From the NCBI RefSeq assembly GCF_014904705.1, contig NZ_JACZCQ010000001.1, forward strand, positions 124,001 to 188,000: 64,000 nucleotides of DNA. Reading direction: 5' to 3'. The notes beneath the pieces were generated by a model. The model saw nothing but the letters and a program-made list of their open reading frames with translations, ran no database searches and was not told the DNA's origin. Shown piece after piece: positions 1-64,000 of the stretch (positions are counted from its first letter, which is position 1; each line of letters opens with the position of its first letter). The translations under genes and the position numbers were made by a program. Source of the stretch: Nisaea sediminum. GTDB taxonomy: Bacteria; Pseudomonadota; Alphaproteobacteria; Thalassobaculales; Thalassobaculaceae.

Positions 1-486
1 CTGCGCGCCATTGCCGACCTCGATCCCGCCGAAGGAGCGGTCTCCCTCGACGGGCGCGACCGCGAGGCCATGTCAGCACCGGATTGGCGCCGGCAGGTCG
101 CCTATCTGCCGGCCGAGCCCGGCTGGTGGGCGGACCGGGTCGCCGCGCATTTCGCCGACTGGGACGCCTGCCGGGATCTCGCGGAGCGTCTCGGTATAGA
201 TCCCGTTGCCGGCGATTGGTCCATCTCGCGGCTCTCGACCGGCGAGAGGCAGCGGCTCGGTCTGATGCGCCTGCTCGAGAACAAACCTCTCTGCCTCCTG
301 CTGGACGAACCGACGTCAGCGCTCGACGAGACTGCGACAGCCGCGGTCGAGGCGTTGGTCGCGGAACATTGCGCCGCCGGTGGTTGCTGTCTCTTCGTCA
401 CCCATGACAAGGCGCAGTTCGCACGCGTCGGAACTCGGGGCTACAGGCTTGAGGATGGCCGCCTCGTCGAGGAGCGGGTGGCATGA
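1..486 (+). CDS. fetA: FetA/YbbL-type ABC exporter ATPase (5' end outside window)
   Basis: This is the last 161 codons of an ABC ATPase. The frame is open from the first base, so the Walker A region lies off the left edge. Visible motifs in order are the signature LSTGERQR, Walker B LCLLLDEP with D-loop SALD, and the H-loop segment LFVTHD. The stop overlaps the ATG of the next gene, which encodes a FetB-type permease, so the pair forms one coupled transporter. By homology with E. coli FetAB (YbbLM) it would energise metal, probably iron, export across the inner membrane. The substrate is inferred from the partner only. Confidence 0.8.
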   Translation: MRAIADLDPAEGAVSLDGRDREAMSAPDWRRQVAYLPAEPGWWADRVAAHFADWDACRDLAERLGIDPVAGDWSISRLSTGERQRLGLMRLLENKPLCLLLDEPTSALDETATAAVEALVAEHCAAGGCCLFVTHDKAQFARVGTRGYRLEDGRLVEERVA

Positions 487-1277
487 ATTACGAGGTGCTG
501 TCCTACGCCGATCTCGCTTTTGCGGCCCTGCTCCTGCTGATCAACGGTGCGGTCTCCGTCGCCTTTGAGCTTGGGATGGCGCGCAGCCTTCTGATCGCGT
601 CGGTTCGCATGGTTGTGCAGCTGCTGCTCATCGGCGTGATTCTGGATTTCCTCCTGAGTACGGTGTCGCCGCTCTGGACCGGCCTCGCGGTGCTCACCAT
701 GCTCGGTTTTGCCGGGTACGAGGCGATGGCGCGTCAGGATCGGCGACTGAAGGGTTTCTGGGGCTATGGGCTCGGCGCGGGCGCCATGTGCTTTGCGGCT
801 CTCTTGATGATGGGTTTTGCTCTGACGACCCAGGTGGCGGCGGACCCCTGGTATCATCCGCGCTATCTCCTGCCATTGCTCGGTATGGTGCTCGGCAATT
901 GCATGACCGGTGTGGCGCTGGCGATCCGCGCGATCACCGCCGCTCTCAGCGACGGCCGCGCCGCTGTCGAGGCACAGCTCGTTCTCGGGCGCAGTTTCCG
1001 TCGGGCGGTCCTTCCGATGACCCGCGCGGCGCTGCGGACCGCGCTGACGCCGACGATCAATGCAATGGCGGCAACCGGCCTCGTCTCCCTTCCGGGGATG
1101 ATGACCGGGCAGATTCTCGCCGGCATCGATCCGGTCGAGGCGGTGAAATATCAATTACTGGTAATGTTTCTGATTTCCGGTGCGACAGGAATCGGCGTGA
1201 CTATTGCCGTTTTCTCCGTGCTTCGACGCCTCACGGATACGCGCCATCGGTTGCGTCTCGACCGGCTTTCCGAATAA
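483..1277 (+). CDS. fetB: FetB/YbbM-type (UPF0014) ABC permease
   Basis: A 264-residue, strongly hydrophobic protein with several membrane segments from the N-terminus onward. It has the hallmarks of the UPF0014 family: a conserved LLGMVLGNCMTGV segment near residues 135-150 and a TGLVSLPGMMTGQILAG segment near residues 200-216. Length is normal for the family. Its ATG overlaps the stop of the ATPase gene in ATGA, giving translational coupling. Known members (E. coli FetB) act in iron export and resistance to oxidative stress; that role is transferred by family here. A two-tier hairpin follows the stop and may end transcription. Confidence 0.85.
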   Translation: MNYEVLSYADLAFAALLLLINGAVSVAFELGMARSLLIASVRMVVQLLLIGVILDFLLSTVSPLWTGLAVLTMLGFAGYEAMARQDRRLKGFWGYGLGAGAMCFAALLMMGFALTTQVAADPWYHPRYLLPLLGMVLGNCMTGVALAIRAITAALSDGRAAVEAQLVLGRSFRRAVLPMTRAALRTALTPTINAMAATGLVSLPGMMTGQILAGIDPVEAVKYQLLVMFLISGATGIGVTIAVFSVLRRLTDTRHRLRLDRLSE

Positions 1278-1292
1278 ACCTTTCCTCGGAAT

Positions 1293-1341
1293 GTGCTTCT
1301 GTTGATCATCTGTGAAGATGAGTGCAGAAGTACATGTCTTT
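1293..1341 (+). terminator. Possible terminator after fetB
   Basis: Nested inverted repeats lie just after the fetB stop: outer arms CTTCTG (1296-1301) and CAGAAG (1325-1330), inner arms TCATCT and AGATGA around GTGA. The T-rich stretch downstream is short and interrupted, so termination is uncertain. Confidence 0.35.
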
Positions 1342-1546
1342 AAACAAAAATCTCTCTAATTTTAACCAAGCTAAATCGACTAAAATACTGCTGAAGTGCC
1401 ATGTATTATTCGCTTTTCAAATAGCATTTTACGCCGGTAGTATGAAATTAAATCTAAATCTGACTGAACGGCGAAAGCGCCAAAACAGGCAGAATGGCAC
1501 CTGGGAGAGAACTCCGTGCGCATGAGTTGGCTAGGGATCTTGAGAC

Positions 1547-1984
1547 ATGGAAACAACCAGTAATATATCCGGCAAGGAAGGCCGGGCGCAGGGCCGGTTT
1601 CACCGCGACAAGGAACGCAAAGACCTGACGCCGGTCGCCGTGCGGACGATCGCGAGTCTGTTCGATCTCTGGCAGGTGCCGCCTCGTGCCGCCGCGAAAC
1701 TGATGAATGTCGACGAGGGAACCTGGGCCGCCATGAGCGACGGGAACTGGCAGGGGATCCTCTCCGTCGACCAGCTCGAGCGGACGTCGAATCTGGTCGC
1801 GCTTTATCGCGACCTGAAGGAAAAGATGGACGAGCAGGCCGCCGACACCTGGCCGACCACGGGCAACAGCAACGCGCCATTCCGCGGCAAGACGCCGGTC
1901 GACATCATGGCTCTCGGCGGTCTTCCGGTGATCCAGGCCATGCGCCGGCACGTGAAGGCGCTGCAGCCCGAACTGGTGTCCTGA
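1547..1984 (+). CDS. Xre/MbcA/ParS-type antitoxin-like protein (orphan)
   Basis: A 145-residue soluble protein. The N-terminal part (about 30-85) looks like the Xre-type helical domain, with a segment LWQVPPRAAAKLMNV. The C-terminal part (about 110-140) carries the toxin-binding pattern of the DUF2384 family, FRGKTPVDIMALGGLPVI followed by a basic helix. Such proteins normally sit next to a RES-domain NAD-degrading toxin. None is adjacent here: a metal exporter lies upstream and a lipoprotein gene on the other strand lies downstream. It may be a lone regulator or a relic. A ribosome site AGGGA precedes the ATG, and the upstream 270 bases are AT-rich compared with the surroundings. Confidence 0.65.
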   Translation: METTSNISGKEGRAQGRFHRDKERKDLTPVAVRTIASLFDLWQVPPRAAAKLMNVDEGTWAAMSDGNWQGILSVDQLERTSNLVALYRDLKEKMDEQAADTWPTTGNSNAPFRGKTPVDIMALGGLPVIQAMRRHVKALQPELVS

Positions 1985-2012
1985 CCCTGCTGTCCTGACC
2001 CTGCTGTCCTGA
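1981..2012. repeat. 14-bp tandem repeat at the antitoxin stop codon
   Basis: The unit CTGACCCTGCTGTC occurs twice in tandem (1981-1994 and 1995-2008) and a third partial copy begins at 2009. The stop TGA of the upstream gene is in the first copy. This looks like local slippage at a gene end. Confidence 0.8.
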
Positions 2013-2031
2013 CTGGGACGGCTTGGCCGCG

Positions 2032-2445
2032 TCAGGCGCAGGGCGCGTTGTAGAGCCAACCTCCCTCCGGATGCGGACGGGCATAAATGTCGATCGACTG
2101 ATCGAAACGGACATAGCAGGAAAACAGCGGCACGGTGAGGAAGTTGGTCACCACCAGCGAAACCGTGTCCTGGCCATAAAGAGTTCCCACGAGACAGATC
2201 TTCGTCCGCCCGTTGCGCGCCAGCCTGAAGCTGGTGCGTTCGCGGGTCTTCAGCTGTACCCGTCCGGTGATGGTGAAGGGGGTGCGGTTGCGCACCAGCA
2301 CGCAGACTTCGCCGGTCTGCCCGTCGCCCGGCGGCGGCTTCGCGTCGCGCCGGTTGACCACGCTCGGCGGCTCTTCCTCGCAGGCGGCGAGGCCGAGGGA
2401 GGCTACGAAAAGCAGCGTGAAGGCGAGCGCGCGGAAACGGGTCAT
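2032..2445 (-). CDS. Small hypothetical lipoprotein
   Basis: A 137-residue protein with a hydrophobic signal peptide ending in a lipobox L-A-A-C, cysteine at residue 22, so it should be lipid-anchored after export. The remainder has no motif I recognise: a short acidic and proline-rich linker, then a mixed beta-like region with three further cysteines. It follows the peptide-transporter permease on the same strand with a gap of 48 bases and could share its transcript. No function is assigned. Confidence 0.65.
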   Translation of the reverse strand: MTRFRALAFTLLFVASLGLAACEEEPPSVVNRRDAKPPPGDGQTGEVCVLVRNRTPFTITGRVQLKTRERTSFRLARNGRTKICLVGTLYGQDTVSLVVTNFLTVPLFSCYVRFDQSIDIYARPHPEGGWLYNAPCA

Positions 2446-2493
2446 GGATCCAAGCTAGTGAGCGGTCGGCGGGGCGTCAATGAACAGCGCTCC

Positions 2494-3414
2494 TCATTTC
2501 CGGCGCCTTGAGTTGGCGCGGGGATCGAGCGCGTCCTGCAGTCCGTCGCCGAGGAAGTTGAAGGCGATCACGGCGGCGAAGATCAGCAGGCCGGGCCAGA
2601 CCGCGAGCATGGGAGCCGTCGCGATCAGGTCCTGTGCACCGGTCAGCATGTTGCCCCAGCTCGGGATCGGCGGTTGCACGCCGAGGCCGAGGAAGCTCAG
2701 CACGCTCTCGAACAGGATGACGTTGCCGATCGTGAGGGTCGCGGCCACCAGGACCGGCGAAGCGGCATTGGGCAAAAGGTGACGCAAGAGGATGCGCATC
2801 GGCGGCAGACCCTGCGCCCGGGCGGCTTCGATGAACTCGCGTTCGCGCAGGCTGAGGACGGCGCCCCGCACCAACCGCGCCGTCGTGGTCCAGCCGACCA
2901 GCGCGATGATGATCACGATCCGGTAGATGCTGAAACTCTCGGACTGCACGACGGCCGCCGGCAGTCCGGCTTTCGCCGGATCGATCGCGGCGAGCACGAT
3001 GAGCAGGGGCAGCAGCGGGAGCGAGATCACGCCGTCCGCGAGCCGCATCAGGACGGCATCCAATACACCGCCGCGCCAGCCGGCGAGAAGGCCGAGCATC
3101 GTGCCGATAGCGCTCGCGCTGAGCGCCGCGGCGAGCCCGACTGTAAGCGAGACCCGGCCGCCTTCGAGCAGGCGCATCAGGAGGTCCCGCCCGATTTCGT
3201 CGGTGCCGAGCGGATGGGCCATGGATGGCGGAGCGGCGATGCTGAAAAGGTCCGGTGTGGTGGCGTCGAGCCCGAGCATCGCACCTACAAGAGGTGCGGC
3301 GAAACAGGCGAGCATCATCGTTGCGAGGATTGCAAGACTCAGCGCGGCGGTGCCGTTTGCGAGAAGTCGCCCGAGGGCACCGCGTCGGCCGTGAAGCGCG
3401 AGCCCGGCCGTCAC
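2494..3414 (-). CDS. Peptide/nickel-type ABC transporter permease (DppC-like)
   Basis: A 306-residue inner-membrane permease. The EAA-type loop is visible as EFIEAARAQGLPPMRILLRHLLPNA (about residues 185-210), typical of DppC/OppC proteins, with hydrophobic segments on both sides. I chose the GTG at 3414: it overlaps the stop of the upstream permease in GTGA and begins just before the cytoplasmic N-terminus; the in-frame extension further upstream is arginine-rich shadow sequence. It forms the heterodimer partner of the 3411-4379 product. No ATPase gene is adjacent. Confidence 0.88.
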   Translation of the reverse strand: MTAGLALHGRRGALGRLLANGTAALSLAILATMMLACFAAPLVGAMLGLDATTPDLFSIAAPPSMAHPLGTDEIGRDLLMRLLEGGRVSLTVGLAAALSASAIGTMLGLLAGWRGGVLDAVLMRLADGVISLPLLPLLIVLAAIDPAKAGLPAAVVQSESFSIYRIVIIIALVGWTTTARLVRGAVLSLREREFIEAARAQGLPPMRILLRHLLPNAASPVLVAATLTIGNVILFESVLSFLGLGVQPPIPSWGNMLTGAQDLIATAPMLAVWPGLLIFAAVIAFNFLGDGLQDALDPRANSRRRK

Positions 3415-4379
3415 GTCCCCGTCCTCGCGGTAAGACGGATTCGCGGGTCGATCAGCCCGTAGGCGACATCGGCGGCGATGTTGGCGGCGAGTGTAACGGT
3501 CGTCGCCAGCAGCAGCCCGACGAGGGCGAGGTTGAAATCGTTGCCCATCACTGCGTCGTAGATCGTCTTCCCCATGCCGAGATAAGCGAACATGGTCTCG
3601 GTGATGAGCGCACCGGAAAAGAGCGCGCCGAAATCGAGCGCCATGATCGTGACCAGCGGGATCAGCGCGTTGCGGAACCCGTGACGCCAAAGGATCGCGC
3701 GTTCCGGTGCGCCCTTGGCCCGGGCGGTGCGGATATAGTCCTCGCGCAGCACCTCGACCATCGCCGCCCGGCCGTGACGGGTATATTGCGCGATGCTGGC
3801 CGCGGCGAGCGTCACAACCGGAAGGACGAGATGCGCCGCACGGTCGGCGATGCCGCCGTCACCGATGGTCGTCATACCGCTCGCCGGGAACAGTCCGAGC
3901 GTGACCGCGAAGAGCAGGATCAGCAGCAGGGCGAGCCAGAAGGGCGGAACGGAGATTCCCGCGAAGCAAAGGAGATTGATAGCCCGGTCGGCCAGACTGC
4001 CCGGGTTCCGCGCCGCGAGCACGCTTGCCGGAAGGGCGATCGCGACGGCGAGAGCGAAGGCCAGTCCCATCAGCAGCATTGAGTTCAAGAGCCGCGGCGC
4101 CAGCACCTCGGTGACCGGCGCGGCGAACAGGCGGGAATAGCCGAAATCCCCCTGGAGCGCGGCGGAGAGCCAGGTGCCGTAACGCTCTAGGAAGGGTCGG
4201 TCGAGGCCGTAGAGCGTCTTCAGCCGCACGACGTCGGCGGCAGTCATGTCCGGATCGCCCGCCATCATCAGATCGACAGGATCGCCCGGCATCAGCACCA
4301 GCAGGCCGTAAGTGACGAACGACATCAGCCAGAGCACCAGCAGTGCCTGCCCGAGGCGCCGGACGAGGAAGGCGCTCAT
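3411..4379 (-). CDS. Peptide/nickel-type ABC transporter permease (DppB-like)
   Basis: A 322-residue permease starting with the usual DppB pattern (first membrane helix at residues 8-30, then MPGDPVDLMMAGDP in the periplasm). The coupling loop reads DYIRTARAKGAPERAILWRH near residues 215-235. It lies 7 bases after the binding-protein stop and overlaps the second permease, so the three genes are one unit. The substrate cannot be told from the sequence; the class covers di- and oligopeptides, nickel, opines and related compounds. Confidence 0.9.
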   Translation of the reverse strand: MSAFLVRRLGQALLVLWLMSFVTYGLLVLMPGDPVDLMMAGDPDMTAADVVRLKTLYGLDRPFLERYGTWLSAALQGDFGYSRLFAAPVTEVLAPRLLNSMLLMGLAFALAVAIALPASVLAARNPGSLADRAINLLCFAGISVPPFWLALLLILLFAVTLGLFPASGMTTIGDGGIADRAAHLVLPVVTLAAASIAQYTRHGRAAMVEVLREDYIRTARAKGAPERAILWRHGFRNALIPLVTIMALDFGALFSGALITETMFAYLGMGKTIYDAVMGNDFNLALVGLLLATTVTLAANIAADVAYGLIDPRIRLTARTGT

Positions 4380-4386
4380 GCGGAGG

Positions 4387-6084
4387 TCAATTGGCGTCCG
4401 AACTGTCGCGCCATTGCTCGATCCAGTAGGTGGAGCTGTATTTGTGGCCGGTCGGACGCAGCCCCTTCAGCCATTTCGGCAGGATATAGGCGTCCGACCG
4501 GAAATAGAGCGGCAGGACGGGCAGGTCCGTGGCGTAGAGGGTCTGCTGCTCGGCCCAGAGTGCGCGCCGCTTTTCCTGGTCCAGCTCGACCTCGATGGCG
4601 TCGATCAGCCGGTCCATCTCGGCGCTTCTGTAGCCGGTCGCGTTCTGGCCGGACCAGTTGTTCGCCTCGGTAGGGATGGAGGTCGAATAGAGCGTGGTCT
4701 TGGGCAGCGCTTCCGGCGCGGAGAGCCAGGCGAACATAGCCATGGCCGGGAACTTGCGCTTGCGCACGGTCTCGCCGAAGAAAACCCGGGCCGGCTCGTT
4801 TCGGATCGTCACCTCGACACCGACCTGCTTCCAGTAATTCTGCAGCACCTGCTCGACCAGTTCGCGGATCCGGTTGCCCGAAGTGGTCATGATCTCCAGG
4901 CTGAGCTTCGTGCCATCGGGCTTGTGGCGGACGCCGCTCTTCATCTCCGTCCAGCCGGCTTCCTCGAGCAGTGCCTTCGCACGCTCCGGGTCGAAGTCAT
5001 ATTTCGGCAGGCCCTTGTGGTAGGCCCAGTCGAGTGGGTTCACGGCGCCGTGCGCGACCGGCTGGTTGCCGGCAAAGAGCCGGTCGGAAAGTGCCTGCCG
5101 GTCGATCGCATGCAGCAGCGCGCGGCGGACCCGGATGTCGGCGAGGACCGGATTGTCGAGATTGAGTTCGATATGCTCGTAGATCAGGCCGGGCTTGTAG
5201 ATCACGTCGAAGGCGTCGCCGTGCCTTTTGGCGAAGCCGAGCGCCTGGTCGAGCGTCAGACCGGCCTCGCCGGCAATATAGTCGATGGCACCGGAGAGCA
5301 GGTTGGCTTCGAGCGCGGCGGTCTTCTCTATGGTCTTGACCACGACGCGATCGAAGACCGGTCTCTTGCCCTGCCAGTGCTCGTTGCGCTCGAGCACGAT
5401 GTAGGCGCCTTCGCTCACCTCCGAAACCCGGTACGGGCCGTTATAGAGACCGGGTGTCGCCGGCGCTGTCTTGTACAGGGTGCGGTTCTTGTACTCCCGC
5501 GGCACGGCGAAGGCGTCACGCTCGAGATGGGCCGGCAGCAGGTCGAAATCGCCGGGCGTGTTGTAGCGATAGTCGATCTTGTTGCGCACGAAGGTGAAGG
5601 TGCGCTCGTCCTCGATCTCGATCTCGGCGATGTCCTGGTAGGTACTGATGTCGGAGACGCCGGTCTCGGGATGCTTGCCGACCTCCCAGCTGAACAGAAC
5701 GTCCTTTGTCGTGATCGGCGTGCCGTCGCCCCAGAAAGCGCCGGGCTTGATTGTGTAGGTCGTGCGCACGCCCTCGCGCCCGGTCGGGTTGCCCGCCGCA
5801 TCGAGTATGGGGAAGCGTTTCGCCCGCTTGTTCTCGAAGGTTGGCAGTTCGGTGCACCAGAGGCAGACCGGTTCCCAGTCATGGCCGAATATGGCGATCT
5901 GCCGCTGCGCCATGCCGAGCACATAGGTCTTCACCAGCATGGCGTCGATCATCGGGTTCAGCGTCGTCGGGAACTGGGTCATCCCGATGACCAGCTGTTC
6001 GCGGGCCTCGGCGGGTCGTGTCGGAGGAAGAGATGCCGCGAGCAAAATCAGGCAGAGGGCGAACAGTTTGATCGGACGCCGCAT
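4387..6084 (-). CDS. Periplasmic solute-binding protein, family 5 (peptide type)
   Basis: A 565-residue binding protein with a signal peptide (cleavage near residue 27, after RPAEA) and the family 5 architecture: TTLNPMID near the mature N-terminus, the LSGAIDYI segment and the conserved VRRALLHAIDRQAL motif at about 320-335. A strong ribosome site GGAGG precedes the ATG. It is the first gene of the binding protein-permease-permease group, but the two ATPases expected for such importers are missing nearby; the twin ATPase at 27951-30014 or a distant one may serve it. The substrate is unknown. Confidence 0.9.
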   Translation of the reverse strand: MRRPIKLFALCLILLAASLPPTRPAEAREQLVIGMTQFPTTLNPMIDAMLVKTYVLGMAQRQIAIFGHDWEPVCLWCTELPTFENKRAKRFPILDAAGNPTGREGVRTTYTIKPGAFWGDGTPITTKDVLFSWEVGKHPETGVSDISTYQDIAEIEIEDERTFTFVRNKIDYRYNTPGDFDLLPAHLERDAFAVPREYKNRTLYKTAPATPGLYNGPYRVSEVSEGAYIVLERNEHWQGKRPVFDRVVVKTIEKTAALEANLLSGAIDYIAGEAGLTLDQALGFAKRHGDAFDVIYKPGLIYEHIELNLDNPVLADIRVRRALLHAIDRQALSDRLFAGNQPVAHGAVNPLDWAYHKGLPKYDFDPERAKALLEEAGWTEMKSGVRHKPDGTKLSLEIMTTSGNRIRELVEQVLQNYWKQVGVEVTIRNEPARVFFGETVRKRKFPAMAMFAWLSAPEALPKTTLYSTSIPTEANNWSGQNATGYRSAEMDRLIDAIEVELDQEKRRALWAEQQTLYATDLPVLPLYFRSDAYILPKWLKGLRPTGHKYSSTYWIEQWRDSSDAN

Positions 6085-6168
6085 CGGGCCGCCTCCATCT
6101 CTCGGTCAGGTCTCCATTGAGGATAGGAAGCGGCGCCGGTTATTTCCAGCGCCGCGGATGCTGCCGCT

Positions 6169-6792
6169 TCAGGTCAGCGGAATATCGAGCACATGCTGCC
6201 TGAAGGCGGGCCGCGCGGCGATACGGGCGTACCAAGCTTCGAGCGCCGGCATCGGCGGGCGGTCTTCGACCAGGGTCAGCCAGCGGTAAATGTTCATGCC
6301 GAGCGGAATGTCCGCCATGGTCAGCCGGTCGCCCATCATGTAGTCGCGGCCGGTCAGGCGCTTTTCCAGGATCCAGAGTACGTCGATCATGCCCTTGCGC
6401 GCGGTGTCGATCGCGGCATGGTCGCGCTCGGCCTCCGGAGTCCTGACGAGGCCCCAGAAGATCGGCGTGATGAGGGGCAGGAGCGTGGTGTGTTTCCAGT
6501 CCATCCAGCGGTCCGCATCGGCATAGTCGCGCGGATCTGCGGGCGCCATCTCGCCTTTCGAATGCTTGTTGCAGAGATAGCGGACGATGGCGTTCGACTC
6601 CCAGAGAACGAAATCATCCTCGATGATCGTCGGGACGCGGGAGTTCGGGTTGAGCGACAGGTAATAATCGTCCTTCGTGTTGGCGAAGGCGCCGCCGTAA
6701 TCCTCGCGCTCGTTCGGGATCCCGAGCTCGCCGCAGAGCCAGGTCACCTTCTGCACATTGCTCGAATTGTTGCGTCCCAGAATCTTCAGCAT
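6169..6792 (-). CDS. Glutathione S-transferase family protein
   Basis: A 207-residue two-domain GST. The thioredoxin-like N-terminal half begins MLKILGRNNSSNVQKV, with the serine-rich glutathione-activating region near residues 10-12, and has the cis-proline segment NSRVPTIIED plus the ESNAIVRYL helix that binds the gamma-glutamyl group. The helical C-terminal domain contains the fold motif GDRLTMADI. It follows pyrE by 37 bases on the same strand with a good ribosome site, so it may be the distal part of the riboswitch-led transcript. The class resembles theta/beta-like bacterial GSTs; the substrate is not predictable. Confidence 0.88.
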   Translation of the reverse strand: MLKILGRNNSSNVQKVTWLCGELGIPNEREDYGGAFANTKDDYYLSLNPNSRVPTIIEDDFVLWESNAIVRYLCNKHSKGEMAPADPRDYADADRWMDWKHTTLLPLITPIFWGLVRTPEAERDHAAIDTARKGMIDVLWILEKRLTGRDYMMGDRLTMADIPLGMNIYRWLTLVEDRPPMPALEAWYARIAARPAFRQHVLDIPLT

Positions 6793-6829
6793 CTCGGCCC
6801 TCCCGGCGCCTCGCTCGTCCTTGTCTTTC

Positions 6830-7516
6830 TCAGGTTTCGACAGTCTCGCGGGATGCGGCCCAGCCGTCCGGGTCGCGCAGGAACTGGCGCACTTCGGCGA
6901 GCTGGGCGGCCGTATAGCCGCGCTTCTCGGCCGCGGCGAGCACGTCCCACCAGGTGCAGAGCCCGTGCAGATCGACGCCCCTTTCTTTCATCGAGGTCGT
7001 GCTCTCCGGGAAGTTGCCGTAGTGGAACACGACGAAGCAGTGCGCGACCTCTCCGCCGGCTTCCCGGATCGCGTCGATGAAGGAAAGCTTGGAGCCGCCG
7101 TCGGTCGCGAGATCCTCTACCAGCAGGATGCGCGCACCCTCGGGGAAGGTGCCTTCGATCCGCGCGTTGCGGCCGAAGCCTTTCGGCTTCTTTCGGATGT
7201 AGAGCATCGGCAGGCCGAGCAGATCGGCGATCCAGGCGGCAAACGGAATGCCTGCCGTCTCGCCGCCGGCCACCGCGTCGAACTGTTCGAACCCGGCCTT
7301 CTGGGCCAGCAGTTCGACGCCCATCTCCATCAGCTTCTTCCGCGCGCGGGGGAAGGAGATGATCTTCCGGCAATCGACATAGACCGGGCTGAGACGGCCC
7401 GAGGTGAAGGTGAAGGGCTCTTCCGGGCGGATATGCACGGCCTCGATCTCGAGCAGGATATTGGCTGCGGTCTCGGCGATGCTCTGGCGGAAATCGGGGG
7501 TCTGGCTCTCGTCCAT
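6830..7516 (-). CDS. pyrE: Orotate phosphoribosyltransferase
   Basis: A 228-residue type I phosphoribosyltransferase. The orotate-binding TSGRLSP motif is at about residues 39-45, and the PRPP loop RILLVEDLATDGGSK matches the PyrE pattern of two acidic residues followed by a T/G-rich loop. It converts orotate and PRPP to OMP in de novo pyrimidine synthesis. The ATG at 7516 (MDESQ) begins at the usual PyrE N-terminus; the open frame continues upstream without conserved sequence. It sits 55 bases after livF in a run led by a TPP riboswitch, an unusual setting for a pyrimidine enzyme. Confidence 0.9.
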   Translation of the reverse strand: MDESQTPDFRQSIAETAANILLEIEAVHIRPEEPFTFTSGRLSPVYVDCRKIISFPRARKKLMEMGVELLAQKAGFEQFDAVAGGETAGIPFAAWIADLLGLPMLYIRKKPKGFGRNARIEGTFPEGARILLVEDLATDGGSKLSFIDAIREAGGEVAHCFVVFHYGNFPESTTSMKERGVDLHGLCTWWDVLAAAEKRGYTAAQLAEVRQFLRDPDGWAASRETVET

Positions 7517-7571
7517 CGACGGGGGGCTCCCAAGGCAGGCGATTTGAAACGCCCGGAGCATAGACGAAGCC

Positions 7572-8291
7572 TCAGCCGTGTTCACCCTCGGAAAGCAGCA
7601 GATGTTTCAAGCGATCGTGAGAGACGTCGCCCACCGGTGCGTCGAGCACCAGCCGGCCTCTGTGCAGCACGGCAACGCGGTCGGCGACGGACAGTGCATG
7701 GGTGAGGCTCTGTTCCGCCAGCAAGACGCCGTTCCCCCTATCTGCCAAGCGCCGAATCGTGGGGAACAATTCCTGGCAGATCACAGGCGCAAGACCCAGG
7801 GAAGGCTCGTCGAGCAGCAGGACATCCGGGTCGGACATCAGCGCGCGGGCGATGGCGACCACCTGCTGCTGGCCGCCGCTGAGGCGCCAGCATTCCTGCT
7901 CCAGGATGTGATCGAGCAATGGGAAGAGGCGCGTGATCTCTTCAATCCGTCTGTCACGCTCTCTGGCGGTGGCTCTGGAGGCGGCGTGCAGGGTGTCCAA
8001 GACACTCATGCCCGGGAAGAGGCGCCGGCCCTCGGGGCAATAGCCGATGCCGAGCCGGGCCCGTCCGGCCGTCTCGAGCGGGCCGAGATCGCGGTCCCGG
8101 AACCGGATCGAGCCAGCCTCAAGCGGCTCGAGGCCCATGATGGAGCGTAGCAGGCTCGACTTTCCGGCGCCGTTCAGCCCGAGCAGGGCGACGATCTCTC
8201 CGGCGGAGACAGAAAGATCGAGGTTGTCGACGGCGAGACCGCCTCCGCGCAGGATGGAGACGTTGCGAAGCTCAAGCAGCGCGACGCTCAT
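7572..8291 (-). CDS. livF: LIV-type ABC transporter ATPase (LivF-like)
   Basis: A 239-residue ATPase: Walker A GLNGAGKSS near residues 38-46, the LivF-type segment GIGYCPEGRRLFPGMSV, signature LSGGQQQ, Walker B VLLLDEPSLGL and an H-loop glutamine-histidine variant AEQSLTHAL. The AEQ in place of the usual histidine switch is common in LivF. Its ATG overlaps the LivM-LivG fusion stop in ATGA. It is the second ATPase of the transporter encoded by the riboswitch-led operon. The LIV label describes family, not substrate. Confidence 0.9.
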   Translation of the reverse strand: MSVALLELRNVSILRGGGLAVDNLDLSVSAGEIVALLGLNGAGKSSLLRSIMGLEPLEAGSIRFRDRDLGPLETAGRARLGIGYCPEGRRLFPGMSVLDTLHAASRATARERDRRIEEITRLFPLLDHILEQECWRLSGGQQQVVAIARALMSDPDVLLLDEPSLGLAPVICQELFPTIRRLADRGNGVLLAEQSLTHALSVADRVAVLHRGRLVLDAPVGDVSHDRLKHLLLSEGEHG

Positions 8292-9943
8292 AACGGGCTC
8301 TCCCCGAAATACGCCCGGACGGCATGCGGATTTTGCACGACCTCCTGCGGCGTTCCTTCGGCGACGATCCGGCCGGCGCTGAGGCACACCACTCTGTCCG
8401 CGAGCGGGAGCAGGAAATCCATGGCGTGATCGACAAGCAGGATCGCATGTCCCTCAGCAGCGAGAGCCTTGAGAAGCCATGCAAGGTCTGCACGCTCGAC
8501 GTCGTTCATGCCCGCCGCCGGCTCGTCGAGTGCGAGCAGCGAGGCGCCGGTGGCGAGCGCCCGCCCGATCTCGAGACGCTTCTGCCCTGCGGGCGGCAGG
8601 CGTTCGGCAAGATCGTCCGCGCGCTCGCCGAGGCCGACCCTTGCGAGCAGCGCTTCCGTATCGCAGGGGGCGACTGCTTCGAGGCTCTCCCGCAGCGTGA
8701 GAGCCGGGGCGATCTGCGGGTGCTGGAACGTCCTGGCGATCCCCGCGCGGGCGATCCGGTCCGGGGAGCGGCCTGTCAGATCTTCGTCGCCGAAACGGAC
8801 GCGGCCGGCGCCGGGTTTCTCGATCCCGGCGATCAGGTTGACCAGAGTCGTCTTGCCGGATCCGTTCGGTCCGATCAGCCCGACAATCTCGCCGGGAGCG
8901 ACGGAAATCGATACGTCGTCGAGCGCCGCCACGCCGCCGAAATGCTTCGTGACATGTTCCATGGAAAGCGCCGCGTGGCGGAGCGGTCGCGGAGCCGGGA
9001 CCTTCGATTTGGTCCGGCGCGTCCGCCCCTCCGGCAGCAACCCGGCGAGACCGTGCGGCAGGAAGAGGATGGCTCCGAGCAGGGCCGCGCCGTAGGCGAC
9101 GAGATAGTAATCCGCAAAGTCTCGGAACCATTCCGGGAGATGCACCAGCAGCAAGGCGCCGAGTATGGCGCCCAGTGGGGATTCCCGGCCGCCGATCACC
9201 GTCATCGCCAGCAGCAGGACCAGGATGTGGAAGGAGAGCACGTCGGGCGAGACGACGCCGACCGCATGGGCCTGCAAGGCACCGGCGAAACCTCCGAAAG
9301 CGGCGCTCGCCAGGAAAAAACGGAAGCGTATCGCGGCTCCGTCGATACCGAGGGCGGCCGCCGCGCTCGGTGCGGCGCGAAGGGTCTCGACCGCGAGGCC
9401 GCGCCTCCCCGCGGTGAGACGATGAGAGACCCAGAGCGAGACGGCAACGCAGGTCCAGACGAGGGCTGTCAGCGGCAGGCCGAAACCGATCTTTATGCTG
9501 GCGAGCGAGGCCGGAGGTACGCCGAAGAGGCCGTTGGCGCCGCCGGTCACTTCGGTCCAGTTGGTCGCCGCGAGCAGAGCGAGCTGCGCGATGCCGAGAG
9601 TCGCGAGGGCGAAATAGTGTGAGGCGAGGCGCAGCACCGGGATCGCGATCAGCGCGGCGAGCAGGACCGGCAGGGCGGTTCCGGCAATCAGGGTGAGCGG
9701 GAAGCCGAGACCGAGTTCGAGCGCGGTCAGGGCGGCCGCATAGGCACCAAGCCCGAAGAAGCAGCCCTGTGCGAGCGAGAGGGCGCCGAGCCGGCCGAAG
9801 ACGAGCTGGTAGCCGATCGCCGCGATGGCATAGATCCCGGCCCGGGTCAGCACATCATGGCCGTAGCCTCCGGCGAAAGCGACGGCGTGGACCGCGAGCG
9901 CGGCGCCGCCGCCGAGGAGCAGCAGCGAGCGGCGCTCAGACAC
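8288..9943 (-). CDS. Fused LIV-type ABC permease-ATPase (LivM-LivG fusion)
   Basis: A 551-residue two-part protein. Residues 1-305 are a LivM-type permease with about eight membrane segments and the GGRESPLGAILGA motif near 251-263. A basic linker at 306-325 leads into a LivG-type ATPase with Walker A GPNGSGKTT at 358-366 and Walker B LLALDEP at 469-475. The ABC signature is unusual, LPPAGQKR at 449-456 instead of a canonical LSxGQ form, but the following LEIGRAL helix is conserved. It overlaps livH by 8 bases and livF by 4. Such LivM-LivG fusions occur in some proteobacteria. It should pair with LivH in the membrane and LivF in the cytoplasm. Confidence 0.88.
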   Translation of the reverse strand: MSERRSLLLLGGGAALAVHAVAFAGGYGHDVLTRAGIYAIAAIGYQLVFGRLGALSLAQGCFFGLGAYAAALTALELGLGFPLTLIAGTALPVLLAALIAIPVLRLASHYFALATLGIAQLALLAATNWTEVTGGANGLFGVPPASLASIKIGFGLPLTALVWTCVAVSLWVSHRLTAGRRGLAVETLRAAPSAAAALGIDGAAIRFRFFLASAAFGGFAGALQAHAVGVVSPDVLSFHILVLLLAMTVIGGRESPLGAILGALLLVHLPEWFRDFADYYLVAYGAALLGAILFLPHGLAGLLPEGRTRRTKSKVPAPRPLRHAALSMEHVTKHFGGVAALDDVSISVAPGEIVGLIGPNGSGKTTLVNLIAGIEKPGAGRVRFGDEDLTGRSPDRIARAGIARTFQHPQIAPALTLRESLEAVAPCDTEALLARVGLGERADDLAERLPPAGQKRLEIGRALATGASLLALDEPAAGMNDVERADLAWLLKALAAEGHAILLVDHAMDFLLPLADRVVCLSAGRIVAEGTPQEVVQNPHAVRAYFGESPL

Positions 9944-10829
9944 GGGCGCGGGCCCGTTCCGGCAGCAGTCCCTGGGGACGGAAGGCGAGCATAGCGAGGA
10001 GAACGCCGTAGAGCAGGGCTTCCGCGACGAGATAGGAGGTGACGGCGGCGACCAGGGTCTCGAAAAGGCCGATCAGCAACGCCCCGAGCACGGCGCCGTC
10101 GAGCCGTCCCCAGCCGCCGATGGTCACCGCGATATAGGCCTTCAGCATGAAAAGGCCGCCGTCGTTCGGGCTGACGAAGAACTGGTTCGAGAGCAGCAGC
10201 CCCGCCGCGCCGGCGAGCGCGACGGCCAGCGCGAAGGAGAGGGTGATCATTCGGGCCGGGCGGATGCCGATGGCGGCGGCCATTTCCGGGTCCTGCGCCA
10301 CCGCCCGCATGCGTCGCCCGGTCTGCGTCCTGCCGAGAAAAAGGCCGGTGGCGGAGACCAGAAGGGCTGCGCTTCCCAGCACCGCGAATTGCTGCAGGGA
10401 GAGGGTGAGACCTCCGACGGTCGGGCTGTCGCCCGCGATCAGCGGCGGGCCGACGCGCGGCGCGGCGCCGAAGACGGCATTGGCGAGATGCTGCAGCACC
10501 AGGCCGATGGCGATGGTGCTGATGAAGACGGCGACCTGCGGCCGGTGACGGAGCGGGAAATAGGCGAGATGCGCGAAGCCGACTCCGAACCCGCCCATCA
10601 GGAGCATGACCAGAGGCAGCAGCAGGAGACCGGGGAAACCTGCTGCCTCGCCGACCAGGGGCGCGAGGGCAATCGCTGTGAAGCCGCCCGCCATCACCAG
10701 CTCGCCCTGGGCAAAGTTCACTGCGCCAACCGCGTTTATGACGATGACGAAGCCAAGCGCGATCAGGGCGTAGGCCGCGCCGAGGGCGAGGCCGTTCAGC
10801 AGGATCTGCGCGAGGGCGAGTGACGTCAT
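9936..10829 (-). CDS. livH: LIV-type ABC transporter permease (LivH-like)
   Basis: A 297-residue inner-membrane protein with the LivH opening (LNGLALGAAYALIALGF) and the motif AVNFAQGELVMAGG at about 36-49, plus the conserved G-R-x-M-R-A-x-A-Q-D segment at about 172-181 that contacts the ATPases. It lies 18 bases after the binding-protein gene and overlaps the LivM-LivG fusion. It is one half of the translocation channel. Regulation by the upstream TPP riboswitch is inferred from the tight operon. Confidence 0.9.
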   Translation of the reverse strand: MTSLALAQILLNGLALGAAYALIALGFVIVINAVGAVNFAQGELVMAGGFTAIALAPLVGEAAGFPGLLLLPLVMLLMGGFGVGFAHLAYFPLRHRPQVAVFISTIAIGLVLQHLANAVFGAAPRVGPPLIAGDSPTVGGLTLSLQQFAVLGSAALLVSATGLFLGRTQTGRRMRAVAQDPEMAAAIGIRPARMITLSFALAVALAGAAGLLLSNQFFVSPNDGGLFMLKAYIAVTIGGWGRLDGAVLGALLIGLFETLVAAVTSYLVAEALLYGVLLAMLAFRPQGLLPERARARV

Positions 10830-10847
10830 CCAGGAAGTCTCGGCTCT

Positions 10848-11963
10848 TTAATTGGTGCGGTCGACATTCTCGTACCGGCTCGCGATCGCCGGAACGCGGC
10901 TCTTGCCATCGTAGCAGACCACCACCGCGTCATGCGCCATGTTGCCCTTGCCGTCGGACTTGTAGGTCATGGCAAGCCCGTCGAAGCTGTTGGCGGCGAG
11001 CCAGTCGCGCACTTCATCCGCGCTTTTCGCCCCTGCAGCCCTTGCGGCGACCAGCATGGCGGCACCGTCATATTGCGCCAGCGCGAACGCGTCGGGCTCG
11101 ATCCCGAAGCGCTTGCGGTATTCGGCGGTGAAGTCGGCGACCGGGCCGACCGGCTCGGAGATCGGCGAGGAGGCGCTTTCGGCGCAGACGTCTTTCAGTT
11201 GCGCGGGCTCCAGCAGCGCGGCCGTGGTCGGCTGGTGCATCGCGGAGCCGGCGACCACGGGGAACATGTTCCCGCTTTCGCGCGCCTGCCGGATGACGAG
11301 AGCGGTGGAACCCGAATGGAGATGCAGCAGAAGAATGTCGGGTTCGGCCGCCTGCATCCGGGTCAGCGCCGGCAGCATGTCCTTCACCGAGATATCGATG
11401 GCTTCCTCGAACACCAGCGGTGCTCCGAGACCAGCGAGGATTTCCTTCAGGTGTGCCGCGCCGCTCTGGCCGTAGGCGGTGGTTTGATAGAGCAGGGCGG
11501 GGCGCCTGGCGCCGAGTTTCTCGACCGCATATCGCGCCTGCGCGACCTTCACCACACTGTCGCCCGGAAAGAAGCGGAAGACGTTCGGGCTGCCGAGCTC
11601 TGTGATCCTGGCGGTACCGGAGACGGTGAGCAGCGGCACGCCGGCCCGGTCGGCCACCGGGATCATCGCCAGCATCTGCGTCCCGAGCATGGAGGAAACC
11701 GCCGCGCTCGGCTCGTCTGCAAGCGCGCGGCGGAGGGCGGTGACCGCGCCTTCGGGCGTGGTTCCGGTATCGGTCACCTCGGTTTCCAGGCCTTCCGCGG
11801 CGCCCAGCGTATCGATGGCCATCACCGCGCCGTTGCGCTGCGAAGTCCCCTCGAGCGAGAGAAACCCTGTGATCGGCACGAGCACAGGCACGGTCTCGGC
11901 GCGGGCCGAGCCTGCGGTTGCGAGGATGGCGGCGAGGGCGATGGCGGTCTTCTTCAGGAACAT
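10848..11963 (-). CDS. Periplasmic binding protein of the LIV/amide type under TPP control
   Basis: A 371-residue type I periplasmic binding protein with a clean signal peptide ending SARA (residue 22). Typical features are PVLVPITGFLSLEGTSQRNGA at the mature N-terminus, TQMLAMIPVADRAGVP around 85-100, and LLYQTTAYGQSGA before the second lobe. I start at the ATG at 11963; the longer frame runs into the riboswitch. It is the first gene downstream of a TPP aptamer, so its ligand is predicted to be thiamin, a thiamin precursor or a breakdown product rather than a branched-chain amino acid. That assignment rests on the riboswitch, not on binding-site residues. Confidence 0.88.
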   Translation of the reverse strand: MFLKKTAIALAAILATAGSARAETVPVLVPITGFLSLEGTSQRNGAVMAIDTLGAAEGLETEVTDTGTTPEGAVTALRRALADEPSAAVSSMLGTQMLAMIPVADRAGVPLLTVSGTARITELGSPNVFRFFPGDSVVKVAQARYAVEKLGARRPALLYQTTAYGQSGAAHLKEILAGLGAPLVFEEAIDISVKDMLPALTRMQAAEPDILLLHLHSGSTALVIRQARESGNMFPVVAGSAMHQPTTAALLEPAQLKDVCAESASSPISEPVGPVADFTAEYRKRFGIEPDAFALAQYDGAAMLVAARAAGAKSADEVRDWLAANSFDGLAMTYKSDGKGNMAHDAVVVCYDGKSRVPAIASRYENVDRTN

Positions 11964-12059
11964 TCCCGGCACTCCAATCGATCCGTTCACGCGAACGGCT
12001 TGCATCACGGCCAGGGAGAGGAAAAGCGACGAGTGGGCCCGGAGATCGGGTCCGGTGAC

Positions 12060-12139
12060 GTCTCCCTGCGCCGGCATGACCCGGATCAGGTTCGATGGGT
12101 ATCCTCTCAGTTCCGGAACGGTCTCCGGAACACCCCAGC
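12060..12139 (-). promoter_or_regulatory. TPP (THI-box) riboswitch
   Basis: Read on the minus strand, the aptamer contains all the conserved parts: GGGGTG at the P1/P2 side, a P3 hairpin with arms TTCCGGA and TCCGGAA, then CTGAGAGGATACCC (12110-12097), AACCTGATCCGGGTCATGCC (12092-12073) and the closing CGCAGGGAG. The P3 stem and the helix binding the pyrophosphate side are base-paired as in the consensus. It lies about 100 bases upstream of the binding-protein ATG at 11963. In that leader an inverted repeat CCGTTC/GAACGG sits just before the ribosome site GGAGTG, so control at translation is possible. The remaining leader and the space up to 12370 are AT-rich and contain no gene. Confidence 0.95.
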
Positions 12140-12370
12140 ATCACTTCCGCCCAACCTGCGGACCGGCCCGGAGTTTGTCAAGGAACACCCTGCAGGATAC
12201 TGGCAGCCCGAAATTTTTTGAGGCTTTATCACGTTGATTTGCAAAGAAAGAGGGTGAATTTTCCGAAAGTTGAAAGAGAAATTTCTTTCGAGTTCGCCAT
12301 AATTTGTTAACCTTAGATGCGCGGAAAAATTGAGGAGATTGTTGGAAGAGCTCACGAAAGGTGAGTGCAT

Positions 12371-13861
12371 ATGTCTTTGTGTGTCACCAGGTTGCTGTTC
12401 GTTGAATTGCTGCGGGACTATCGTCCCCGCTTTCCGGCGAAATGCCCGCGCTGGCTCGACAGAAGACTGATCCGGCTTTCCCTGATCCTGGCTTTTGGCC
12501 TCTACGGTTTGCATACCAGCTTTTTCGGACTTGGGCCGGTTTCCTCCCGCCTCACCTACCAGCTTGTGAACCAGCTGACATCTCCGTTCCATGACACGTC
12601 CGAGCGTGAGAGCGTGCCTTTGGTACTCGTCGATGACGAGGATCTCGACCGGCACGGTTGGCTCTGGCCGATTTCCTACGGAAATCATGCGCGCATTCTG
12701 GATGAAATACTGAATTACGGTCCGCGAGCCGTCTTCGTCGATTTTTTCTTCATCGACCGGCGCGAGGATCCGTCGCTTGAGAGCCTCGTGGCGGTTCTCC
12801 GGCGCTACGCGGCCGAGAAGGTTCCGGTCTATGTACCGGTTCTGAAGTGGAAGAAGCAGCGGGAGGAGCTGCGCAATCTCACGATCGGGGTTTCGACGCG
12901 GCTCGACCCGTCGCCGTTGGGAGAGCTCGCCTATGACCTCCGCGACGGGCACCTGTTATCGCCTGCTTTCAGCCTCTATAGGGATGCCTGTCTTGTCGGC
13001 GATTGCGGAGCGAACGCGGACGCCTTTCTCGCGCTCGATGACGGTTTTCGGGAATCGATGCAGATCGAATGGGGGCTGGTGCCTTCGCAGAAGAACGAAT
13101 TTCTAAAAGGTTGCACATACTCGGCGGCGGAGCAGAGCCAGGGGGATGTTCTGCAAGCCGCCATGGGCAAACTGATCATGTTCGGGGAACGGCCCGACGA
13201 GATATGTCCCTACATGCCGCTGATATCCGTAACGAACCTGCTTCGTGACGGTTTTTCGGCGGAAGCGAGCAAGGAAACTGCCGTCGGGCTGGAGGACCGC
13301 ATCGTCGGCAGGGATGTGATCTACAGCCAGGCTCTTTTCGGGGTTTCGGTTTTTGTCGATCCGCCGGTCAATCCGCCGGTTTCCTCGGGGTACCGCCACG
13401 CGATGGCTCTGGAGAACTTGCGTCTCCACGGTAACGACTATCTGAGGATGCGGCTCGATCTGACTCTGCCGTTCCTGCCCGAGCCTCTGCGTTCCCTAAC
13501 GGTCGATACCGACTTTGTCGACCATTTGGCATTCGTTCTGCTGGCGACCGTTCATGCTTTTGCGTCATTTGCGGAAGGACGTTTTCTGAAACGCGAAGAT
13601 CGGCCGCTGCGCCGCCGCTTCGTGCTTTTTTGCACCACCAATGGCTTCTACTTGAGCGTCTTCATTCTGATTGCGATCGCGCAGGTTTTCTGGCTGCGCC
13701 TTACCCCGGCCAATCTGTTCGGGCTTTACGGTCTGATCGCGGCCGCCCGTGGTCTCACGGGATCTTATTACCTGAAACGACTGGAAGATTTTCTGTTCCG
13801 GGCGACGGTGTTTCCCGCCGTGCATCCGGCCGGTCGCCAATTATCCGGAGAAACATTATGA
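12371..13861 (+). CDS. CHASE2-domain membrane protein without output domain
   Basis: A 496-residue protein. An N-terminal membrane helix (about 33-52) is followed by a large extracytoplasmic CHASE2-like region: PLVLVDDEDLDRHGWLWPIS, then ILDEILNYGPRAVFVDFFFID, the classic CHASE2 opening. Three hydrophobic segments at roughly 385-405, 420-442 and 448-465 end the protein. CHASE2 proteins usually continue into a kinase, cyclase or phosphatase; here nothing follows except a short tail, so the signal must go to a partner. The ATG at 12371 has AGGTGAG six bases upstream; a GTG two codons earlier is less likely. The stop overlaps the next gene in ATGA. Confidence 0.78.
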   Translation: MSLCVTRLLFVELLRDYRPRFPAKCPRWLDRRLIRLSLILAFGLYGLHTSFFGLGPVSSRLTYQLVNQLTSPFHDTSERESVPLVLVDDEDLDRHGWLWPISYGNHARILDEILNYGPRAVFVDFFFIDRREDPSLESLVAVLRRYAAEKVPVYVPVLKWKKQREELRNLTIGVSTRLDPSPLGELAYDLRDGHLLSPAFSLYRDACLVGDCGANADAFLALDDGFRESMQIEWGLVPSQKNEFLKGCTYSAAEQSQGDVLQAAMGKLIMFGERPDEICPYMPLISVTNLLRDGFSAEASKETAVGLEDRIVGRDVIYSQALFGVSVFVDPPVNPPVSSGYRHAMALENLRLHGNDYLRMRLDLTLPFLPEPLRSLTVDTDFVDHLAFVLLATVHAFASFAEGRFLKREDRPLRRRFVLFCTTNGFYLSVFILIAIAQVFWLRLTPANLFGLYGLIAAARGLTGSYYLKRLEDFLFRATVFPAVHPAGRQLSGETL

Positions 13862-14247
13862 AGCACTTCATATTCGCTCGCATGGCCGCGGGGATCGTGG
13901 CCGCTACATTCCTTGCTTCCGGCGCGGTTGCCGCGGGCAAGCTGACGCATGTTTCCAAAGTCATTCCGAAGGAACTCAATCTCTTCGATCCCCAGACGCA
14001 GGAACCGGTCAAATCCGTTCTTCGCGTCAAGCTCGAAGGCAAGCATATCGCTATCGAGGGTACGGTCGGGGACGGTGCCGGCTATGTGATTCAGATCCCC
14101 GGCGAGGGAAAATTCCTGATCTACGCGGAGGATGTCGAGACCAATCTCGATGAGGAGTTCCAGGAGAATTGCCGCACCAAGGTTACCTCTGCTTCGGCGG
14201 CCGCGAGCGGCACCGGGCGTGGTTTCGGCGCGGGATGTACGAAGTAA
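13858..14247 (+). CDS. Small exported protein of unknown function
   Basis: A 129-residue protein with a signal peptide (cleavage near residue 26, SGAVAA). The mature part has a beta-rich middle (SVLRVKLEGKHIAIEGTVGD) and two cysteines in the C-terminal third that may form a disulphide. The tail is rich in Ala, Gly and Ser. It is translationally coupled on both sides: ATGA with the CHASE2 gene and TAATG with the metalloprotease gene. This tight arrangement suggests that the three products work together in or on the periplasmic face. I do not recognise the family. Confidence 0.7.
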   Translation: MKHFIFARMAAGIVAATFLASGAVAAGKLTHVSKVIPKELNLFDPQTQEPVKSVLRVKLEGKHIAIEGTVGDGAGYVIQIPGEGKFLIYAEDVETNLDEEFQENCRTKVTSASAAASGTGRGFGAGCTK

Positions 14248-15482
14248 TGAGGGGCGCGATCCTGGCATGCGCCATCCTGATCGGCACGGCCGCTTCGGCC
14301 CTGTCGGCGGAAAAGGAGATCTGGACCGACGAGAATACCGGCGACCGGTGGGTCAAGGTCGAGAAGAACGGCAAGGAAAGCTGGGAGCTTCTCGATCAGG
14401 AGCTGCCGGAAGACCGGCTGATCCGGGTCTATGGCGAGATGTTCAGCCATGTGAATCTCGATCCCGCGGCGCTGAAGAAAATGCGTGCGGCGGACGAGAT
14501 CGACGCGCTGAAGAGCGGGAACGTGATCATCCCCGCACCCGCAACCGAACGATTTCTCGGCAAGCTGCTTGGTGCCTGCCTCGAGCGGCTGGAGGCGGAC
14601 CTGCCGCGCGTGGCGGTCACCTTCAAGATCGCGCACCGGCCGAAGGACAAGAGCGGTGCGCTCGTGCTCGAAGCGCGCAAGAGCGGACTGATCCTGATCG
14701 ATCCCCGCCTCTTTGCGCGGGTCAAGGACCCGGAGCACATCCTGTTCTTCATCGCGCACGAATACGCGCATGTGGTGATGCAGCATAACGAAGATCCGAT
14801 AAAGGACGTCGAGCAGCGGATCGCCAAGGTGGATAACGGCGGATTCCTCAGTTCCGTCGGAAGCAATTTATTCTCCGGCCTCAAGAACGCGAGTGCGGTG
14901 CTCAGCATCGGCATGGAAGGGGACCGGATGAAGAATGCGGCGCTTCGGTTCCAGGAAGATCAGGCCGACATGCTGGGTGCGGATATCCTGCGGAGTTGCG
15001 GCTACGGTGCAAAAGACGTGACTGGCGCACTCGATACCGTCTCCGCTTGGGAGACCAAGGGCATCTCCTTCATGGCGGTGCGCCGTTCGATGGAGAACGC
15101 CGATCAGCGGATCGCGGCTTCGCAGACGGCGGACGAACAGAATGCCGAGACCAGCAAGGAAGGCGGAGCGTCCTTTGCCAGTTTCTTCTCCGGCCTCGGC
15201 GGTTCCGACAGCAAGCAGGAGAGCGGGCAGGAGTCCTACGGCTTCGGCGGCGCGATGAAGGACAGCGTGCTGTCGATCAAGGAGGAGACCGAGCACACGC
15301 ACCGTTCGGGGCAGGCGCGCGGTCAGTTCATGGCGAACTATTTCGCCGTGCACTACAAGCGGGGCGCCGCAAAGTTCGGGGTCAAGCAGGGTAAGGGTCC
15401 GAAGGCCGATGCCGAGCTCTACCGGAATTTCATGGCGAGCGTCGAGGCCAAGACATTGCTCAAGACCTACGCGAAGAAATAG
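14247..15482 (+). CDS. Exported M48-like zinc metalloprotease
   Basis: A 411-residue protein with a signal peptide (residues 1-21). The zinc motif HEYAH is at 171-175 inside the hydrophobic stretch ILFFIAHEYAHVVMQH, and the third ligand is likely E237 in the EDQAD segment, the spacing of family M48. After the catalytic domain comes a Ser/Gly-rich region (about 290-345). No transmembrane helices as in HtpX are evident, so it is probably soluble periplasmic, like BepA-type proteases but without TPR repeats. The ATG at 14247 overlaps the previous stop; another in-frame ATG four codons upstream is possible. The CHASE2 partner may regulate it. Confidence 0.78.
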   Translation: MRGAILACAILIGTAASALSAEKEIWTDENTGDRWVKVEKNGKESWELLDQELPEDRLIRVYGEMFSHVNLDPAALKKMRAADEIDALKSGNVIIPAPATERFLGKLLGACLERLEADLPRVAVTFKIAHRPKDKSGALVLEARKSGLILIDPRLFARVKDPEHILFFIAHEYAHVVMQHNEDPIKDVEQRIAKVDNGGFLSSVGSNLFSGLKNASAVLSIGMEGDRMKNAALRFQEDQADMLGADILRSCGYGAKDVTGALDTVSAWETKGISFMAVRRSMENADQRIAASQTADEQNAETSKEGGASFASFFSGLGGSDSKQESGQESYGFGGAMKDSVLSIKEETEHTHRSGQARGQFMANYFAVHYKRGAAKFGVKQGKGPKADAELYRNFMASVEAKTLLKTYAKK

Positions 15483-15619
15483 GCGCGGGGCGCCGCCGTC
15501 AATTCGGTGGCGCTGTTCCGCTCCGGAAAGACAGCCCGCGTCACCGAGACGCTTTCGGGATCGTGTGTCCTCCGCCTATCATGCCGGCCAAATAAACGGA
15601 TGAGGCGGAGGAGGCCCAA

Positions 15620-16678
15620 ATGTCGAAACTGAAACTCGCTGTCATTCCCGGGGACGGGATCGGCTGGGAAGTGATCCCGGAAGGCATCAAGGTCCTGGAG
15701 GCGGCGGGCGCCAAGTTCGGCATCGAGTACGAGTTCACCGAGTTCGACTGGAGCTGCGAGCGCTACCACAAGACCGGCAAGATGATGCCGGACGACGGCA
15801 TCGAGCAGCTCAAGGCGTTCGACTCGATTTTCCTCGGCGCCGTCGGCTTTCCGGGCGTGCCGGACCATGTCTCGCTCTGGGGCCTGCTCATCCCGATCCG
15901 CCGGGAGATGGAGCAGTATGTGAACCTGCGGCCGATCCGCATGCTGAAGGGCATGACCTGCCCGCTCGCGAACCGGACGCCGGAGGACATCGATTTCTAC
16001 GTCGTCAGGGAGAACAACGAGGGCGAATATTCCGCCATCGGCGGCCGGCTCTTCGAGGGCACGGAGCGGGAGATGGCGATGCAGGAAAGCGTCTTCACCC
16101 GCCTCGGCACCGACCGTGTCATGCGCTATGCCTTCGAGCTTTGCCGCCGGACCGGCAAGCAGAAGGTGACCTCGGCGACCAAGTCCAACGGCATCATCCA
16201 CACCATGCCCTACTGGGACGAGCGCTTCGCCGCGATCTCGAAGGAATATCCGGAGCTAAAGACGGACCAGTATCACATCGATATTCTGACAGCGAATTTC
16301 GTCCTGCATCCGGACTGGTTCGACGTCGTGGTCGGCTCCAATCTGTTCGGCGACATCCTCTCCGATCTCGGCCCGGCGGTGGCCGGATCGATCGCCATCG
16401 CGCCCTCGGCCAATATCAATCCGGAGAAGAAATACCCCTCCATGTTCGAGCCGGTGCACGGCTCGGCCCCGGATATCGCCGGCAAGGGCATCGCCAATCC
16501 GATCGGGCAGATCTGGTCCGGCGCCATGCTGCTGGAGCATCACGGTCATCAGGACGCGGCCGACGCGATCGTTGCGGCCTGCGAGGCGGTGATTTCGGGC
16601 GGCGGGCCGAAGACGCCGGATCTCGGCGGCCAGGCCTCGACCAAGGATCTCGGCGACGCCATCGCCGCGGCGGTCTGA
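15620..16678 (+). CDS. ttuC: Tartrate dehydrogenase/decarboxylase or D-malate dehydrogenase
   Basis: A 352-residue member of the isopropylmalate/isocitrate dehydrogenase family. Visible elements are the N-terminal AVIPGDGIGWEVIPE, substrate arginines in IPIRREMEQYVNLRP, YVVRENNEGEYS around residues 132-143, the metal site SNLFGDILSDLGPAVAGS and the NAD-site FEPVHGSAPDIAGKGIANP. The WSCERYHKTGKMMP segment near residue 47 is typical of the tartrate/D-malate branch rather than LeuB. It oxidises a 2-hydroxy-acid with NAD and Mn or Mg, often with decarboxylation. A ribosome site GGAGGA precedes the ATG. It lies 10 bases before a MaoC-type gene. Confidence 0.85.
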   Translation: MSKLKLAVIPGDGIGWEVIPEGIKVLEAAGAKFGIEYEFTEFDWSCERYHKTGKMMPDDGIEQLKAFDSIFLGAVGFPGVPDHVSLWGLLIPIRREMEQYVNLRPIRMLKGMTCPLANRTPEDIDFYVVRENNEGEYSAIGGRLFEGTEREMAMQESVFTRLGTDRVMRYAFELCRRTGKQKVTSATKSNGIIHTMPYWDERFAAISKEYPELKTDQYHIDILTANFVLHPDWFDVVVGSNLFGDILSDLGPAVAGSIAIAPSANINPEKKYPSMFEPVHGSAPDIAGKGIANPIGQIWSGAMLLEHHGHQDAADAIVAACEAVISGGGPKTPDLGGQASTKDLGDAIAAAV

Positions 16679-16688
16679 GGCGCGGACG

Positions 16689-17159
16689 ATGCAGAACCCC
16701 GTCTATTTCGAGGACCTGGAAATCGGCCAGGTCCTCGGCTCCCAGCGCAAGACGATGACCGAAGCCGAGATCATCGAGTTCGCTTGGCAGTACGACCCGC
16801 AGCCGTTCCACATCAGCGTGCCGGACGCCGAGGAGAGCCATTTCGGCGGCGTGATCTCGAGTGGCTTCCAGACTCTTGCCGTCAGCTTCCGGCTCGCCTG
16901 GCAGGCGAACGGGCTGCAGGCGACCAATCTCGGGGCCGGGACCATCGACCATCTGCACTGGCTGAAGCCGGTGCGGCCGGGCGATACATTGCGCGTCGAG
17001 ATGGAGGTGCTGGAAAAGCGGGAGTCCCGCTCCAAGCCGGACCGCGGTTTCGTGCGCTTCAAATACACCACCTACAACCAGCACGACGAGGCGGTCATGA
17101 CGATGGAATGCCCGCAGATTGTCGGGCGAAGAGACAATGCGAACGGCCAATGTCTGTAA
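16689..17159 (+). CDS. MaoC-like (R)-hydratase family protein
   Basis: A 156-residue single hot-dog protein. The pattern FEDLEIGQVLGSQRKTMTEAEII at the N-terminus and the catalytic Asp/His loop YDPQPFHIS (about 36-44), followed by FGGVISSGF, identify the MaoC dehydratase family. Members hydrate enoyl-CoA or mesaconyl-CoA type substrates. It is probably cotranscribed with the upstream dehydrogenase, but the shared pathway is not evident from the two genes alone. Confidence 0.85.
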   Translation: MQNPVYFEDLEIGQVLGSQRKTMTEAEIIEFAWQYDPQPFHISVPDAEESHFGGVISSGFQTLAVSFRLAWQANGLQATNLGAGTIDHLHWLKPVRPGDTLRVEMEVLEKRESRSKPDRGFVRFKYTTYNQHDEAVMTMECPQIVGRRDNANGQCL

Positions 17160-17533
17160 ATCTGCTCATTTGAACGCGCTGTGAGCTCGCTTTTCGCGGG
17201 GGATAAAAAAAATCCGAGCCGTTCGAAAATTTTTGCGCTTGTCTAAAATTTGGCCCGAAATTTCGGGCAATTTTGACTATTCAATAAGTTACATAGATTT
17301 CTTCGATCAAGAGCCTGCGCAGAGCTGGTTCTCTGTAATAACTGAGTCGAGCTCTGTAATCATTCAGCAATAAATCAGACTATTTACCGTAACAACGCGT
17401 CGTTACAAAATACTCGCTTGAGAGGTCTTGACGCTTCCTATCAAGCAGCGGGGTCAGAGAGCAGATCTAATGGTTTGCTTGCCCTTGCTCTGCCTCTTTC
17501 CCCGCACCCCTTTTACTAGATAAGGAGTGCCAA
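17160..17533. other. AT-rich non-coding region with repeat motifs
   Basis: No convincing gene. The segment holds a 9-base direct repeat CTCTGTAAT at 17331 and 17352, a run of three CTGTAAT-like units at 11-base spacing starting at 17354, 17365 and 17376, and a near-palindrome GTAACAACGCGTCGTTAC (17389-17406). The composition is far more AT-rich than the genes around it. It is the likely control region for the small ORF at 17534 or for the phn genes. Confidence 0.5.
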
Positions 17534-17686
17534 ATGTCTAATATCGTCAGTCACAATGTGCAACAAAAATTGAACGAGCAGGAGCGTTCTCCGCCAAAGC
17601 CGCGTAGCTGGAAAGCTTGGCTTGATACTGTTCTGGAATGGAATCGCATAAAGCTTAAGCTCGGTTTTGGAATCGAGCGGAGCTAG
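17534..17686 (+). CDS. Putative 50-residue small protein
   Basis: An ATG ORF preceded by a strong ribosome site AAGGAG (17522-17527) at good spacing. The product is basic and tryptophan-containing: a polar N-terminal half, then SWKAWLDTVLEWNRIKLKLG, an amphipathic helix-like stretch. The size and Trp/Arg content recall DUF1127-type mini-proteins, but the DUF1127 core motif is absent. It stands alone in an AT-rich region, 360 bases before phnC. The coding call rests on the ribosome site and clean ORF only. Confidence 0.5.
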   Translation: MSNIVSHNVQQKLNEQERSPPKPRSWKAWLDTVLEWNRIKLKLGFGIERS

Positions 17687-17736
17687 TGGACTGAAGAAGC
17701 CATCAGGTAAAGATGCTCTATGATCGAAAGTGAACG

Positions 17737-17787
17737 GGTCAGCAGCCCTGGAAACGACCAATACCCCAGTGACCGGGGCTGTTGACC
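17737..17787 (+). other. Long stem-loop upstream of phnC
   Basis: Arms at 17737-17751 and 17773-17787 pair over 15 positions with only two G-U wobbles, around a 21-base loop. There is no good T-run after it, so it may be a structured leader or small RNA element rather than a terminator. It lies 50 bases after the small ORF and about 260 bases before phnC. Confidence 0.55.
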
Positions 17788-18048
17788 AATTTCCGGATTA
17801 ATTCGCGATCAGACATGGACGTCATGCGCTTGCCGGAGCACCAAATATCTTCGGCTTAGTCAAACCTGAGAGCATCTCCCTGCGGCCTGTGCAGAGGCGA
17901 GGGAGCCTCATCTTGAGATGACGCTCTTAAGACGCTTCGGTTTCAAATTGTGGGCTTTCGGTAACCTCCGAGTCCCGAAATTGTCATCGACCTGCGGCGT
18001 ACTGGTCAAACCTTCTGAGTAACGTCTCGGCCCTCGGGAAGGGGCCGT

Positions 18049-18909
18049 ATGTCACATACTCAGAACCAGCCAGCCATTCAGGTCCGGAACGTCTCCAAGA
18101 CTTTCGGGAACGGACGCCGCGCACTCGTGGACGTGTCTATCGAGATCGGCGCCGGAGAGATGGTGGCGCTGATTGGCGCCTCCGGTTCCGGCAAATCCAC
18201 GCTGATCCGCCACATCGCCGGTCTCGTCGTCGCCAACAGGGGCGAGGAGGGCGGTGCGATATCGGTGCTGGGCGAGCCGGTTCAGACCAATGGCAAACTT
18301 TCCCGCGACGTCGGTCATGTGCGCCGCCGGCTCGGCGTCATCTTCCAGCAGTTCAATCTGGTGCCGCGCCTGACCGTGCTGACCAATGTGCTCGCCGGCC
18401 GCCTTGGGCGGATGCCGAAATGGCGGGGCACGCTGATGCAGTTCTCCCATCCGGAAAAGCAGCGCGCGATGCAGGCGCTCTGCCGGGTCGGGATCGAGAT
18501 CACTGCGCGGCAGCGTGCCGCGACGCTCTCGGGCGGGCAGCAGCAGCGCGCGGCCATCGCCCGCTGTCTGGTGCAGGAATCCGAAGCGATTCTCGCCGAC
18601 GAGCCGATCGCCTCGCTCGACCCGGCCTCCGCCCGGCGGGTGATGGAGACCCTCTCCGACATCAATCGCAGCGAGGGGACCGCAGTCCTCGTCTCCCTGC
18701 ACCAGGTCGAATATGCCCGGCGCTACTGCAAGCGCACCATCGCGATGCGCGACGGGCGGGTGGTGTTCGACGGCCCGTCGCACGACCTGACCACCGACTT
18801 TCTCCGCGAGATCTACGGCGAGGCGAGCGAGGAACTCATCCTCCCCGATGCCGAGGATTTCGCGGCGGCCCATGAGCAGGCGGAACAGCGGCTCGTCGCT
18901 TCCGCCTGA
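18049..18909 (+). CDS. phnC: Phosphonate-type ABC transporter ATPase PhnC
   Basis: A 286-residue ATPase: Walker [10 protein letters not shown] near residues 44-52, Q-loop [12 protein letters not shown], signature LSGGQQQR, Walker [14 protein letters not shown] and the H-loop SLHQVEYA. The [18 protein letters not shown] stretch is diagnostic for PhnC. It is first in phnC-phnD-phnE and has the ribosome site GGGAAGGGG just before the ATG. The transporter imports phosphonates, phosphite or similar phosphorus compounds; no C-P lyase genes are nearby, so use of the imported substrate is encoded elsewhere. Confidence 0.92.
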
Positions 18910-18943
18910 GATATGCCCCCAGCAGCCAAGAGGAGCTGATCCG

Positions 18944-19960
18944 ATGACCATCATGACCCGCCTGACCGCCGCCGCGGTGCTGGCAACCGGCCTCGCGACG
19001 AGCGCCGTTCCGGCCCTCGCCGACCGGGAAAATCCGAAAGAGATCAATTTCGGCATCATCGCCACCGAAAACAGCTCCGCCCAGCGCGAGAAATGGGGGC
19101 CGTTTCTGAAGGCGCTCGAGAGCTCTCTCGGTATGCCGGTGAAGCCGTTCTTCGCGGCCGACTATGCCGGCGTCATCGAGGCGATGCGTTTCGACAAGGT
19201 CGACATCGCCTGGTACGGCAATAAGTCGGGCATGGTCGCCGTCGACCGCGCCGGCGCCGAGATCTTCGCCCAGACGACCGAGTCCAACGGCGATCAGGGC
19301 TACTGGTCGGTGATGGTCACGCACAAGGATTCGGGCCTCAGCTACGAAGACGTCATGAAGTGCGACAAGACCCTGAATTTCGGCCTCGGCGATCCGAACT
19401 CCACCTCCGGATTTCTGGTGCCGTCTACCTTCGTCTTCGCCAAGGAGGGGGTGAACCCGAAGGACTGCTTCAAGACGGTGCGTAACGCCAATCACGAGAC
19501 CAACCTGATCTCCGTCGCGACCAAGCAGGTCGATGCGGCGGTCGCCTCTTCCGGCGGCCTCTACAAGCGTCTCAAGAAAGCCCGCCCGGAACTCTTCGCC
19601 GAGATCAAGGAGATCTGGCGCTCCCCGCTGATCGCCTCCGATCCGATGGCCTGGCGCCCGGAACTCGACAAGGATCTGAAGGCCAAGATCATGTCCTTCT
19701 TCATGACCTATGGCCGCCTCGGTAGCGACGCGGAAGTGGCGAATGCGCGCGAAGCGCTGGCGATGATCGATATGGGGCCGTTCGTGCCATCCTCGAACGC
19801 CCAGCTCTGGCCGTTCTACGAGATGGACCAGATCCGTCAGCGCATGTCGATCGAGGGCGACGAGACCATGTCCAAGTCCGAGAAGAAGGACAAGATCGCC
19901 GCGATCGACAAGAAGCTCGAGGTGATCCGCGCCGCGGCCGCCGCCCGCCCGCGCATGTAA
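18944..19960 (+). CDS. phnD: Phosphonate-type periplasmic binding protein PhnD
   Basis: A 338-residue protein with a signal peptide (cleavage after PALA, about residue 24) and the PhnD family features: NFGIIATENSSAQREKWGPFL, then FFAADYAGVIEAMRFDKVDIAWYGNKSG, the ligand-binding loop, and LGDPNSTSGFLVPS. The ATG at 18944 follows AGGAG by eight bases; the longer frame lacks a signal peptide at its start. It is 34 bases after phnC. Ligand residues suggest a phosphonate such as 2-aminoethylphosphonate, but specificity cannot be fixed from reading alone. Confidence 0.92.
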   Translation: MTIMTRLTAAAVLATGLATSAVPALADRENPKEINFGIIATENSSAQREKWGPFLKALESSLGMPVKPFFAADYAGVIEAMRFDKVDIAWYGNKSGMVAVDRAGAEIFAQTTESNGDQGYWSVMVTHKDSGLSYEDVMKCDKTLNFGLGDPNSTSGFLVPSTFVFAKEGVNPKDCFKTVRNANHETNLISVATKQVDAAVASSGGLYKRLKKARPELFAEIKEIWRSPLIASDPMAWRPELDKDLKAKIMSFFMTYGRLGSDAEVANAREALAMIDMGPFVPSSNAQLWPFYEMDQIRQRMSIEGDETMSKSEKKDKIAAIDKKLEVIRAAAAARPRM

Positions 19961-19996
19961 TCCGGCCGGCCCAGGTCGCTTCCGGGCCGTTCAACG

Positions 19997-20026
19997 GCGG
20001 GGGCCATCGGCCCCCGCATTCTTTTC
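19997..20026 (+). terminator. Hairpin with T-rich tail between phnD and phnE
   Basis: Nine-base arms GCGGGGGCC (19997-20005) and GGCCCCCGC (20009-20017) around ATC, followed by ATTCTTTTC. It looks like an intrinsic terminator inside the operon and would lower phnE expression relative to the abundant binding protein. Confidence 0.7.
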
Positions 20027-20038
20027 AGGAGCCAGATC

Positions 20039-20959
20039 ATGACAGACCTCGCCGTAGCTACAGGCGCCGCGCCCCGGCTCGAAGGGATCGAAGTCCCGGG
20101 CCGCACCCGCCAGGAACAGGTTTTCGACTGGCTCCTCCGCGGCGCATTCGTGGTCATGCTGGTCTGGAGCTTCGTGCCGGCGGACATGCATCGCATCGGC
20201 GAGGTCCTCACCGGCGGCGGCAATATGGCGATGCTGCTGGGCGACTTCTTCGAGCCGAATTTCCGCTATTGGCGGACCTATCTGGATCTGATGCTGGAGA
20301 CCGTACAGATGGCGGTCTGGGGTTCTTTCCTCTCCGTCCTGCTCGCGGTGCCGTTCGGCCTGATGTCCTCTGCCAATCTGGTGCCGGCCTGGCTGCATTT
20401 CCCCGTGCGCCGCCTGATGGACGCCTTCCGGGCGATCAACGAACTGGTCTTCGCACTGATCTTCGTCGCCGCCGTCGGTCTCGGCCCGCTCGCGGGCGTG
20501 CTGGCGCTGACGATCCACACCACGGGCACGCTGGCAAAGCTGTTTTCGGAAGCGGTTGAGGCGATCGATCCGCGGCCGGTCGAGGGCATTCGCGCGACCG
20601 GATCTTCCCGGTTGCAGGAGATCATCTACGGCGTCATCCCGCAGGTGCTGCCGCTCTGGATCTCGTTCTCGCTCTATCGCTTCGAGGCCAACGTGCGTTC
20701 GGCAACGGTGCTCGGGATCGTCGGGGCCGGCGGCATCGGGATGTCGCTTTCTGAAGCGCTGCGCGGCTTCGATTATGCGGCCGGTGCAGCGATCCTGCTG
20801 ATCATCCTGCTGACCGTCTCGCTGTTCGACATTTTCGGCGCGCGGCTGCGCAAGGTGGTGATCGACGGCGAGGAGCATATCCGGTTCGCCGGTTATCTCG
20901 CCTTCCTGGTGGCGATCATTGTAGGGATTGAAATTGTGCTGAGAACAGGACCGATCTGA
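20039..20959 (+). CDS. phnE: Phosphonate-type ABC transporter permease PhnE
   Basis: A 306-residue permease with about six membrane segments. The conserved [35 protein letters not shown] loop at roughly 175-210 is the PhnE form of the ATPase-contact motif, and [15 protein letters not shown] follows. A ribosome site AGGAG precedes the ATG at 20039. Only one permease gene is present, so it should act as a homodimer, as in several PhnCDE systems that encode a single PhnE. Confidence 0.92.
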
Positions 20960-21022
20960 CCAAAGGTCAGTCCGAATAATTCGCTACTTTTGCGAGTCTG
21001 GGTGCGAAGAGTGGAGCGACGC

Positions 21023-21112
21023 TCAGTTTTCCCGGATACCCCGGCCGAGAAGAATTCCGCCAACCACGGCGATAGCGCACCACGTCACGAGCACAATCGA
21101 AACGGTAGTCAT
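21023..21112 (-). CDS. 29-residue membrane mini-protein
   Basis: A very short ORF with a near-perfect ribosome site TAGGAGGCGG seven bases before the ATG at 21112. The product starts MTTVSIVLVTWCAIAVVGG and ends in a short polar tail LGRGIREN: a single membrane helix with basic residues at the C-terminal end, so a small inner-membrane protein. It is isolated between phnE and a convergent CMD gene. The space around it (20960-21248) holds no other gene. The family is unknown. Confidence 0.6.
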   Translation of the reverse strand: MTTVSIVLVTWCAIAVVGGILLGRGIREN

Positions 21113-21248
21113 TATCCGCCTCCTATCCAATGGTGACAGGATAGCGATCATCTCATGTTAACGCAATGTTAACCACGTTCGAAATTCAAAAAATAATTTA
21201 GCGACTGTTTCGCGTGAATCTCGAAAGTTGTGCGTTAGGTCGCGGAAC

Positions 21249-21797
21249 TCAGTCGAGTTCCGCGACCTGGTCGCCTTCCAGCGGTACGTTGAAGGCGTTG
21301 ATCGTCATCGAGATCAGTGTGTAGTAGCCGAGCACGCCGACGAGATCGATCAACCGCTTCTGTCCCAGAACCTTCATCGCCTCGGCATAGAGTGCATCAC
21401 CGATCCTGTGGGTCTCGTGCAGGGCTTTCGAAACGTCGTAGACGACCCGCTCGTCCTCCTTCTCGAAAGGCGGCGTGCGGCGGTCCCGGATCGCATCGAG
21501 GACCGCCTCCGAGATCCCCGCCTTCAGGGCGAAGGGCTTGTGCACCGACCATTCGAACTGGGCGCCCCAGAAGCGCCCCGTCACCATGATCGCCAGTTCC
21601 GAGAGGCGCGGTTCGAGCGAGCTGTCGAAGCGGGCGAACTGACCGAGCTGCTGCGCCTTGTCGGCCAGCGCCGGACTGTGCAGCCAGACTTTCAGCGGGC
21701 CTTCCACCTTGCCGCGCGGGCCGTTGACGATGGCATCGTGGATGGCGCGCTGTGCGGCATCCATCTCTTCGGGCTTGAGGGCGGGGACTCGGGTCAT
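21249..21797 (-). CDS. Carboxymuconolactone decarboxylase family protein
   Basis: A 182-residue all-helical protein of the CMD/AhpD-like superfamily, with the helix pairs LSELAIMVTGRFWGAQFEWSVH and RLIDLVGVLGYYTLISMTINAFNV. The AhpD catalytic CxxC is absent: the corresponding region has EWSVH, as in CMD-type members. The start at 21797 has TGAGGAGCGAG upstream, while the longer frame does not. It is 10 bases downstream of a GST gene on the same strand, so they are likely cotranscribed. The substrate is not known. Confidence 0.82.
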   Translation of the reverse strand: MTRVPALKPEEMDAAQRAIHDAIVNGPRGKVEGPLKVWLHSPALADKAQQLGQFARFDSSLEPRLSELAIMVTGRFWGAQFEWSVHKPFALKAGISEAVLDAIRDRRTPPFEKEDERVVYDVSKALHETHRIGDALYAEAMKVLGQKRLIDLVGVLGYYTLISMTINAFNVPLEGDQVAELD

Positions 21798-21807
21798 CTC
21801 TCGCTCC

Positions 21808-22512
21808 TCAAGCGGCGTCGGCGCAGGGCTTTTCCTTGCGGGCGGCGCCGTCATGGGCGTCGAGCAGGCGTTCGCGCCAGGCCCAGAGCGGATCGCTCTC
21901 GGGAAGCAGTTCGAAGGAGCTGGAGATCCGCGCCCACATCAGGCTGCCGAAGAGAGCGTAATCCGCGTAGCTCGGACCGGTGCCGCCGATATAGGGCTGT
22001 TTCTCGATTACCGCGCGGGCCGGCGCCAGGGCCTTATGCAGGTTGGGCAGGCGTTCCTCGCGGCCCTTCTGCACCTCTTCCAGGGACTTGCCGAAGCGGG
22101 CTTCCCGGGATTCCTTGAAATAGGCTTTGTCGCGCTCGTCGCAGGCGAGATAGACGTCGTGGACGATGAGGCCGGCGATCAGCGGGTTGATCGCCCGGTT
22201 GGCCCACTCGTTGACGAACATTGCCGCACCGCGGCCGGCCTCGCCGCCGAAGAGGCTGGGGCGGTCGGCGTAATTGTCTTCCAGATAACAGGCGATGTCC
22301 CAGCTGTCGCAGACGACCGTGTCGGCGTCCTGCAGCACCGGGACCAGCTTCTGGCCGCTGAACTCGAGCTTCTCCTTCTCGCCGAAGCGCACATGCTCCA
22401 CCGTCGCGCCGGCCTCGAGACCCTTGTGCGCGAGGGCCATGCGGGCGCGCCAGCCGAACGGGCTGAAACGGGCGCCGTTCTTCGCGGACAGATCGTAGAA
22501 TGTGATGGCCAT
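21808..22512 (-). CDS. Glutathione S-transferase, beta-etherase-like
   Basis: A 234-residue GST. The N-terminal thioredoxin-like domain runs ITFYDLSAKNGARFSPFGWRARMAL with the catalytic-region serine near residue 17, then QKLVPVLQDADTVVCDSWDIACYLE containing the cis-Pro and the ESxxI-like motif. The C-terminal helical domain includes the SYADYALFGSLMW capping motif. The N-terminal layout resembles LigE/LigF-type beta-etherase GSTs and maleylacetoacetate isomerase-like proteins. A ribosome site GGAGG precedes the ATG. It likely shares a transcript with the CMD gene. Confidence 0.85.
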   Translation of the reverse strand: MAITFYDLSAKNGARFSPFGWRARMALAHKGLEAGATVEHVRFGEKEKLEFSGQKLVPVLQDADTVVCDSWDIACYLEDNYADRPSLFGGEAGRGAAMFVNEWANRAINPLIAGLIVHDVYLACDERDKAYFKESREARFGKSLEEVQKGREERLPNLHKALAPARAVIEKQPYIGGTGPSYADYALFGSLMWARISSSFELLPESDPLWAWRERLLDAHDGAARKEKPCADAA

Positions 22513-22587
22513 GTCGAGGCTTCCTCCGTGCGGATATTTGCTTGTTGTCGCGGCGGATCTTGCCCCGGCTGGAACAGGGCAACAAGG

Positions 22588-23391
22588 TCAGAAGAGGGAA
22601 TGCAGCCCTCGTTCGGCGGCACGGGTCTCGATTTCCTCGATTTCCACGTAATCGTGATCGCAAAGGAGCGCGACGTCTTCGATGAGGAGCGCCTTTCGTG
22701 CTGCTGCCGCATCGGGGTCAGCGGCGGCGCGGGCAAGTCCCCGGCGCATCTTTGCAAGGATCGCTGGATCCGTCGCGGCCGGGACCGCATAGGGCAGGCC
22801 GGGGGCGTCAGGTGTCCGTGCCAGCACTTCGACTTCCGTACATTCCTCCGGCGCATGTTTCCGCAGCAAGGCCCAGGTGACGCAGTCGATCGAAGCGGTG
22901 TCGGCCTCTCCGGACGCAACCAGTGCGATACTCATCCGATGCCCGCCGCTCCGGATCGCATCGCCGAAGAATCCGGGCCCGGCGCCGTGTTCGGCGAGCA
23001 GTGCACGGAAGGCGCTGACCCCTGACTGCGAACAGGCATTGTTATAGGCGAGGCGTTGTCCCCTGAGCGCGCCGAGAGAACCGATGCCGGCGCCGCGCTG
23101 CACGATGACGACGCTCCTGTAGCGCGGACCGGTGCAGCCTTCGGCGGCATAGCACGGCGTGCCGACGACCGTGAGGCTCTCGCTGTGGAACCTGCGCAGC
23201 GGATAGCCGCAGATCTGCGTAAAGAAGAGGTCCGGCCGCGACCAGGCCTCGCTCTCCTCGGCGAAGCGGGTGCGTCTGGACGGAACGCCGACGATCCCTT
23301 CGGCCTCGAACGCGCGGGCGAGGGCGACCCACCATGCGTCGGTCGCCTCCCGGATCTCGGGAAGGTCGTACATGTCGAGGGAAGCGATCAT
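22588..23391 (-). CDS. PhnD-like phosphate/phosphonate-binding protein without signal peptide
   Basis: A 267-residue PhnD-superfamily protein. It starts MIASLDMYDLPEI, directly with the first core strand, and shows no signal peptide. Conserved pieces are RPDLFFTQICGYPL, LRGQRLAYNNACSQSGVSAFR and VASGEADTASIDCVTW. Its ATG overlaps the stop of the HTH gene in ATGA. A cytoplasmic binding protein coupled to a regulator suggests ligand sensing rather than transport. Alternatively the true export signal has been lost. The frame offers no upstream start that would add one. Confidence 0.75.
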   Translation of the reverse strand: MIASLDMYDLPEIREATDAWWVALARAFEAEGIVGVPSRRTRFAEESEAWSRPDLFFTQICGYPLRRFHSESLTVVGTPCYAAEGCTGPRYRSVVIVQRGAGIGSLGALRGQRLAYNNACSQSGVSAFRALLAEHGAGPGFFGDAIRSGGHRMSIALVASGEADTASIDCVTWALLRKHAPEECTEVEVLARTPDAPGLPYAVPAATDPAILAKMRRGLARAAADPDAAAARKALLIEDVALLCDHDYVEIEEIETRAAERGLHSLF

Positions 23392-24251
23392 TCGGCTTTG
23401 CCTTCGGAAAACGTCCGGATCAGTCCGCGGATATAGTCCGGCAGGGCGTGACTCTGTACGACGGCGTCCCGGATCAGCTGGTCGAAATGGCGGGTCAGGG
23501 TGCGGATATGCTCCGTCGTGTTGAAGACGAAGAAGCTCTGCCCGAGATAGAGCGAGGCGCGCAGCGGTCCGAAGATCGTCAGCGGCGCGGAATAGACCCT
23601 GCGGCCGTCGAAAAGATAGATCCGCATGCTCGGATAGAGCTCCTCATGCAGCCGGAGAACATGCTCGAGCTGAGCGAGGCGAAGGTCATCCGAAAGGTCG
23701 TGCCAGATCCCGGCGCCGGCGGCGAAATCGTCGAGTGCCTGACGCGACATGCAAATCTCGATGTCGGTCTCCGGCCGCCTGGTATAGGCGAGCCGGTCCT
23801 GGGTGCGTTCGATGGCGCTCTCGCGCTCGAAGGCTTCGGTCGCGCCGTGCTCGTAGGCGGCGACCTCCGGCGTCTTCACCTGGTCGGGGAGGTTGGATGG
23901 GACGTACCGGATCTTGTAGCCGACGGCCTCGGCGTGCCACTCCGCGATATTACGGTCCGCCGCGGCGCGCGAGGCTTCGGTGATATGGAGCGAGCGCTGC
24001 AGGATCTCGGCGCCGAGCTGTTCCTGTTGGGTCAGCCCGAGCAGCCAGTCGAGGCTGACCTGCAGGGAGGCGGCGATGGCGGCCACCGTATCGGCACGCG
24101 GAAGCCGGTCATTTTCCGCCGAAAGCAGTTGCGACAGCGTGGAGCGGTCGACGCCGATGCGCTTCGCCAGCCCGGACCGGTTCACCCCGGCCCGCTCCAT
24201 GCTTTCGGCAAGCCGGGTGCGGAAGATCTCTACGGTGTCTCGACGGTCCAA
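23388..24251 (-). CDS. HTH (Xre-type) transcriptional regulator with C-terminal ligand-like domain
   Basis: A 287-residue protein with an N-terminal Xre helix-turn-helix (about 8-70: AGVNRSGLAKRIGVDRSTLSQLLSAE) and a C-terminal region of about 200 residues without a known motif, containing a possible sensing domain (SMRIYLFDGRRVYSAPLTIFG). The only usable start is TTG at 24251, since an in-frame stop lies upstream before any ATG. It is coupled to the PhnD-like gene. The intergenic region to the divergent desaturase holds two GGCAAAAAT copies (24263 and 24322) that could be binding sites. Confidence 0.8.
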   Translation of the reverse strand: MDRRDTVEIFRTRLAESMERAGVNRSGLAKRIGVDRSTLSQLLSAENDRLPRADTVAAIAASLQVSLDWLLGLTQQEQLGAEILQRSLHITEASRAAADRNIAEWHAEAVGYKIRYVPSNLPDQVKTPEVAAYEHGATEAFERESAIERTQDRLAYTRRPETDIEICMSRQALDDFAAGAGIWHDLSDDLRLAQLEHVLRLHEELYPSMRIYLFDGRRVYSAPLTIFGPLRASLYLGQSFFVFNTTEHIRTLTRHFDQLIRDAVVQSHALPDYIRGLIRTFSEGKAE

Positions 24252-24380
24252 GGGCGGCTCAAGGCAAAAATTCAGCGATGTTGGAAATTATCACCATAAG
24301 AAGTGACTAATCAACAAATGAGGCAAAAATAGCGCAAACGCCCGTTGTTGCGGTGCGGTGCACGGGCCTAGCGTGGCCGC

Positions 24381-25334
24381 ATGCTTGAAAGATCCTTGAA
24401 CAGATTGCCTCTCGAAGGAAACGTAACGGCCCGGTGTCTGGGGGGCGAGAGGCGTCCCGTTGCTCCTGTCGAGTGGCCGACCCTCCTCCTCTGGCTTCTC
24501 ATTCACGGTCTCTTCGCGGCCGTGACCTACTGGCATGCGGATATGCCGGAATGGCTTCTCCCGCTCGCTGGAGCGCCTCTCGTTGCCTGGCATGCGAGTT
24601 ACCAGCACGAAGCGATCCACGGCCATCCGACGCGGATCGGCTGGCTCAATGCCACGCTTGCGGGCCTGCCGCTCATGCTCTGGGTGCCTTACGGGATTTA
24701 CCGCGACAGTCATCTGAAGCATCACGAGAACGAGTTTCTTACCGACCCGATCGAGGATCCCGAGTCGTTTTACGCATCGCGCGGGCAGTGGGCGCTTTAT
24801 TCGACGCCGCGTCGTCTCCTGCATCGCGCGGTGAACACGCTCGCGGGAAGGCTGGTGATCGGGCCGCTGTTCGTCGGCGCGCTCTTCCTTTGCCGCGAAG
24901 CGATGGCCTTTCTACGCGGCAGAGGACGCTGGAAGGCATGGGGACTGCATGTCGCCGGCGTCGCAGTCCTGCTCGTCTGGCTCCTGCTGGTCTGCGGGAT
25001 GCCGCTCTGGACCTACATCCTCTGCTTCGCCTATCCGGGCACCGGGCTCCTGCTGCTGCGTTCCTTCGCCGAACATCACGCGGCGCGCGAGCCGGAAGGC
25101 CGGACCGCGATCGTGGAGGCGGAAAAGCCGTTCGCGCTGCTGTTCCTGAACAACAATCTGCATGTCGCGCATCACACCAGGCCGGGAATGCCCTGGTACC
25201 GCCTGCCGGAATACGAGGTGGTCCGGCGCCTGGGCGCCTCCACTGCGGGCGAACGTGTCTATCGGGGATATCGAGAGATTGCCCGGCGCTGGCTCTTCCG
25301 GGTGAAGGAAAGCCCGGTGCATCCCTACCGTTGA
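24381..25334 (+). CDS. Membrane fatty acid desaturase family protein
   Basis: A 317-residue membrane protein with the three histidine clusters of the desaturase/hydroxylase superfamily: QHEAIHGH (about 75-82), SHLKHHEN (about 110-117) and HVAHH (about 260-264), interspersed with hydrophobic segments. The di-iron site is therefore complete. It would introduce a double bond or hydroxyl group into an acyl chain or another lipid at the inner membrane. It is transcribed divergently from the HTH gene and ends 10 bases before the convergent MttB homologue. Confidence 0.85.
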   Translation: MLERSLNRLPLEGNVTARCLGGERRPVAPVEWPTLLLWLLIHGLFAAVTYWHADMPEWLLPLAGAPLVAWHASYQHEAIHGHPTRIGWLNATLAGLPLMLWVPYGIYRDSHLKHHENEFLTDPIEDPESFYASRGQWALYSTPRRLLHRAVNTLAGRLVIGPLFVGALFLCREAMAFLRGRGRWKAWGLHVAGVAVLLVWLLLVCGMPLWTYILCFAYPGTGLLLLRSFAEHHAAREPEGRTAIVEAEKPFALLFLNNNLHVAHHTRPGMPWYRLPEYEVVRRLGASTAGERVYRGYREIARRWLFRVKESPVHPYR

Positions 25335-25344
25335 ACGCTCGCGC

Positions 25345-26898
25345 CTACTGCTCGATGCCCGGGTTCTCCCGCCGCTTCGCGATGTAGGCTTTCAGTTCCT
25401 CGTCGACCGCCGGATCGATCTCCGGCGCCTCGTAGGTTTCCAGCATGGCCCGATAGACCCGGTTCGCCCGCGTCGTCGCATCCATGCTGCCGGCTTCCTC
25501 CCAGCTCTCGAAATTACGCCAATCGGAAAGCAGCGGTTCGTAGAAAGCCGTCTCGTAGCGTTCCAGCGTGTGCGCCGTGCCGAAGAAATGCCCTCCCGGA
25601 CCCACGTCCCGAATGGCGTCGAGGGCGAGCGTCGCGTCCGAAACCTCGAGCGGATCGAGGAAGGCGGCCATGCCCTGCAGAAGCTCGAGATCGATGACGA
25701 ATTTCTCGAAGGACGCGGTGAGCCCGCCTTCGAGCCAGCCGGCCGCGTGCATCACCATGTTGGTGTGGCCGAGCATGACCGGCCAGAGCGACATCATCGA
25801 TTCCCAGGCCGCCTGCGCGTCCGGCGCGTTCGACGCGTTGGCGTTGGTCGAGCGGTAGGGTAGGCCGTATTTGCGCGCGAGCTGGCCGCCGACAAGGGCG
25901 GCCTTGGCATATTCCGGCGTGCCGAAGGCGGGCGCGCCGCTGCGCATGTCCACGTTCGATGTGAAGCCGCCATAGATCACCGGGGCGCCGGGTCGAACCA
26001 TCTGGGTGAAGGCGATGACGGCAAGCGCTTCGGCATTCTGCTGCGCGAGGGCGCCGGCGATGGTCACCGGGCTCATGGCGCCTGAGAGCGTGAAGGGCGT
26101 GACGCAGACCGCCTGACCGTGCGCGCTCATTTCCGTCAGGCCCTGAAGCATGGGCGTGTCGACGCGGAGCGGCGAGGAGGTGTTGATGATGGTGTGCATG
26201 CCGGGCCGCTCGGCGATGCTGTCCCGGGTCTCGCCGCGGGCGATGCAGAGCATGTCGATGGCGTCGGACGGTCGCTGGCGGCCAAGGGAATAGGCGTGGT
26301 GCACCTTGTCCGAGAGCGTCAGAAAGGAATAGTGGCAGTCGAGGTGCCGGGTCGCCGGCGGCAGGTCGATCGGCTCGACCGGATAACCGCCGAACATATG
26401 GACGATGTTCGCGCTCTGGGTCAGACGGCAGAAATTATTGAAGTCGGCGTAATTGCCGTCGCGCCGTCCGCCTTCGAGGTCACTGCAGAAAGGGGCGCTG
26501 GCGATGCAGCAGAAATTGATGTTGTTCGCGCCGAAGGTGAGGTCCCGCTCCGGCCGTCCGCCATAAAGGGTGAATTCGGAAGGCGCCTTGGCGATGTATT
26601 CGAGGACCATTTCCGGGTCGAAGCGGACGCGTTCCGATCCTTCCGTCACATGCGCGCCATGCTGCTTCAGACGGGTACGGGCGTCCGGATCCAGAAAATC
26701 GATCCCGATCTCGCTCAGGATGCGGAGAGAGGCGGCATGGATTGCTTCGAGCTGGTCTTCCGAGATCAGCGGCAGAGGCGGGTAAGGCGAGCGGAGATGC
26801 CGCCACGGGGCCTGACGGATCCGGTTGTCCGCGCTATCGCCGCCCGGGCGGTTCCGCGTGCGTTCGCGCCGTCTCGTCCGGCTGCGGGCTTCTGCCAT
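25345..26898 (-). CDS. Trimethylamine methyltransferase (MttB) family protein, non-pyrrolysine
   Basis: A 517-residue MttB-superfamily protein. Conserved segments are ASLRILSEIGIDFLDP (about 55-70), SSPLRVDTPMLQGL and APVIYGGFTSNVDMRSGAPAFGTPEYAKAAL. No in-frame amber codon is present, so it is of the non-pyrrolysine type, whose known members demethylate quaternary amines such as glycine betaine, proline betaine or carnitine to a corrinoid protein. No corrinoid partner gene is adjacent. A strong ribosome site AAGGAGGG precedes the ATG. The N-terminus (residues 1-30) is very basic and not conserved. Confidence 0.85.
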   Translation of the reverse strand: MAEARSRTRRRERTRNRPGGDSADNRIRQAPWRHLRSPYPPLPLISEDQLEAIHAASLRILSEIGIDFLDPDARTRLKQHGAHVTEGSERVRFDPEMVLEYIAKAPSEFTLYGGRPERDLTFGANNINFCCIASAPFCSDLEGGRRDGNYADFNNFCRLTQSANIVHMFGGYPVEPIDLPPATRHLDCHYSFLTLSDKVHHAYSLGRQRPSDAIDMLCIARGETRDSIAERPGMHTIINTSSPLRVDTPMLQGLTEMSAHGQAVCVTPFTLSGAMSPVTIAGALAQQNAEALAVIAFTQMVRPGAPVIYGGFTSNVDMRSGAPAFGTPEYAKAALVGGQLARKYGLPYRSTNANASNAPDAQAAWESMMSLWPVMLGHTNMVMHAAGWLEGGLTASFEKFVIDLELLQGMAAFLDPLEVSDATLALDAIRDVGPGGHFFGTAHTLERYETAFYEPLLSDWRNFESWEEAGSMDATTRANRVYRAMLETYEAPEIDPAVDEELKAYIAKRRENPGIEQ

Positions 26899-27230
26899 GG
26901 TGCGCCCTCCTTGTCCTCAAATGATCCCCTTGTTGCCGTAATGGTGCCTCTTTTGGGGCGCCTCTTGTCTAGCGGTGCGGCGACAGAACTTCCTTGCGGT
27001 TCGTCGCTTTTGGGACGAGGGGCGGCGGAGCTTCAGTACCGGGGCCCGAGACAGCTTTCGCAAGGGCGCGTTCGTTTTTGTTTATACTTGAGGCCGTTTC
27101 GGGCTATACCGGCGCTTTCATTGCGGAACCGTGACAATTCAAGAATAAATTAAAAGCAATTCTACAAACTTTTGAACTATTCTGTATTTTGTTAATCGTG
27201 GTTAAGAAAATTAGTTAATTGAAATTAATC
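26899..27230. other. Non-coding region upstream of the Xre-family gene
   Basis: No gene seen. From about 27120 it turns strongly AT-rich and includes two TTAA-N6-TTAA pairs at 27192-27205 and 27215-27228, just upstream of a promoter-like pair. The first 200 bases are the 5' region of the MttB gene on the other strand. Confidence 0.5.
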
Positions 27231-27259
27231 TTGACTTCGATGTCACCAAATAATATTCT
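27231..27259 (+). promoter_or_regulatory. Sigma70-like promoter for the Xre-family gene
   Basis: A -35 hexamer TTGACT (27231-27236), a 17-base spacer and a -10 hexamer TATTCT (27254-27259). The predicted leader is about 115 bases to the ATG at 27381. TTAA-rich repeats directly precede the -35. Confidence 0.55.
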
Positions 27260-27380
27260 ACGAATCCTTTAGTTTTTGTTGGAAAAATCGCCGGGGCGTT
27301 GTAGAAACCCGCCACGCTCGGTCTTATGTTTGATACTCTCGACCGGGCATCAACTTCACTGAAACTGCTAGAGACTGATA

Positions 27381-27857
27381 ATGGCCGCAGCAAAGCAAGC
27401 AATGAATGGCAATGACGACCCGAACTTTCGCGTGACCAACAACAACGCGATCGACGTCCATGTCGGACGCCGGGTCCGGTTGCGCCGTACTCTTCTTGGC
27501 ATGAGCCAGGAACAGCTGGGTGAGGCGCTTAACATTACCTTTCAGCAGGTCCAGAAATACGAGCGCGGCTCCAACCGCATCAGCGCGTCCCGTCTCTGGG
27601 ACATCGCTCAGATTCTCGATGTCCCCGTCAGCTTTTTCTTCGACGACATGACGGACGACACCGCCGCCAACTCCCCGCGCAAGGTGCGCGGCGGATCGGT
27701 GACAGCGGAATACGAAGAGAAGCCGAACGATCCGATGGCGCGGCGCGAGACCCTTGAGCTCGTTCGTGCGTACTACAACATCACCAATGTCGGCGTGCGC
27801 AAGCGCATCACCGAGATGGTGAAGTCCGTTTCCCAGGCTCTGCCGGGCAACGTCTGA
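27381..27857 (+). CDS. Xre-family HTH regulator (alphaproteobacterial SinR-like)
   Basis: A 158-residue protein with a central HTH at about 28-85: VGRRVRLRRTLLGMSQEQLGEALNITFQQVQKYERGSNRISASRL. This sequence is the widespread alphaproteobacterial small Xre regulator with the TFQQVQKYERG recognition helix. The C-terminal part carries RRETLELVRAYYNI, a conserved helix of that group. It is monocistronic, with a promoter at 27231 and a terminator at 27904. Family members regulate cell-surface or stress genes; no target is suggested here. Confidence 0.88.
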   Translation: MAAAKQAMNGNDDPNFRVTNNNAIDVHVGRRVRLRRTLLGMSQEQLGEALNITFQQVQKYERGSNRISASRLWDIAQILDVPVSFFFDDMTDDTAANSPRKVRGGSVTAEYEEKPNDPMARRETLELVRAYYNITNVGVRKRITEMVKSVSQALPGNV

Positions 27858-27903
27858 CGGTTGTTCCATGGGGCCTTTCGAGGACCATGGAAGAGTTGAT
27901 TTG

Positions 27904-27930
27904 GGGCGGTCCTCGGGACCGCCCTTTTTC
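27904..27930 (+). terminator. Intrinsic terminator of the Xre-family gene
   Basis: Perfect nine-base arms GGGCGGTCC (27904-27912) and GGACCGCCC (27916-27924) around TCG, followed by five T. It separates the gene from the convergent ABC operon. Confidence 0.9.
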
Positions 27931-27950
27931 TTTGCCGGAAGAGGCCGCGT

Positions 27951-30014
27951 TCAGCCGAGCGCGACCACCGGTTCCATGTTCCGCAGGATCTCGTCCGCGA
28001 GGTGGCACTTGATACGGTGTCCGCCGTCGATCGCACGGCTTTCCGGCAGTTCCGTCTCGCAGCGATTGCCGGGGACTTCGTGCTTGTGTGGGCATCGGGT
28101 CTGGAAGGGGCAGCCGCTCGGAGGGTTCATCGCCGACGGGATGTCGCCGTCAAGCACGATATGCTTCTTCTTCACCTTCGTGTCCGCGATCGGTATCGCC
28201 GAGAGCAAAGCCTCCGTATACGGGTGATAGGGCGGCGCGAAGACCTCTTCCGTCGTGCCCTGTTCGACGATATGGCCGAGATACATGACGATCACCCGGT
28301 CGGCGATATAGCGCACCACCGAGAGGTCGTGGCTGATGAACAGCATCGTCGTCCGTGACGAGCGCTGGATATCCATCAGCAGTTCGGTCACCGCCGCCTG
28401 CACCGAGACGTCGAGGGCCGAGACCGGTTCGTCCGCGACCACCACTTTCGGGGCGCCGGCGAAGGCCCGGGCGACGCCGATCCGCTGCTTCTGTCCGCCG
28501 GAGAGCTGGCGGGGCATCCGCTTGGCGAATTCGCGCGGAAGCTTCACCAGGTCGAGCAATTCCAGCATTCGGTTCTCGCGCTCTTTCGGCGTCTTTCCGA
28601 TGCCGAAGCGCTCGAGCGTGCGGACGATCTGGGAGCCGACCGAGTGACTCGGATTCAATGTGTCGAAGGGGTTCTGGAACACCATCTGGATCGAGCTGAT
28701 GGTGTTGGTGTCGCGGTCTCCGATGTCGGTGCTGCCGATCTCCGTGTTGTTGAGGGAAACAGTCCCTTCAGTTGCCGTCTCAAGGCCGAGCAGGATCTTG
28801 GCGAGCGTGGACTTGCCGCAGCCGGACTCGCCGACGATGGCGACGGTCTCCGCTTCGCGCGCATCGAAGGTGATCTCCTCGTTCGCCTTGACCACGCGGG
28901 TCTCGCCGCCGCCGAACATCTGGTTCGCCGCGACCTCGTAATATTTCTTCAAGCCGTCTATGCGGAGAATCGTCTCCCCGGGTTTCGTTGCTTCGACGGT
29001 GTTCTCGTGCTTGAGAGGTGCGTCCCAGTCGATTTCGGAGACCCGGACGCATCTGGAGAAATGTGCGTCGGCCATCCCGGTATCGATCATTCTGATATCG
29101 CCCGCATCGCACTTCCCGGCCTCGAAATAGGAACAACGCGGACCGAAATTGCAGCCGTCAGGGCGCTCGTGCGGCAGCGGAAGCTGACCCGGAATGGCGA
29201 CCAGAGGCTGGGCATATTTGTCCGCACCGGGCAGCGGGATCGAGCGGAACAGGCCCTGGGTATAGGGATGACGCATCCGGTCGAACACGTCCTTCACGCT
29301 GCCGGTCTCCACGGCCTCGCCCGAATACATCACCGTGATCCGGTCGCAGGTCTCGAGGATGAGGCCGAGATTGTGTGAGATGAACAGCATCGAGGTGCCG
29401 AAGCGATTTCCCAGCTCCTTGACCAGGTCGACGATGCCGGCCTCGACCGTGACGTCTAGCGCGGTGGTCGGCTCGTCCATCAGCAGCAGGGCCGGCTTCG
29501 AGAGCAGCGCCATGGCGATGACGATGCGCTGCTGCTGTCCGCCGGAAAGCTGGTGCGGATAGGAATCCATCATCCGTTCCGGATCCGGCAGGCGAACCGC
29601 CTGCAACATCTCCAGCGCCAGGTCGTAGGCTTCGTCGACCGAGGCGCCCGCATGCACCATCGGCACTTCCATGAGCTGGCGGCCGACCCGCATCGCCGGG
29701 TTCAGGCTCGCCATCGGCTCCTGGTAGACCATGGCGATTTCGGAACCGCGGATCTTGCGCAGGTCCTTCTCGCTCATGTTGGTCAGCTCGCGCCCCTTGA
29801 ACTTGATCGAGCCGGCGGTGATTTTCCCGCGGTTCGAGAGGTCGCGCATGATCCCGAGGGCGACGGTCGACTTGCCGCAGCCGGACTCGCCGACCAGCCC
29901 CATCGCCTCGCCGGGCATCACCTTGCAGGAGAAGTCCATGACTGCCGGGATCTCCCCCGCGCGGACGAAGAAGGAGATCGAGAGGTTCGAGATCTCGAGG
30001 ATCGGTTCGGTCAT
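27951..30014 (-). CDS. Fused twin-ATPase of a peptide-type ABC transporter (DppD-DppF)
   Basis: A 687-residue protein with two complete ABC cassettes. Cassette 1 has Walker A GESGCGKST at 42-50 and signature LSGGQQQR at 156-163. Cassette 2 has Walker A at 395-403 and signature LSGGQKQR, with Walker B VVVADEPVSALD. Each is followed by the cysteine-containing oligopeptide-transporter C-terminal domain (GCNFGPRC and GCPFQTRC). Fused DppDF proteins are common in alphaproteobacteria. The gene is last in the operon after the two permeases. Ribosome site AGGAGG precedes the ATG. It might also serve the ATPase-less transporter at 2494-6084. Confidence 0.92.
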   Translation of the reverse strand: MTEPILEISNLSISFFVRAGEIPAVMDFSCKVMPGEAMGLVGESGCGKSTVALGIMRDLSNRGKITAGSIKFKGRELTNMSEKDLRKIRGSEIAMVYQEPMASLNPAMRVGRQLMEVPMVHAGASVDEAYDLALEMLQAVRLPDPERMMDSYPHQLSGGQQQRIVIAMALLSKPALLLMDEPTTALDVTVEAGIVDLVKELGNRFGTSMLFISHNLGLILETCDRITVMYSGEAVETGSVKDVFDRMRHPYTQGLFRSIPLPGADKYAQPLVAIPGQLPLPHERPDGCNFGPRCSYFEAGKCDAGDIRMIDTGMADAHFSRCVRVSEIDWDAPLKHENTVEATKPGETILRIDGLKKYYEVAANQMFGGGETRVVKANEEITFDAREAETVAIVGESGCGKSTLAKILLGLETATEGTVSLNNTEIGSTDIGDRDTNTISSIQMVFQNPFDTLNPSHSVGSQIVRTLERFGIGKTPKERENRMLELLDLVKLPREFAKRMPRQLSGGQKQRIGVARAFAGAPKVVVADEPVSALDVSVQAAVTELLMDIQRSSRTTMLFISHDLSVVRYIADRVIVMYLGHIVEQGTTEEVFAPPYHPYTEALLSAIPIADTKVKKKHIVLDGDIPSAMNPPSGCPFQTRCPHKHEVPGNRCETELPESRAIDGGHRIKCHLADEILRNMEPVVALG

Positions 30015-30027
30015 CTCCGTTTCCTCC

Positions 30028-31182
30028 TCAGTCTTTCAGCGACTGCTCGCGCAGTCCGTCGGCCAGAAGATTGAGGCCGAGAACGAACATGGCGAGCGCC
30101 AGGGTCGGGGGCAGGGCGATGGTCGGCACGATCCGGATGAAGGCGCGGGTCTGGTTGATCATCGACCCCCAGTCCGGACTTTCCGGCGCAAGGCCGAGGC
30201 CGAAGAAGCCGAGGGTGCCGAGCAGGATGGTGGTGTAGCCGATGCGCAGGCAGGCATCGACGATCAGCGGCCCGCGGGCATTCGGCAGAATCTCCCAGAG
30301 CATGATGTACCAGGCATTCTCGCCGCGGGTCTGGGCCGCCGCCACGTAGTCCCGTGTCTTGATGTCCATGGTGATGCCGCGGACGATGCGGAACACGGTC
30401 GGTGAGTTCACAAAGACGACGGAAGCGAAGATGTTCAGCTCGTTCGGCGCCAGCGTGATGATCCTGAGCGGATCGGCATTGAAGACCAGGCCGGAATAGA
30501 GCCAGCCGCCGACCAGAAATGTTCCGACCAACTGCACGGCAAGCAGAGCCGGCCGTGTCGCGTAGCGGCTGTAGAACAGGACGCCGAAGAAGATGATCGG
30601 GAAGATGAAGAAGAACCCGGCCATGGCGATCGGGATCGGGGTCTCGCGGATGCCGGGCGTGACCAGAAGATAGAAGAGCAGGATCACCGGAAAGGCGAGC
30701 ACGAGGTTCGCGAGAAACGACATGAACGCATCGATCTTTCCGCCGTAATATCCTGCCGGAAGGCCGATGGTGATCCCGACGATGAAGGCGAAGAGCGTCG
30801 CCGCCGGCGCGATCACCAGAACGAAACGGGAACCGTGGACCATCCGGCTGAACAGGTCGCGGCCGAGATTGTCGGCTCCGAACAGCAGCGCCTTGCCGGT
30901 CTCGGCATCGATCACGCCGGGAGCCTTCCGTTTCAGCATGGCGAACTGCTGCAGCGGATCGAACATTGCGACGACATCCGCGAAGATCGCCGTCAGGATC
31001 CAGAACAGCACGATGACGAGCCCGACCATGCCGATCCGGCTGTCGAACAGGCGGCCATAGAGGTTGAGGCTCCGGCGGAAGTGATAGCTCGCGCCGAGGA
31101 TCACGGCGAGGGAAAGCCAGACCGGCCAGAAGCGGGCGGTGACAGTCGCCCAGATGTCGAAGAAACCGATATATTCCAACAT
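30028..31182 (-). CDS. Peptide-type ABC transporter permease (DppC-like, long form)
   Basis: A 384-residue permease, about 80 residues longer than a typical DppC because the N-terminal cytoplasmic part and the first periplasmic loop (VVAMFDPLQQFAMLKRKAPGVIDAETGKALLFGADNLGRDLFSRM) are extended. The GADNLGRDLFSR motif is the characteristic DppC signature after the first helix, and the coupling loop reads DYVAAAQTRGENAWYIMLWEILPNA. It is 14 bases after the first permease and 13 before the ATPase gene. Confidence 0.9.
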   Translation of the reverse strand: MLEYIGFFDIWATVTARFWPVWLSLAVILGASYHFRRSLNLYGRLFDSRIGMVGLVIVLFWILTAIFADVVAMFDPLQQFAMLKRKAPGVIDAETGKALLFGADNLGRDLFSRMVHGSRFVLVIAPAATLFAFIVGITIGLPAGYYGGKIDAFMSFLANLVLAFPVILLFYLLVTPGIRETPIPIAMAGFFFIFPIIFFGVLFYSRYATRPALLAVQLVGTFLVGGWLYSGLVFNADPLRIITLAPNELNIFASVVFVNSPTVFRIVRGITMDIKTRDYVAAAQTRGENAWYIMLWEILPNARGPLIVDACLRIGYTTILLGTLGFFGLGLAPESPDWGSMINQTRAFIRIVPTIALPPTLALAMFVLGLNLLADGLREQSLKD

Positions 31183-31196
31183 GTTGCCTCTCCCGC

Positions 31197-32132
31197 TCAG
31201 CTTACGCGGATGCGCGGGTTGAGATAGGCGTACCCGATGTCGGAAATGAGCTGCGTCAGCAGCACGACGACGACGGAGACGAGGGAACAGCTTAGCAGCA
31301 GGTCGATGTCGTTATTGTCTGCGGCTTCCACCAAAGTCCACCCGAACCCTTTGTAATTGAAGAGCTTTTCGACGATCACGACGCCCGTCAGAAGCCAGGG
31401 GAACTGCAGCATGATCACCGTGAAGGGCGCGATCAGTGCGTTCCTGAGTGCGTGGCGCAGCACCTGGGCGCGGAAGGAGAGGCCTTTGAGGCGCGCGGTG
31501 CGGATATATTGCGCCGTCATCACCTCGGCCATGGAGGCCCGGGTCATGCGCGCGATGTAGCCCATGCCGTAGATCGCCATTGTCATGACGGGCAGGGCGA
31601 AATTGTTGAAATCGATGCCGCCGGCCTTGGATACGCCCTTCAGGACACCGAGCCAGGAGGCGAAGAGAACGGTGAAGAGAATGCCCGAGACGTATTCCGG
31701 TGTCGCTGTCGAGGCGATGGAGACCACCGAAAGACTCCGGTCCGTCTTCGAACCCTCGCGCATGCCTGCGAGTACGCCGATGATGAGCGCCGTCGGGACC
31801 ATGGTGATCATGACCCAGAACATCAACGTCCCGGTATAGCCGATGCGCGGAGCGAGAACTTCGGCGACCGGCTTGCGGAAGCGTGTCGAGCGTCCGAAAT
31901 CGCCTGTCGCCGCATTGCCGATCCACTCCGCATAGCGTTCCAACAGAGGGCGTCTGTAGCCTTCTTTTTCCAGCCAGCTCTCGACGGCTTCCTCGGTCAT
32001 GCGGTTGTTGTTCTGTTCGAGCGCGAGTTTTTTCAGGTTCGGCTCGAGATTGACCAGATAGAACACCACGAGCGTCAGGCAGATCATCGTCACGATCATG
32101 ACCGCCAGACGTCTCAGTATGAATTGCAGCAT
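31197..32132 (-). CDS. Peptide-type ABC transporter permease (DppB-like)
   Basis: A 311-residue permease with the DppB opening helix (LRRLAVMIVTMICLTLVVFYL) and six hydrophobic segments. The ATPase coupling loop is QYIRTARLKGLSFRAQVLRHALRNALI, around residues 200-226. It follows the binding-protein gene after a 107-base gap that contains a strong terminator-like hairpin, so expression is probably partly attenuated compared with the binding protein. Confidence 0.9.
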   Translation of the reverse strand: MLQFILRRLAVMIVTMICLTLVVFYLVNLEPNLKKLALEQNNNRMTEEAVESWLEKEGYRRPLLERYAEWIGNAATGDFGRSTRFRKPVAEVLAPRIGYTGTLMFWVMITMVPTALIIGVLAGMREGSKTDRSLSVVSIASTATPEYVSGILFTVLFASWLGVLKGVSKAGGIDFNNFALPVMTMAIYGMGYIARMTRASMAEVMTAQYIRTARLKGLSFRAQVLRHALRNALIAPFTVIMLQFPWLLTGVVIVEKLFNYKGFGWTLVEAADNNDIDLLLSCSLVSVVVVLLTQLISDIGYAYLNPRIRVS

Positions 32133-32195
32133 ATCGCCCCCGACTGCATCGTACGGGCGGGCTCTTGCGGGCCCTTTGGTCTTCCGTGCGGGAAG

Positions 32196-32229
32196 TTAAA
32201 AGGCCGCCCCGCGAAACGCGGAGCGGCCC
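32196..32229 (-). terminator. Attenuating hairpin between binding protein and permease genes
   Basis: On the minus strand, outer arms GGCCGC and GCGGCC enclose inner arms CCGCG and CGCGG with a TTT loop (32202-32228), followed by TTTTAACTT. It is placed right after the binding-protein stop at 32240. Confidence 0.8.
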
Positions 32230-32239
32230 TTGGCCCGGA

Positions 32240-33892
32240 TCAGGCGTCCAGCCAGACCTTGTTGAAATGCATCTCGAAGGTCGGGTGCATGGAGTCGCCC
32301 CGGACCTCTTCGGCCATGTGCTTGTAGAGCGAACGCCAGTAAGGCTGGATGATGATGCCGGAGTCCTGGAGGATCTTCTCAAGGTCCGCCATGACTTCGC
32401 GGCGCTTGTCGGCATCCGCGATCGCGAGGGCTTCGCCGATCTTCTTGTCGAATTCCTCGTTGGACCAGCCGGCCTCGTTCCAAGCCTCGCCGGAGCGGTA
32501 GGCCAGCGCCAGCACCTGCACGCCGAGCGGACGCATGTTCCAGTTCGTGGTCGAGAACGGATATTTCGTCCAGTTGTTCCAGAACGAGCTCGAGGGAATG
32601 ATCGTCCGCTTGATCTTGATCCCCGCGTCGCGGATCTGGGCGGCGATGGCATCGGTGGTATTCTTGCGCCAGTCGTCGTCGATCGAGATCAGCTCATGCT
32701 CGAAATCGGCCGCGCCGGCATCCGCCAGCAGTTTCTTCGCGGCATCCGGATCGCGCTTGATCGGCGGCAGCTTGGCATATTCCGGATGCATCGGGCCGAC
32801 ATGATGGTTTTCGGCAGGCGTGCCGGCATTGCCGTAGCCGATCTGCAGGACCACCGAATTGTCGACGGCGAGTTGCAGGGCCTGACGGACGCGCTGGTCG
32901 TCATACGGTTTGTTGGCGACGTTCATCCGGGCGACGATCGTCGCCGCCGTCACGGCTTCGGATTTCTTCAGGCCGAGGCTGTCGAGGATTTCGACGAAAT
33001 CCGCCGTGGTCTGATAGTTGGTGTGAACGTCCCCGGCCTCGAACGCCGCGACTTCAGCAGCGGGATCGGTGCCGTAGTCGGTCCATTCGATGGCGTCGAG
33101 ATAGGCCTCGCCGCCCCACCATTTGCCGTCCTTGCGGCGCACGCAGCGGGCCGAGACGCCGACTTCGAGTTTCTCCAGCTCGAAGGCGCCGGTTCCGACC
33201 GGAGTCTTGGAGAGATCGGCACCGTTCTTGTCGAAGTCGCGGTGGACGATGAGGGCCGGGTAGTCGGTCATGCCGGGGATGATGCTGATATCCGGCTTCG
33301 GCAGCGTCAGCTTGACGGTGTAATCGTCGACCTTGGTGATCGCGCCGTCGAGCGCCTTGTCGGTATTCGGGTCGATCAGCGAGGCCATGCGGCCGGCCAT
33401 CGAATTGCCCTCGACCTTCTTCTCGCACCAGCGATTGAGGTTATAGACCACATCGTCGGCAGTGAAGGTGTCGCCGTTGTTCCAGGTGACGCCCTTGCGC
33501 ACCTTCAGGACATATTCGGTCGCGTCCCCGTTGACCTCCCAGGCTTCGAGCAGACCCGGCTCGAACGTGTAGGAGGGGGTGTAGACGACGAGGGTCTCGC
33601 AGATCTGCCGGGCGACATTGCCCATTTCGGACCAGTCGAAGATCCGCGGATCAACCACTCGGCGAACACTCATCGAAACCTTCAGCGTGCCCCCCTTCTT
33701 TGGGGTGCCTTGCGCTTTCGCCGGAGCGCTCAGCCCGAGCAAGCCGTAGGCCGTCGCCGTGGTCGCGCCGAATGCGCTTGCGAGCGCGAGAAACTCGCGC
33801 CGGTCCATCTTGCCTGCCTTGGTCTCGGCAGCCCACGCGCTGACCGCGCTGTTCAGCGGCCGGCCGGCGCGATCTTTCAAATCCCTGTTCAT
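32240..33892 (-). CDS. Tat-exported solute-binding protein, family 5 (peptide type)
   Basis: A 550-residue binding protein. The N-terminus (residues 1-60) carries a Tat-like signal, DRREFL then a hydrophobic segment ending SAPAKA, so it is likely exported folded. The mature part has the family 5 motifs: [40 protein letters not shown], and [14 protein letters not shown]. The ATG at 33892 has GGGAG upstream. It leads the operon with DppB, DppC and DppDF-type genes. Substrate may be a peptide, opine or other oligomer and is not identifiable by reading. Confidence 0.9.
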
Positions 33893-34354
33893 TCCAAGTC
33901 TCCCTGTTTTTCTGGCGCGTGTTCCGATCTTGCTCGCCCGGATCATAATGCCCTGATTGCGACATCTAAAGTGTCGTTTTTAGAGCATTTTAGGCCGAAG
34001 ATGAAACATGACATCGCCATGAATGTTCAGAAAATCGTGAACATTCCGACTGGCATTTCGCCTCCGAAGCAGTTCCCTGACAATCGAACGCAAGATGCGG
34101 GCTTTGTTGGTTACGTATTATCCCCGCCCGTTCGATTTGATACGCAGAAGTTCTTCTTTCCGGACGGAGGCTATATTCACTCGAACATGCCGCCCGGATG
34201 CTGCGTTTCCTTCACTGTCACTCATCATGGGCAACCGGCAAAGCGGATGTCAAAGATTTTATCGGAAAGCGATTTTTCGAGATGCGGCCCGTCTTCGAGG
34301 CTGATATCGAAAGAGGAATCATGTTCTGCGGAACTGTTCAAAAAAGGACATTCG
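33893..34354. other. Regulatory intergenic region with strong inverted repeat
   Basis: No convincing gene. It separates the divergent binding-protein operon and the GNAT gene. Seen here are a short hairpin at 33960-33976 (CGACA/TGTCG then five T), a perfect inverted repeat at 34021-34046 and an AT-rich stretch. An open frame runs through it to the GNAT gene, but the codon usage and composition are non-coding. Confidence 0.5.
34021..34046. promoter_or_regulatory. Perfect inverted repeat, candidate operator
   Basis: Arms GAATGTTCA (34021-34029) and TGAACATTC (34038-34046) are perfect complements, separated by 8 bases, for a 26-base site. Centre-to-centre spacing fits a dimeric regulator. It is about 130 bases upstream of the binding-protein ATG at 33892 and 310 bases before the GNAT ATG. 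No regulator gene is adjacent. Confidence 0.6.
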
Positions 34355-34840
34355 ATGCGCGTTGAAGACGCTCAGAGGGAAGACATGGCCGTTGTGCGGT
34401 TGCTGAACGAGGCGGAGGTGCCGCACGTGAACAGCGTCGATCTCGATGGCTTTTCCTGGTTTCTTGAGACGGCGGATTACTTCCGGCTGGCGCGGGACGG
34501 CGATGCGGTTACTGGATTCCTGATCGGATTTTTGCCCGGACGGCCCTATGACAGCCTCAACTATCGCTGGTTTGACGCCCGGTATCCGTCTTTCCTCTAC
34601 GTCGACCGGATCGTCGTCTCGCCCGCGGCGCGCGGACATGGCGTCGGGCGCCGGCTCTATGACGATTTCGCCGGTTTTGCCGCTGGGTGCGCCGAACGGC
34701 TGGCCTGTGAGGTGAATGTCCGACCCTCGAATGAAGCCTCGATGCGGTTTCACCGCAAATACGGTTTCGACGAGGTCGGACGCCAGGAGACGGAAGGCGG
34801 CACCAAGGAGGTGTCGCTGATGGTCAAGCCGCTGGAATAG
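34355..34840 (+). CDS. GNAT family acetyltransferase
   Basis: A 161-residue N-acetyltransferase. The acetyl-CoA motif A is VDRIVVSPAARGHGVGRRLYDDF (about 88-110), with the R/Q-x-x-G-x-G/A pattern satisfied by ARGHGVGRRL. The C-terminal FHRKYGFDEVGRQE follows the usual family order. The ATG at 34355 has AAAAAAGGAC upstream. The acceptor substrate is unknown. It is divergent from the peptide-transporter operon and convergent with the next gene. Confidence 0.85.
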   Translation: MRVEDAQREDMAVVRLLNEAEVPHVNSVDLDGFSWFLETADYFRLARDGDAVTGFLIGFLPGRPYDSLNYRWFDARYPSFLYVDRIVVSPAARGHGVGRRLYDDFAGFAAGCAERLACEVNVRPSNEASMRFHRKYGFDEVGRQETEGGTKEVSLMVKPLE

Positions 34841-34851
34841 CCCGCCGGCGA

Positions 34852-35265
34852 TCAGAACAGCGCGAAGGGATCTTTGATGTCTTGATCGTTCGAGTGCCGG
34901 ATCCAGCCCTTGATCACCCGGTAGACGAACCAGAGCCAGCCGACACCGCCGACGAGCCAGGCGAGCGGGATGAGGACGAAGGTCGCACTGAAAGCGGCAA
35001 ACAGTACCGTCGCGATCAGCTGGATCCAGAAAGTCCTGATTTGCCAGGTGATGTGTCCCGCGAGCGGCGTGCCTTCGAGATCCGCCCGTTTCAGATAGGC
35101 GAGGATCACGCCGAGCACCGAGGGAACGCCGAAGACGATCGCGGCGCCATAGAGGCCGTAGACGATGTGAACAGCCAACCGGTCGTTCTCAGACAGTCCG
35201 AGCGAGAAGGGGAGAACTCTCGTCCGGGCGACCTGCCGCCCGCTGTTCGAATTCGTATCGGCCAT
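34852..35265 (-). CDS. DUF4870-like small membrane protein
   Basis: A 137-residue protein. After a polar N-terminal 30 residues come about four closely packed hydrophobic segments (HIVYGLYGAAIVFGVPSVLGVILAYL, TFWIQLIATVLFAAFSATFVLI and WLVGGVGWLWFVYRVIKGWIR) as in Tic20/DUF4870 proteins. The R-x-x-x-G-W pattern at the end is typical. The ATG at 35265 is preferred over the TTG two codons earlier. The function of the family is not known. Confidence 0.7.
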   Translation of the reverse strand: MADTNSNSGRQVARTRVLPFSLGLSENDRLAVHIVYGLYGAAIVFGVPSVLGVILAYLKRADLEGTPLAGHITWQIRTFWIQLIATVLFAAFSATFVLIPLAWLVGGVGWLWFVYRVIKGWIRHSNDQDIKDPFALF

Positions 35266-35361
35266 GTGCAATCCTGTTCCTTTGCGGCATCGCTTGCCGC
35301 CTTCTAGTTTGGCATGTCACCGTGACCATTCAATAGGCGAGGTCGCCGTCTCCCGGGGGAA

Positions 35362-36432
35362 ATGAAGATGACTGCAAACGAAATCGTGGCACCGGCCGTC
35401 GATCTCTACAGCGACACGGTCTCGCGTCCGACCGCCGCGATGCGCCGGGCGATGGCCGAAGCGGAGGTCGGCAACGAGCAGGCGATGGAGGATCCGACCG
35501 TCAATCGCCTCTGCGCACGCGTGGCCGAACTGCTCGGCAAGGAGGCGGCCGTTTTCCTGCCGTCCGGCACAATGTGCAACGAGATCGCCTACCGGGTCTG
35601 GGTCGACCGGGGGGAGGAGATCATCCTCGACGAGAGCGCGCATGCTCTGCATTTCGAGGCCGGCGGTCCGGCGGCGCTCGCAGGAGCCATGGTGCGTACC
35701 GTCAGGGGCAGGCGCGGGATCTTCACCGCCGCCGACCTGGAGACGGTGATCCGTGTTCCGCGCGGGCATCACGGTCAGCGCCAGCGTCTCGTCAATATCG
35801 AGAACACCGCCAATCTCGGCGGCGGCGCGGTCTGGCCGCTCGCGACCGTGAAGGACGTCGCCGACTGCGCCCGCAGCCACGGCCTGAAGGTCCATATGGA
35901 CGGCGCGCGCTTGCTCAACGCCGTGGTGGCGTCCGGAACCCCCGCCTCGGCCTATGGCGCACTCTGCGACTCCCTCTGGATCGATCTGTCCAAGGGGCTG
36001 GGCTGTCCGGTCGGCGGCGTGCTCGCTGGCAGTGCGGAGTTCATCGAGCGGAGCTGGCTGTTCAAACACCAGTTCGGCGGGGCGATGCGTCAGGCCGGCA
36101 TCATCGCTGCCGCTGGTGTTCATGCGCTCGACCATCATATCGACCGGCTCGCCGTGGATCATGAGAACGCCCGCACCCTTGCCGCGGGGATTTCCGCGAT
36201 CGACGGGCTGAGCGTCGAGGTTTCGGAGATCGAGACCAATATGGTTTATTTCGATGTCACGACGCCGGCTTTCGATGCGGCCGGGCTTTCGGAGCGGCTG
36301 ATGCGGCAGCACCGTGTCCGGATCGGCGCGATGGGGCCTCGGCGGATGCGCGCGGTTACGCATATCGACGTCGATCGGAGCGGAATCGAAACGGCGCTGG
36401 CGGCGCTCAAGGCGGTTATGGCGACGGCTTGA
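35362..36432 (+). CDS. ltaE: Low-specificity L-threonine aldolase
   Basis: A 356-residue PLP enzyme, fold type I. The Schiff-base lysine is K211 in IDLSKGLGCPVGG, the phosphate-binding segment FLPSGTMCNE is near 65-74, and DLYSDTVSRPT opens the protein as in LtaE. It cleaves L-threonine or L-allo-threonine to glycine and acetaldehyde. Glycine released here can feed one-carbon metabolism, which is represented elsewhere in the window by fhs. It converges with the pentapeptide gene, with just six bases between them. Confidence 0.9.
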   Translation: MKMTANEIVAPAVDLYSDTVSRPTAAMRRAMAEAEVGNEQAMEDPTVNRLCARVAELLGKEAAVFLPSGTMCNEIAYRVWVDRGEEIILDESAHALHFEAGGPAALAGAMVRTVRGRRGIFTAADLETVIRVPRGHHGQRQRLVNIENTANLGGGAVWPLATVKDVADCARSHGLKVHMDGARLLNAVVASGTPASAYGALCDSLWIDLSKGLGCPVGGVLAGSAEFIERSWLFKHQFGGAMRQAGIIAAAGVHALDHHIDRLAVDHENARTLAAGISAIDGLSVEVSEIETNMVYFDVTTPAFDAAGLSERLMRQHRVRIGAMGPRRMRAVTHIDVDRSGIETALAALKAVMATA

Positions 36433-36438
36433 GCGCCG

Positions 36439-37689
36439 TTACGGATCCATCAGGGCCTTGTCGAGCGCCGTATCGGTGAACTGGGCGCCCTGGGTCCGGG
36501 CGCCTTTCATGTCCGTCTCGGCGAGGTTCGCCCCCTTGAAGCGCGCGCCGGAAAGGTCGGCGTTCCGGAGCAGGGCGCTCTCGAGATCCGAGGGCCAGAA
36601 GCGTCCGGTCGGATTGCCGTGCGCGTCTTTCAGTTCCACCGGATAGAGCAGGGCACCGTTCAACTGCGCGTCCGTCAAGTCCGCGCCGATCAGCTTGGCG
36701 CCGGAAAGGTCGCTGTCGCGCAGGTCCGCACTGGTCAGTTTCGCGCCCGTCAGATCGGTCATCACGAGTTGCGTCCGGCGCATCTTGGCGCCGGTCAGAT
36801 CGACTTCGCGCAGATCGGCGCCCGAGAGGTTGATGTCGGAGAGATCGACGTCCCGCAGTGTCGCGCCAGCGAGCTGCGCCCGCGTGCCGCCGCGGCCCTG
36901 TTCCTTGATCCAGAGCTCGTGATCGTTGACGATATCGCGCAGAGACCGGCTGCGGTCGCCGCTCTCGGTCACCAACTGGGCGCCGGAGAGATCGGCGGTC
37001 GAGAGATTGACCCGCTCCAGAATCGCGCTGCTGAGGTCCGAATTCGCGAAGCTGGTCTCGGACACGAGCGCGCCGCGCAGATTGGCCCCCTTGAGATTCG
37101 CGCCGACGATCCGCGCCTTTGCGAGGTTGGCCCCGGAAAGATCCGCACCGGTCAGATTGGCGTTCTCGAGATTGACGCCTGAGAGATTCGCGCCGCAGAG
37201 CAGAGTGTTCTCGAGATTGGCGCCGATCATGCTGGCATCGGAAAGATCGGTGCCCGAAAGATTGGCGTTGTTGATATCCGCTTCGTCCATCGTCGAGGAG
37301 GACATGTCCGCGCGGATGAAGGTCGGACGTTCGCCGGTAAGATCGTTGATGATCGCCCCGCCGCGCATGTCGGCTTCCTTCAGGTTGGCGCCGGCGAGAT
37401 TTGAGGAGCGGATGGTGGCGCCGCGCAGGTCCGCGCGCATCAGCACCGCATTCGAGAGGTCCGTATTGTCGAGATTGGCGCAGAACAGGTCCGCGTAGCT
37501 GAGATCGGCCCCGGAAAGGAACGTGTTAGAGAAATTCGTCCCGGACAGTCGCGCAGACTGCAGGTTCACACGGGCAAGCTGGAAGCCCGTGATGTCGAGA
37601 CCCGACAGATCCGCGCGGACGCCGCCCGGCTTCCGCTTTAGCCACTGCTCGTGGCTCTCGATCGCTTTCAGAATATCGTCCGGCGTCAT
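36439..37689 (-). CDS. Pentapeptide-repeat protein (paralogue A)
   Basis: A 416-residue protein largely made of A(D/N)LxG-type pentapeptide repeats that form a right-handed quadrilateral beta-helix. The N-terminal cap ILKAIESHEQWLKRKPGG is repeated in form at mid-protein as DHELWIKEQGRGGTRAQL, so two cap-plus-repeat halves are seen. A non-repeat insertion NGALLYPVELKDAHGNPTG lies near the C-terminus. The ATG at 37689 matches the N-terminus of the paralogue at 38287-39546; upstream residues do not. The function is unknown; some such proteins mimic DNA or act as scaffolds. Confidence 0.85.
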   Translation of the reverse strand: MTPDDILKAIESHEQWLKRKPGGVRADLSGLDITGFQLARVNLQSARLSGTNFSNTFLSGADLSYADLFCANLDNTDLSNAVLMRADLRGATIRSSNLAGANLKEADMRGGAIINDLTGERPTFIRADMSSSTMDEADINNANLSGTDLSDASMIGANLENTLLCGANLSGVNLENANLTGADLSGANLAKARIVGANLKGANLRGALVSETSFANSDLSSAILERVNLSTADLSGAQLVTESGDRSRSLRDIVNDHELWIKEQGRGGTRAQLAGATLRDVDLSDINLSGADLREVDLTGAKMRRTQLVMTDLTGAKLTSADLRDSDLSGAKLIGADLTDAQLNGALLYPVELKDAHGNPTGRFWPSDLESALLRNADLSGARFKGANLAETDMKGARTQGAQFTDTALDKALMDP

Positions 37690-37777
37690 CGGCTCCGGCC
37701 ACTTTCCAAACATTCGGGGCCGCCGCGAAGCGGACACGTCGATGCATTGTACAAGGCTTCTAACAGGTCAAGCACCA

Positions 37778-38128
37778 TCATTGCCATCCGTCCACGATGA
37801 TTCCGAGACATGGATCCGCGATTTCCCGGGACGGGCGGATGGTATCCTCAACTCGCGCCTGAAGACTGAGGCGTTCGCAATAGTTCTTCAGAGCCGAAAA
37901 ACCGTCTGTCCCGCTGATGTCGTCCGGGGCTATTCCGGATTCCCTGAGGCGGAGGCTCGCCACGGGAGATTTGTCGGAATTCCTGAGCAGGTAAATCACA
38001 AAACTACTGGCCCGCTGCTCTTCATGCTCGCCCCGCTGTTCTCGCACATCCGTCGCAACGCGGTCGATGAGACGCTCGATTTCCTCGCTCAAATACGCAA
38101 GTTGTTCCGCTTTTTGCTCTTCACTCAT
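37778..38128 (-). CDS. Hypothetical protein between the pentapeptide genes
   Basis: A 116-residue soluble protein. An acidic and basic helical N-terminal part (MSEEQKAEQLAYLSEEIERLIDRVATDV) precedes a region with RASSFVIYLLRNSDKSPVASLRL. No family is recognised. It is between two paralogous pentapeptide genes on the same strand, with 88 and 158 bases on either side. It could be a partner, but the ribosome site is weak. Confidence 0.5.
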   Translation of the reverse strand: MSEEQKAEQLAYLSEEIERLIDRVATDVREQRGEHEEQRASSFVIYLLRNSDKSPVASLRLRESGIAPDDISGTDGFSALKNYCERLSLQARVEDTIRPSREIADPCLGIIVDGWQ

Positions 38129-38286
38129 CAATACGGGGTGATTCCCTACCGGTCGCTGTGAAATCGATAGCCGGAATGTGCCTTCAATCCTGAATTCGCA
38201 TGGCGAAGGGCCGGCGGGTCAAGGGGAAATTCCATTGGGACTGTATTTGGCGGCTCGATTCCGAAGGGGCGCGCCGACCGCAATCC

Positions 38287-39546
38287 TCAGTCGGAGTTTT
38301 TCTCCTTTTGATCGGTTTTCGCTGAGTCGAGCTGCTCCGGCTGGAACACGGCATCCGTCAGGTTAACCCCTCTCATGTCGGCTCCGGCGAGGTTGGCGCC
38401 CGTCAGATCCGCTCCGGCCAGATTGGCATTATGCAGATCCGCGCCTTTCAGATTGGCCTGGACGAGCTTGGCGCCGGACAGGTTGGCGGGCCATTTGCGG
38501 CCGGTGACCTTGCCTTTCGAGTCCTTCAGATCGACCGGCGCGATGATCGCATTGGAAAGATCGGCTTCCGTCATGTCGGCATTTGCGAGGTTGATACCCT
38601 CGAGCGTCGCCCCGCTGAGATTGGTGCCCTTGAGGTTGGTCGAGGACAGATCGGACATCACGAGCAGGATATTCGAAAGGTTGCCGCCGCTGATATTGGC
38701 GCCGTGCAGATCGGCGCCGGACAGGTTGACGGCCGACAGGTCGATGAAGCTCAGATCCGTGCCTTTCAGAATAGCGCGGTCACCGAGGCGGCCGTCCTCG
38801 CGGATCCAGACATAGTGCATGTTCAGCACTTCGCGCACCTCGAAGGGCAGCGAGTCCTCGTGCCGGACCATGTTGGCGCCGGTCACGTCCGCGGCCGAGA
38901 GGTCGCAGCCGTCCAGATTGGCGCCCGAGAGGTTGGCGTGCTTCAGAATGGTGTTGTCGAGGATGGCGCCTTTGAGGTTCGCATCCTGCAGGTCTGCGCC
39001 AGAGAGATCCGCTTCCACGAGGATGCATCCGGACAGGTCGGCGCCCTTCAGGTCTGCCTTGCGCAGGTTGACGCCCGAGAGATTGGCCCCGGCGAGATGC
39101 GCGCCCGCGAGCTGCGCGTTCGGCATGGCGGAATAGCTGAGATCGGCACCCTGCTGGTTCGAGGTCGGGCTTTTCCGCTCTCCGTCCTCGTCGTCCGAGC
39201 CGAACATGAGCGTTCCGCCGCGAAAGTCCGCGCCGACGAGGTTGGCGCCCTTGAACGCGACATTGCGGATGCTGGCGCCCCGGAGATCGGCGTTCTGCAG
39301 GTCCGCATTGCGGAGATCGGCACCGTCGAGCACGGCGCAGAACAGATCCGTATTGCTGAGGTTGCTTCCGGCGAGAATGGTTTTTTCGAGATTGGCCCCG
39401 GACAGCTTGGCCGACTTGAGATTGACTTTCTCGAGCGTGAAGCCCGAAAGGTTCGCACGCGCGAGATTGGCTCGCGCTCCGCTATGCGCCCGACTGAGCC
39501 ATTTCTCATGCTCGTCGAGGATGGTGGCTATTTCCTGCGGCGTCAT
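38287..39546 (-). CDS. Pentapeptide-repeat protein (paralogue B)
   Basis: A 419-residue pentapeptide-repeat protein that aligns with paralogue A along its length: MTPQEIATILDEHEKWLSRAHSG at the start, an internal LNMHYVWIREDGRLGDRAIL cap, and the C-terminal insertion IAPVDLKDSKGKVTG followed by KWPANLSGAKL. A short charged insertion GSDDEDGERKSPTS sits near residues 115-130. A 17-residue charged tail ends in KEKNSD. The paired H-x-x-W caps are a shared feature. No signal peptide or membrane helix is seen, so both proteins are likely cytoplasmic. Confidence 0.85.
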   Translation of the reverse strand: MTPQEIATILDEHEKWLSRAHSGARANLARANLSGFTLEKVNLKSAKLSGANLEKTILAGSNLSNTDLFCAVLDGADLRNADLQNADLRGASIRNVAFKGANLVGADFRGGTLMFGSDDEDGERKSPTSNQQGADLSYSAMPNAQLAGAHLAGANLSGVNLRKADLKGADLSGCILVEADLSGADLQDANLKGAILDNTILKHANLSGANLDGCDLSAADVTGANMVRHEDSLPFEVREVLNMHYVWIREDGRLGDRAILKGTDLSFIDLSAVNLSGADLHGANISGGNLSNILLVMSDLSSTNLKGTNLSGATLEGINLANADMTEADLSNAIIAPVDLKDSKGKVTGRKWPANLSGAKLVQANLKGADLHNANLAGADLTGANLAGADMRGVNLTDAVFQPEQLDSAKTDQKEKNSD

Positions 39547-39790
39547 CTCGGTGAGCCATGTCCCATTTTAGTGTGGCCCTTGTCCCGGGGCGGTCCAAGT
39601 AACTCGAAATTCACCCGGAACAATAGCCGTCGGATGACCGGCGTGGAAGCACGAAGAGCGTCAGCCCCTTCAGGAGAAAGGCGCAGCGCCCAGCAAAATT
39701 AAACCCCGAATACAGTGTCTTGCGATCGCATAATAAATGATTAATGCGATGCCAAAGCCCCGGTTGTTTCGCTGGGCGGGGCCACCGCCG

Positions 39791-42700
39791 CTACTCTGCC
39801 GCCTGTTTTGCCCCCGTTTCCGCGCTCGGCCCGGTTTGCGGGGCTGATTCGAGCAATCCGACGGTCAGGGAGAGAAGCGGCGGAATGATCGCGAGCGTCA
39901 GGAGAGCGGAAAGTGCCAGTCCGCCGATCACGACCGAACCGAGGCCCCGATAGAGCTCCGAGCCGGCACCCGGGAAGATCACCAGCGGAAGCATCCCGAG
40001 CACGCTGGTCAGCGTCGACATGAAGATCGGCCGTATCCGGTTGCGCGTGGCCTCGATGATGGCGGCGCCGGCCTCCATCCGCTCCTCGCGTATGTGATAG
40101 AGGGTCTGGTGCACCAGCAGGATCGCGTTGTTCACCACGATGCCGATCAGGATGACGAAGCCGAGCAGGGTGAGCATGTCGAGATTCTGTCGCGTGAAGA
40201 CATTGAGTGCGGCAAGGCCGACGACCCCGCCCGCGGTCGCGAGCGGCACCGAGAAGATGATCACGAGCGGGTAGAAGAAGCTCTCGAACAGTACGGCCAT
40301 CACCAGATAGACGATGACCAGCGCCATGATCAGATCGAGCACCATCTCGTTCCAGGTCTGCGCCAGCTTGTCGGCGGTTCCGGACATCCGGATGCTGACG
40401 CCGGGGGGCAGGCCTTCGTCCTGCAAGGGCGCGATCACCTCGTCGCGCATCCGGTTGAGCGCGGCTTCCAGCGGCATGCCGGACGGCGGCGAGACAACGA
40501 GCGTGATGGTGCGCAGCCGTTCGACATGACGGATTTCGGTCGGACCCGTTGTCACGACCACTTCGGCGAGTGAGCCGGCGGGAACGATCGTGCCTTCGCT
40601 GGTGACGACGGGAAGGTTGCGTACGCCCTGGGTTTCCAGGATATGCCGTTCCGGCCCCTGCAGCGTCAGGTCGATCCGTTCGCCCTGGACGGTGATTTCC
40701 GCGACCCGCACTCCGTCGTTATAGGCGTCGACCGTGACCCCGAGATTGCGCGCGGTCACGCCGTTGTCGGCGAGCAGCGTCCGGTTCGGCAGGACCCTGA
40801 CTTCCGGCGCGCCGAGAGAGAGCGAGGGCTGAGGGCGAACCTGTGTGCCTTCCTCTCGCGGGAAGACGTCGCTTACGCGTCGGAAGACGGTCTGGGCGAC
40901 TTCCGCCAGCTCCTCCAGCTCGCCGCCTGAAATGTCGAGGTCGATCGCGCTCGTTCCGCCGACCCCGCGCCCGAACAGTGAGGTCTGACGGAAGAAGCCG
41001 AAGGTTCCCGGCTCGGAGAAAAGCGAACGCCGCAGCACCGGAATCAGAGCCTTTGCCTGCCCCGGGTCGACCGCCGCCGCACCGACGATGACGTTGGCCC
41101 GGAAGGCGACGAAGAAGAAGCGGGACAGCATGGGCGTGCCGTCGTCGGCATTGCTGCGCGTTTCCTCGAAGTCCCAGAGCGGTTTTGTCGTGTTCTCGAG
41201 TTTCTGGGCGATCGCGGCCATGGTGTCGAGATTGTAGCCGGGCGGGGGTTGGACGTACCCGATGATCAGATTGCGGTTGCCGTCCGGCAGATAGTCGAGC
41301 TGGGGCAGCATCGCCCAGGTGACCGCGATGCCGCTGCCCGTCATCCCCGCGATGACGGCGACGGCGAAGGCACGATTGCGGACCACCGCCCGTGTCTGCC
41401 TGAGCGCGACGGCAACGAAGCCGCTGGCAAAGCCGTCCAGCAGCGGGATCCGCCGCGAGGCGGAAATCTCGGTCACGTTTTTCTTCAGCAGACGACTGGC
41501 GAGCGCAGGCACCACGGTGGCCGAAACCACCAGGGACAGACAGACCGCCACCGAGATCGCGACCGCGATATCCCGGAAGAGCTGCCCGACTTCCAGTTCC
41601 ATGACCAGGATCGGGATGAACACCATGACCGTGGTCAGCGAGGAGACCAGAACCGCGCCCCAGACCTGCTGCGCGCCGAGATAGGAGGCCTCGCGCTGGT
41701 CGAAGCCGTTCTGCCGCAGCCGGAAGATGTTCTCGAGGACGACGATCGCGGCATCCACCACCATGCCCACGGCGAAGGCGAAACCGGCGAGCGAGATTAC
41801 ATTGATCGAGCGGCCGAGCGCCGCCATCGCGACGAAGGACCCGATCACCGAGACCGGGATGGCGAGACTGACAACGAGTGTCGCACTGCCGCTGCGCAGG
41901 AAGAGGTAGAGCACGAGAGCTGCGAGCATGCCCCCGACCCAGATATTCTGCCGCACCAGCTCGATCGCTGAATCGATGTAGGTCGTTTCGTCATAAACCT
42001 GGACGATGCGGAGCCCGCGGCTGGGCAGAAGCGTCTCGTTCAGCTCCTTCAGGGTCGCGCGGACCTCCTCCATGACCTCGATGACATTGGCCCCGGTCTC
42101 GCGGTACATCGGCACGCCGAGGGCCGGAATGCCGAACTGGCGGATACGGGCGACCGGCTCCTTGTAGCCCATCTGGACTTCGGCCACGTCCGCGACCGTG
42201 ACGCGCGCGACGCGACCGGTCATCGGATCCTCGATCGAGCGCAGCACGACCCGGCGGACGTCCTCCATGGTCTCGAAGTCGCCCTCGGTGCGGACCACGT
42301 ACCGGCGCTTGCCTTCCTCGACCGCGCCGGCGGAGATCGAGGCGTTGGCCTCGCGCAGCGCCTGCAGCACGTCCGGGATGGTCAGCTGGTACTGCGCCAG
42401 CAGCTGCGGCTCTACGACGACTTGCATTTCCCGTTCGGCACCGCCGTAAATGCGCGCCTCGCCGATGCCGGGGATGCGCTCGATGCGCGATTTCACGAAA
42501 TCCTCGGCGAAATCGCCGAAGGTGTGGATCGGTGCCTCGTTGCCGTCGTTCCGCATGATCACGGCCCAGGCGATGGCGTTGTCTTCCGAGCCTGAGGTCT
42601 GGAAGGTCGGCTCGTCGGCCTCGTCCGGATAGCCGCCGACGCGGTCGAGCCGGTTGGCGACCAGCAGCAGGGCCTTGTCCATGTCGTTGCCCGGGGTGAA

Positions 42701-42985
42701 TTCGAGCTCGATCCGTCCGCGGCCGTCCTCGGCACGGGAAATCATGGATTCAAGTCCCTCGAGACCGCGAAGCTCGTCTTCCTGCCGATTGATGATCTCG
42801 CGTTCGATCTCCGCCGGCGCGGCGCCATTCCATTGCGTGGTCACGGTGATCACCGGGCGGTTCACGTCGGGCGCCAGCTGGATCGGGATGTTGATCAATG
42901 CGACGATGCCGAACATCACGACCATCAGCACGACGGCGACAACGGCGACAGGACGGTCGATCGAGACCCGGATCAGGCCGTTCAT
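39791..42985 (-). CDS. RND efflux transporter inner-membrane subunit (HAE-1 type)
   Basis: A 1064-residue protein of typical RND length. N-terminal helix MNGLIRVSIDRPVAVVAVVLMVVMFG, then the porter domain, the proton-relay helix FAFAVGMVVDAAIVVLENIF (one aspartate) and the second half with LLGFVILIGIVVNNAILLVHQ. It exports small hydrophobic compounds or lipids with the adaptor encoded just upstream, using the proton gradient. No outer-membrane channel gene is nearby, so it must share one. The start lies 4 bases after the adaptor stop, with AAGGGA as ribosome site. Confidence 0.92.
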   Translation of the reverse strand: MNGLIRVSIDRPVAVVAVVLMVVMFGIVALINIPIQLAPDVNRPVITVTTQWNGAAPAEIEREIINRQEDELRGLEGLESMISRAEDGRGRIELEFTPGNDMDKALLLVANRLDRVGGYPDEADEPTFQTSGSEDNAIAWAVIMRNDGNEAPIHTFGDFAEDFVKSRIERIPGIGEARIYGGAEREMQVVVEPQLLAQYQLTIPDVLQALREANASISAGAVEEGKRRYVVRTEGDFETMEDVRRVVLRSIEDPMTGRVARVTVADVAEVQMGYKEPVARIRQFGIPALGVPMYRETGANVIEVMEEVRATLKELNETLLPSRGLRIVQVYDETTYIDSAIELVRQNIWVGGMLAALVLYLFLRSGSATLVVSLAIPVSVIGSFVAMAALGRSINVISLAGFAFAVGMVVDAAIVVLENIFRLRQNGFDQREASYLGAQQVWGAVLVSSLTTVMVFIPILVMELEVGQLFRDIAVAISVAVCLSLVVSATVVPALASRLLKKNVTEISASRRIPLLDGFASGFVAVALRQTRAVVRNRAFAVAVIAGMTGSGIAVTWAMLPQLDYLPDGNRNLIIGYVQPPPGYNLDTMAAIAQKLENTTKPLWDFEETRSNADDGTPMLSRFFFVAFRANVIVGAAAVDPGQAKALIPVLRRSLFSEPGTFGFFRQTSLFGRGVGGTSAIDLDISGGELEELAEVAQTVFRRVSDVFPREEGTQVRPQPSLSLGAPEVRVLPNRTLLADNGVTARNLGVTVDAYNDGVRVAEITVQGERIDLTLQGPERHILETQGVRNLPVVTSEGTIVPAGSLAEVVVTTGPTEIRHVERLRTITLVVSPPSGMPLEAALNRMRDEVIAPLQDEGLPPGVSIRMSGTADKLAQTWNEMVLDLIMALVIVYLVMAVLFESFFYPLVIIFSVPLATAGGVVGLAALNVFTRQNLDMLTLLGFVILIGIVVNNAILLVHQTLYHIREERMEAGAAIIEATRNRIRPIFMSTLTSVLGMLPLVIFPGAGSELYRGLGSVVIGGLALSALLTLAIIPPLLSLTVGLLESAPQTGPSAETGAKQAAE

Positions 42986-42989
42986 GGCA

Positions 42990-44117
42990 TTATCCCTTTA
43001 CCTGGACAGCTACAGGCTGTCCCGGGCGCAGACGTTCATTGCCCTTGATCACGACCTTATCGCCGGGGGAGAGGCCTTCCAGCACTTCGAACCGGTTGCC
43101 GAGGGACTCGCCGATGACGATCGTGCGCGGCTGCACCTTGCCATCCTGAACCAGATAGACGCGGGGCTTGGCGCTGTCGAGCAGCAGCGCGTCCTTGTGG
43201 ACGCTGATCACAGTACGCTCCATGCCGACCGGTATGAAAATCGTGACGCCCTGGTTTTCGGCGATCCGGACCGCGTCTTCCGTCAGTTCCGGGGTAAAAC
43301 GCACGGCGCGGGTCCGGGTGCGCGGGTTTTCCTCCGGAATGATCGCGCGCACCGTGGCATTGAGACGCCGTCCGTCCTGGAGCTGCACGCCAACAAGTCC
43401 TCCGGGCGCGAGACCCGAGAGCCGTTGCGAGGGCACGTCCGCCTCGATTTCCAGCGCTTCGTCGTTCATCAGGGTGACGATCGCTCCGCCAACCTGCACA
43501 TGGTCGCCGGCAACCACATGCCGGGCGAGCACGACCCCGGAAAAGGGTGCGCGAATGCTTGCGTCCGCGAGTGCGATCTCGGCCAGCTGAAGTTCCGCAC
43601 TGGCACGCGCCGTCTCGGCTTCACTCTCGGCAAAGCTGGCCGCTGCCGCTTCCAGATCCCGCTGGGCGTCTTCGAGGGCGTTTTTGCGGAATGCGTTCGA
43701 GCCACGGAGCTGTTCGGTGCGGGCCAGTGTCTGCTCGGCCTTGGCGCGGTTCGCAGACGCGCGCGCGAGCTGCGCCTCGGCCTTCTTGACCTCCGAGGCC
43801 CTGAGGCTGCGCTCTGCCCGCAGCCGGTTGTCGGCCAGGTGTGCGATCACATCGCCTTTCTTGACCCTGTCCCCGGCGCGCACGGAAATCTCCTCGACCC
43901 GCTCCGACACCCTGGTCGCGACGGGACCGAGTTCGAGAGCCACGAAACGCCCGGTGGCGGGAGCCGTCTGCGTCAATTGCTCCTCGCGGACTTCATCAAC
44001 TTCGACCGGACTCGCCTTGCCCTGGGCGAATGCAGGCGGAATGCAAGGAACGAGGATGGAGAGCGAAAGGAAAGCCGGGACGATGCCGCGGCGCAGAGAC
44101 TTCAAGACAGACGGCAT
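42990..44117 (-). CDS. RND efflux periplasmic adaptor subunit
   Basis: A 375-residue membrane-fusion protein with an N-terminal signal peptide (hydrophobic segment 14-31, ending AFA). Order: barrel-sandwich half GRVSERVEEISVRAGDRVKKGDVIAHL-like motif, an alpha-helical coiled hairpin rich in Ala/Glu (about 105-180), lipoyl return ASIRAPFSGVVLARHVVAGDHV, then beta-barrel and a C-terminal domain VLEGLSPGDKVVIKGNERLRPGQPV. The ATG at 44117 with GGAAGG upstream is chosen over the TTG at 44141. It is the first gene of the two-gene efflux operon. An inverted repeat lies 66 bases upstream. Confidence 0.9.
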   Translation of the reverse strand: MPSVLKSLRRGIVPAFLSLSILVPCIPPAFAQGKASPVEVDEVREEQLTQTAPATGRFVALELGPVATRVSERVEEISVRAGDRVKKGDVIAHLADNRLRAERSLRASEVKKAEAQLARASANRAKAEQTLARTEQLRGSNAFRKNALEDAQRDLEAAAASFAESEAETARASAELQLAEIALADASIRAPFSGVVLARHVVAGDHVQVGGAIVTLMNDEALEIEADVPSQRLSGLAPGGLVGVQLQDGRRLNATVRAIIPEENPRTRTRAVRFTPELTEDAVRIAENQGVTIFIPVGMERTVISVHKDALLLDSAKPRVYLVQDGKVQPRTIVIGESLGNRFEVLEGLSPGDKVVIKGNERLRPGQPVAVQVKG

Positions 44118-44182
44118 TGTGCACACGCCTTCCGACGCCAAATTGTTGAAGCGACCCGTGTCGGTGATTTCTTCCGGGAAAA

Positions 44183-44201
44183 GGTTACGAACGCGGTAAC
44201 C
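44183..44201. promoter_or_regulatory. Candidate operator upstream of the RND genes
   Basis: A perfect inverted repeat with arms GGTTAC (44183-44188) and GTAACC (44196-44201) around 7 bases. It lies between the divergent RND adaptor and HDAC-like genes, 66 bases from the adaptor start. TetR-type repressors of efflux pumps bind sites of this size. No regulator gene is adjacent. Confidence 0.5.
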
Positions 44202-44364
44202 ACGATCTTGCCGGGCGCCGGTCTTTATCGCAATCGTTTCTAAGATGGATCCGTTCCGGATCGCGGCAAGTTGACGCTGGAAGGTGCGGCGGCGTTCTTG
44301 CTAAGAACGGTCGGCGCGGCATTGTTCGTCGTGGAAGTCGGCGTAACGTTGGGGAGGGACGGAA

Positions 44365-45291
44365 ATGACGACGATGCTTTTCACCCATGCGGATTGTTTC
44401 GGCCACGATCCGGGCCGCATGCATCCGGAGCATCCGGCTCGTCTGAAGGCCATTCTGAACGCGCTCGACGCGGAGGAATTCGCGGCGATCGAGCGCCGCG
44501 AGGCGCCGAAAGCGACCGTGGAACAGATCGCCCGCGCGCATCCGCTGGATTATGTCGAGGCGATCCTCGATGCCGTACCTGAAAGCGGCGAGCGGCATCT
44601 CGACGGCGACACGGTGATGACACCGGGAACTGGCGACGCGATCCTGCGCGGATCCGGCGCGGCCTGCGCGGCGGTCGACGCGGTGCTCGGCGGTGAGGCG
44701 AAGAACGCTTTCTGCGCCATGCGGCCGCCGGGACACCATGCCGAGCCGCGCACGCCCATGGGGTTCTGCTTTTTCAACCAGATCGCGGTCGGGGCCGAGC
44801 AGGCGCGGGCCGTGCATGGGCTGCGCCGTGTCGCGATCGTCGATTTCGACGTGCATCACGGCAACGGAACCCAGGCGATCTTCGAGGCCGACGGCGGCGT
44901 CTTCTACGCCTCCACGCATCAGACGCTGCTGTTTCCGGGAACCGGGAAACAAAACGAGCGCGGCGTCGGCAACATCTGCAACGTGCCGCTGCCTCCGATG
45001 GCGGGCAGCGAGCAGTTCCGCGCGGCGATCAGCGAGATCATTTCCCCGAAGCTGATCGATTTCCATCCGGAGCTTCTCATGATCTCGGCCGGGTTCGATG
45101 CCCATATCGACGATCCGCTCGCCTCACTCTGCCTCACCGAGGAGGACTTCGCCTGGGTAACCGAGGAGCTCATGCGTGTCGCGGATCTCGTCTGCGACGG
45201 GAAGATTGTCTCGGTTTTGGAGGGCGGTTACGACCTCGAAGCGCTGGCGAATTCGACGGCGGCGCATGTCCGGACGCTGATGAAAGCCTGA
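44365..45291 (+). CDS. Histone deacetylase-like amidohydrolase
   Basis: A 308-residue member of the HDAC/acetylpolyamine amidohydrolase superfamily. The catalytic His pair is in RPPGHHAEPRTPMGFCFFN, the zinc ligands are in DFDVHHGNGTQ and SAGFDAH, and the C-terminal tyrosine is in LEGGYDLEAL. All active-site positions are intact. It would deacylate an acetylated polyamine, lysine or similar substrate in the cytoplasm. It is upstream of xseB on the same strand, a grouping often seen in alphaproteobacteria. A ribosome site GGGAGG precedes the ATG. Confidence 0.9.
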   Translation: MTTMLFTHADCFGHDPGRMHPEHPARLKAILNALDAEEFAAIERREAPKATVEQIARAHPLDYVEAILDAVPESGERHLDGDTVMTPGTGDAILRGSGAACAAVDAVLGGEAKNAFCAMRPPGHHAEPRTPMGFCFFNQIAVGAEQARAVHGLRRVAIVDFDVHHGNGTQAIFEADGGVFYASTHQTLLFPGTGKQNERGVGNICNVPLPPMAGSEQFRAAISEIISPKLIDFHPELLMISAGFDAHIDDPLASLCLTEEDFAWVTEELMRVADLVCDGKIVSVLEGGYDLEALANSTAAHVRTLMKA

Positions 45292-45370
45292 GTGCGGACC
45301 GAGCCCGCCCGGCCTTGTAACGCGGGCGGGCGGGAACTATTGTCGGGCAACGGTCCGAAGGAGATGCCTC

Positions 45371-45619
45371 TTGAGCGAAAACACATCCGCAGAAATCGGT
45401 GCCCTCAGCTTCGAGCAAGCGCTGGAACAGCTTGAAGCGATCGTCGGCAAGCTCGAATCCGGCAGCGGTACCCTGGATGATGCCATCAATGCCTATGCGC
45501 GCGGAGCGGAACTCAAGGCCCATTGTCAGAAGAAGCTGGACGAAGCGCGCATGAAGGTTGAAAAGATCCGGCGCCCGGACGGCGATGGCGCTCTTTCCGC
45601 CGAACCGTTCGACAGCTGA
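45371..45619 (+). CDS. xseB: Exodeoxyribonuclease VII small subunit
   Basis: An 82-residue helical protein with the XseB pattern: SFEQALEQLEAIVGKLESGSGTLDDAINAYARGAEL. It starts with TTG at 45371, preceded by AAGGAG at normal spacing; no suitable ATG exists at that point. It forms the exonuclease VII complex with XseA, which is not in the window. It is 41 bases before ispA in the isoprenoid operon. Confidence 0.92.
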   Translation: MSENTSAEIGALSFEQALEQLEAIVGKLESGSGTLDDAINAYARGAELKAHCQKKLDEARMKVEKIRRPDGDGALSAEPFDS

Positions 45620-45660
45620 TCCATATTTCCGTCAAAGACTGAGCAGGACCGATACCGGAC

Positions 45661-46548
45661 ATGACCGATCTTAAGGACGCGATCGCGAGCTGCGCGCGCG
45701 AGGTCGAGCGCGTAATGGAATTCCTGTTGCCAGAGGCCGACGATGCCGAGGCGCGCCTGTTCGAGGCGATGCGTTATTCCTGCCTCGGAGGCGGCAAGCG
45801 GCTGCGTCCATTCATCGTCCAGCAGTCGGCCAAGCTCTTCGCCGTCGATCCGCGTTGCGCTTACCGCGTCGGCGCGGCGGTGGAATTCATGCACTGCTAT
45901 TCCCTGATTCACGACGATCTGCCGGCGATGGATGACAGCGATCTGCGCCGCGGTCGGCCGAGCTGTCACAAGAAGTTCGACGAGGCAACCGCGATCCTCG
46001 CGGGCGACGCGCTGCAGGCTCTGGCCTTCGAGGTGCTGTCTGCGGAAGAGACCAGTTCCGACGCCTGGGTCCGCGCCCAACTGGTTGCCGGCCTCGCGAG
46101 GGCGGCGGGCGGTACCGGCATGGTCGGCGGCCAGATGATCGACCTGCTCGCCGAGGACGAGGAGATCGATATTTCGGCGATCACCCGGCTGCAGCGCATG
46201 AAGACGGGCGAGATCTTCGCCTTCGCCGCGACCTCGGGCGCGATCATGGGACACGCGACCAAACGTCATACCCATGCGCTGCATTCCTTTGCGCAGGAGC
46301 TCGGGCTCGCCTTCCAGATCGCGGACGATCTGCTCGATTACGAGGGGGATTCCAACACCACCGGCAAGCCCGTCGGGCAGGATGCGAGCGCCGGAAAAGC
46401 GACCTTCGTCTCCATCCTCGGGCCCGAACGGGCCCGCGCTCAGGCGAAGCTGCTGGCGGAACAGGCGGCCCGCGCCCTTGATTTATTCGGTGATCGGGCA
46501 GACCTTCTGAAACAGGTCGCCGCCTATGTCGTCGATCGTACGCATTGA
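45661..46548 (+). CDS. ispA: Farnesyl/geranylgeranyl diphosphate synthase
   Basis: A 295-residue trans-prenyltransferase. The first aspartate-rich motif is DDLPAMDD at 85-92 and the second is DDLLD at 222-226, with GGGKRLRP near 43-50. It condenses isopentenyl diphosphate with allylic diphosphates, giving FPP or GGPP for ubiquinone, hopanoid or carotenoid synthesis. Chain length cannot be fixed by reading. The next gene, dxs, supplies precursors of the same pathway, so the operon links both ends. Confidence 0.92.
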
Positions 46549-46568
46549 GCCACCGCGCTGATTTGGAC

Positions 46569-48488
46569 ATGCCTGACCGCAGAACCCCGCTTCTGGACCG
46601 AGTTCGCGTTCCCGCAGATATGCGGTCCTTCACAGACCCGCAGCTGAAACAGCTGGCGGAGGATCTGCGTCGCGAGACCATCGACGCGGTCTCCGTAACC
46701 GGCGGGCATCTCGGCGCCGGGCTCGGCGTGGTCGAGCTGACGGTGGCGATCCACAATGTCTTCGACACGCCGCGAGACAAGGTGATCTGGGATGTCGGCC
46801 ACCAGGCCTATCCGCACAAGATCCTGACCGGGCGCCGCGACCGCATCCGCACCCTGCGTCAGGGCGGCGGGCTGTCCGGCTTCACCAAGCGCTCCGAGAG
46901 CGAATATGATCCGTTCGGCGCCGCACACAGTTCGACCTCGATCTCCGCGGGCCTCGGCATGGCGGTGGCGCGGGATCTGAAGGGCGAGGATTTCAATGTC
47001 GTCGCGGTGATCGGCGACGGCGCGATGAGCGCCGGCATGGCCTACGAGGCGATGAACAATGCGGGTGCCTTGCGCAACCGTATGATCGTCGTCCTGAACG
47101 ACAATGACATGTCGATCGCGCCGCCGGTGGGAGCGCTGAGCGCGCATCTCTCGCAGCTAATTTCCTCGAAGCCGTTCCGCAGTCTGCGCGATCTCGCCAA
47201 GCAGTTCGCCCAGAACCTGCCGAAGCCGATGGAGGAGACCGCGCGCCGGGCCGAGGAATTCGCCCGTGGCATGGTCACCGGCGGCACATTGTTCGAGGAA
47301 CTCGGCTTCTACTATGTGGGGCCGGTCGACGGGCACAATCTCGATCATCTGCTGCCCGTGCTCCGTAATGTCCGCGACATGGACCGCGACCGCCCCGTGC
47401 TGCTGCATGTCGTGACCGAAAAGGGGCGGGGCCATCCCTTTGGAGCGCCGGCGGCGGACAAGTATCACGCGGTGCCGAAATTCGACGTTGTGACCGGCGA
47501 GGTGAAGAAACCGGTCTCGAATGCGCCGAGCTATACCGCGGTCTTTGCCGACGCGCTGGTTACGGAGGCGCGGGAAGACGAGCGCATCGTCGCGGTGACG
47601 GCGGCCATGCCGTCCGGAACGGGGCTCGACAAGTTCGCCAAGGCCTTTCCAAAGCGCAGCTTCGATGTGGGTATTGCCGAGCAGCATGCCGTGACCTTCG
47701 CGGCCGGCATGGCCTGCGAGGGCATGAAGCCCTTCGTGGCGATCTATTCAACCTTCCTGCAGCGCGGCTACGACCAGGTTGTGCACGATGTCGCGATCCA
47801 GAAGCTGCCGGTGCGCTTCGCCATCGATCGCGCGGGTCTCGTCGGAGCCGACGGAGCGACCCATGCCGGGGCTTTTGACCTCGCCTATCTCGGGTGCCTT
47901 CCGGATTTCGTCATCATGGCGCCGTCGGACGAGGCGGAACTGGTCCGTATGGTCGCGACCGCCGCGGCGATCGACGATCGTCCGAGCGCATTCCGCTATC
48001 CGCGCGGCGAGGGTGTCGGCGTCGAGCTGCCGGCGCGCGGCGACGTGCTGGAGATCGGCAAGGGTCGGATCGTGCGTGAAGGCACCAGGGTCGCGCTTCT
48101 GTCGCTCGGCTGCCGGCTGCAGGAATGCCTTGTCGCGGCGGATGAACTGGCGGCGCGAGGGCTTTCAACCACAGTGGCCGACGCGCGCTTCGCCAAGCCG
48201 CTGGACCGGGACATGCTGCGCCGTCTCGCTGCGGAGCACGAGGTCCTGATTACCGTCGAGGAAGGCAGCATCGGCGGCTTTGCGAGCCAGGTGCTGCACG
48301 CACTGGCCGAGGACGGTCTGCTCGAGTCCGGTCTCAAGGTCCGGCCGATGGTGTTGCCCGACCTGTTCCTCGATCACGATGCGCCGGCCCGGCAGTACCA
48401 TCTGGCCGGGCTCGATGCGGAAGGCATCACGAACACCGTTCTGGCCGCGCTCGGCGTCGACAGGGCCTCGGCACCCGCCCGCGCCTGA
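46569..48488 (+). CDS. dxs: 1-Deoxy-D-xylulose-5-phosphate synthase
   Basis: A 639-residue TPP-dependent transketolase-like enzyme making DXP from pyruvate and glyceraldehyde 3-phosphate, the first step of the MEP pathway. Seen: [15 protein letters not shown], the TPP/Mg motif [16 protein letters not shown], and in the second half [33 protein letters not shown], ending in a C-terminal domain with [15 protein letters not shown]. The ATG at 46569 ([12 protein letters not shown]) fits known Dxs N-termini better than a TTG eight codons upstream. It lies 20 bases after ispA. Confidence 0.93.
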
Positions 48489-48496
48489 GTTCCCTC

Positions 48497-49249
48497 ATGT
48501 CTTCCAAAACGCCTTCCGAACGCCTCGACACGGCGCTCGTGAGCCGCGGGCTTGTCGACAGCCGCAGCCGCGCGCGGCAATTGATCGAGGCGGGAGACGT
48601 GATCGTCGACGGCATCGTGGTGACCAAAGCGGCGGCAAAGATCTCTCCGGCACAGGTGCTGGCGCTGGCTGAAACGGCGCATCGCTGGGCCTCCCGCGCG
48701 GCGCTGAAACTTGTTCATGCGCTTGATCATTTCGCGATCGATCCGGCGGAGAAGATCTGCCTCGATGTCGGTGCCTCTACCGGTGGCTTCACCGATGTCC
48801 TGCTCGATCGCGGTGCGCGCCGTGTCCATGCCGTCGATGTCGGGCACGGCCAGCTGATACCGCGCCTGCGCGACGACAGCAGGGTCGTGGTCTACGAACA
48901 TCTGAATATTCGCGATCTCACACCAGAGATGATCGGGGAGCCGGTCGGGCTGATCGTTTCCGACGTCAGTTTCATCTCCCTGAAGCTGGCCTTGCCGGCG
49001 GCGCTTGCCTGTGCGGGAGAGGGCGCCGGGCTGATCGCGCTGGTCAAACCACAGTTCGAGGTCGGCCGGGCGCGGATCGGCCGCGGCGGGATCGTGCGGG
49101 ACGAGCGCGCGCGACGGGATGCGCTGGAAGAGATCGGCGGATGGCTCGAGCAGGGCGCGGGCTGGCAGGTATGCGGCGCTACGGACTCGCCGATTTCCGG
49201 AACAGACGGGAATCAGGAATACTTAATTGCCGCGCGAAAACCGTGCTAG
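48497..49249 (+). CDS. tlyA: TlyA-family rRNA 2'-O-methyltransferase
   Basis: A 250-residue protein with an N-terminal S4 RNA-binding domain (about 1-62: RLDTALVSRGLVDSRSRARQLIEAGDVIVDG) and a FtsJ-like methyltransferase domain with motif I LDVGASTGGFTDVLLDRGA and the VSFISLKL, LVKPQFEVG catalytic segments. TlyA methylates 16S or 23S rRNA and affects sensitivity to capreomycin-type antibiotics. It follows dxs by 8 bases in the same operon. Confidence 0.9.
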   Translation: MSSKTPSERLDTALVSRGLVDSRSRARQLIEAGDVIVDGIVVTKAAAKISPAQVLALAETAHRWASRAALKLVHALDHFAIDPAEKICLDVGASTGGFTDVLLDRGARRVHAVDVGHGQLIPRLRDDSRVVVYEHLNIRDLTPEMIGEPVGLIVSDVSFISLKLALPAALACAGEGAGLIALVKPQFEVGRARIGRGGIVRDERARRDALEEIGGWLEQGAGWQVCGATDSPISGTDGNQEYLIAARKPC

Positions 49250-49279
49250 GCTTCCGCCGGTAACAGTAAGGCTCTGTGC

Positions 49280-50224
49280 ATGACCGAAGCAGACCGCAAG
49301 ACTTCCGCCGCGGGACGGGCCAAGAGCCGGTCGAAGAAACCGGCGGCGACGTCTTTCGATCCCGCGTGCCTCAGATTCAGCGAAATGCTCGCCTACGGCC
49401 TCGGCGCCAGCGGGCGGAGCTGGCTGGACGCCGTGCGCAATGGCGACGACCGTGAGGAAAGCGGACTTATCGAGCGCGCTGCGGCCCGGGTCAGCGAGCG
49501 CGACCTCCGCCGGCAGCAGAATATCGAGGCGATTTTCTCCCTCGCCATGACCATGCTGAAGGACAATGCGGACGCGGACGGGCATGTCGATCCGGACTGG
49601 AGCGTGCGCTTCATCGAGGCCGCATCCGATTGCGGCGACCGCGCCGGCCAGGAAATGTGGGCGGCTTTGCTGGCGCTGGAGGCGGAAGAGAGCGGCGCTG
49701 TCCCGCCGGTGACATTCCGTGTCATGAGCACGCTCAATCGCGCCATGATCCGCTGGGTGGCGATCCTCGCGAAGTTTCGGATCAACAACTTCCTGGTCCG
49801 GCTGTCCGACGAGTTCTTCGGCGCGCGGGAACTGACCGGCGACTGCATCCTGCTGCTGGAGGAATACGGCCTGCTCCGGACAAACCGGGACCTCAGCAAG
49901 GTCTTCAGCTCGCAGAGGGAAGACCATTTCACGACCAACCTGCTTTATGCCGACAAGGTCGTGCGGGTCAGCCACGACGATCCGGCAGCGGACCTGACGC
50001 TACCTTGTTATCGCCTGAGCGAAGCGGGGACAGCGCTCGCCCGCGCTGCCGGGCGTCTCTCGCGCGTCGAGGCGGACCTCGATTATCTGCTGGAAATCGT
50101 GAAGCTGGTCGAGGCGCAGGGCTATACGGTCGCCCAGGCGGATATCCTGGCGCGTAGGTCCGACACCATCGTGTCGAAACATTCGCCCTTCTGCGAGCTC
50201 CGGACCTTGAACCTGAAACGCTGA
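49280..50224 (+). CDS. DUF2806-like hypothetical protein
   Basis: A 314-residue, mostly helical protein. A basic, low-complexity N-terminus (residues 1-25) precedes RRQQNIEAIFSLAMTMLKDN and DPDWSVRFIEAASDCGDRAGQEMWAALLALE, the pattern of DUF2806/TIGR03899-type proteins. The rest (LTGDCILLLEEYGLL) resembles a winged-helix-like segment. The function of the family is unknown. It follows tlyA by 30 bases on the same strand and is ended by a bidirectional terminator. Confidence 0.6.
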   Translation: MTEADRKTSAAGRAKSRSKKPAATSFDPACLRFSEMLAYGLGASGRSWLDAVRNGDDREESGLIERAAARVSERDLRRQQNIEAIFSLAMTMLKDNADADGHVDPDWSVRFIEAASDCGDRAGQEMWAALLALEAEESGAVPPVTFRVMSTLNRAMIRWVAILAKFRINNFLVRLSDEFFGARELTGDCILLLEEYGLLRTNRDLSKVFSSQREDHFTTNLLYADKVVRVSHDDPAADLTLPCYRLSEAGTALARAAGRLSRVEADLDYLLEIVKLVEAQGYTVAQADILARRSDTIVSKHSPFCELRTLNLKR

Positions 50225-50243
50225 CAGCGAGTCTGCGGATAAG

Positions 50244-50286
50244 AAAAAACGGGCGATGCGTTGAGCATGGCCCGTTTTTGTATTTT
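50244..50286. terminator. Bidirectional terminator
   Basis: An A-run and arm AAAAACGGGC (around 50245-50254) pairs with GCCCGTTTTT (50270-50279), giving U-tracts on both strands. It separates the plus-strand DUF2806-like gene from the minus-strand small gene. Confidence 0.85.
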
Positions 50287-50303
50287 ACGATGGAAGCCCT
50301 CGG

Positions 50304-50579
50304 TCATGCGGGCTGGCGGCGTGAGTCCGCTTCGGTTTCGACGATGGTCAGCGCCTTGCAGAGCAGTTTGGCTTCCTGAGCGGTCAGTTTGGCCTGTCGC
50401 GAAAGCCGGCGGAGCTGTTCCGCCGCATCGCCGAGAGAGGCAAAACGGGACGGCGTCTCTACGGCTTCGGTGACGTCGCTTCTCCGCCCGGCCTGGCCGC
50501 GGGCGAATTCTTTCCAGACGGTGACGTCGTGGGTCAGTCCGCCGGCGCCGTTCAGGAATAGGTAAAGAGCATGTTGCAT
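50304..50579 (-). CDS. Small hypothetical protein
   Basis: A 91-residue soluble, helical protein with a good ribosome site GAGGAAAAG before the ATG at 50579. The C-terminal half has an Arg-rich helix, AAEQLRRLSRQAKLTAQEAKLLCKALTIVE. No family is recognised. It is divergent from the LysR gene, so the two share a 120-base promoter region. Confidence 0.6.
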   Translation of the reverse strand: MQHALYLFLNGAGGLTHDVTVWKEFARGQAGRRSDVTEAVETPSRFASLGDAAEQLRRLSRQAKLTAQEAKLLCKALTIVETEADSRRQPA

Positions 50580-50698
50580 AACTTTTCCTCACTCGTTCGT
50601 GTGTCCGTCACTCACTTCATGACAGGGAATATCGTTCGGAAAAGACGCAAGAACAAATGATTGATTTTCACCTATTATGTTAGTTATTTTTACATATT

Positions 50699-51640
50699 AT
50701 GAGCAGGAGACTTCCCCCCTTGACCGCGCTCCGGGCCTTCGAGGCGGCGGCCCGTCTCGGCGGCGTAAGCAAGGCCGCGGACGAGCTGAACGTGACCCAT
50801 GCGGCGGTCAGCCATCAGATCCGCGCGCTCGAGGAATGGTTCGGCCTTGCGCTCTTCGACCGGGTCGGGCGGACGATCCGGCCGACGGCGACGGGGCGAC
50901 GCCTGCTGGCGTCCGTATCCGCCGCTCTGGACACCATCGCGGGCGCGGTGGAGGAAATCTGTCACGATGCGAGCCAGCGGGTGCTGACGGTTTCTTCGGC
51001 GCCGTCGGTCGCCTACAGGCTTCTGGTGCCGAGACTGGCCGGCTTCACCGCGCTGCAGCCGGATGTCGAAGTGCATATTCACCATTCCGTGACGCTGTCG
51101 AACTTCACCACCGACGGCGTCGATATCGCGCTCCGCTTCGGTCGCGGCGACTGGCCCGGCACCGTTTCGAAGAAGCTCATGCCGGGATATGCCCAGCCGC
51201 TGGCAAGCCCGATCCTGCTCGAGCGGGAAGGTATCGCGCTGTCGGACCTGCCGCTTTCGCCGGAACGGATCGCGCAACTCCCCCTGCATCACGAGGATAC
51301 GACGCTCTTCTGGCGCACCTGGTTCGACGCGGCCGGAGCCGGAGGGACGCAGTTCAGGCGGGGAGCGGTTTATTATGATGCGGCGACGATCCTGAATGTC
51401 GCGGTGGCCGGACAGGCGGCCGTCCTGGCGCGGCCGGCCTTGGCGCTCGACGAGCTCAAGAAAGGTATGCTGGTTCCGCTTTCCGACGTCAGGATCGATG
51501 AGGATGCCGGATATTTCCTGGTCTATCCGCGCGAGAAGGCATCCGATTCGCTGATTCTGGCCTTCGATGACTGGGTCGTGTCGGAATTGGCGCAATATGA
51601 CGCCAAGGGGACATTTTCCGAAAAGGCGCTGAACCCTTAA
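50699..51640 (+). CDS. LysR-family regulator, GcvA-like
   Basis: A 313-residue LysR protein. The winged HTH is at about 5-65 (LTALRAFEAAARLGGVSKAADELNVTHAAVSHQIRALEEWFGLALFDR), with the GcvA-type stretch and the substrate-binding domain (VDIALRFGRGDWPGTVSKKL). No ribosome site is visible before the ATG at 50699, so it may be leaderless or poorly translated. It lies on the same strand as the BCCT carrier 230 bases downstream, which may be its target. Confidence 0.88.
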   Translation: MSRRLPPLTALRAFEAAARLGGVSKAADELNVTHAAVSHQIRALEEWFGLALFDRVGRTIRPTATGRRLLASVSAALDTIAGAVEEICHDASQRVLTVSSAPSVAYRLLVPRLAGFTALQPDVEVHIHHSVTLSNFTTDGVDIALRFGRGDWPGTVSKKLMPGYAQPLASPILLEREGIALSDLPLSPERIAQLPLHHEDTTLFWRTWFDAAGAGGTQFRRGAVYYDAATILNVAVAGQAAVLARPALALDELKKGMLVPLSDVRIDEDAGYFLVYPREKASDSLILAFDDWVVSELAQYDAKGTFSEKALNP

Positions 51641-51870
51641 TTTGACCGAGATCAGACGCGATTTGCGGGTATTTCCAGCTCTCCAAATCGAGAAAGCGTC
51701 GCAATGCGGATATAGCCGCTTTTTTGACTCGACCATCCTGACTGGCACAATGACGGGCAGCAAAGAGAGCACGCGGGAAGCGGCGTGCCGGTCCGGACAG
51801 CGTGCCGGATCCCGACCTTGACCTGAAATGAGTCCGGTCTGCCGAGCCAATGGCGGCCAGGGGAGGCATT

Positions 51871-53487
51871 ATGAGCGACGTAGCAGATCGCGGCCCCGAC
51901 GGGGACGCGAACGTTATCGATACCGACTACGAAGTCGGTCAACACAACATACAGCCGCAGATCGGCCGGTTCGGGATGGACATCCATAACCCGGTATTCG
52001 CGATCTCTGCGGGCAGCATCATCCTGATGGTGTTCTATTCACTGGCCCTGCCGGAACAGGCGGGGGCGTTCTTCGGGTGGCTGCGGCCGACCCTCACATC
52101 CGGTTTCGACTGGTTCTTCCTCTTGGCCGGGAACGTATTCGTCGTGCTGACGCTGGCGCTTATCGTCTCGCCGCTCGGCAAGATCCGGCTCGGCGGAACC
52201 GAAGCGAAACCGGACTATTCCTATCCCGGCTGGTTCGCGATGCTGTTCGCGGCCGGGATGGGCATCGGCCTGATGTTCTTCGGGGTCTCCGAGCCGATCT
52301 CGCATTTCTCCTCGTCCGTGGCGGACGGAGCGGGCGCGCCGGACAGCTGGGCGCCGCTTGCCGGCGCGGCGGGTGACGCCGCGGAGGCCCAGCGCCTGGG
52401 CATGGCCGCGACGATCTTCCACTGGGGCCTGCATCCGTGGGCGATCTATGCCGTCGTGGCCTTGGCCCTGTCGCTGTTCGCCTATAACAAGGGGCTGCCG
52501 CTCAGCATACGCTCGATCTTCTATCCGATCTTCGGCGAGCGGGTTTGGGGCTGGACCGGCCATATCATCGACACGCTGGCGGTCTTCGCGACCCTGTTCG
52601 GGCTTGCGACCTCCCTCGGCATCGGGGCGGAACAGGCCAATGCGGGGCTCAACTTCCTCTTTGGCATTCCGGTGAGCGACACCTCCAAGGTGGTGCTGAT
52701 TTCCGGCATCACGGGCATCGCGCTGGTGTCCGTCGTCGCCGGCCTCGACGCCGGAGTGAAGCGGCTCTCCGAGATCAACATGATACTCGCCATCCTGTTG
52801 CTCGGCTTCATCATCGTGGTCGGCCCGACCCTCGCCATCGTCACCGGGTTCTTCGGCAATCTCGGCGCTTATCTGCAGTATCTGCCGGAGCTCTCCAATC
52901 CGTTCGGCCGCGACGACGCGAATTTCTCCCAGGGCTGGACCTCGTTCTACTGGGCCTGGTGGATTTCCTGGTCGCCGTTCGTCGGCATGTTCATCGCCCG
53001 GGTCAGCCGCGGCCGGACCGTGCGCGAGTTCCTGTTCTGCGTGCTGATCGTGCCGTCTATCGTTTCCGTGCTCTGGATGACGGCCTTCGGCGGCACCGCG
53101 CTGTCGCTGCTTCAGGCGGGGCATCAGGAGATCGCAGACGCGGCGCTCGAACTGAAGCTCTTCACCATGCTCGAACAGCTTCCGCTCGCGGGCATCACCT
53201 CCTTCATCGGCATCGTGCTGGTGATCGTGTTCTTCGTGACCTCGTCCGACTCCGGCTCGCTGGTCATCGACACGATCACAGCCGGCGGCAAGGTCGACGC
53301 CCCGGTCCCGCAGCGGATCTTCTGGGCGACCTTCGAAGGCATGGTCGCGATCGCGCTGCTGCTCGGCGGCGGGCTCGGCGCGCTGCAGGCGGCCTCGGTC
53401 TCGACCGGCTTGCCGTTCGCGGTGGTGCTGCTGCTCGGCTGTGTCTCGCTGGTCAAGGGACTGATGAGCGAGCCTAAGGCGAAGTAG
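51871..53487 (+). CDS. BCCT-family (betaine/carnitine/choline) transporter
   Basis: A 538-residue secondary carrier with about 12 membrane segments. Diagnostic parts are MGIGLMFFGVSEPI at about 130-143, the HWGLHPWAIYAV helix and the tryptophan-rich box FYWAWWISWSPFVGMFIARVSRGRTVREFL near 360-390. It belongs to the osmoprotectant carriers that import betaine, choline, carnitine or DMSP using sodium or protons. The ATG at 51871 has GGGGAGG upstream. The short C-terminus lacks the long regulatory tail of BetP. The substrate is unknown. Confidence 0.92.
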   Translation: MSDVADRGPDGDANVIDTDYEVGQHNIQPQIGRFGMDIHNPVFAISAGSIILMVFYSLALPEQAGAFFGWLRPTLTSGFDWFFLLAGNVFVVLTLALIVSPLGKIRLGGTEAKPDYSYPGWFAMLFAAGMGIGLMFFGVSEPISHFSSSVADGAGAPDSWAPLAGAAGDAAEAQRLGMAATIFHWGLHPWAIYAVVALALSLFAYNKGLPLSIRSIFYPIFGERVWGWTGHIIDTLAVFATLFGLATSLGIGAEQANAGLNFLFGIPVSDTSKVVLISGITGIALVSVVAGLDAGVKRLSEINMILAILLLGFIIVVGPTLAIVTGFFGNLGAYLQYLPELSNPFGRDDANFSQGWTSFYWAWWISWSPFVGMFIARVSRGRTVREFLFCVLIVPSIVSVLWMTAFGGTALSLLQAGHQEIADAALELKLFTMLEQLPLAGITSFIGIVLVIVFFVTSSDSGSLVIDTITAGGKVDAPVPQRIFWATFEGMVAIALLLGGGLGALQAASVSTGLPFAVVLLLGCVSLVKGLMSEPKAK

Positions 53488-53505
53488 GACCACTCCATCA
53501 AACAA

Positions 53506-53543
53506 AAGGCCGCCGGGCTGCGATGTCCGGCGGCCTTCTTTTT
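53506..53543 (+). terminator. Terminator of the BCCT gene
   Basis: Arms AAGGCCGCCGG (53506-53516) and CCGGCGGCCTT (53527-53537) with a T-rich tail CTTTTTTCC. Confidence 0.9.
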
Positions 53544-53545
53544 TC

Positions 53546-54301
53546 CTAGATGCGTGTCGGTTCCACCAGGATCTGCGAGACATTGACGCCTGCCGGTGCC
53601 GTCATCGCGTAGAGGATCGCATCCGCAATCTCTTCCGGTGCGAGCGTTCCCGGGGCGTTGTCGTAGAACTCGGTCGCACGGTCGCCGTCGCCCCAACGGC
53701 TCTCCGCGAACTCGGTGCGGGTGAGGCCGGGCAGGACTTCCGTCACCCGGATATCGGTCTTGCCGAAATCGAGCCGGAGGCCGTCGGTGAAGGCGCGGAC
53801 GGCGAATTTCGAGGCGTTGTAGATGCTGCCGCCGGGATAGACCCGGAGCCCCGCGGTCGAGCCGAGGGTGACGATATGACCGGTCCCGCGCGTCGCCATC
53901 TGGTCGATCACCGCACGGCAGACCCGGATGGTGCCGTTCACGTTGGTCTCGATGATGTTGGCCCAGGTCTCGGCGTCGGCCTGATCGAAGCGGGCGCGTC
54001 CGCCGACATCGTGGCCGGCACAGACCACGGCGCCGTGGATGTTGCGCCATCCCTCGGGCATGCGTTCGATCAGCGAGGCGGTGGAGTCCGGATCGGCGAC
54101 ATCGAGCTGCAGCGGCAGGCAATGGCCCGGGCGGTTCTTCGCCATCGTCTGAAGACGGTCCATGCGCCGCGCCGCGGCGATCACACGGGCACCCTCGGCA
54201 AGCAGGCGCTCGACTGTTGCGGCCCCGATGCCGGAACTGGCGCCCGCCACCAGCACGATTTTGTCTCTCAGATTGAAGCGTTCCATCGCCGTGCCGTTCA
54301 T
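53546..54301 (-). CDS. Short-chain dehydrogenase/reductase
   Basis: A 251-residue classical SDR. NAD(P)-binding GASSGIGAAT is near 19-28, NAG-like motif reads VCAG around residue 91, and the catalytic Ser-Tyr-Lys is in STAGLRVYPGGSIYNASK (YNASK). The segment AAARRMDRL after strand two suggests NADP. Sequence resembles the YdfG/serine dehydrogenase-type group. The ATG at 54301 is given; an ATG five codons later is possible. It is separated from the amidotransferase gene by a weak terminator. Confidence 0.85.
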   Translation of the reverse strand: MNGTAMERFNLRDKIVLVAGASSGIGAATVERLLAEGARVIAAARRMDRLQTMAKNRPGHCLPLQLDVADPDSTASLIERMPEGWRNIHGAVVCAGHDVGGRARFDQADAETWANIIETNVNGTIRVCRAVIDQMATRGTGHIVTLGSTAGLRVYPGGSIYNASKFAVRAFTDGLRLDFGKTDIRVTEVLPGLTRTEFAESRWGDGDRATEFYDNAPGTLAPEEIADAILYAMTAPAGVNVSQILVEPTRI

Positions 54302-54312
54302 CGCCTTGATTT

Positions 54313-54333
54313 AAAAAAGCTTTCGTCCAGCTT
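54313..54333 (-). terminator. Weak terminator after the amidotransferase gene
   Basis: On the minus strand, arms AAGCT and AGCTT separated by 7 bases are followed by TTTT. The stem is only five bases. Confidence 0.4.
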
Positions 54334-54353
54334 CGCCGGGCGCCGGGGCGCGG

Positions 54354-55070
54354 TCAAGTGCGTGCGGCGGCGACGAAGTCGATCCAGCGTCCGGTGAAGC
54401 TGTCGCAGAAGGCGCAGGCCGCCGGCTCGTTCCGGTCGAGCGCCGACGGGAGCGCGGTCCGCCAGTCAGGCTTCCGCTCGTCGAGATGGGCGGACGCGGC
54501 GGAGCTCCAGCGTTCGGCCAGGGTCCTGTCGACCTCGAAATGGAACTGCGTGCCATAGCTGACCTCGCCGACCCGGTAGCCCTGGTTCACGTAGTCCGTG
54601 CCGGTCGCCAGCAGGGTGGCATCCGGCGGCAGCTCGAACGTGTCCGAATGCCACTGGAAGATCGGCACGCCGGGATCGAGCAGCGACATCAGCGGATCCT
54701 CGCGGCCGGCCGCGTTCGGCGTGATCGGCACATAGCCGAATTCAAGCGGTTGGGCGAGGATGTTGCGGCCGCCATGGGCGCGGGCGAGAAGCTGCGAGCC
54801 GAGGCAAATGCCGAGCACTGGACGGCGGGCCCGGTCGGAGGCACGCATCAGGTCCATCAGGGAGCCGAACCAGGGCGAGCCGCTATCGTCGAGCGCGTCC
54901 TGCGCACCGCCGAGCACGATCATGGCATCGTGATTGTCGGGCGACGCGGGCAGGGGCGTTCCATTGAAAGGCCGGACGACTTCAGTCTCGACGCCCCGCT
55001 CGAGGAAGGTCTTCGCCATGCGGCCGATATCGGTGCCGGCGAAATTCTCGACGATCAGGATACGCATCAT
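54354..55070 (-). CDS. Class I glutamine amidotransferase-like protein
   Basis: A 238-residue GATase1 protein. The nucleophile elbow is GICLGSQLL with cysteine at residue 89. The His and Glu of the triad are in YGTQFHFEVD. It has no synthase domain, like the GuaA-related stand-alone amidotransferases that act on glutamyl-type amides (e.g. PuuD-like). The ATG at 55070 overlaps the stop of the nicotinamidase gene in ATGA, so the two are coupled. The acceptor is unknown. Confidence 0.85.
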   Translation of the reverse strand: MMRILIVENFAGTDIGRMAKTFLERGVETEVVRPFNGTPLPASPDNHDAMIVLGGAQDALDDSGSPWFGSLMDLMRASDRARRPVLGICLGSQLLARAHGGRNILAQPLEFGYVPITPNAAGREDPLMSLLDPGVPIFQWHSDTFELPPDATLLATGTDYVNQGYRVGEVSYGTQFHFEVDRTLAERWSSAASAHLDERKPDWRTALPSALDRNEPAACAFCDSFTGRWIDFVAAART

Positions 55071-55699
55071 GCGGCTTTCAGGCGGTCGCTGGTGGTGAGC
55101 GTGACGCCCCGTTCGGTCATCTCCGCCCTCGCCGCGGCAAGCGACCCCTCGAGGTCGATGGCCCGGCAGCCATCTTCGAGAACGGTGGCGCCGAAGCCGA
55201 GCGAAACCGCGTCGATGGCGGAGTAATGGACGCAGAAATCGGTCGCCAGCCCCACGAGGACGATCTCCCCGATCCCGCGGTCCCGGAGCGCGCCGGCGAG
55301 GCCGGTGCTGGTCTTGTGATCGTTCTCGAGGAAGGCGGAATAGGAGTCGATATGGCTGTGGAAGCCCTTGCGGACGACCAGGGTGGCCCGGTCCGTCTCC
55401 AGATCGGCATGGAAAGCTGCACCTTCGGTGCCCTGGACACAATGCGTCGGCCAGAGCACTTGCGGGCCGTACGGCATCTCGATCATGGAGAACGGCTCGC
55501 CGCCCGGGTTGTTGGCGGCGAAGGAGGCATGGTCGGCCGGGTGCCAGTCCTGCGTCAGGACGACATGATCGAACGTCTCCATCAGCCGGTTCGCGAGCGG
55601 CACGACGGCGTCCCCGCCGGCCACGGCAAGCGCGCCGCCGGGGCAGAAGTCGTTCTGGATGTCGACCACGATCAACGCGGTGTTGGGAGCGGTCTTCAT
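55067..55699 (-). CDS. pncA: Nicotinamidase
   Basis: A 210-residue isochorismatase-fold hydrolase. Asp13 in VVDIQNDFCPGGALAV, the zinc-ligand segment DWHPADHASF, lysine in VVRKGFHSHIDSYSAF and the nucleophilic cysteine in GLATDFCVHYSAIDA make the full PncA pattern. It converts nicotinamide to nicotinate for NAD salvage. The ATG at 55699 has GGAGAAATG upstream. It is cotranscribed with the amidotransferase gene. Confidence 0.92.
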   Translation of the reverse strand: MKTAPNTALIVVDIQNDFCPGGALAVAGGDAVVPLANRLMETFDHVVLTQDWHPADHASFAANNPGGEPFSMIEMPYGPQVLWPTHCVQGTEGAAFHADLETDRATLVVRKGFHSHIDSYSAFLENDHKTSTGLAGALRDRGIGEIVLVGLATDFCVHYSAIDAVSLGFGATVLEDGCRAIDLEGSLAAARAEMTERGVTLTTSDRLKAA

Positions 55700-55921
55700 T
55701 GCATTTCTCCGCCGGACGGTGCCGGTTTCAGTCATGAGGTCAGAGAGGTATTTATGGGGCTTCTCCGCGGCTCTGGAAACCCGGCGCCGTGCGGCGAGAG
55801 CCGTTCCCGCACGGAGCGGACGGAATCCGGACGTGGTTTCGTTCGCAATCCGCGCGATTAGTGGCCTGTTCCCAACGCTATAGATAATCGGGATAAATGG
55901 ATGGATGCGGGAGACAGCGCT

Positions 55922-57634
55922 ATGGAGACACCGGCCGGAGTGAATGCAGAGGCCTGGGCGCCGGTAAGAATGGGCGCGCAAGGGGCGGTGGTGACCAATC
56001 ACCCGCTCTCCTCGATGGCGGGCATGCGCATCCTGATGAGCGGCGGCAACGCTGTCGACGCAGCCGTCGCCATCGGCTTCGCGCTCGGCGTCGCCGAGCC
56101 GCAGGGCTCGGGCATCGCGGCGGACGGCTTCATGATGATCCACATGAAAGACGCGAAGTCGCTTTCCATCGCCAACGGCACCGGCACCGCGCCGTCGGCG
56201 GCAACGCCGGAGCGTTTCGCGGACGGGATCGTGACCAACGGCATTCTCTCCGTCTCCGTTCCCGGGATCTGCGACGCGCTGCTCTCGGCGCACGAGCGCC
56301 ACGGACGGCTCCCTCTAGCGGACTGCATCCAGCCGGCCATCGAGCTCTGCCTCGAAGGCGTTCCGCAGACCCATTTCCAGTGCAACCTCGCGGCATCGCA
56401 CGATCTGCTGCACAGCTTCCCCGCCTCGGCGGCGATCTTCGCGCCGGACGGCGTGCCACTGAAGCCCGGGCAGATCCGGCGCAATTCCGATCTCGCGAAG
56501 ACCTACGCGCTGATCGCCGAACACGGGCGCGAAGCCTTCTACGAGGGGCCGCTGGCAGACGCCATCGTCGCCTTCTCCGAGCAGGCGGGGGGCATCCTGA
56601 CGAAGGCGGATTTCGCGAAGTACCGGATGGAATGGCAGGACCCGATCTCGACGACCTATCGCGGCAAGACAATCTACGAGGCGCCCCCGAACTCTTCCGG
56701 CCATGTTCTGCTGCAGGAACTGAACCTGATCGAGCATTTCGACGTGGCGGCGCTCGGTCTTCATTCCGCCGAAGCGATCCATCTGATGGTCGAGGCGAAG
56801 CGCCTAGCCTTTGCCGACCGCGAGGCTTTTCTCGGGGATTCGGCTTTCGTCGATGTGCCGCTGGAGGGACTGCTCTCGAAGGAGTATGCGGCCGAGCGGG
56901 TGAAGCTGATCGATCCGGAGCGCGCCGCCGAAGCGGTCGCGGCGGGCGATCCCTGGGCCTTCCAGAACCGCGCGCCCGCCGCCGGGAAATCCCCGGGGCA
57001 TGCCGGGTCGGGCATGGGCGAGATGCGCTCCGATACGACGCATTACTGCGTCATCGACCGCTGGGGCAACGCGGTGGACGGGCTGCAGAGTCTCTCCGGG
57101 CATTTCGGCTCGCAGGTGGTCTGCCCCGGGACCGGGATGCTGCTGAACAACCGGATGAACTATTGGCACCTCGATGCGGGGCATCCGAACCTGCTGCAGC
57201 CCGGCAAGCGGGTCCGGCACACGATGAACCCGGTCATGGTGTTCGATCGCGCGGTGGAAGAGGGCGGTGCGCTCGGGCTCTGCTGCGGCACGCCGGGGGC
57301 CGACGTGCAGGTCCAGGTGAACATGCAGGTTCTTTCCGCGATCTACGATCACGGCCTGAACGTGTCGGAGGCGATCCATGCGCCGCGCTGGACCCATATC
57401 CAGACCGGCATGACGTCGGCCTATCCGCACAGCGCCGGGAGCCCGCACAGCATGGTCGGCGAGGACCGGTTCGGTGATGCCGTGATCGGGGATCTGGTCG
57501 GGCGCGGACATCCGCTGAAGAAGGTCGGCGCCTGGGCCGGCGGGGCCAGCATGGGTGCCATTCAGGTCAGCGAGTTCGGCAGCTATCACGCCGCGTCGGA
57601 CCCGCGCCGGGACGGGCAGGCACTGGTCTTCTGA
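55922..57634 (+). CDS. Gamma-glutamyltransferase family protein (Ntn hydrolase)
   Basis: A 570-residue protein. The catalytic threonine of the Ntn-hydrolase is in the DTTHYCVIDRWGNAV motif, about two-thirds along, with the conserved small-subunit segments LLNNRMNYW, HTMNPVMVF and GTPGADVQVQVNMQV. The large-subunit part begins GAVVTNHPLSSMAGMRILMSGGNAVDAAVAIGFALGV. No signal peptide is seen, so it is likely cytoplasmic, as in many alphaproteobacterial GGT-like acylases. The ATG at 55922 has GGGAG at good spacing; an ATG 21 bases earlier is possible. The substrate is not known. Confidence 0.88.
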   Translation: METPAGVNAEAWAPVRMGAQGAVVTNHPLSSMAGMRILMSGGNAVDAAVAIGFALGVAEPQGSGIAADGFMMIHMKDAKSLSIANGTGTAPSAATPERFADGIVTNGILSVSVPGICDALLSAHERHGRLPLADCIQPAIELCLEGVPQTHFQCNLAASHDLLHSFPASAAIFAPDGVPLKPGQIRRNSDLAKTYALIAEHGREAFYEGPLADAIVAFSEQAGGILTKADFAKYRMEWQDPISTTYRGKTIYEAPPNSSGHVLLQELNLIEHFDVAALGLHSAEAIHLMVEAKRLAFADREAFLGDSAFVDVPLEGLLSKEYAAERVKLIDPERAAEAVAAGDPWAFQNRAPAAGKSPGHAGSGMGEMRSDTTHYCVIDRWGNAVDGLQSLSGHFGSQVVCPGTGMLLNNRMNYWHLDAGHPNLLQPGKRVRHTMNPVMVFDRAVEEGGALGLCCGTPGADVQVQVNMQVLSAIYDHGLNVSEAIHAPRWTHIQTGMTSAYPHSAGSPHSMVGEDRFGDAVIGDLVGRGHPLKKVGAWAGGASMGAIQVSEFGSYHAASDPRRDGQALVF

Positions 57635-57645
57635 GCGGACAGGAC

Positions 57646-57676
57646 AAGAAAAAGGCCCCGCCGGGGAGGCGGGGCC
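57646..57676 (-). terminator. Terminator of the formyltransferase-like gene
   Basis: Arms GGCCCCGCC (57654-57662) and GGCGGGGCC (57668-57676). The T-tract is on the minus strand (rc of AAGAAAAA), so it serves the gene ending at 57731. Confidence 0.8.
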
Positions 57677-57730
57677 GAGGGATATCCGGACCGGCTGGTT
57701 AAGTGGTCCGGGGGTACATTCCGATGATCG

Positions 57731-58648
57731 TCAGGTGCCGAGCTTGGAGCCCACTTCGAGACCCTGTTCGGCGGCGAATTCCTTGGCCGAGACCTTCTTG
57801 CCGCCGTCATAGCGCACGCGCTGGACGAGAATGCCGCCGCGGCCCGCATTGACGACGAAGCCGTCGTCGGTGAGGGCGCAGATCCGGCCGGTGCGGCCGG
57901 AGCCTTCCGCCGGGCGGCTGTCGAAGATCTGCAGTTCCTTGCCGTTCAGCGTCGTCCAGGCGCCGGGCTGCGGGTTGCAGCCGCGGATCTGGTTGTAGAC
58001 CTCGCTCTGGCTGCGGTTCCAGTTGATCTCGCCGTCCGCCTTGCGGCACCAGCCCTCGTAGGTCGCCTTGGACTCGTCCTGCGGCGTGTGCGGCGGGTTG
58101 CCGGCACGGATCAGGTCGATGGACTCCAGCACCGCCTCGATGCCGAGCGGGAAGATCTTGTCGAAATAGACCGAGCCGAGCGTGTCGTCCGGGGTGATCT
58201 CGACTTCCTTCTGGACGCAGATATCGCCCTCGTCGAGCCCGTCGTCCGGATAGAAGATCGTGAGGCCGGTCTTCTTCGCGCCCCAGATGATCGGCCAGTT
58301 GATGGAGGAGGGGCCGCGATGCAGCGGCAGCAGGGACGGGTGGAAGCAGAGCGAGCCGTGCTTCGGCACGTTCCGCGCCTCTTCCGGGATGAAGATGATG
58401 ACATAGGCCATCATCATCAGGTCGGCGTTCCAGCTTTTCAGCTCCTCGATCACCGCGGGATCGGAATAGTCTGCCGGCTGGCGCACTTCGAGGCCGTGTT
58501 CGAGAGCGGCTTCCTTCACCGGGTCGACCGGGCGGCCTTCCTTGTCCGGTGCGGTATAGACGGCGACGATTTCGTCCTCGCCCTTTTCCAGAATGGCTTC
58601 CAGCGCGGCCTTACCGAAGGCCTGCTGTCCGTTCAGGATAATGCGCAT
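57731..58648 (-). CDS. 10-Formyl-THF hydrolase/formyltransferase-like protein (ALDH1L1 N-domain type)
   Basis: A 305-residue formyltransferase-fold protein. It resembles the hydrolase domain of eukaryotic 10-formyl-THF dehydrogenase more than Fmt: HPSLLPLHRGPSSINWPI with His103, then PDDGLDEGD with Asp139, the same 36-residue spacing as His106 and Asp142 of ALDH1L1, and a C-terminal ATYEGWCRKADGEINWNRS segment. It would hydrolyse or transfer the formyl group of 10-formyl-THF. No aldehyde dehydrogenase domain is attached. It is 87 bases downstream of fhs, which makes 10-formyl-THF. Confidence 0.8.
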   Translation of the reverse strand: MRIILNGQQAFGKAALEAILEKGEDEIVAVYTAPDKEGRPVDPVKEAALEHGLEVRQPADYSDPAVIEELKSWNADLMMMAYVIIFIPEEARNVPKHGSLCFHPSLLPLHRGPSSINWPIIWGAKKTGLTIFYPDDGLDEGDICVQKEVEITPDDTLGSVYFDKIFPLGIEAVLESIDLIRAGNPPHTPQDESKATYEGWCRKADGEINWNRSQSEVYNQIRGCNPQPGAWTTLNGKELQIFDSRPAEGSGRTGRICALTDDGFVVNAGRGGILVQRVRYDGGKKVSAKEFAAEQGLEVGSKLGT

Positions 58649-58699
58649 GTCGCTCCCTCCCCGCCGCCCGGCGCGCTCCGGGCGGGCTAGCTTGTTGAC

Positions 58700-58725
58700 G
58701 GAGCGGGGACGGACGCCCCCGCTCC
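58700..58725 (-). other. GC-rich hairpin between fhs and the formyltransferase-like gene
   Basis: Arms GGAGCGGGG (58700-58708) and CCCCGCTCC (58717-58725) around 8 bases. No T-run follows, so it is a possible mRNA stabiliser or processing signal. Confidence 0.45.
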
Positions 58726-58735
58726 CTTACATGTA

Positions 58736-60409
58736 TCAGAAGAGACCTTCGATCTGGTCCTGATCGTTCAGGGTGATCTTCTCGGCCGCCGGCACCCGCG
58801 GCAGGCCCGGCATGGTCATGATGTCGCCGCAGACGGCGACGATGAATTCCGCACCGTTCGAGAGCCGCACTTCGCGGATCGGAAGCGTATGGCCGCTCGG
58901 CGCGCCCTTCGCGTTCGGATCGATCGAGAAGCTGTACTGGGTCTTGGCGATGCAGACCGGGAACTTGCCGGCGCCGAGCGCCTCGAAATCCTTGATCTGG
59001 TTCAGCACCTTCTGGTCGGCGACCACGCCGGCCGCGTCGTAGATGTTCTTGGCGATGGCCTCGACCTTCTGCAGCAGGCCGAGATTCTCGTCATAGAGCG
59101 GCTTGAAGTTCGCGCTGCCGCCGTCGACCAGCTCGACCACCTTCTTCGCCAGCGCCTCAGTGCCGGCGGAGCCGTCCGACCAGTGGGTGCAGACGATCGC
59201 CTCGACTCCCTCGGAGGCCAGCTCCTTGCGGATCGCGTCGATCTCGGCGTCGGTGTCGGTGATGAAGCGGTTCAGCGCGACGACGACCGGAACGCCGAAC
59301 TTCTTGGTGTTCACCGCGTGGCGCTTGATGTTCGAGGTGCCCTTGACGACCGCGTCGATATTCTCCTTGCCGAGATCGTCCTTGGCGACGCCGCCATGCA
59401 TCTTCAGCGCCCGGACGGTACCGACGATGACCGCCGCGGCCGGGTTCAGGCCCGCCTTGCGGCACTTGATGTCGAAGAACTTCTCTGCACCGAGATCCGC
59501 GCCGAAGCCGGCTTCGGTGACGACGTAGTCGCCGAGCTTGAGGGCGGTCTTGGTCGCCATCACGGAGTTGCAGCCATGGGCGATGTTGGCGAACGGGCCG
59601 CCATGGATGAAGGCCGGGTTGTTCTCCAGCGTCTGCACCAGGTTAGGGGCCAGCGCGTCGCGCAGCAGCACGGTCATGGCACCATTGGCGTCGATGTCGC
59701 GGGCGAAGATCGGCTGACGGTCGCGGGTATAGGCGACGATGATGTTGCCGAGACGGCGCTTCATGTCCTCGAGGTCGGTGGAGAGGCAGAAGATCGCCAT
59801 GACCTCGGAGGCGACGACGATGTCGAAGCCGTCCTCGCGCGGGAACCCGTTCGCCACGCCGCCGAGCGAGTTGGCGATCTGGCGGAGCGCGCGATCGTTC
59901 ATGTCGATGCAGCGCTTCCAGGAGACGCGGCGCTCGTCGATGCCGAGCTTGTTGCCCCAGTAGATGTGGTTGTCGATCATCGCCGCGAGCAGGTTGTTCG
60001 CCGCCGCGATGGCATGGAAATCGCCGGTGAAGTGCAGGTTGATGTCTTCCATCGGCACGACCTGGGCATAGCCGCCGCCGGCGGCGCCGCCCTTCATGCC
60101 GAAGCACGGGCCGAGGCTCGGTTCGCGCAGGCAGATGATGGCCTTCTTGCCGATCCGGTTCAGCGCGTCGCCGAGACCGACGGAGGTCGTGGTCTTGCCT
60201 TCGCCCGCCGCGGTCGGGTTGATGCCGGTCACCAGCACCAGCTTGCCGTCCGGCTTGTCCTGCAGGGTCTTGATGTAGTTCAGGTCGATCTTGGCCTTGG
60301 TGTGGCCGTAGGGCTGAAGCGATTCGGCCGGAATGCCGAGTTTCGCGCCGATCTCCATGATCGGCTTCATTTTCGCTTCGCGGGCAATTTCGATATCAGA
60401 CATGACCAT
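58736..60409 (-). CDS. fhs: Formate-tetrahydrofolate ligase
   Basis: A 557-residue protein of normal length. It shows [24 protein letters not shown] (P-loop-like), the [40 protein letters not shown] block and [16 protein letters not shown]. It makes 10-formyl-THF from formate, THF and ATP. The ATG at 60409 is 10 bases after GGGAGG; one six bases downstream is possible. An inverted repeat CTTGGTATA/TATACCAAG lies 67 bases upstream and probably binds a regulator of the GntR type. Confidence 0.95.
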
Positions 60410-60475
60410 GGTCTTGAGGCCTCCCCTGGCGTGATGCGTCTTCCGAGGCCCTTGAACAGGCCCGACATCTTTGTT

Positions 60476-60497
60476 CTTGGTATATTGGTATACCAAG
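60476..60497. promoter_or_regulatory. Inverted-repeat operator upstream of fhs
   Basis: Arms CTTGGTATA (60476-60484) and TATACCAAG (60489-60497) with a 4-base spacer. The core TTGGTATACCAA at 60485-60496 is also palindromic, the kind of sequence bound by GntR/FadR-type regulators. It is 67 bases upstream of the fhs ATG. No regulator gene is next to it. Confidence 0.6.
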
Positions 60498-60614
60498 TAC
60501 CTGATGCCGTAAACGAAAGTTTTCGGTCCCCGGAAATGGATGCGGTGCAGCTGTGAAATTTGCTCGCGGCTCTGCTCCGGCGGCTGTCCGGTTTCCGACC
60601 AGAATTGGACCGTG

Positions 60615-61661
60615 CTAGTCGGTGGCGGGGACGGAAGTGCCTGAAAGTTCGTCGAGAACGGCTCGCGTGCCACGCACGCCCTGGCCCCAGACGGCCTCGA
60701 GCCATTCCGGATCGTCACAGAACAATGCGTCACGCAGCTCCGCCTTGATCTTGCGGCCAAGCGGCGTGTGCGGGTCGCCATGGAACTTCAGCCAGGTGTC
60801 GGCCCTGTGGTTGTTCACGATCTGGCCGATCGGGAAAGTTCCGAATTCGAGGATCACCTTGATCGGCGGTTCAGGGCAGTCGACATCGTCGAGCACGTCG
60901 CAGGCGACATGCCGGATGCTGGACGAGGTCGCTCCGGCGCGCGGCGTGCTGTCCCGGCGGATCACCTCCAGCGCGCCATAGTCGCCGAGCCCGGTATGCA
61001 GATCGACGATCGCGAGCCGTTCGGCGCCGGCGCCGTGTCGGGAAACGACATCGGCGAGGTTGGCGATGGTCCAGCTCCGTTCCGTTCCGCCAAAGAAGAG
61101 GCCGTCCGGATGGCCGTACTGCCCGGCGAGCACATTGCGGCTGAAACGCTCGAAGCCATGCTCCTCGATATAGGCCGAGATCCGCGCTTCCGCGGCCTCG
61201 CGCTCCGGTCCCTCCCAGACGGCAGGGCAGAGCGCGTCGTGCAGGGTGTCGTAATCCGGGTTCTCCGGCAGCGGATCGAAACTCAGCAGGTTGTTGCGGT
61301 TGGGGTCGATGTTGTTCTCGTCCGTCCGCGTCATGGCGGCCGAGCCGAACGGGTTCACGGCATGGATGAAGACCGCCGCCATGTCCGCGGGCAGCCAGTC
61401 TTCGATCTCTTCGAGCAGGCCGAGCTGGATGCCGGAACCGGTGGTGAGCTCGGTTCCGTGCAGCCCGGAACTTATGAACAAGACCTTTTGGGCCTTCGCC
61501 GGACCCGCTCGGACAACGTCCGTCGCGATCTCGGCGGGGAAATCGCCGCTCATTGGATGCCGTGCAGTCTCGACCGGATATCCCTTCGCCCGTGCGGCCG
61601 TCAGGAAGCGGCGACGGGCGGTAAAGTAATTGTCGGAGAACAGGCTGAGGAATGACGTCAT
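60615..61661 (-). CDS. M14-like zinc carboxypeptidase family protein (DUF2817)
   Basis: A 348-residue protein. Zinc and catalytic elements are seen in HGTEL (H-x-x-E, about residue 69), [10 protein letters not shown] (arginine motif), [11 protein letters not shown] (second zinc-binding His) and a late E in [11 protein letters not shown]. It belongs to the M14 carboxypeptidase-like superfamily under DUF2817. No signal peptide, so likely cytoplasmic. It is upstream of fhs on the same strand, 205 bases away, with the operator between them. The substrate is unknown. Confidence 0.75.
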
Positions 61662-61813
61662 GTGGCCAGGCCCGAGGTTGAGGCGAGAGATTAACGATTA
61701 GGCTCAGTCAGACCGTCTGTCCATCGTCGATGCGGCACAGAGAGAGTGCTTGACAGGGTGGGAACAAAAGGAGAACTTTTGCGCCGGGAGAATGATGGAG
61801 AAGGGAGCCTGTC

Positions 61814-62221
61814 ATGGAGAATGGGAAGAGGGTGCGGGAAGGCGAGTGTCTTTGCGGCGCCGTCCGTTTCGAGGTGGTCGGCGACCTTGGTGATGTGGTC
61901 GCCTGTCACTGCACGATGTGCCGCAAGCAGACCGGACATTTCTGGGCCTCGACCGACGTGCGCAAGGACGCTCTGACGATCACCGAGTCGCGCGGTCTCA
62001 AATGGTTCCGCTCGAGCCCGGGGATCCGGCGCGGCTTCTGCAGCGAATGCGGCTCGACGATCTTCTTCGATCGGGACGAGGGACTGTCGATCTCGATCTC
62101 CGGCGGCGTTCTGGAGGGCGATACGGGGGTTGCGACCCGGGCCCATATCTACTGCGCGGACAAGGGCGACTATTACGAGATCGCGGACGGCGTACCGCAG
62201 TTTCCGGCGAGCGACCGCTAG
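61814..62221 (+). CDS. GFA-family (CENP-V/GFA) zinc protein
   Basis: A 135-residue protein. The cysteines are arranged as CLCGAVRFEV, CHCTMCRKQTG and CSECGSTIFF, the GFA fold with two zinc sites. The best-known member, Gfa of Paracoccus, was described as a glutathione-dependent formaldehyde-activating enzyme, but most homologues are uncharacterised. An ATG at 61814 with a GGGAGCCTGTC upstream region. It is a short stand-alone gene. Confidence 0.85.
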   Translation: MENGKRVREGECLCGAVRFEVVGDLGDVVACHCTMCRKQTGHFWASTDVRKDALTITESRGLKWFRSSPGIRRGFCSECGSTIFFDRDEGLSISISGGVLEGDTGVATRAHIYCADKGDYYEIADGVPQFPASDR

Positions 62222-62227
62222 GGCCGG

Positions 62228-62878
62228 TCAGGCGGCGGTCGCGACGAACGGATCGAGCGGCACGACATCCTTGCCCGCCACCATCGGCACGCAGTCTTCC
62301 GGATAGTCCTCGCGGAAGGTGACGCCGGCGGCTTCGGCCTTGTCGAGGAACTCCTCCAGCCGGTCCATGGCGCCGGTCGGCAGGTCGTGCAGCACGATCA
62401 GGGTGTGGTCCTGCGCCGCGATCTGCTGCAGCGCCGTCTCGACCCAGCCTTCCGGGTCGGCCCAGTCGCGCGGGATCGCGTTCCAGAGCACGCAGCTATA
62501 GCCCTTGTCATGCAGGAAATCGACGACCGGCGGGCTCAGCAGATGCGGACCGAGCTTGCCGCCGCCGCCGAACGGACGGAACAGCTTGCCGGTCTCGCCG
62601 GTCTTCGCGACCAGCGCGTCGGTGCGCCGCAGTTCCTCGACGGCGGCCGCGCTGTCCGCCATCTGGCCGAGCGGCGTCGTGTGGGTGAAAGTGTGATTGC
62701 CGATGCGGTGGCCTTCGGCGTGAGCGCGTCTCGCGAGATCGAGGCGTGCCGGGTCCTCCAGCTTTTCTCCGACGACGAAAAAGGTCGTCTTGAGACCGCG
62801 GCGGGCGAGGATGTCCAGAACCCGGGGCGTGACCTCCGGTTCCGGTCCATTGTCGAATGTGAGCGTAAGATCGGGCAT
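62228..62878 (-). CDS. Polysaccharide deacetylase-like protein (CE4, variant motif)
   Basis: A 216-residue NodB-homology protein. The first motif reads TFDNGPEP, with Asn where CE4 enzymes have the zinc-binding Asp of TFDDGP. The His pair is in GNHTFTHTTPLG. Later segments RPFGGGGK and LHDLPTG fit motifs 3 and 5. No signal peptide, so probably cytoplasmic. The ATG at 62878 is chosen; an upstream ATG at 62971 overlaps the SDR stop in ATGA but adds sequence with unusual codons. Whether the variant is active is uncertain. Confidence 0.75.
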   Translation of the reverse strand: MPDLTLTFDNGPEPEVTPRVLDILARRGLKTTFFVVGEKLEDPARLDLARRAHAEGHRIGNHTFTHTTPLGQMADSAAAVEELRRTDALVAKTGETGKLFRPFGGGGKLGPHLLSPPVVDFLHDKGYSCVLWNAIPRDWADPEGWVETALQQIAAQDHTLIVLHDLPTGAMDRLEEFLDKAEAAGVTFREDYPEDCVPMVAGKDVVPLDPFVATAA

Positions 62879-62967
62879 GGGCGCATTCGGACATCCCGAT
62901 GCGATCCTGTCAATGACGTGGGCAGAGGACCGGGCGCCATAAATTGGCGGCGCCCGGTTCCCGTCCG

Positions 62968-63711
62968 TCATGCCGCCGGCAGCATCGCGGACGTCTCGCG
63001 TTCGACCGCCTTGGCGTCTTCCATGAGCGATCGGTGGAGGTGCTGGGCAGTCGGGTCCGGATAGACATCCTCCTCGCCGGCTTCGAGGGCGTCGAGGACG
63101 GCCTTTGCCACGACGGCGGGCGGTGTCTTCTCCATTTCGACGGCGGCCCCCATGTCGGTGTCGACCGGGCCCGGATAAACGCCGAGGACATGCGTCCCCT
63201 GCGCCTTCAATTCGCCGCGAATGCCCTGAGTGAGGGAGTGGGCCGCGGCCTTGGAGGCGCTGTAGGAGCCGAGTGCCGGAAAGCTCACATGACTGACGAT
63301 CGAGGCGAGATTGACGATGGCGCCGCCTCCGTTGGCGCCGAGGACCGGTGCGAAGGCCTGTACCATGTTGAGGAGGCCGAAATAGTTGGTCTCCATTTCC
63401 GCGCGGGCGGCGTCCGGATTTCTCGGGGCGAGGAGTCCTTCGAAATGCGCGATGCCGGCATTGTTGATCAGCAGGTCGAGATCGGTGAGCCGGTCTGCGG
63501 CGGCTGCTACCTGCTCCCTGTCCGTGATATCGAGCGTGACGGGGACGACCCGCCCGTCATGTGCTTCGACCAGAGCCTCGAGCGTTTCGGGCTTCCTTGC
63601 CGCGGCATAGACTTTCGCCGCGCCGGCCGCGAGCAGGGCCTCCACGAAAGCCTTGCCGATGCCGCGGTTCGCGCCGGTCACGAGCGCTGTCTTTCCATTC
63701 AATTCGATCAT
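62968..63711 (-). CDS. Short-chain dehydrogenase/reductase, likely TetR-controlled
   Basis: A 247-residue classical SDR. Cofactor motif TGANRGIGKAF (about 10-20), NNAG motif in LLINNAGIAHF, and the catalytic tetrad in NLASIVSHVSFPALGSYSASK. It is divergent from a TetR-type gene with two operator-like repeats in between, so it is probably the regulator's target. The substrate is unknown; SDRs paired with TetR proteins often detoxify small carbonyl compounds. Confidence 0.88.
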   Translation of the reverse strand: MIELNGKTALVTGANRGIGKAFVEALLAAGAAKVYAAARKPETLEALVEAHDGRVVPVTLDITDREQVAAAADRLTDLDLLINNAGIAHFEGLLAPRNPDAARAEMETNYFGLLNMVQAFAPVLGANGGGAIVNLASIVSHVSFPALGSYSASKAAAHSLTQGIRGELKAQGTHVLGVYPGPVDTDMGAAVEMEKTPPAVVAKAVLDALEAGEEDVYPDPTAQHLHRSLMEDAKAVERETSAMLPAA

Positions 63712-63747
63712 GCGATGTCTCCGATCCTGATCTGTTGCCGGAAATAA

Positions 63748-63761
63748 ATACCGGTCGGTAC
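63748..63761. promoter_or_regulatory. Candidate TetR operator 1
   Basis: ATACC and CGGTA arms in the pattern ATACC-N3-CGGTAc. The same pattern occurs 52 bases on, about five helical turns. Located between the SDR and TetR genes, 37 bases upstream of the SDR ATG. Confidence 0.55.
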
Positions 63762-63799
63762 ATAAATCGGAGCTTGGCTTGCGGGTTCAAGATATTTAA

Positions 63800-63813
63800 A
63801 TACCATCCGGTAT
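63800..63813. promoter_or_regulatory. Candidate TetR operator 2
   Basis: ATACC-N3-CGGTAT, an exact spacing match to operator 1, located 34 bases upstream of the TetR ATG at 63847. Two sites in a divergent promoter suggest control of both genes. Confidence 0.6.
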
Positions 63814-63846
63814 ATAATTTTCGATTGACATCGCAAGGAACGGACA

Positions 63847-64000
63847 ATGACGCGTGGGAGGCCTCGGAAGACGGATCCGGATGCCGCGCTTGAGAGCATC
63901 ACCAAGGTGTTCTGGGAGCAGGGCTACGAGGGCGCGTCGCTTGGCGACTTGACGAGGGCCTCCGGCATGGCCAAGCCGGGCCTCTACGCCGCTTTCGGCG
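63847..64000 (+). CDS. TetR-family regulator (3' end outside window)
   Basis: The first 51 codons. The HTH region fits the TetR pattern: KVFWEQGYEGASLGDLTRASGMAKPGLYAAFG. An AAGGA ribosome site precedes the ATG at 63847. The ligand-binding domain is outside the window. It is divergent from the SDR and probably autoregulated through the two ATACC-N3-CGGTA sites. Confidence 0.85.
   Translation, partial: MTRGRPRKTDPDAALESITKVFWEQGYEGASLGDLTRASGMAKPGLYAAFG

Follow-up and report, generated by a model that had tools for sequence, protein, structure and literature searches.

The window analysed here is a stretch of 64,000 nucleotides of Nisaea sediminum DNA (GCF_014904705.1, positions 124,001-188,000 of NZ_JACZCQ010000001.1), and coordinates below are window-based. 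The features of the locus are as follows.

12045..12147, minus strand: TPP riboswitch aptamer (RF00059, cmscan 64.2 bits), also found at G000:C1:136045-136147 in the whole-genome search
11964..12044, minus strand: leader from the aptamer to the start codon, read from the sequence
10848..11963, minus strand: substrate-binding protein (SBP) of LIV/HAAT type, 371 aa (PF13458, 152.8 bits)
9936..10829, minus strand: LivH-type permease (PF02653, 112.9 bits)
8288..9943, minus strand: LivM-LivG fusion of permease and ATPase (PF02653, PF00005 and PF12399 on a single chain)
7572..8291, minus strand: LivF-type ATPase (PF00005, 113.9 bits)
6830..7585, minus strand: pyrE, orotate phosphoribosyltransferase (NF001729, 349.8 bits, cut-off 245)
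6169..6792, minus strand: GST-like protein (PF13409, PF00043)

The initial annotation had placed a complete TPP aptamer at 12139-12060 of the minus strand and proposed an Infernal search for it. This search located RF00059 at 12147-12045, an interval that encloses the earlier one, with 64.2 bits against the Rfam gathering score of 54.3 (E 2.6e-10), and the match covers model positions 1-105 of 105, so that the aptamer is complete. Pfam domains on the same strand bear out the order of an SBP, LivH, a LivM-LivG fusion and LivF behind it, and together they make up the whole LIV/HAAT domain set (PF13458 for the SBP, PF02653 twice and PF00005 twice). The span of 6169-12139 given to the system also took in pyrE and the GST-like gene, which lie downstream on the same strand and are not transporter parts. 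The end of the fusion gene, with its stop codon, and the LivF start (ATG, 8291) share 4 bases, and pyrE is possibly co-transcribed with the transporter genes; it lies immediately 3' of livF in loci L030-L032 and L090 (codon-usage gene calls) and also 3' of livF in the SAR116-type loci L036, L037, L040 and L041 (cruder gene calls). Neither pyrE nor the GST-like gene gives a hint of the substrate. In 25 loci the gene after livF is of one shared kind (k5), one representative of which (L049) has no Pfam match. Elsewhere in the window, an Rfam Cis52_sRNA match at 31442-31614 is antisense to a permease-like ORF.

The SBP likely starts at the ATG at 11963, which has GGAG 8 bases upstream and is followed by a signal-peptide-like stretch, and not at the ATG at 12077 of a mechanical ORF, which falls within the aptamer. 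The leader contains UUUUCCUCUC at 12025-12016 and the Shine-Dalgarno-like GGAG at 11975-11972, and no terminator-like site was found in 11900-12365. This leader, 11964..12044, is probably an expression platform that acts on translation start. By folding, occlusion of the start codon was predicted in three of the four folded Nisaea leaders but not in the leader of the window, the folding energy of which is not unusual (z-score 0.13). We infer from the arrangement that TPP would repress the LIV-type importer.

The whole 5.0 Mb genome has three TPP aptamers (Rfam), the other two lying upstream of thiC and of a ThiX-ThiY importer. Given this low number and the recurrence in related genomes, the pairing of aptamer and transporter is more than chance. 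The proposed search for TPP aptamers before LIV-type operons was positive at 66 of the 77 related loci with upstream DNA, where our model R1 found one aptamer per locus, upstream of the SBP and on the same strand, and no further aptamers at E <= 0.01 in the 790 kb of these loci. Of the 20 leaders that served to build model R1, 19 lie within loci later searched, and its matches there are not independent; the Rfam searches are independent of these training leaders. Thirteen loci with upstream DNA had no regex match, and Rfam was positive for two of them and negative for 11. In whole genomes, Rfam put an aptamer at the SBP gene in 21 of the 23 carriers of the window's family (19 above the cut-off), and the two remaining carriers have the SBP gene at a contig edge or a partial match. 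The pairing spans Nisaea, Thalassobaculum, SAR116, Azospirillum and Skermanella, and the presence of the aptamer follows the tree (2 changes, where shuffled labels give 10.8 on average). The 80 loci collected are not 80 independent genomes, as some repeat the main genome set (G) and L073 and L082 are one MAG. Codon-usage gene calls fail in AT-rich loci (no SBP was called in L036, L038, L040, L041 and L105) and shortened some genes at TPP sites, where tblastn was used. The 11 homologues without a detected aptamer keep the conserved SBP residues, and the ligand may therefore not be thiamin-specific. Five of these 11 adjoin a ferritin-like gene, some also an alcohol dehydrogenase gene. No livH was called after the SBP in the aptamer-less loci L094, L101, L108 and L109, where downstream DNA is present, and this branch may thus be split off from the transporter.

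The AlphaFold2 model of the SBP has a mean pLDDT of 92.2, and its nearest folds are LIV-type binding proteins. Among the closest are LIV-type proteins whose structures contain an aromatic acid (4-hydroxybenzoate or vanillate), as well as amino-acid and urea binders; the aromatic-acid binders among them may speak for a thiazole as ligand. In HMMER alignments the Asp that follows a conserved Gly in 3td9 and 4gnr corresponds here to an invariant Ser, S240, and hhalign against LivJ leaves a gap at this position. We take an acidic SBP residue to be what holds the alpha-amino group of the ligand in branched-chain amino acid importers. S240 is invariant in the aptamer-less homologues too.

Compared with known systems, ThiBPQ is likewise an ABC importer with a periplasmic binding protein and a TPP riboswitch, but its SBP belongs to TIGR01254 and not to PF13458 (there is no TIGR01254 match in the window's genome, G000, at E <= 1e-20) and its ligand, thiamin, probably differs from the ligand here. 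The HMP importer ThiXYZ resembles our system as a TPP-controlled importer of a precursor, yet its SBP is of NMT1/THI5 type (PF09084) instead of LIV type; the SBP studied here has no PF09084 match, and the genome encodes a separate PF09084 protein. LIV/HAAT importers (LivKHMGF, UrtABCDE and those of aromatic acids) share the SBP fold and the permease and ATPase families, whereas TPP control, the LivM-LivG fusion and, in the HMMER alignments, the invariant Ser in place of the Asp of 3td9 and 4gnr set this system apart. It also differs from LivKHMGF and UrtABCDE in missing the curated NCBIfam cut-offs, both for Liv (LivH 107 of 379 bits, LivG 168 of 362, LivF 166.1 of 441, SBP 55.6 of 477) and for Urt (UrtB 148.3 of 250.3, UrtD 178.2 of 304.1, UrtE 200.5 of 285.8).

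Thiamin genes were compared in the 36 genomes of the window's family, of which 23 carry the SBP and 13 do not; the genus is represented by five genomes (G000-G004). Gene absence in genomes less than 90% complete is weak. Full-length ThiG was found in none of the 23 carriers versus six of the 13 non-carriers, while a ThiY-type binding protein at a TPP site occurs in both (15 carriers, 8 non-carriers), which points to the thiazole branch as what alternates in the family. With the threshold for ThiG set at E <= 1e-90, 20 of 61 genomes counted as positive. Partial matches of E 1e-9 or worse, which occur in G000-G004 too, were dropped as probable other barrel enzymes; some of them exceed Pfam's 23-bit cut-off. 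In Nisaea, thiC has a TPP aptamer just upstream in four of the five genomes (G000-G003) and ThiE and ThiL were detected in all five, in which no full-length ThiG, ThiM, full-length Thi4, ThiB or TPK was found. PF01946 (Thi4) had matches in 45 of 45 genomes, but the listed ones score no higher than 32.6 bits and are short, mostly 40-60 of 235 positions, and we regard them as generic dinucleotide-binding motifs. Within the family, thiC and ThiM are each missing from 19 of the 23 carriers, and ThiM was rejected as a necessary partner on this count. Carriers G005, G016, G028 and G031 have an additional TPP aptamer upstream of thiM, which supports import of a thiazole.

These observations suggest that the locus encodes a TPP-repressed LIV/HAAT ABC importer of a vitamin B1 precursor, with the thiazole (HET, hydroxyethylthiazole, or cHET, its 2-carboxylated form) as the most likely substrate, a reading to which we give a probability of about 0.5. 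The riboswitch, its conserved pairing, the presence of ThiC (four of five), ThiE and ThiL in Nisaea and the failure to detect known thiazole-source families there are observed; with thiC, ThiE and ThiL present and no thiazole source found, import of thiazole is the simplest reading. More tentatively, the system may be a dedicated high-affinity cHET/HET importer that stands in for thiazole synthesis in Nisaea, Thalassobaculum and SAR116-type bacteria and gives Azospirillum an additional salvage route. At low TPP the leader would permit translation of the SBP; bound by this protein in the periplasm, thiazole would then be carried across the membrane by LivH and LivM, with LivG and LivF supplying the energy. 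The kinase that phosphorylates it would be ThiM in Thalassobaculum and a putative other enzyme in Nisaea. ThiE would couple the thiazole phosphate to HMP-PP, made from the product of ThiC or from pyrimidine imported via ThiX-ThiY, and ThiL would produce the TPP that closes the switch.

Several results weaken import of thiazole. The window's own leader, with no predicted switch, counts against it, as do the 19 of 23 family carriers without ThiM, in which imported HET would need another kinase, and the conserved residues shared by the 11 aptamer-less homologues. Among 40 locus genomes ThiG is present in 26 of the 35 aptamer-linked carriers (Azospirillum, Skermanella and one Roseomonas-named genome), so that the alternation does not hold everywhere; four of the nine such carriers lacking ThiG repeat family-set genomes. 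Mutual exclusion of transporter and ThiG, complete within the family, fails in Azospirillum and was rejected as a rule. Even in the family the alternation rests on two ThiG-bearing genera (g8, g9), and in G035 (97% complete) neither this transporter nor full-length ThiG nor ThiM was found. Outside it, 11 of 25 genomes have neither ThiG nor this SBP, and ThiG absence is therefore common anyway.

Gene content nevertheless favours thiazole, on our reading of the genomes, over HMP and intact thiamin. Uptake of intact thiamin, or of thiamin monophosphate (TMP), in place of ThiBPQ seems less likely to us but is a serious alternative. Thiamin importers are typically under TPP control, ThiB at E <= 1e-20 is absent from 34 of the 36 family genomes, imported TMP could be used by ThiL, and the 19 carriers without ThiM would fit as well. 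However, TPK was found in none of the 36 (the search for thiamin kinases covered PF04263), so that thiamin would need an unrecognised kinase, and ThiE, found in 34 of the 36, and the thiC of four Nisaea would serve no purpose if no thiazole were available. Among 45 genomes TIGR01254 was found in only two, each of which carries the LIV-type system as well; as ThiBPQ stands at a TPP site in carriers G006 and G025, thiamin uptake does not have to fall to the LIV-type system.

Import of the pyrimidine (HMP, AmMP or FAMP) is very improbable, despite the HMP importers among known TPP-controlled importers and the 19 of 23 carriers that lack thiC, because four Nisaea have both thiC and a TPP-linked ThiX-ThiY and ThiY stands at TPP sites alike in carriers and non-carriers. 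We also consider it improbable that an ordinary importer of branched-chain amino acids or another carboxylate was simply brought under TPP control. The LIV-type family and fold and the 11 homologues without a detected aptamer, five of them beside a ferritin-like gene, would agree with it; the aptamer at 66 of 77 loci, its fit to the tree and the missed cut-offs of the curated amino-acid models would not, and S240, which HMMER aligns with the Asp of 3td9 and 4gnr and which the aptamer-less homologues share, may not either.

The initial annotation's suggestion that thiamin or a precursor of it enters by a little-studied route is backed by the conserved pairing and the gene content of the carriers, both genomic lines of evidence. 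In the open-licence PMC literature, titles, abstracts and selected passages gave no LIV-type transporter described as controlled by a TPP riboswitch, the passages being from PMC9870897, PMC12452182, PMC2211319, PMC3766115, PMC10881298, PMC2704228, PMC5899164, PMC12442306 and PMC10470507. The B1 transporter names in the passages from PMC10881298 and PMC12442306 include no LIV type, and the Alphaproteobacteria in the table of PMC3766115, a paper with 19 transporter orthologues, are only Caulobacterales, Rhodobacterales and Rhizobiales. Very low levels of thiazole precursors are enough for algae and E. coli to grow, but in the passages from PMC5899164 (2018) the systems that transport thiazole are said to be of "unknown sequence identity". 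What is new here is the predicted substrate of this TPP-linked LIV-type system, the thiazole moiety, which gene content suggests. With a candidate gene from Azospirillum and from marine bacteria of SAR116 and Nisaea type, thiazole transport can be put to the test. If the prediction is true, a thiazole transporter would be identified at the gene level, genome-based predictions of B1 auxotrophy would change, and a family of amino-acid transporters would have been co-opted for vitamin salvage.

The initial annotation had placed a complete TPP aptamer on the minus strand and a LIV-type transport operon under it, and both were confirmed. The aptamer is the only one in the window (64.2 bits against an Rfam gathering score of 54.3), and the binding protein (SBP) and its partners follow downstream on the same strand:

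12147-12045, minus strand: TPP aptamer
11963 (most likely start), minus strand: SBP, a Peripla_BP_6 binding protein
18 bases after the SBP, minus strand: LivH-type permease
overlapping the LivH-type gene by 8 bases, minus strand: permease-ATPase fusion (LivM-LivG)
overlapping the fusion by 4 bases, minus strand: LivF-type ATPase
after the LIV-type genes: pyrE, then a GST-like gene

The LIV-type proteins of the window missed the cut-offs of curated amino-acid and urea transporter models (for example LivH 107 of 379 bits, UrtB 148.3 of 250.3, SBP 55.6 of 477). Elsewhere, a Cis52_sRNA match (Rfam, 86 bits) at 31442-31614, antisense to a permease-like ORF, is probably coding-derived.

The initial annotation had proposed a search for TPP aptamers upstream of LIV-type operons; among related loci the pairing proved to be conserved. 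We compared the best 80 of 144 relatives from a genome scan, whose loci make up 790,120 bases, with a covariance model for which 20 leaders were used, 19 of them from these same loci. At E <= 1e-2 this model gave 66 matches, one per locus, all upstream of the SBP on its strand; in locus L070 the final match positions overlap the matched SBP start. Because upstream DNA was missing or short in L039, L048 and L095, this amounts to 66 of 77 loci, from Nisaea, Thalassobaculum, SAR116, Azospirillum and Skermanella among others. In 60 of the 61 aptamer-bearing loci with the SBP called, livH is the next gene (the DNA ends in the exception, L092); livMG then follows in 58, and livF after it in 46, most others reaching the end of the available sequence. 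A conserved protein follows livF in 25 Azospirillum-type loci (for example L049:9691-10944), possibly in the same operon, and the member scanned had no Pfam match.

Among 61 whole genomes, 23 carried the SBP at E <= 1e-40, all within the window's family, and Rfam found an aptamer beside it in 21 of these carriers, 19 over the cut-off; the remaining two carriers are G009, whose gene sits at the edge of a contig, and G022, whose gene was matched only in part. When aptamer status was mapped onto a 48-SBP tree, the aptamer-bearing group required 2 label changes against a shuffled mean of 10.8, and the aptamer-less group 3 against 10.0, as expected of an inherited trait.

Eleven loci had no aptamer by the covariance model or by Rfam at its cut-off (L085, L091, L094, L097, L098, L099, L101, L102, L103, L108 and L109). 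The next gene is livH in six of them; in L101, L108 and L109 the SBP stands without livH and may be an orphan binding protein. A ferritin-like protein lies near the SBP in L097, L099, L101, L102 and L103 (the member scanned, from L097, matched AurF only below the cut-off); in L095, of unread aptamer status, L097 and L099 it lies near an iron-containing alcohol dehydrogenase. These recurring neighbours suggest a catabolic role for the aptamer-less branch. The SBP of L102 is very close to that of the betaproteobacterial MAG L101, and the two loci share their neighbours; the Klebsiella pneumoniae MAG title of L102 is probably wrong.

No terminator-like site was found in 11900-12365. When aptamer helix P1 was forced in the folded leaders of three Nisaea loci, L030-L032, the probability that the start codon is unpaired fell from 0.65-0.98 to 0.00-0.16, the occlusion running through the segment UUCCUCUC, and free folds pair UUCCUCUC with the aptamer. 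These predictions make translation-start control by the TPP leader likely, although the window's own leader shows no predicted change (A of AUG unpaired 0.98 free versus 0.96 with P1 forced).

Three TPP aptamers exceed the cut-off in the source genome: that before the LIV-type system, one upstream of thiC, and one upstream of ThiX-ThiY, a permease with an NMT1/THI5-type binding protein. The TPP-linked ThiX-ThiY genes (L005:5629-7338 and relatives) have no adjoining same-strand ATPase gene in this genome and in most like-arranged family loci read. Of 35 SBP-like places at first look (32 scored), a single one passed 1e-40.

We then compared thiamin genes across the 36 family genomes, counting ThiG only at E <= 1e-90. 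ThiG was found in none of the 23 carriers versus 6 of the 13 non-carriers (G011, G012, G020, G021, G027, G033), and, among genomes of >= 90% completeness and <= 5% contamination, in 0 of 14 versus 3 of 6 (G011, G012, G021). TPP sites stand ahead of ThiX-ThiY or ThiY in 23 of the 36 genomes (15 carriers, 8 non-carriers; a weak 24% ThiY match in G010 was left out). Four carriers have such a site before thiM and two have one before ThiBPQ. By coordinates TPP sites lead to ThiG operons in five of the six ThiG-bearing genomes, with the genes seen in four; G011 gave no TPP match. Where TPP sites could be read, gene content thus suggests that the pyrimidine branch is met by import or ThiC, and the thiazole branch by ThiG or, in its place, the LIV-type system.

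ThiC occurs in four carriers (G000-G003) and ThiB only in carriers G006 and G025. ThiM, the thiazole (HET) kinase, was found in carriers G005, G016, G028 and G031 and non-carriers G015 and G023, and not in the other 19 carriers; TPK, a thiamin kinase, was found in none of the 36 genomes, and the Thi4 matches listed across 45 genomes include no full-length one. At E <= 1e-10, 34 of the 36 genomes have ThiE, with partial matches under the cut-off in G009 and G029; the two in which it was not found, G014 and G030, are no more than 70% complete. Nisaea (G000-G004) is the sharpest case: thiC (4/5), ThiE and ThiL (over cut-off in 5/5) are present, and none of the known routes to a thiazole turned up. 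ThiM and TPK are lacking too; an enzyme that phosphorylates HET or thiamin would have to belong to another family. The initial annotation had suggested a less-studied route for thiamin or its precursors; this gene gap, with TPK absent, argues for import of the precursor thiazole more than of thiamin.

The alternation with ThiG has limits. A further ThiG search took in G000, G012 and 40 of the 80 locus genomes. Of the 35 locus genomes whose SBP is linked to an aptamer, 26 have ThiG (Azospirillum, Skermanella and a genome named Roseomonas), as do 3 of the 5 with an aptamer-less homologue. The nine of the 35 without it include four repeats, by coordinates, of family genomes (G061, G062, G079 and G088 for G002, G003, G016 and G031; L031 and L032 come from G061 and G062). 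Among the 25 non-carriers outside the family, 11 likewise had no ThiG, and G035 (97% complete) has neither the LIV-type system nor full-length ThiG or ThiM.

The predicted SBP structure is confident (mean pLDDT 92.2), with Z of 35.2 to 42.6 among the 50 matches listed, which include binders of amino acids, AmiC, urea-binding proteins and entries whose structures contain 4-hydroxybenzoate or vanillate. In HMMER alignments an Asp of 3td9 and 4gnr, which we take to hold the amino group of amino acids, aligns to SBP Ser240, invariant in 48 of 48 SBP rows, aptamer-bearing and aptamer-less alike; a comparison with LivJ gives a gap at this position. This is at most a hint that the ligand lacks an alpha-amino group, as the 2-carboxy form of HET (cHET) does. 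According to PMC5899164, sub-picomolar cHET suffices for E. coli without thiG, the need for HET being about a million times higher.

The B1 transporters named in the accessible parts of PMC10881298 and PMC12442306 (thiB, thiT, thiY, thiV, cytX, ykoF, ThiPerm, omr1, pnuC) include no LIV-type system, and no description of the TPP aptamer-LIV-type pairing was found in the open-licence PMC literature searched. The system is a predicted TPP-controlled ABC importer from a family without a link to vitamin B1 in that literature.
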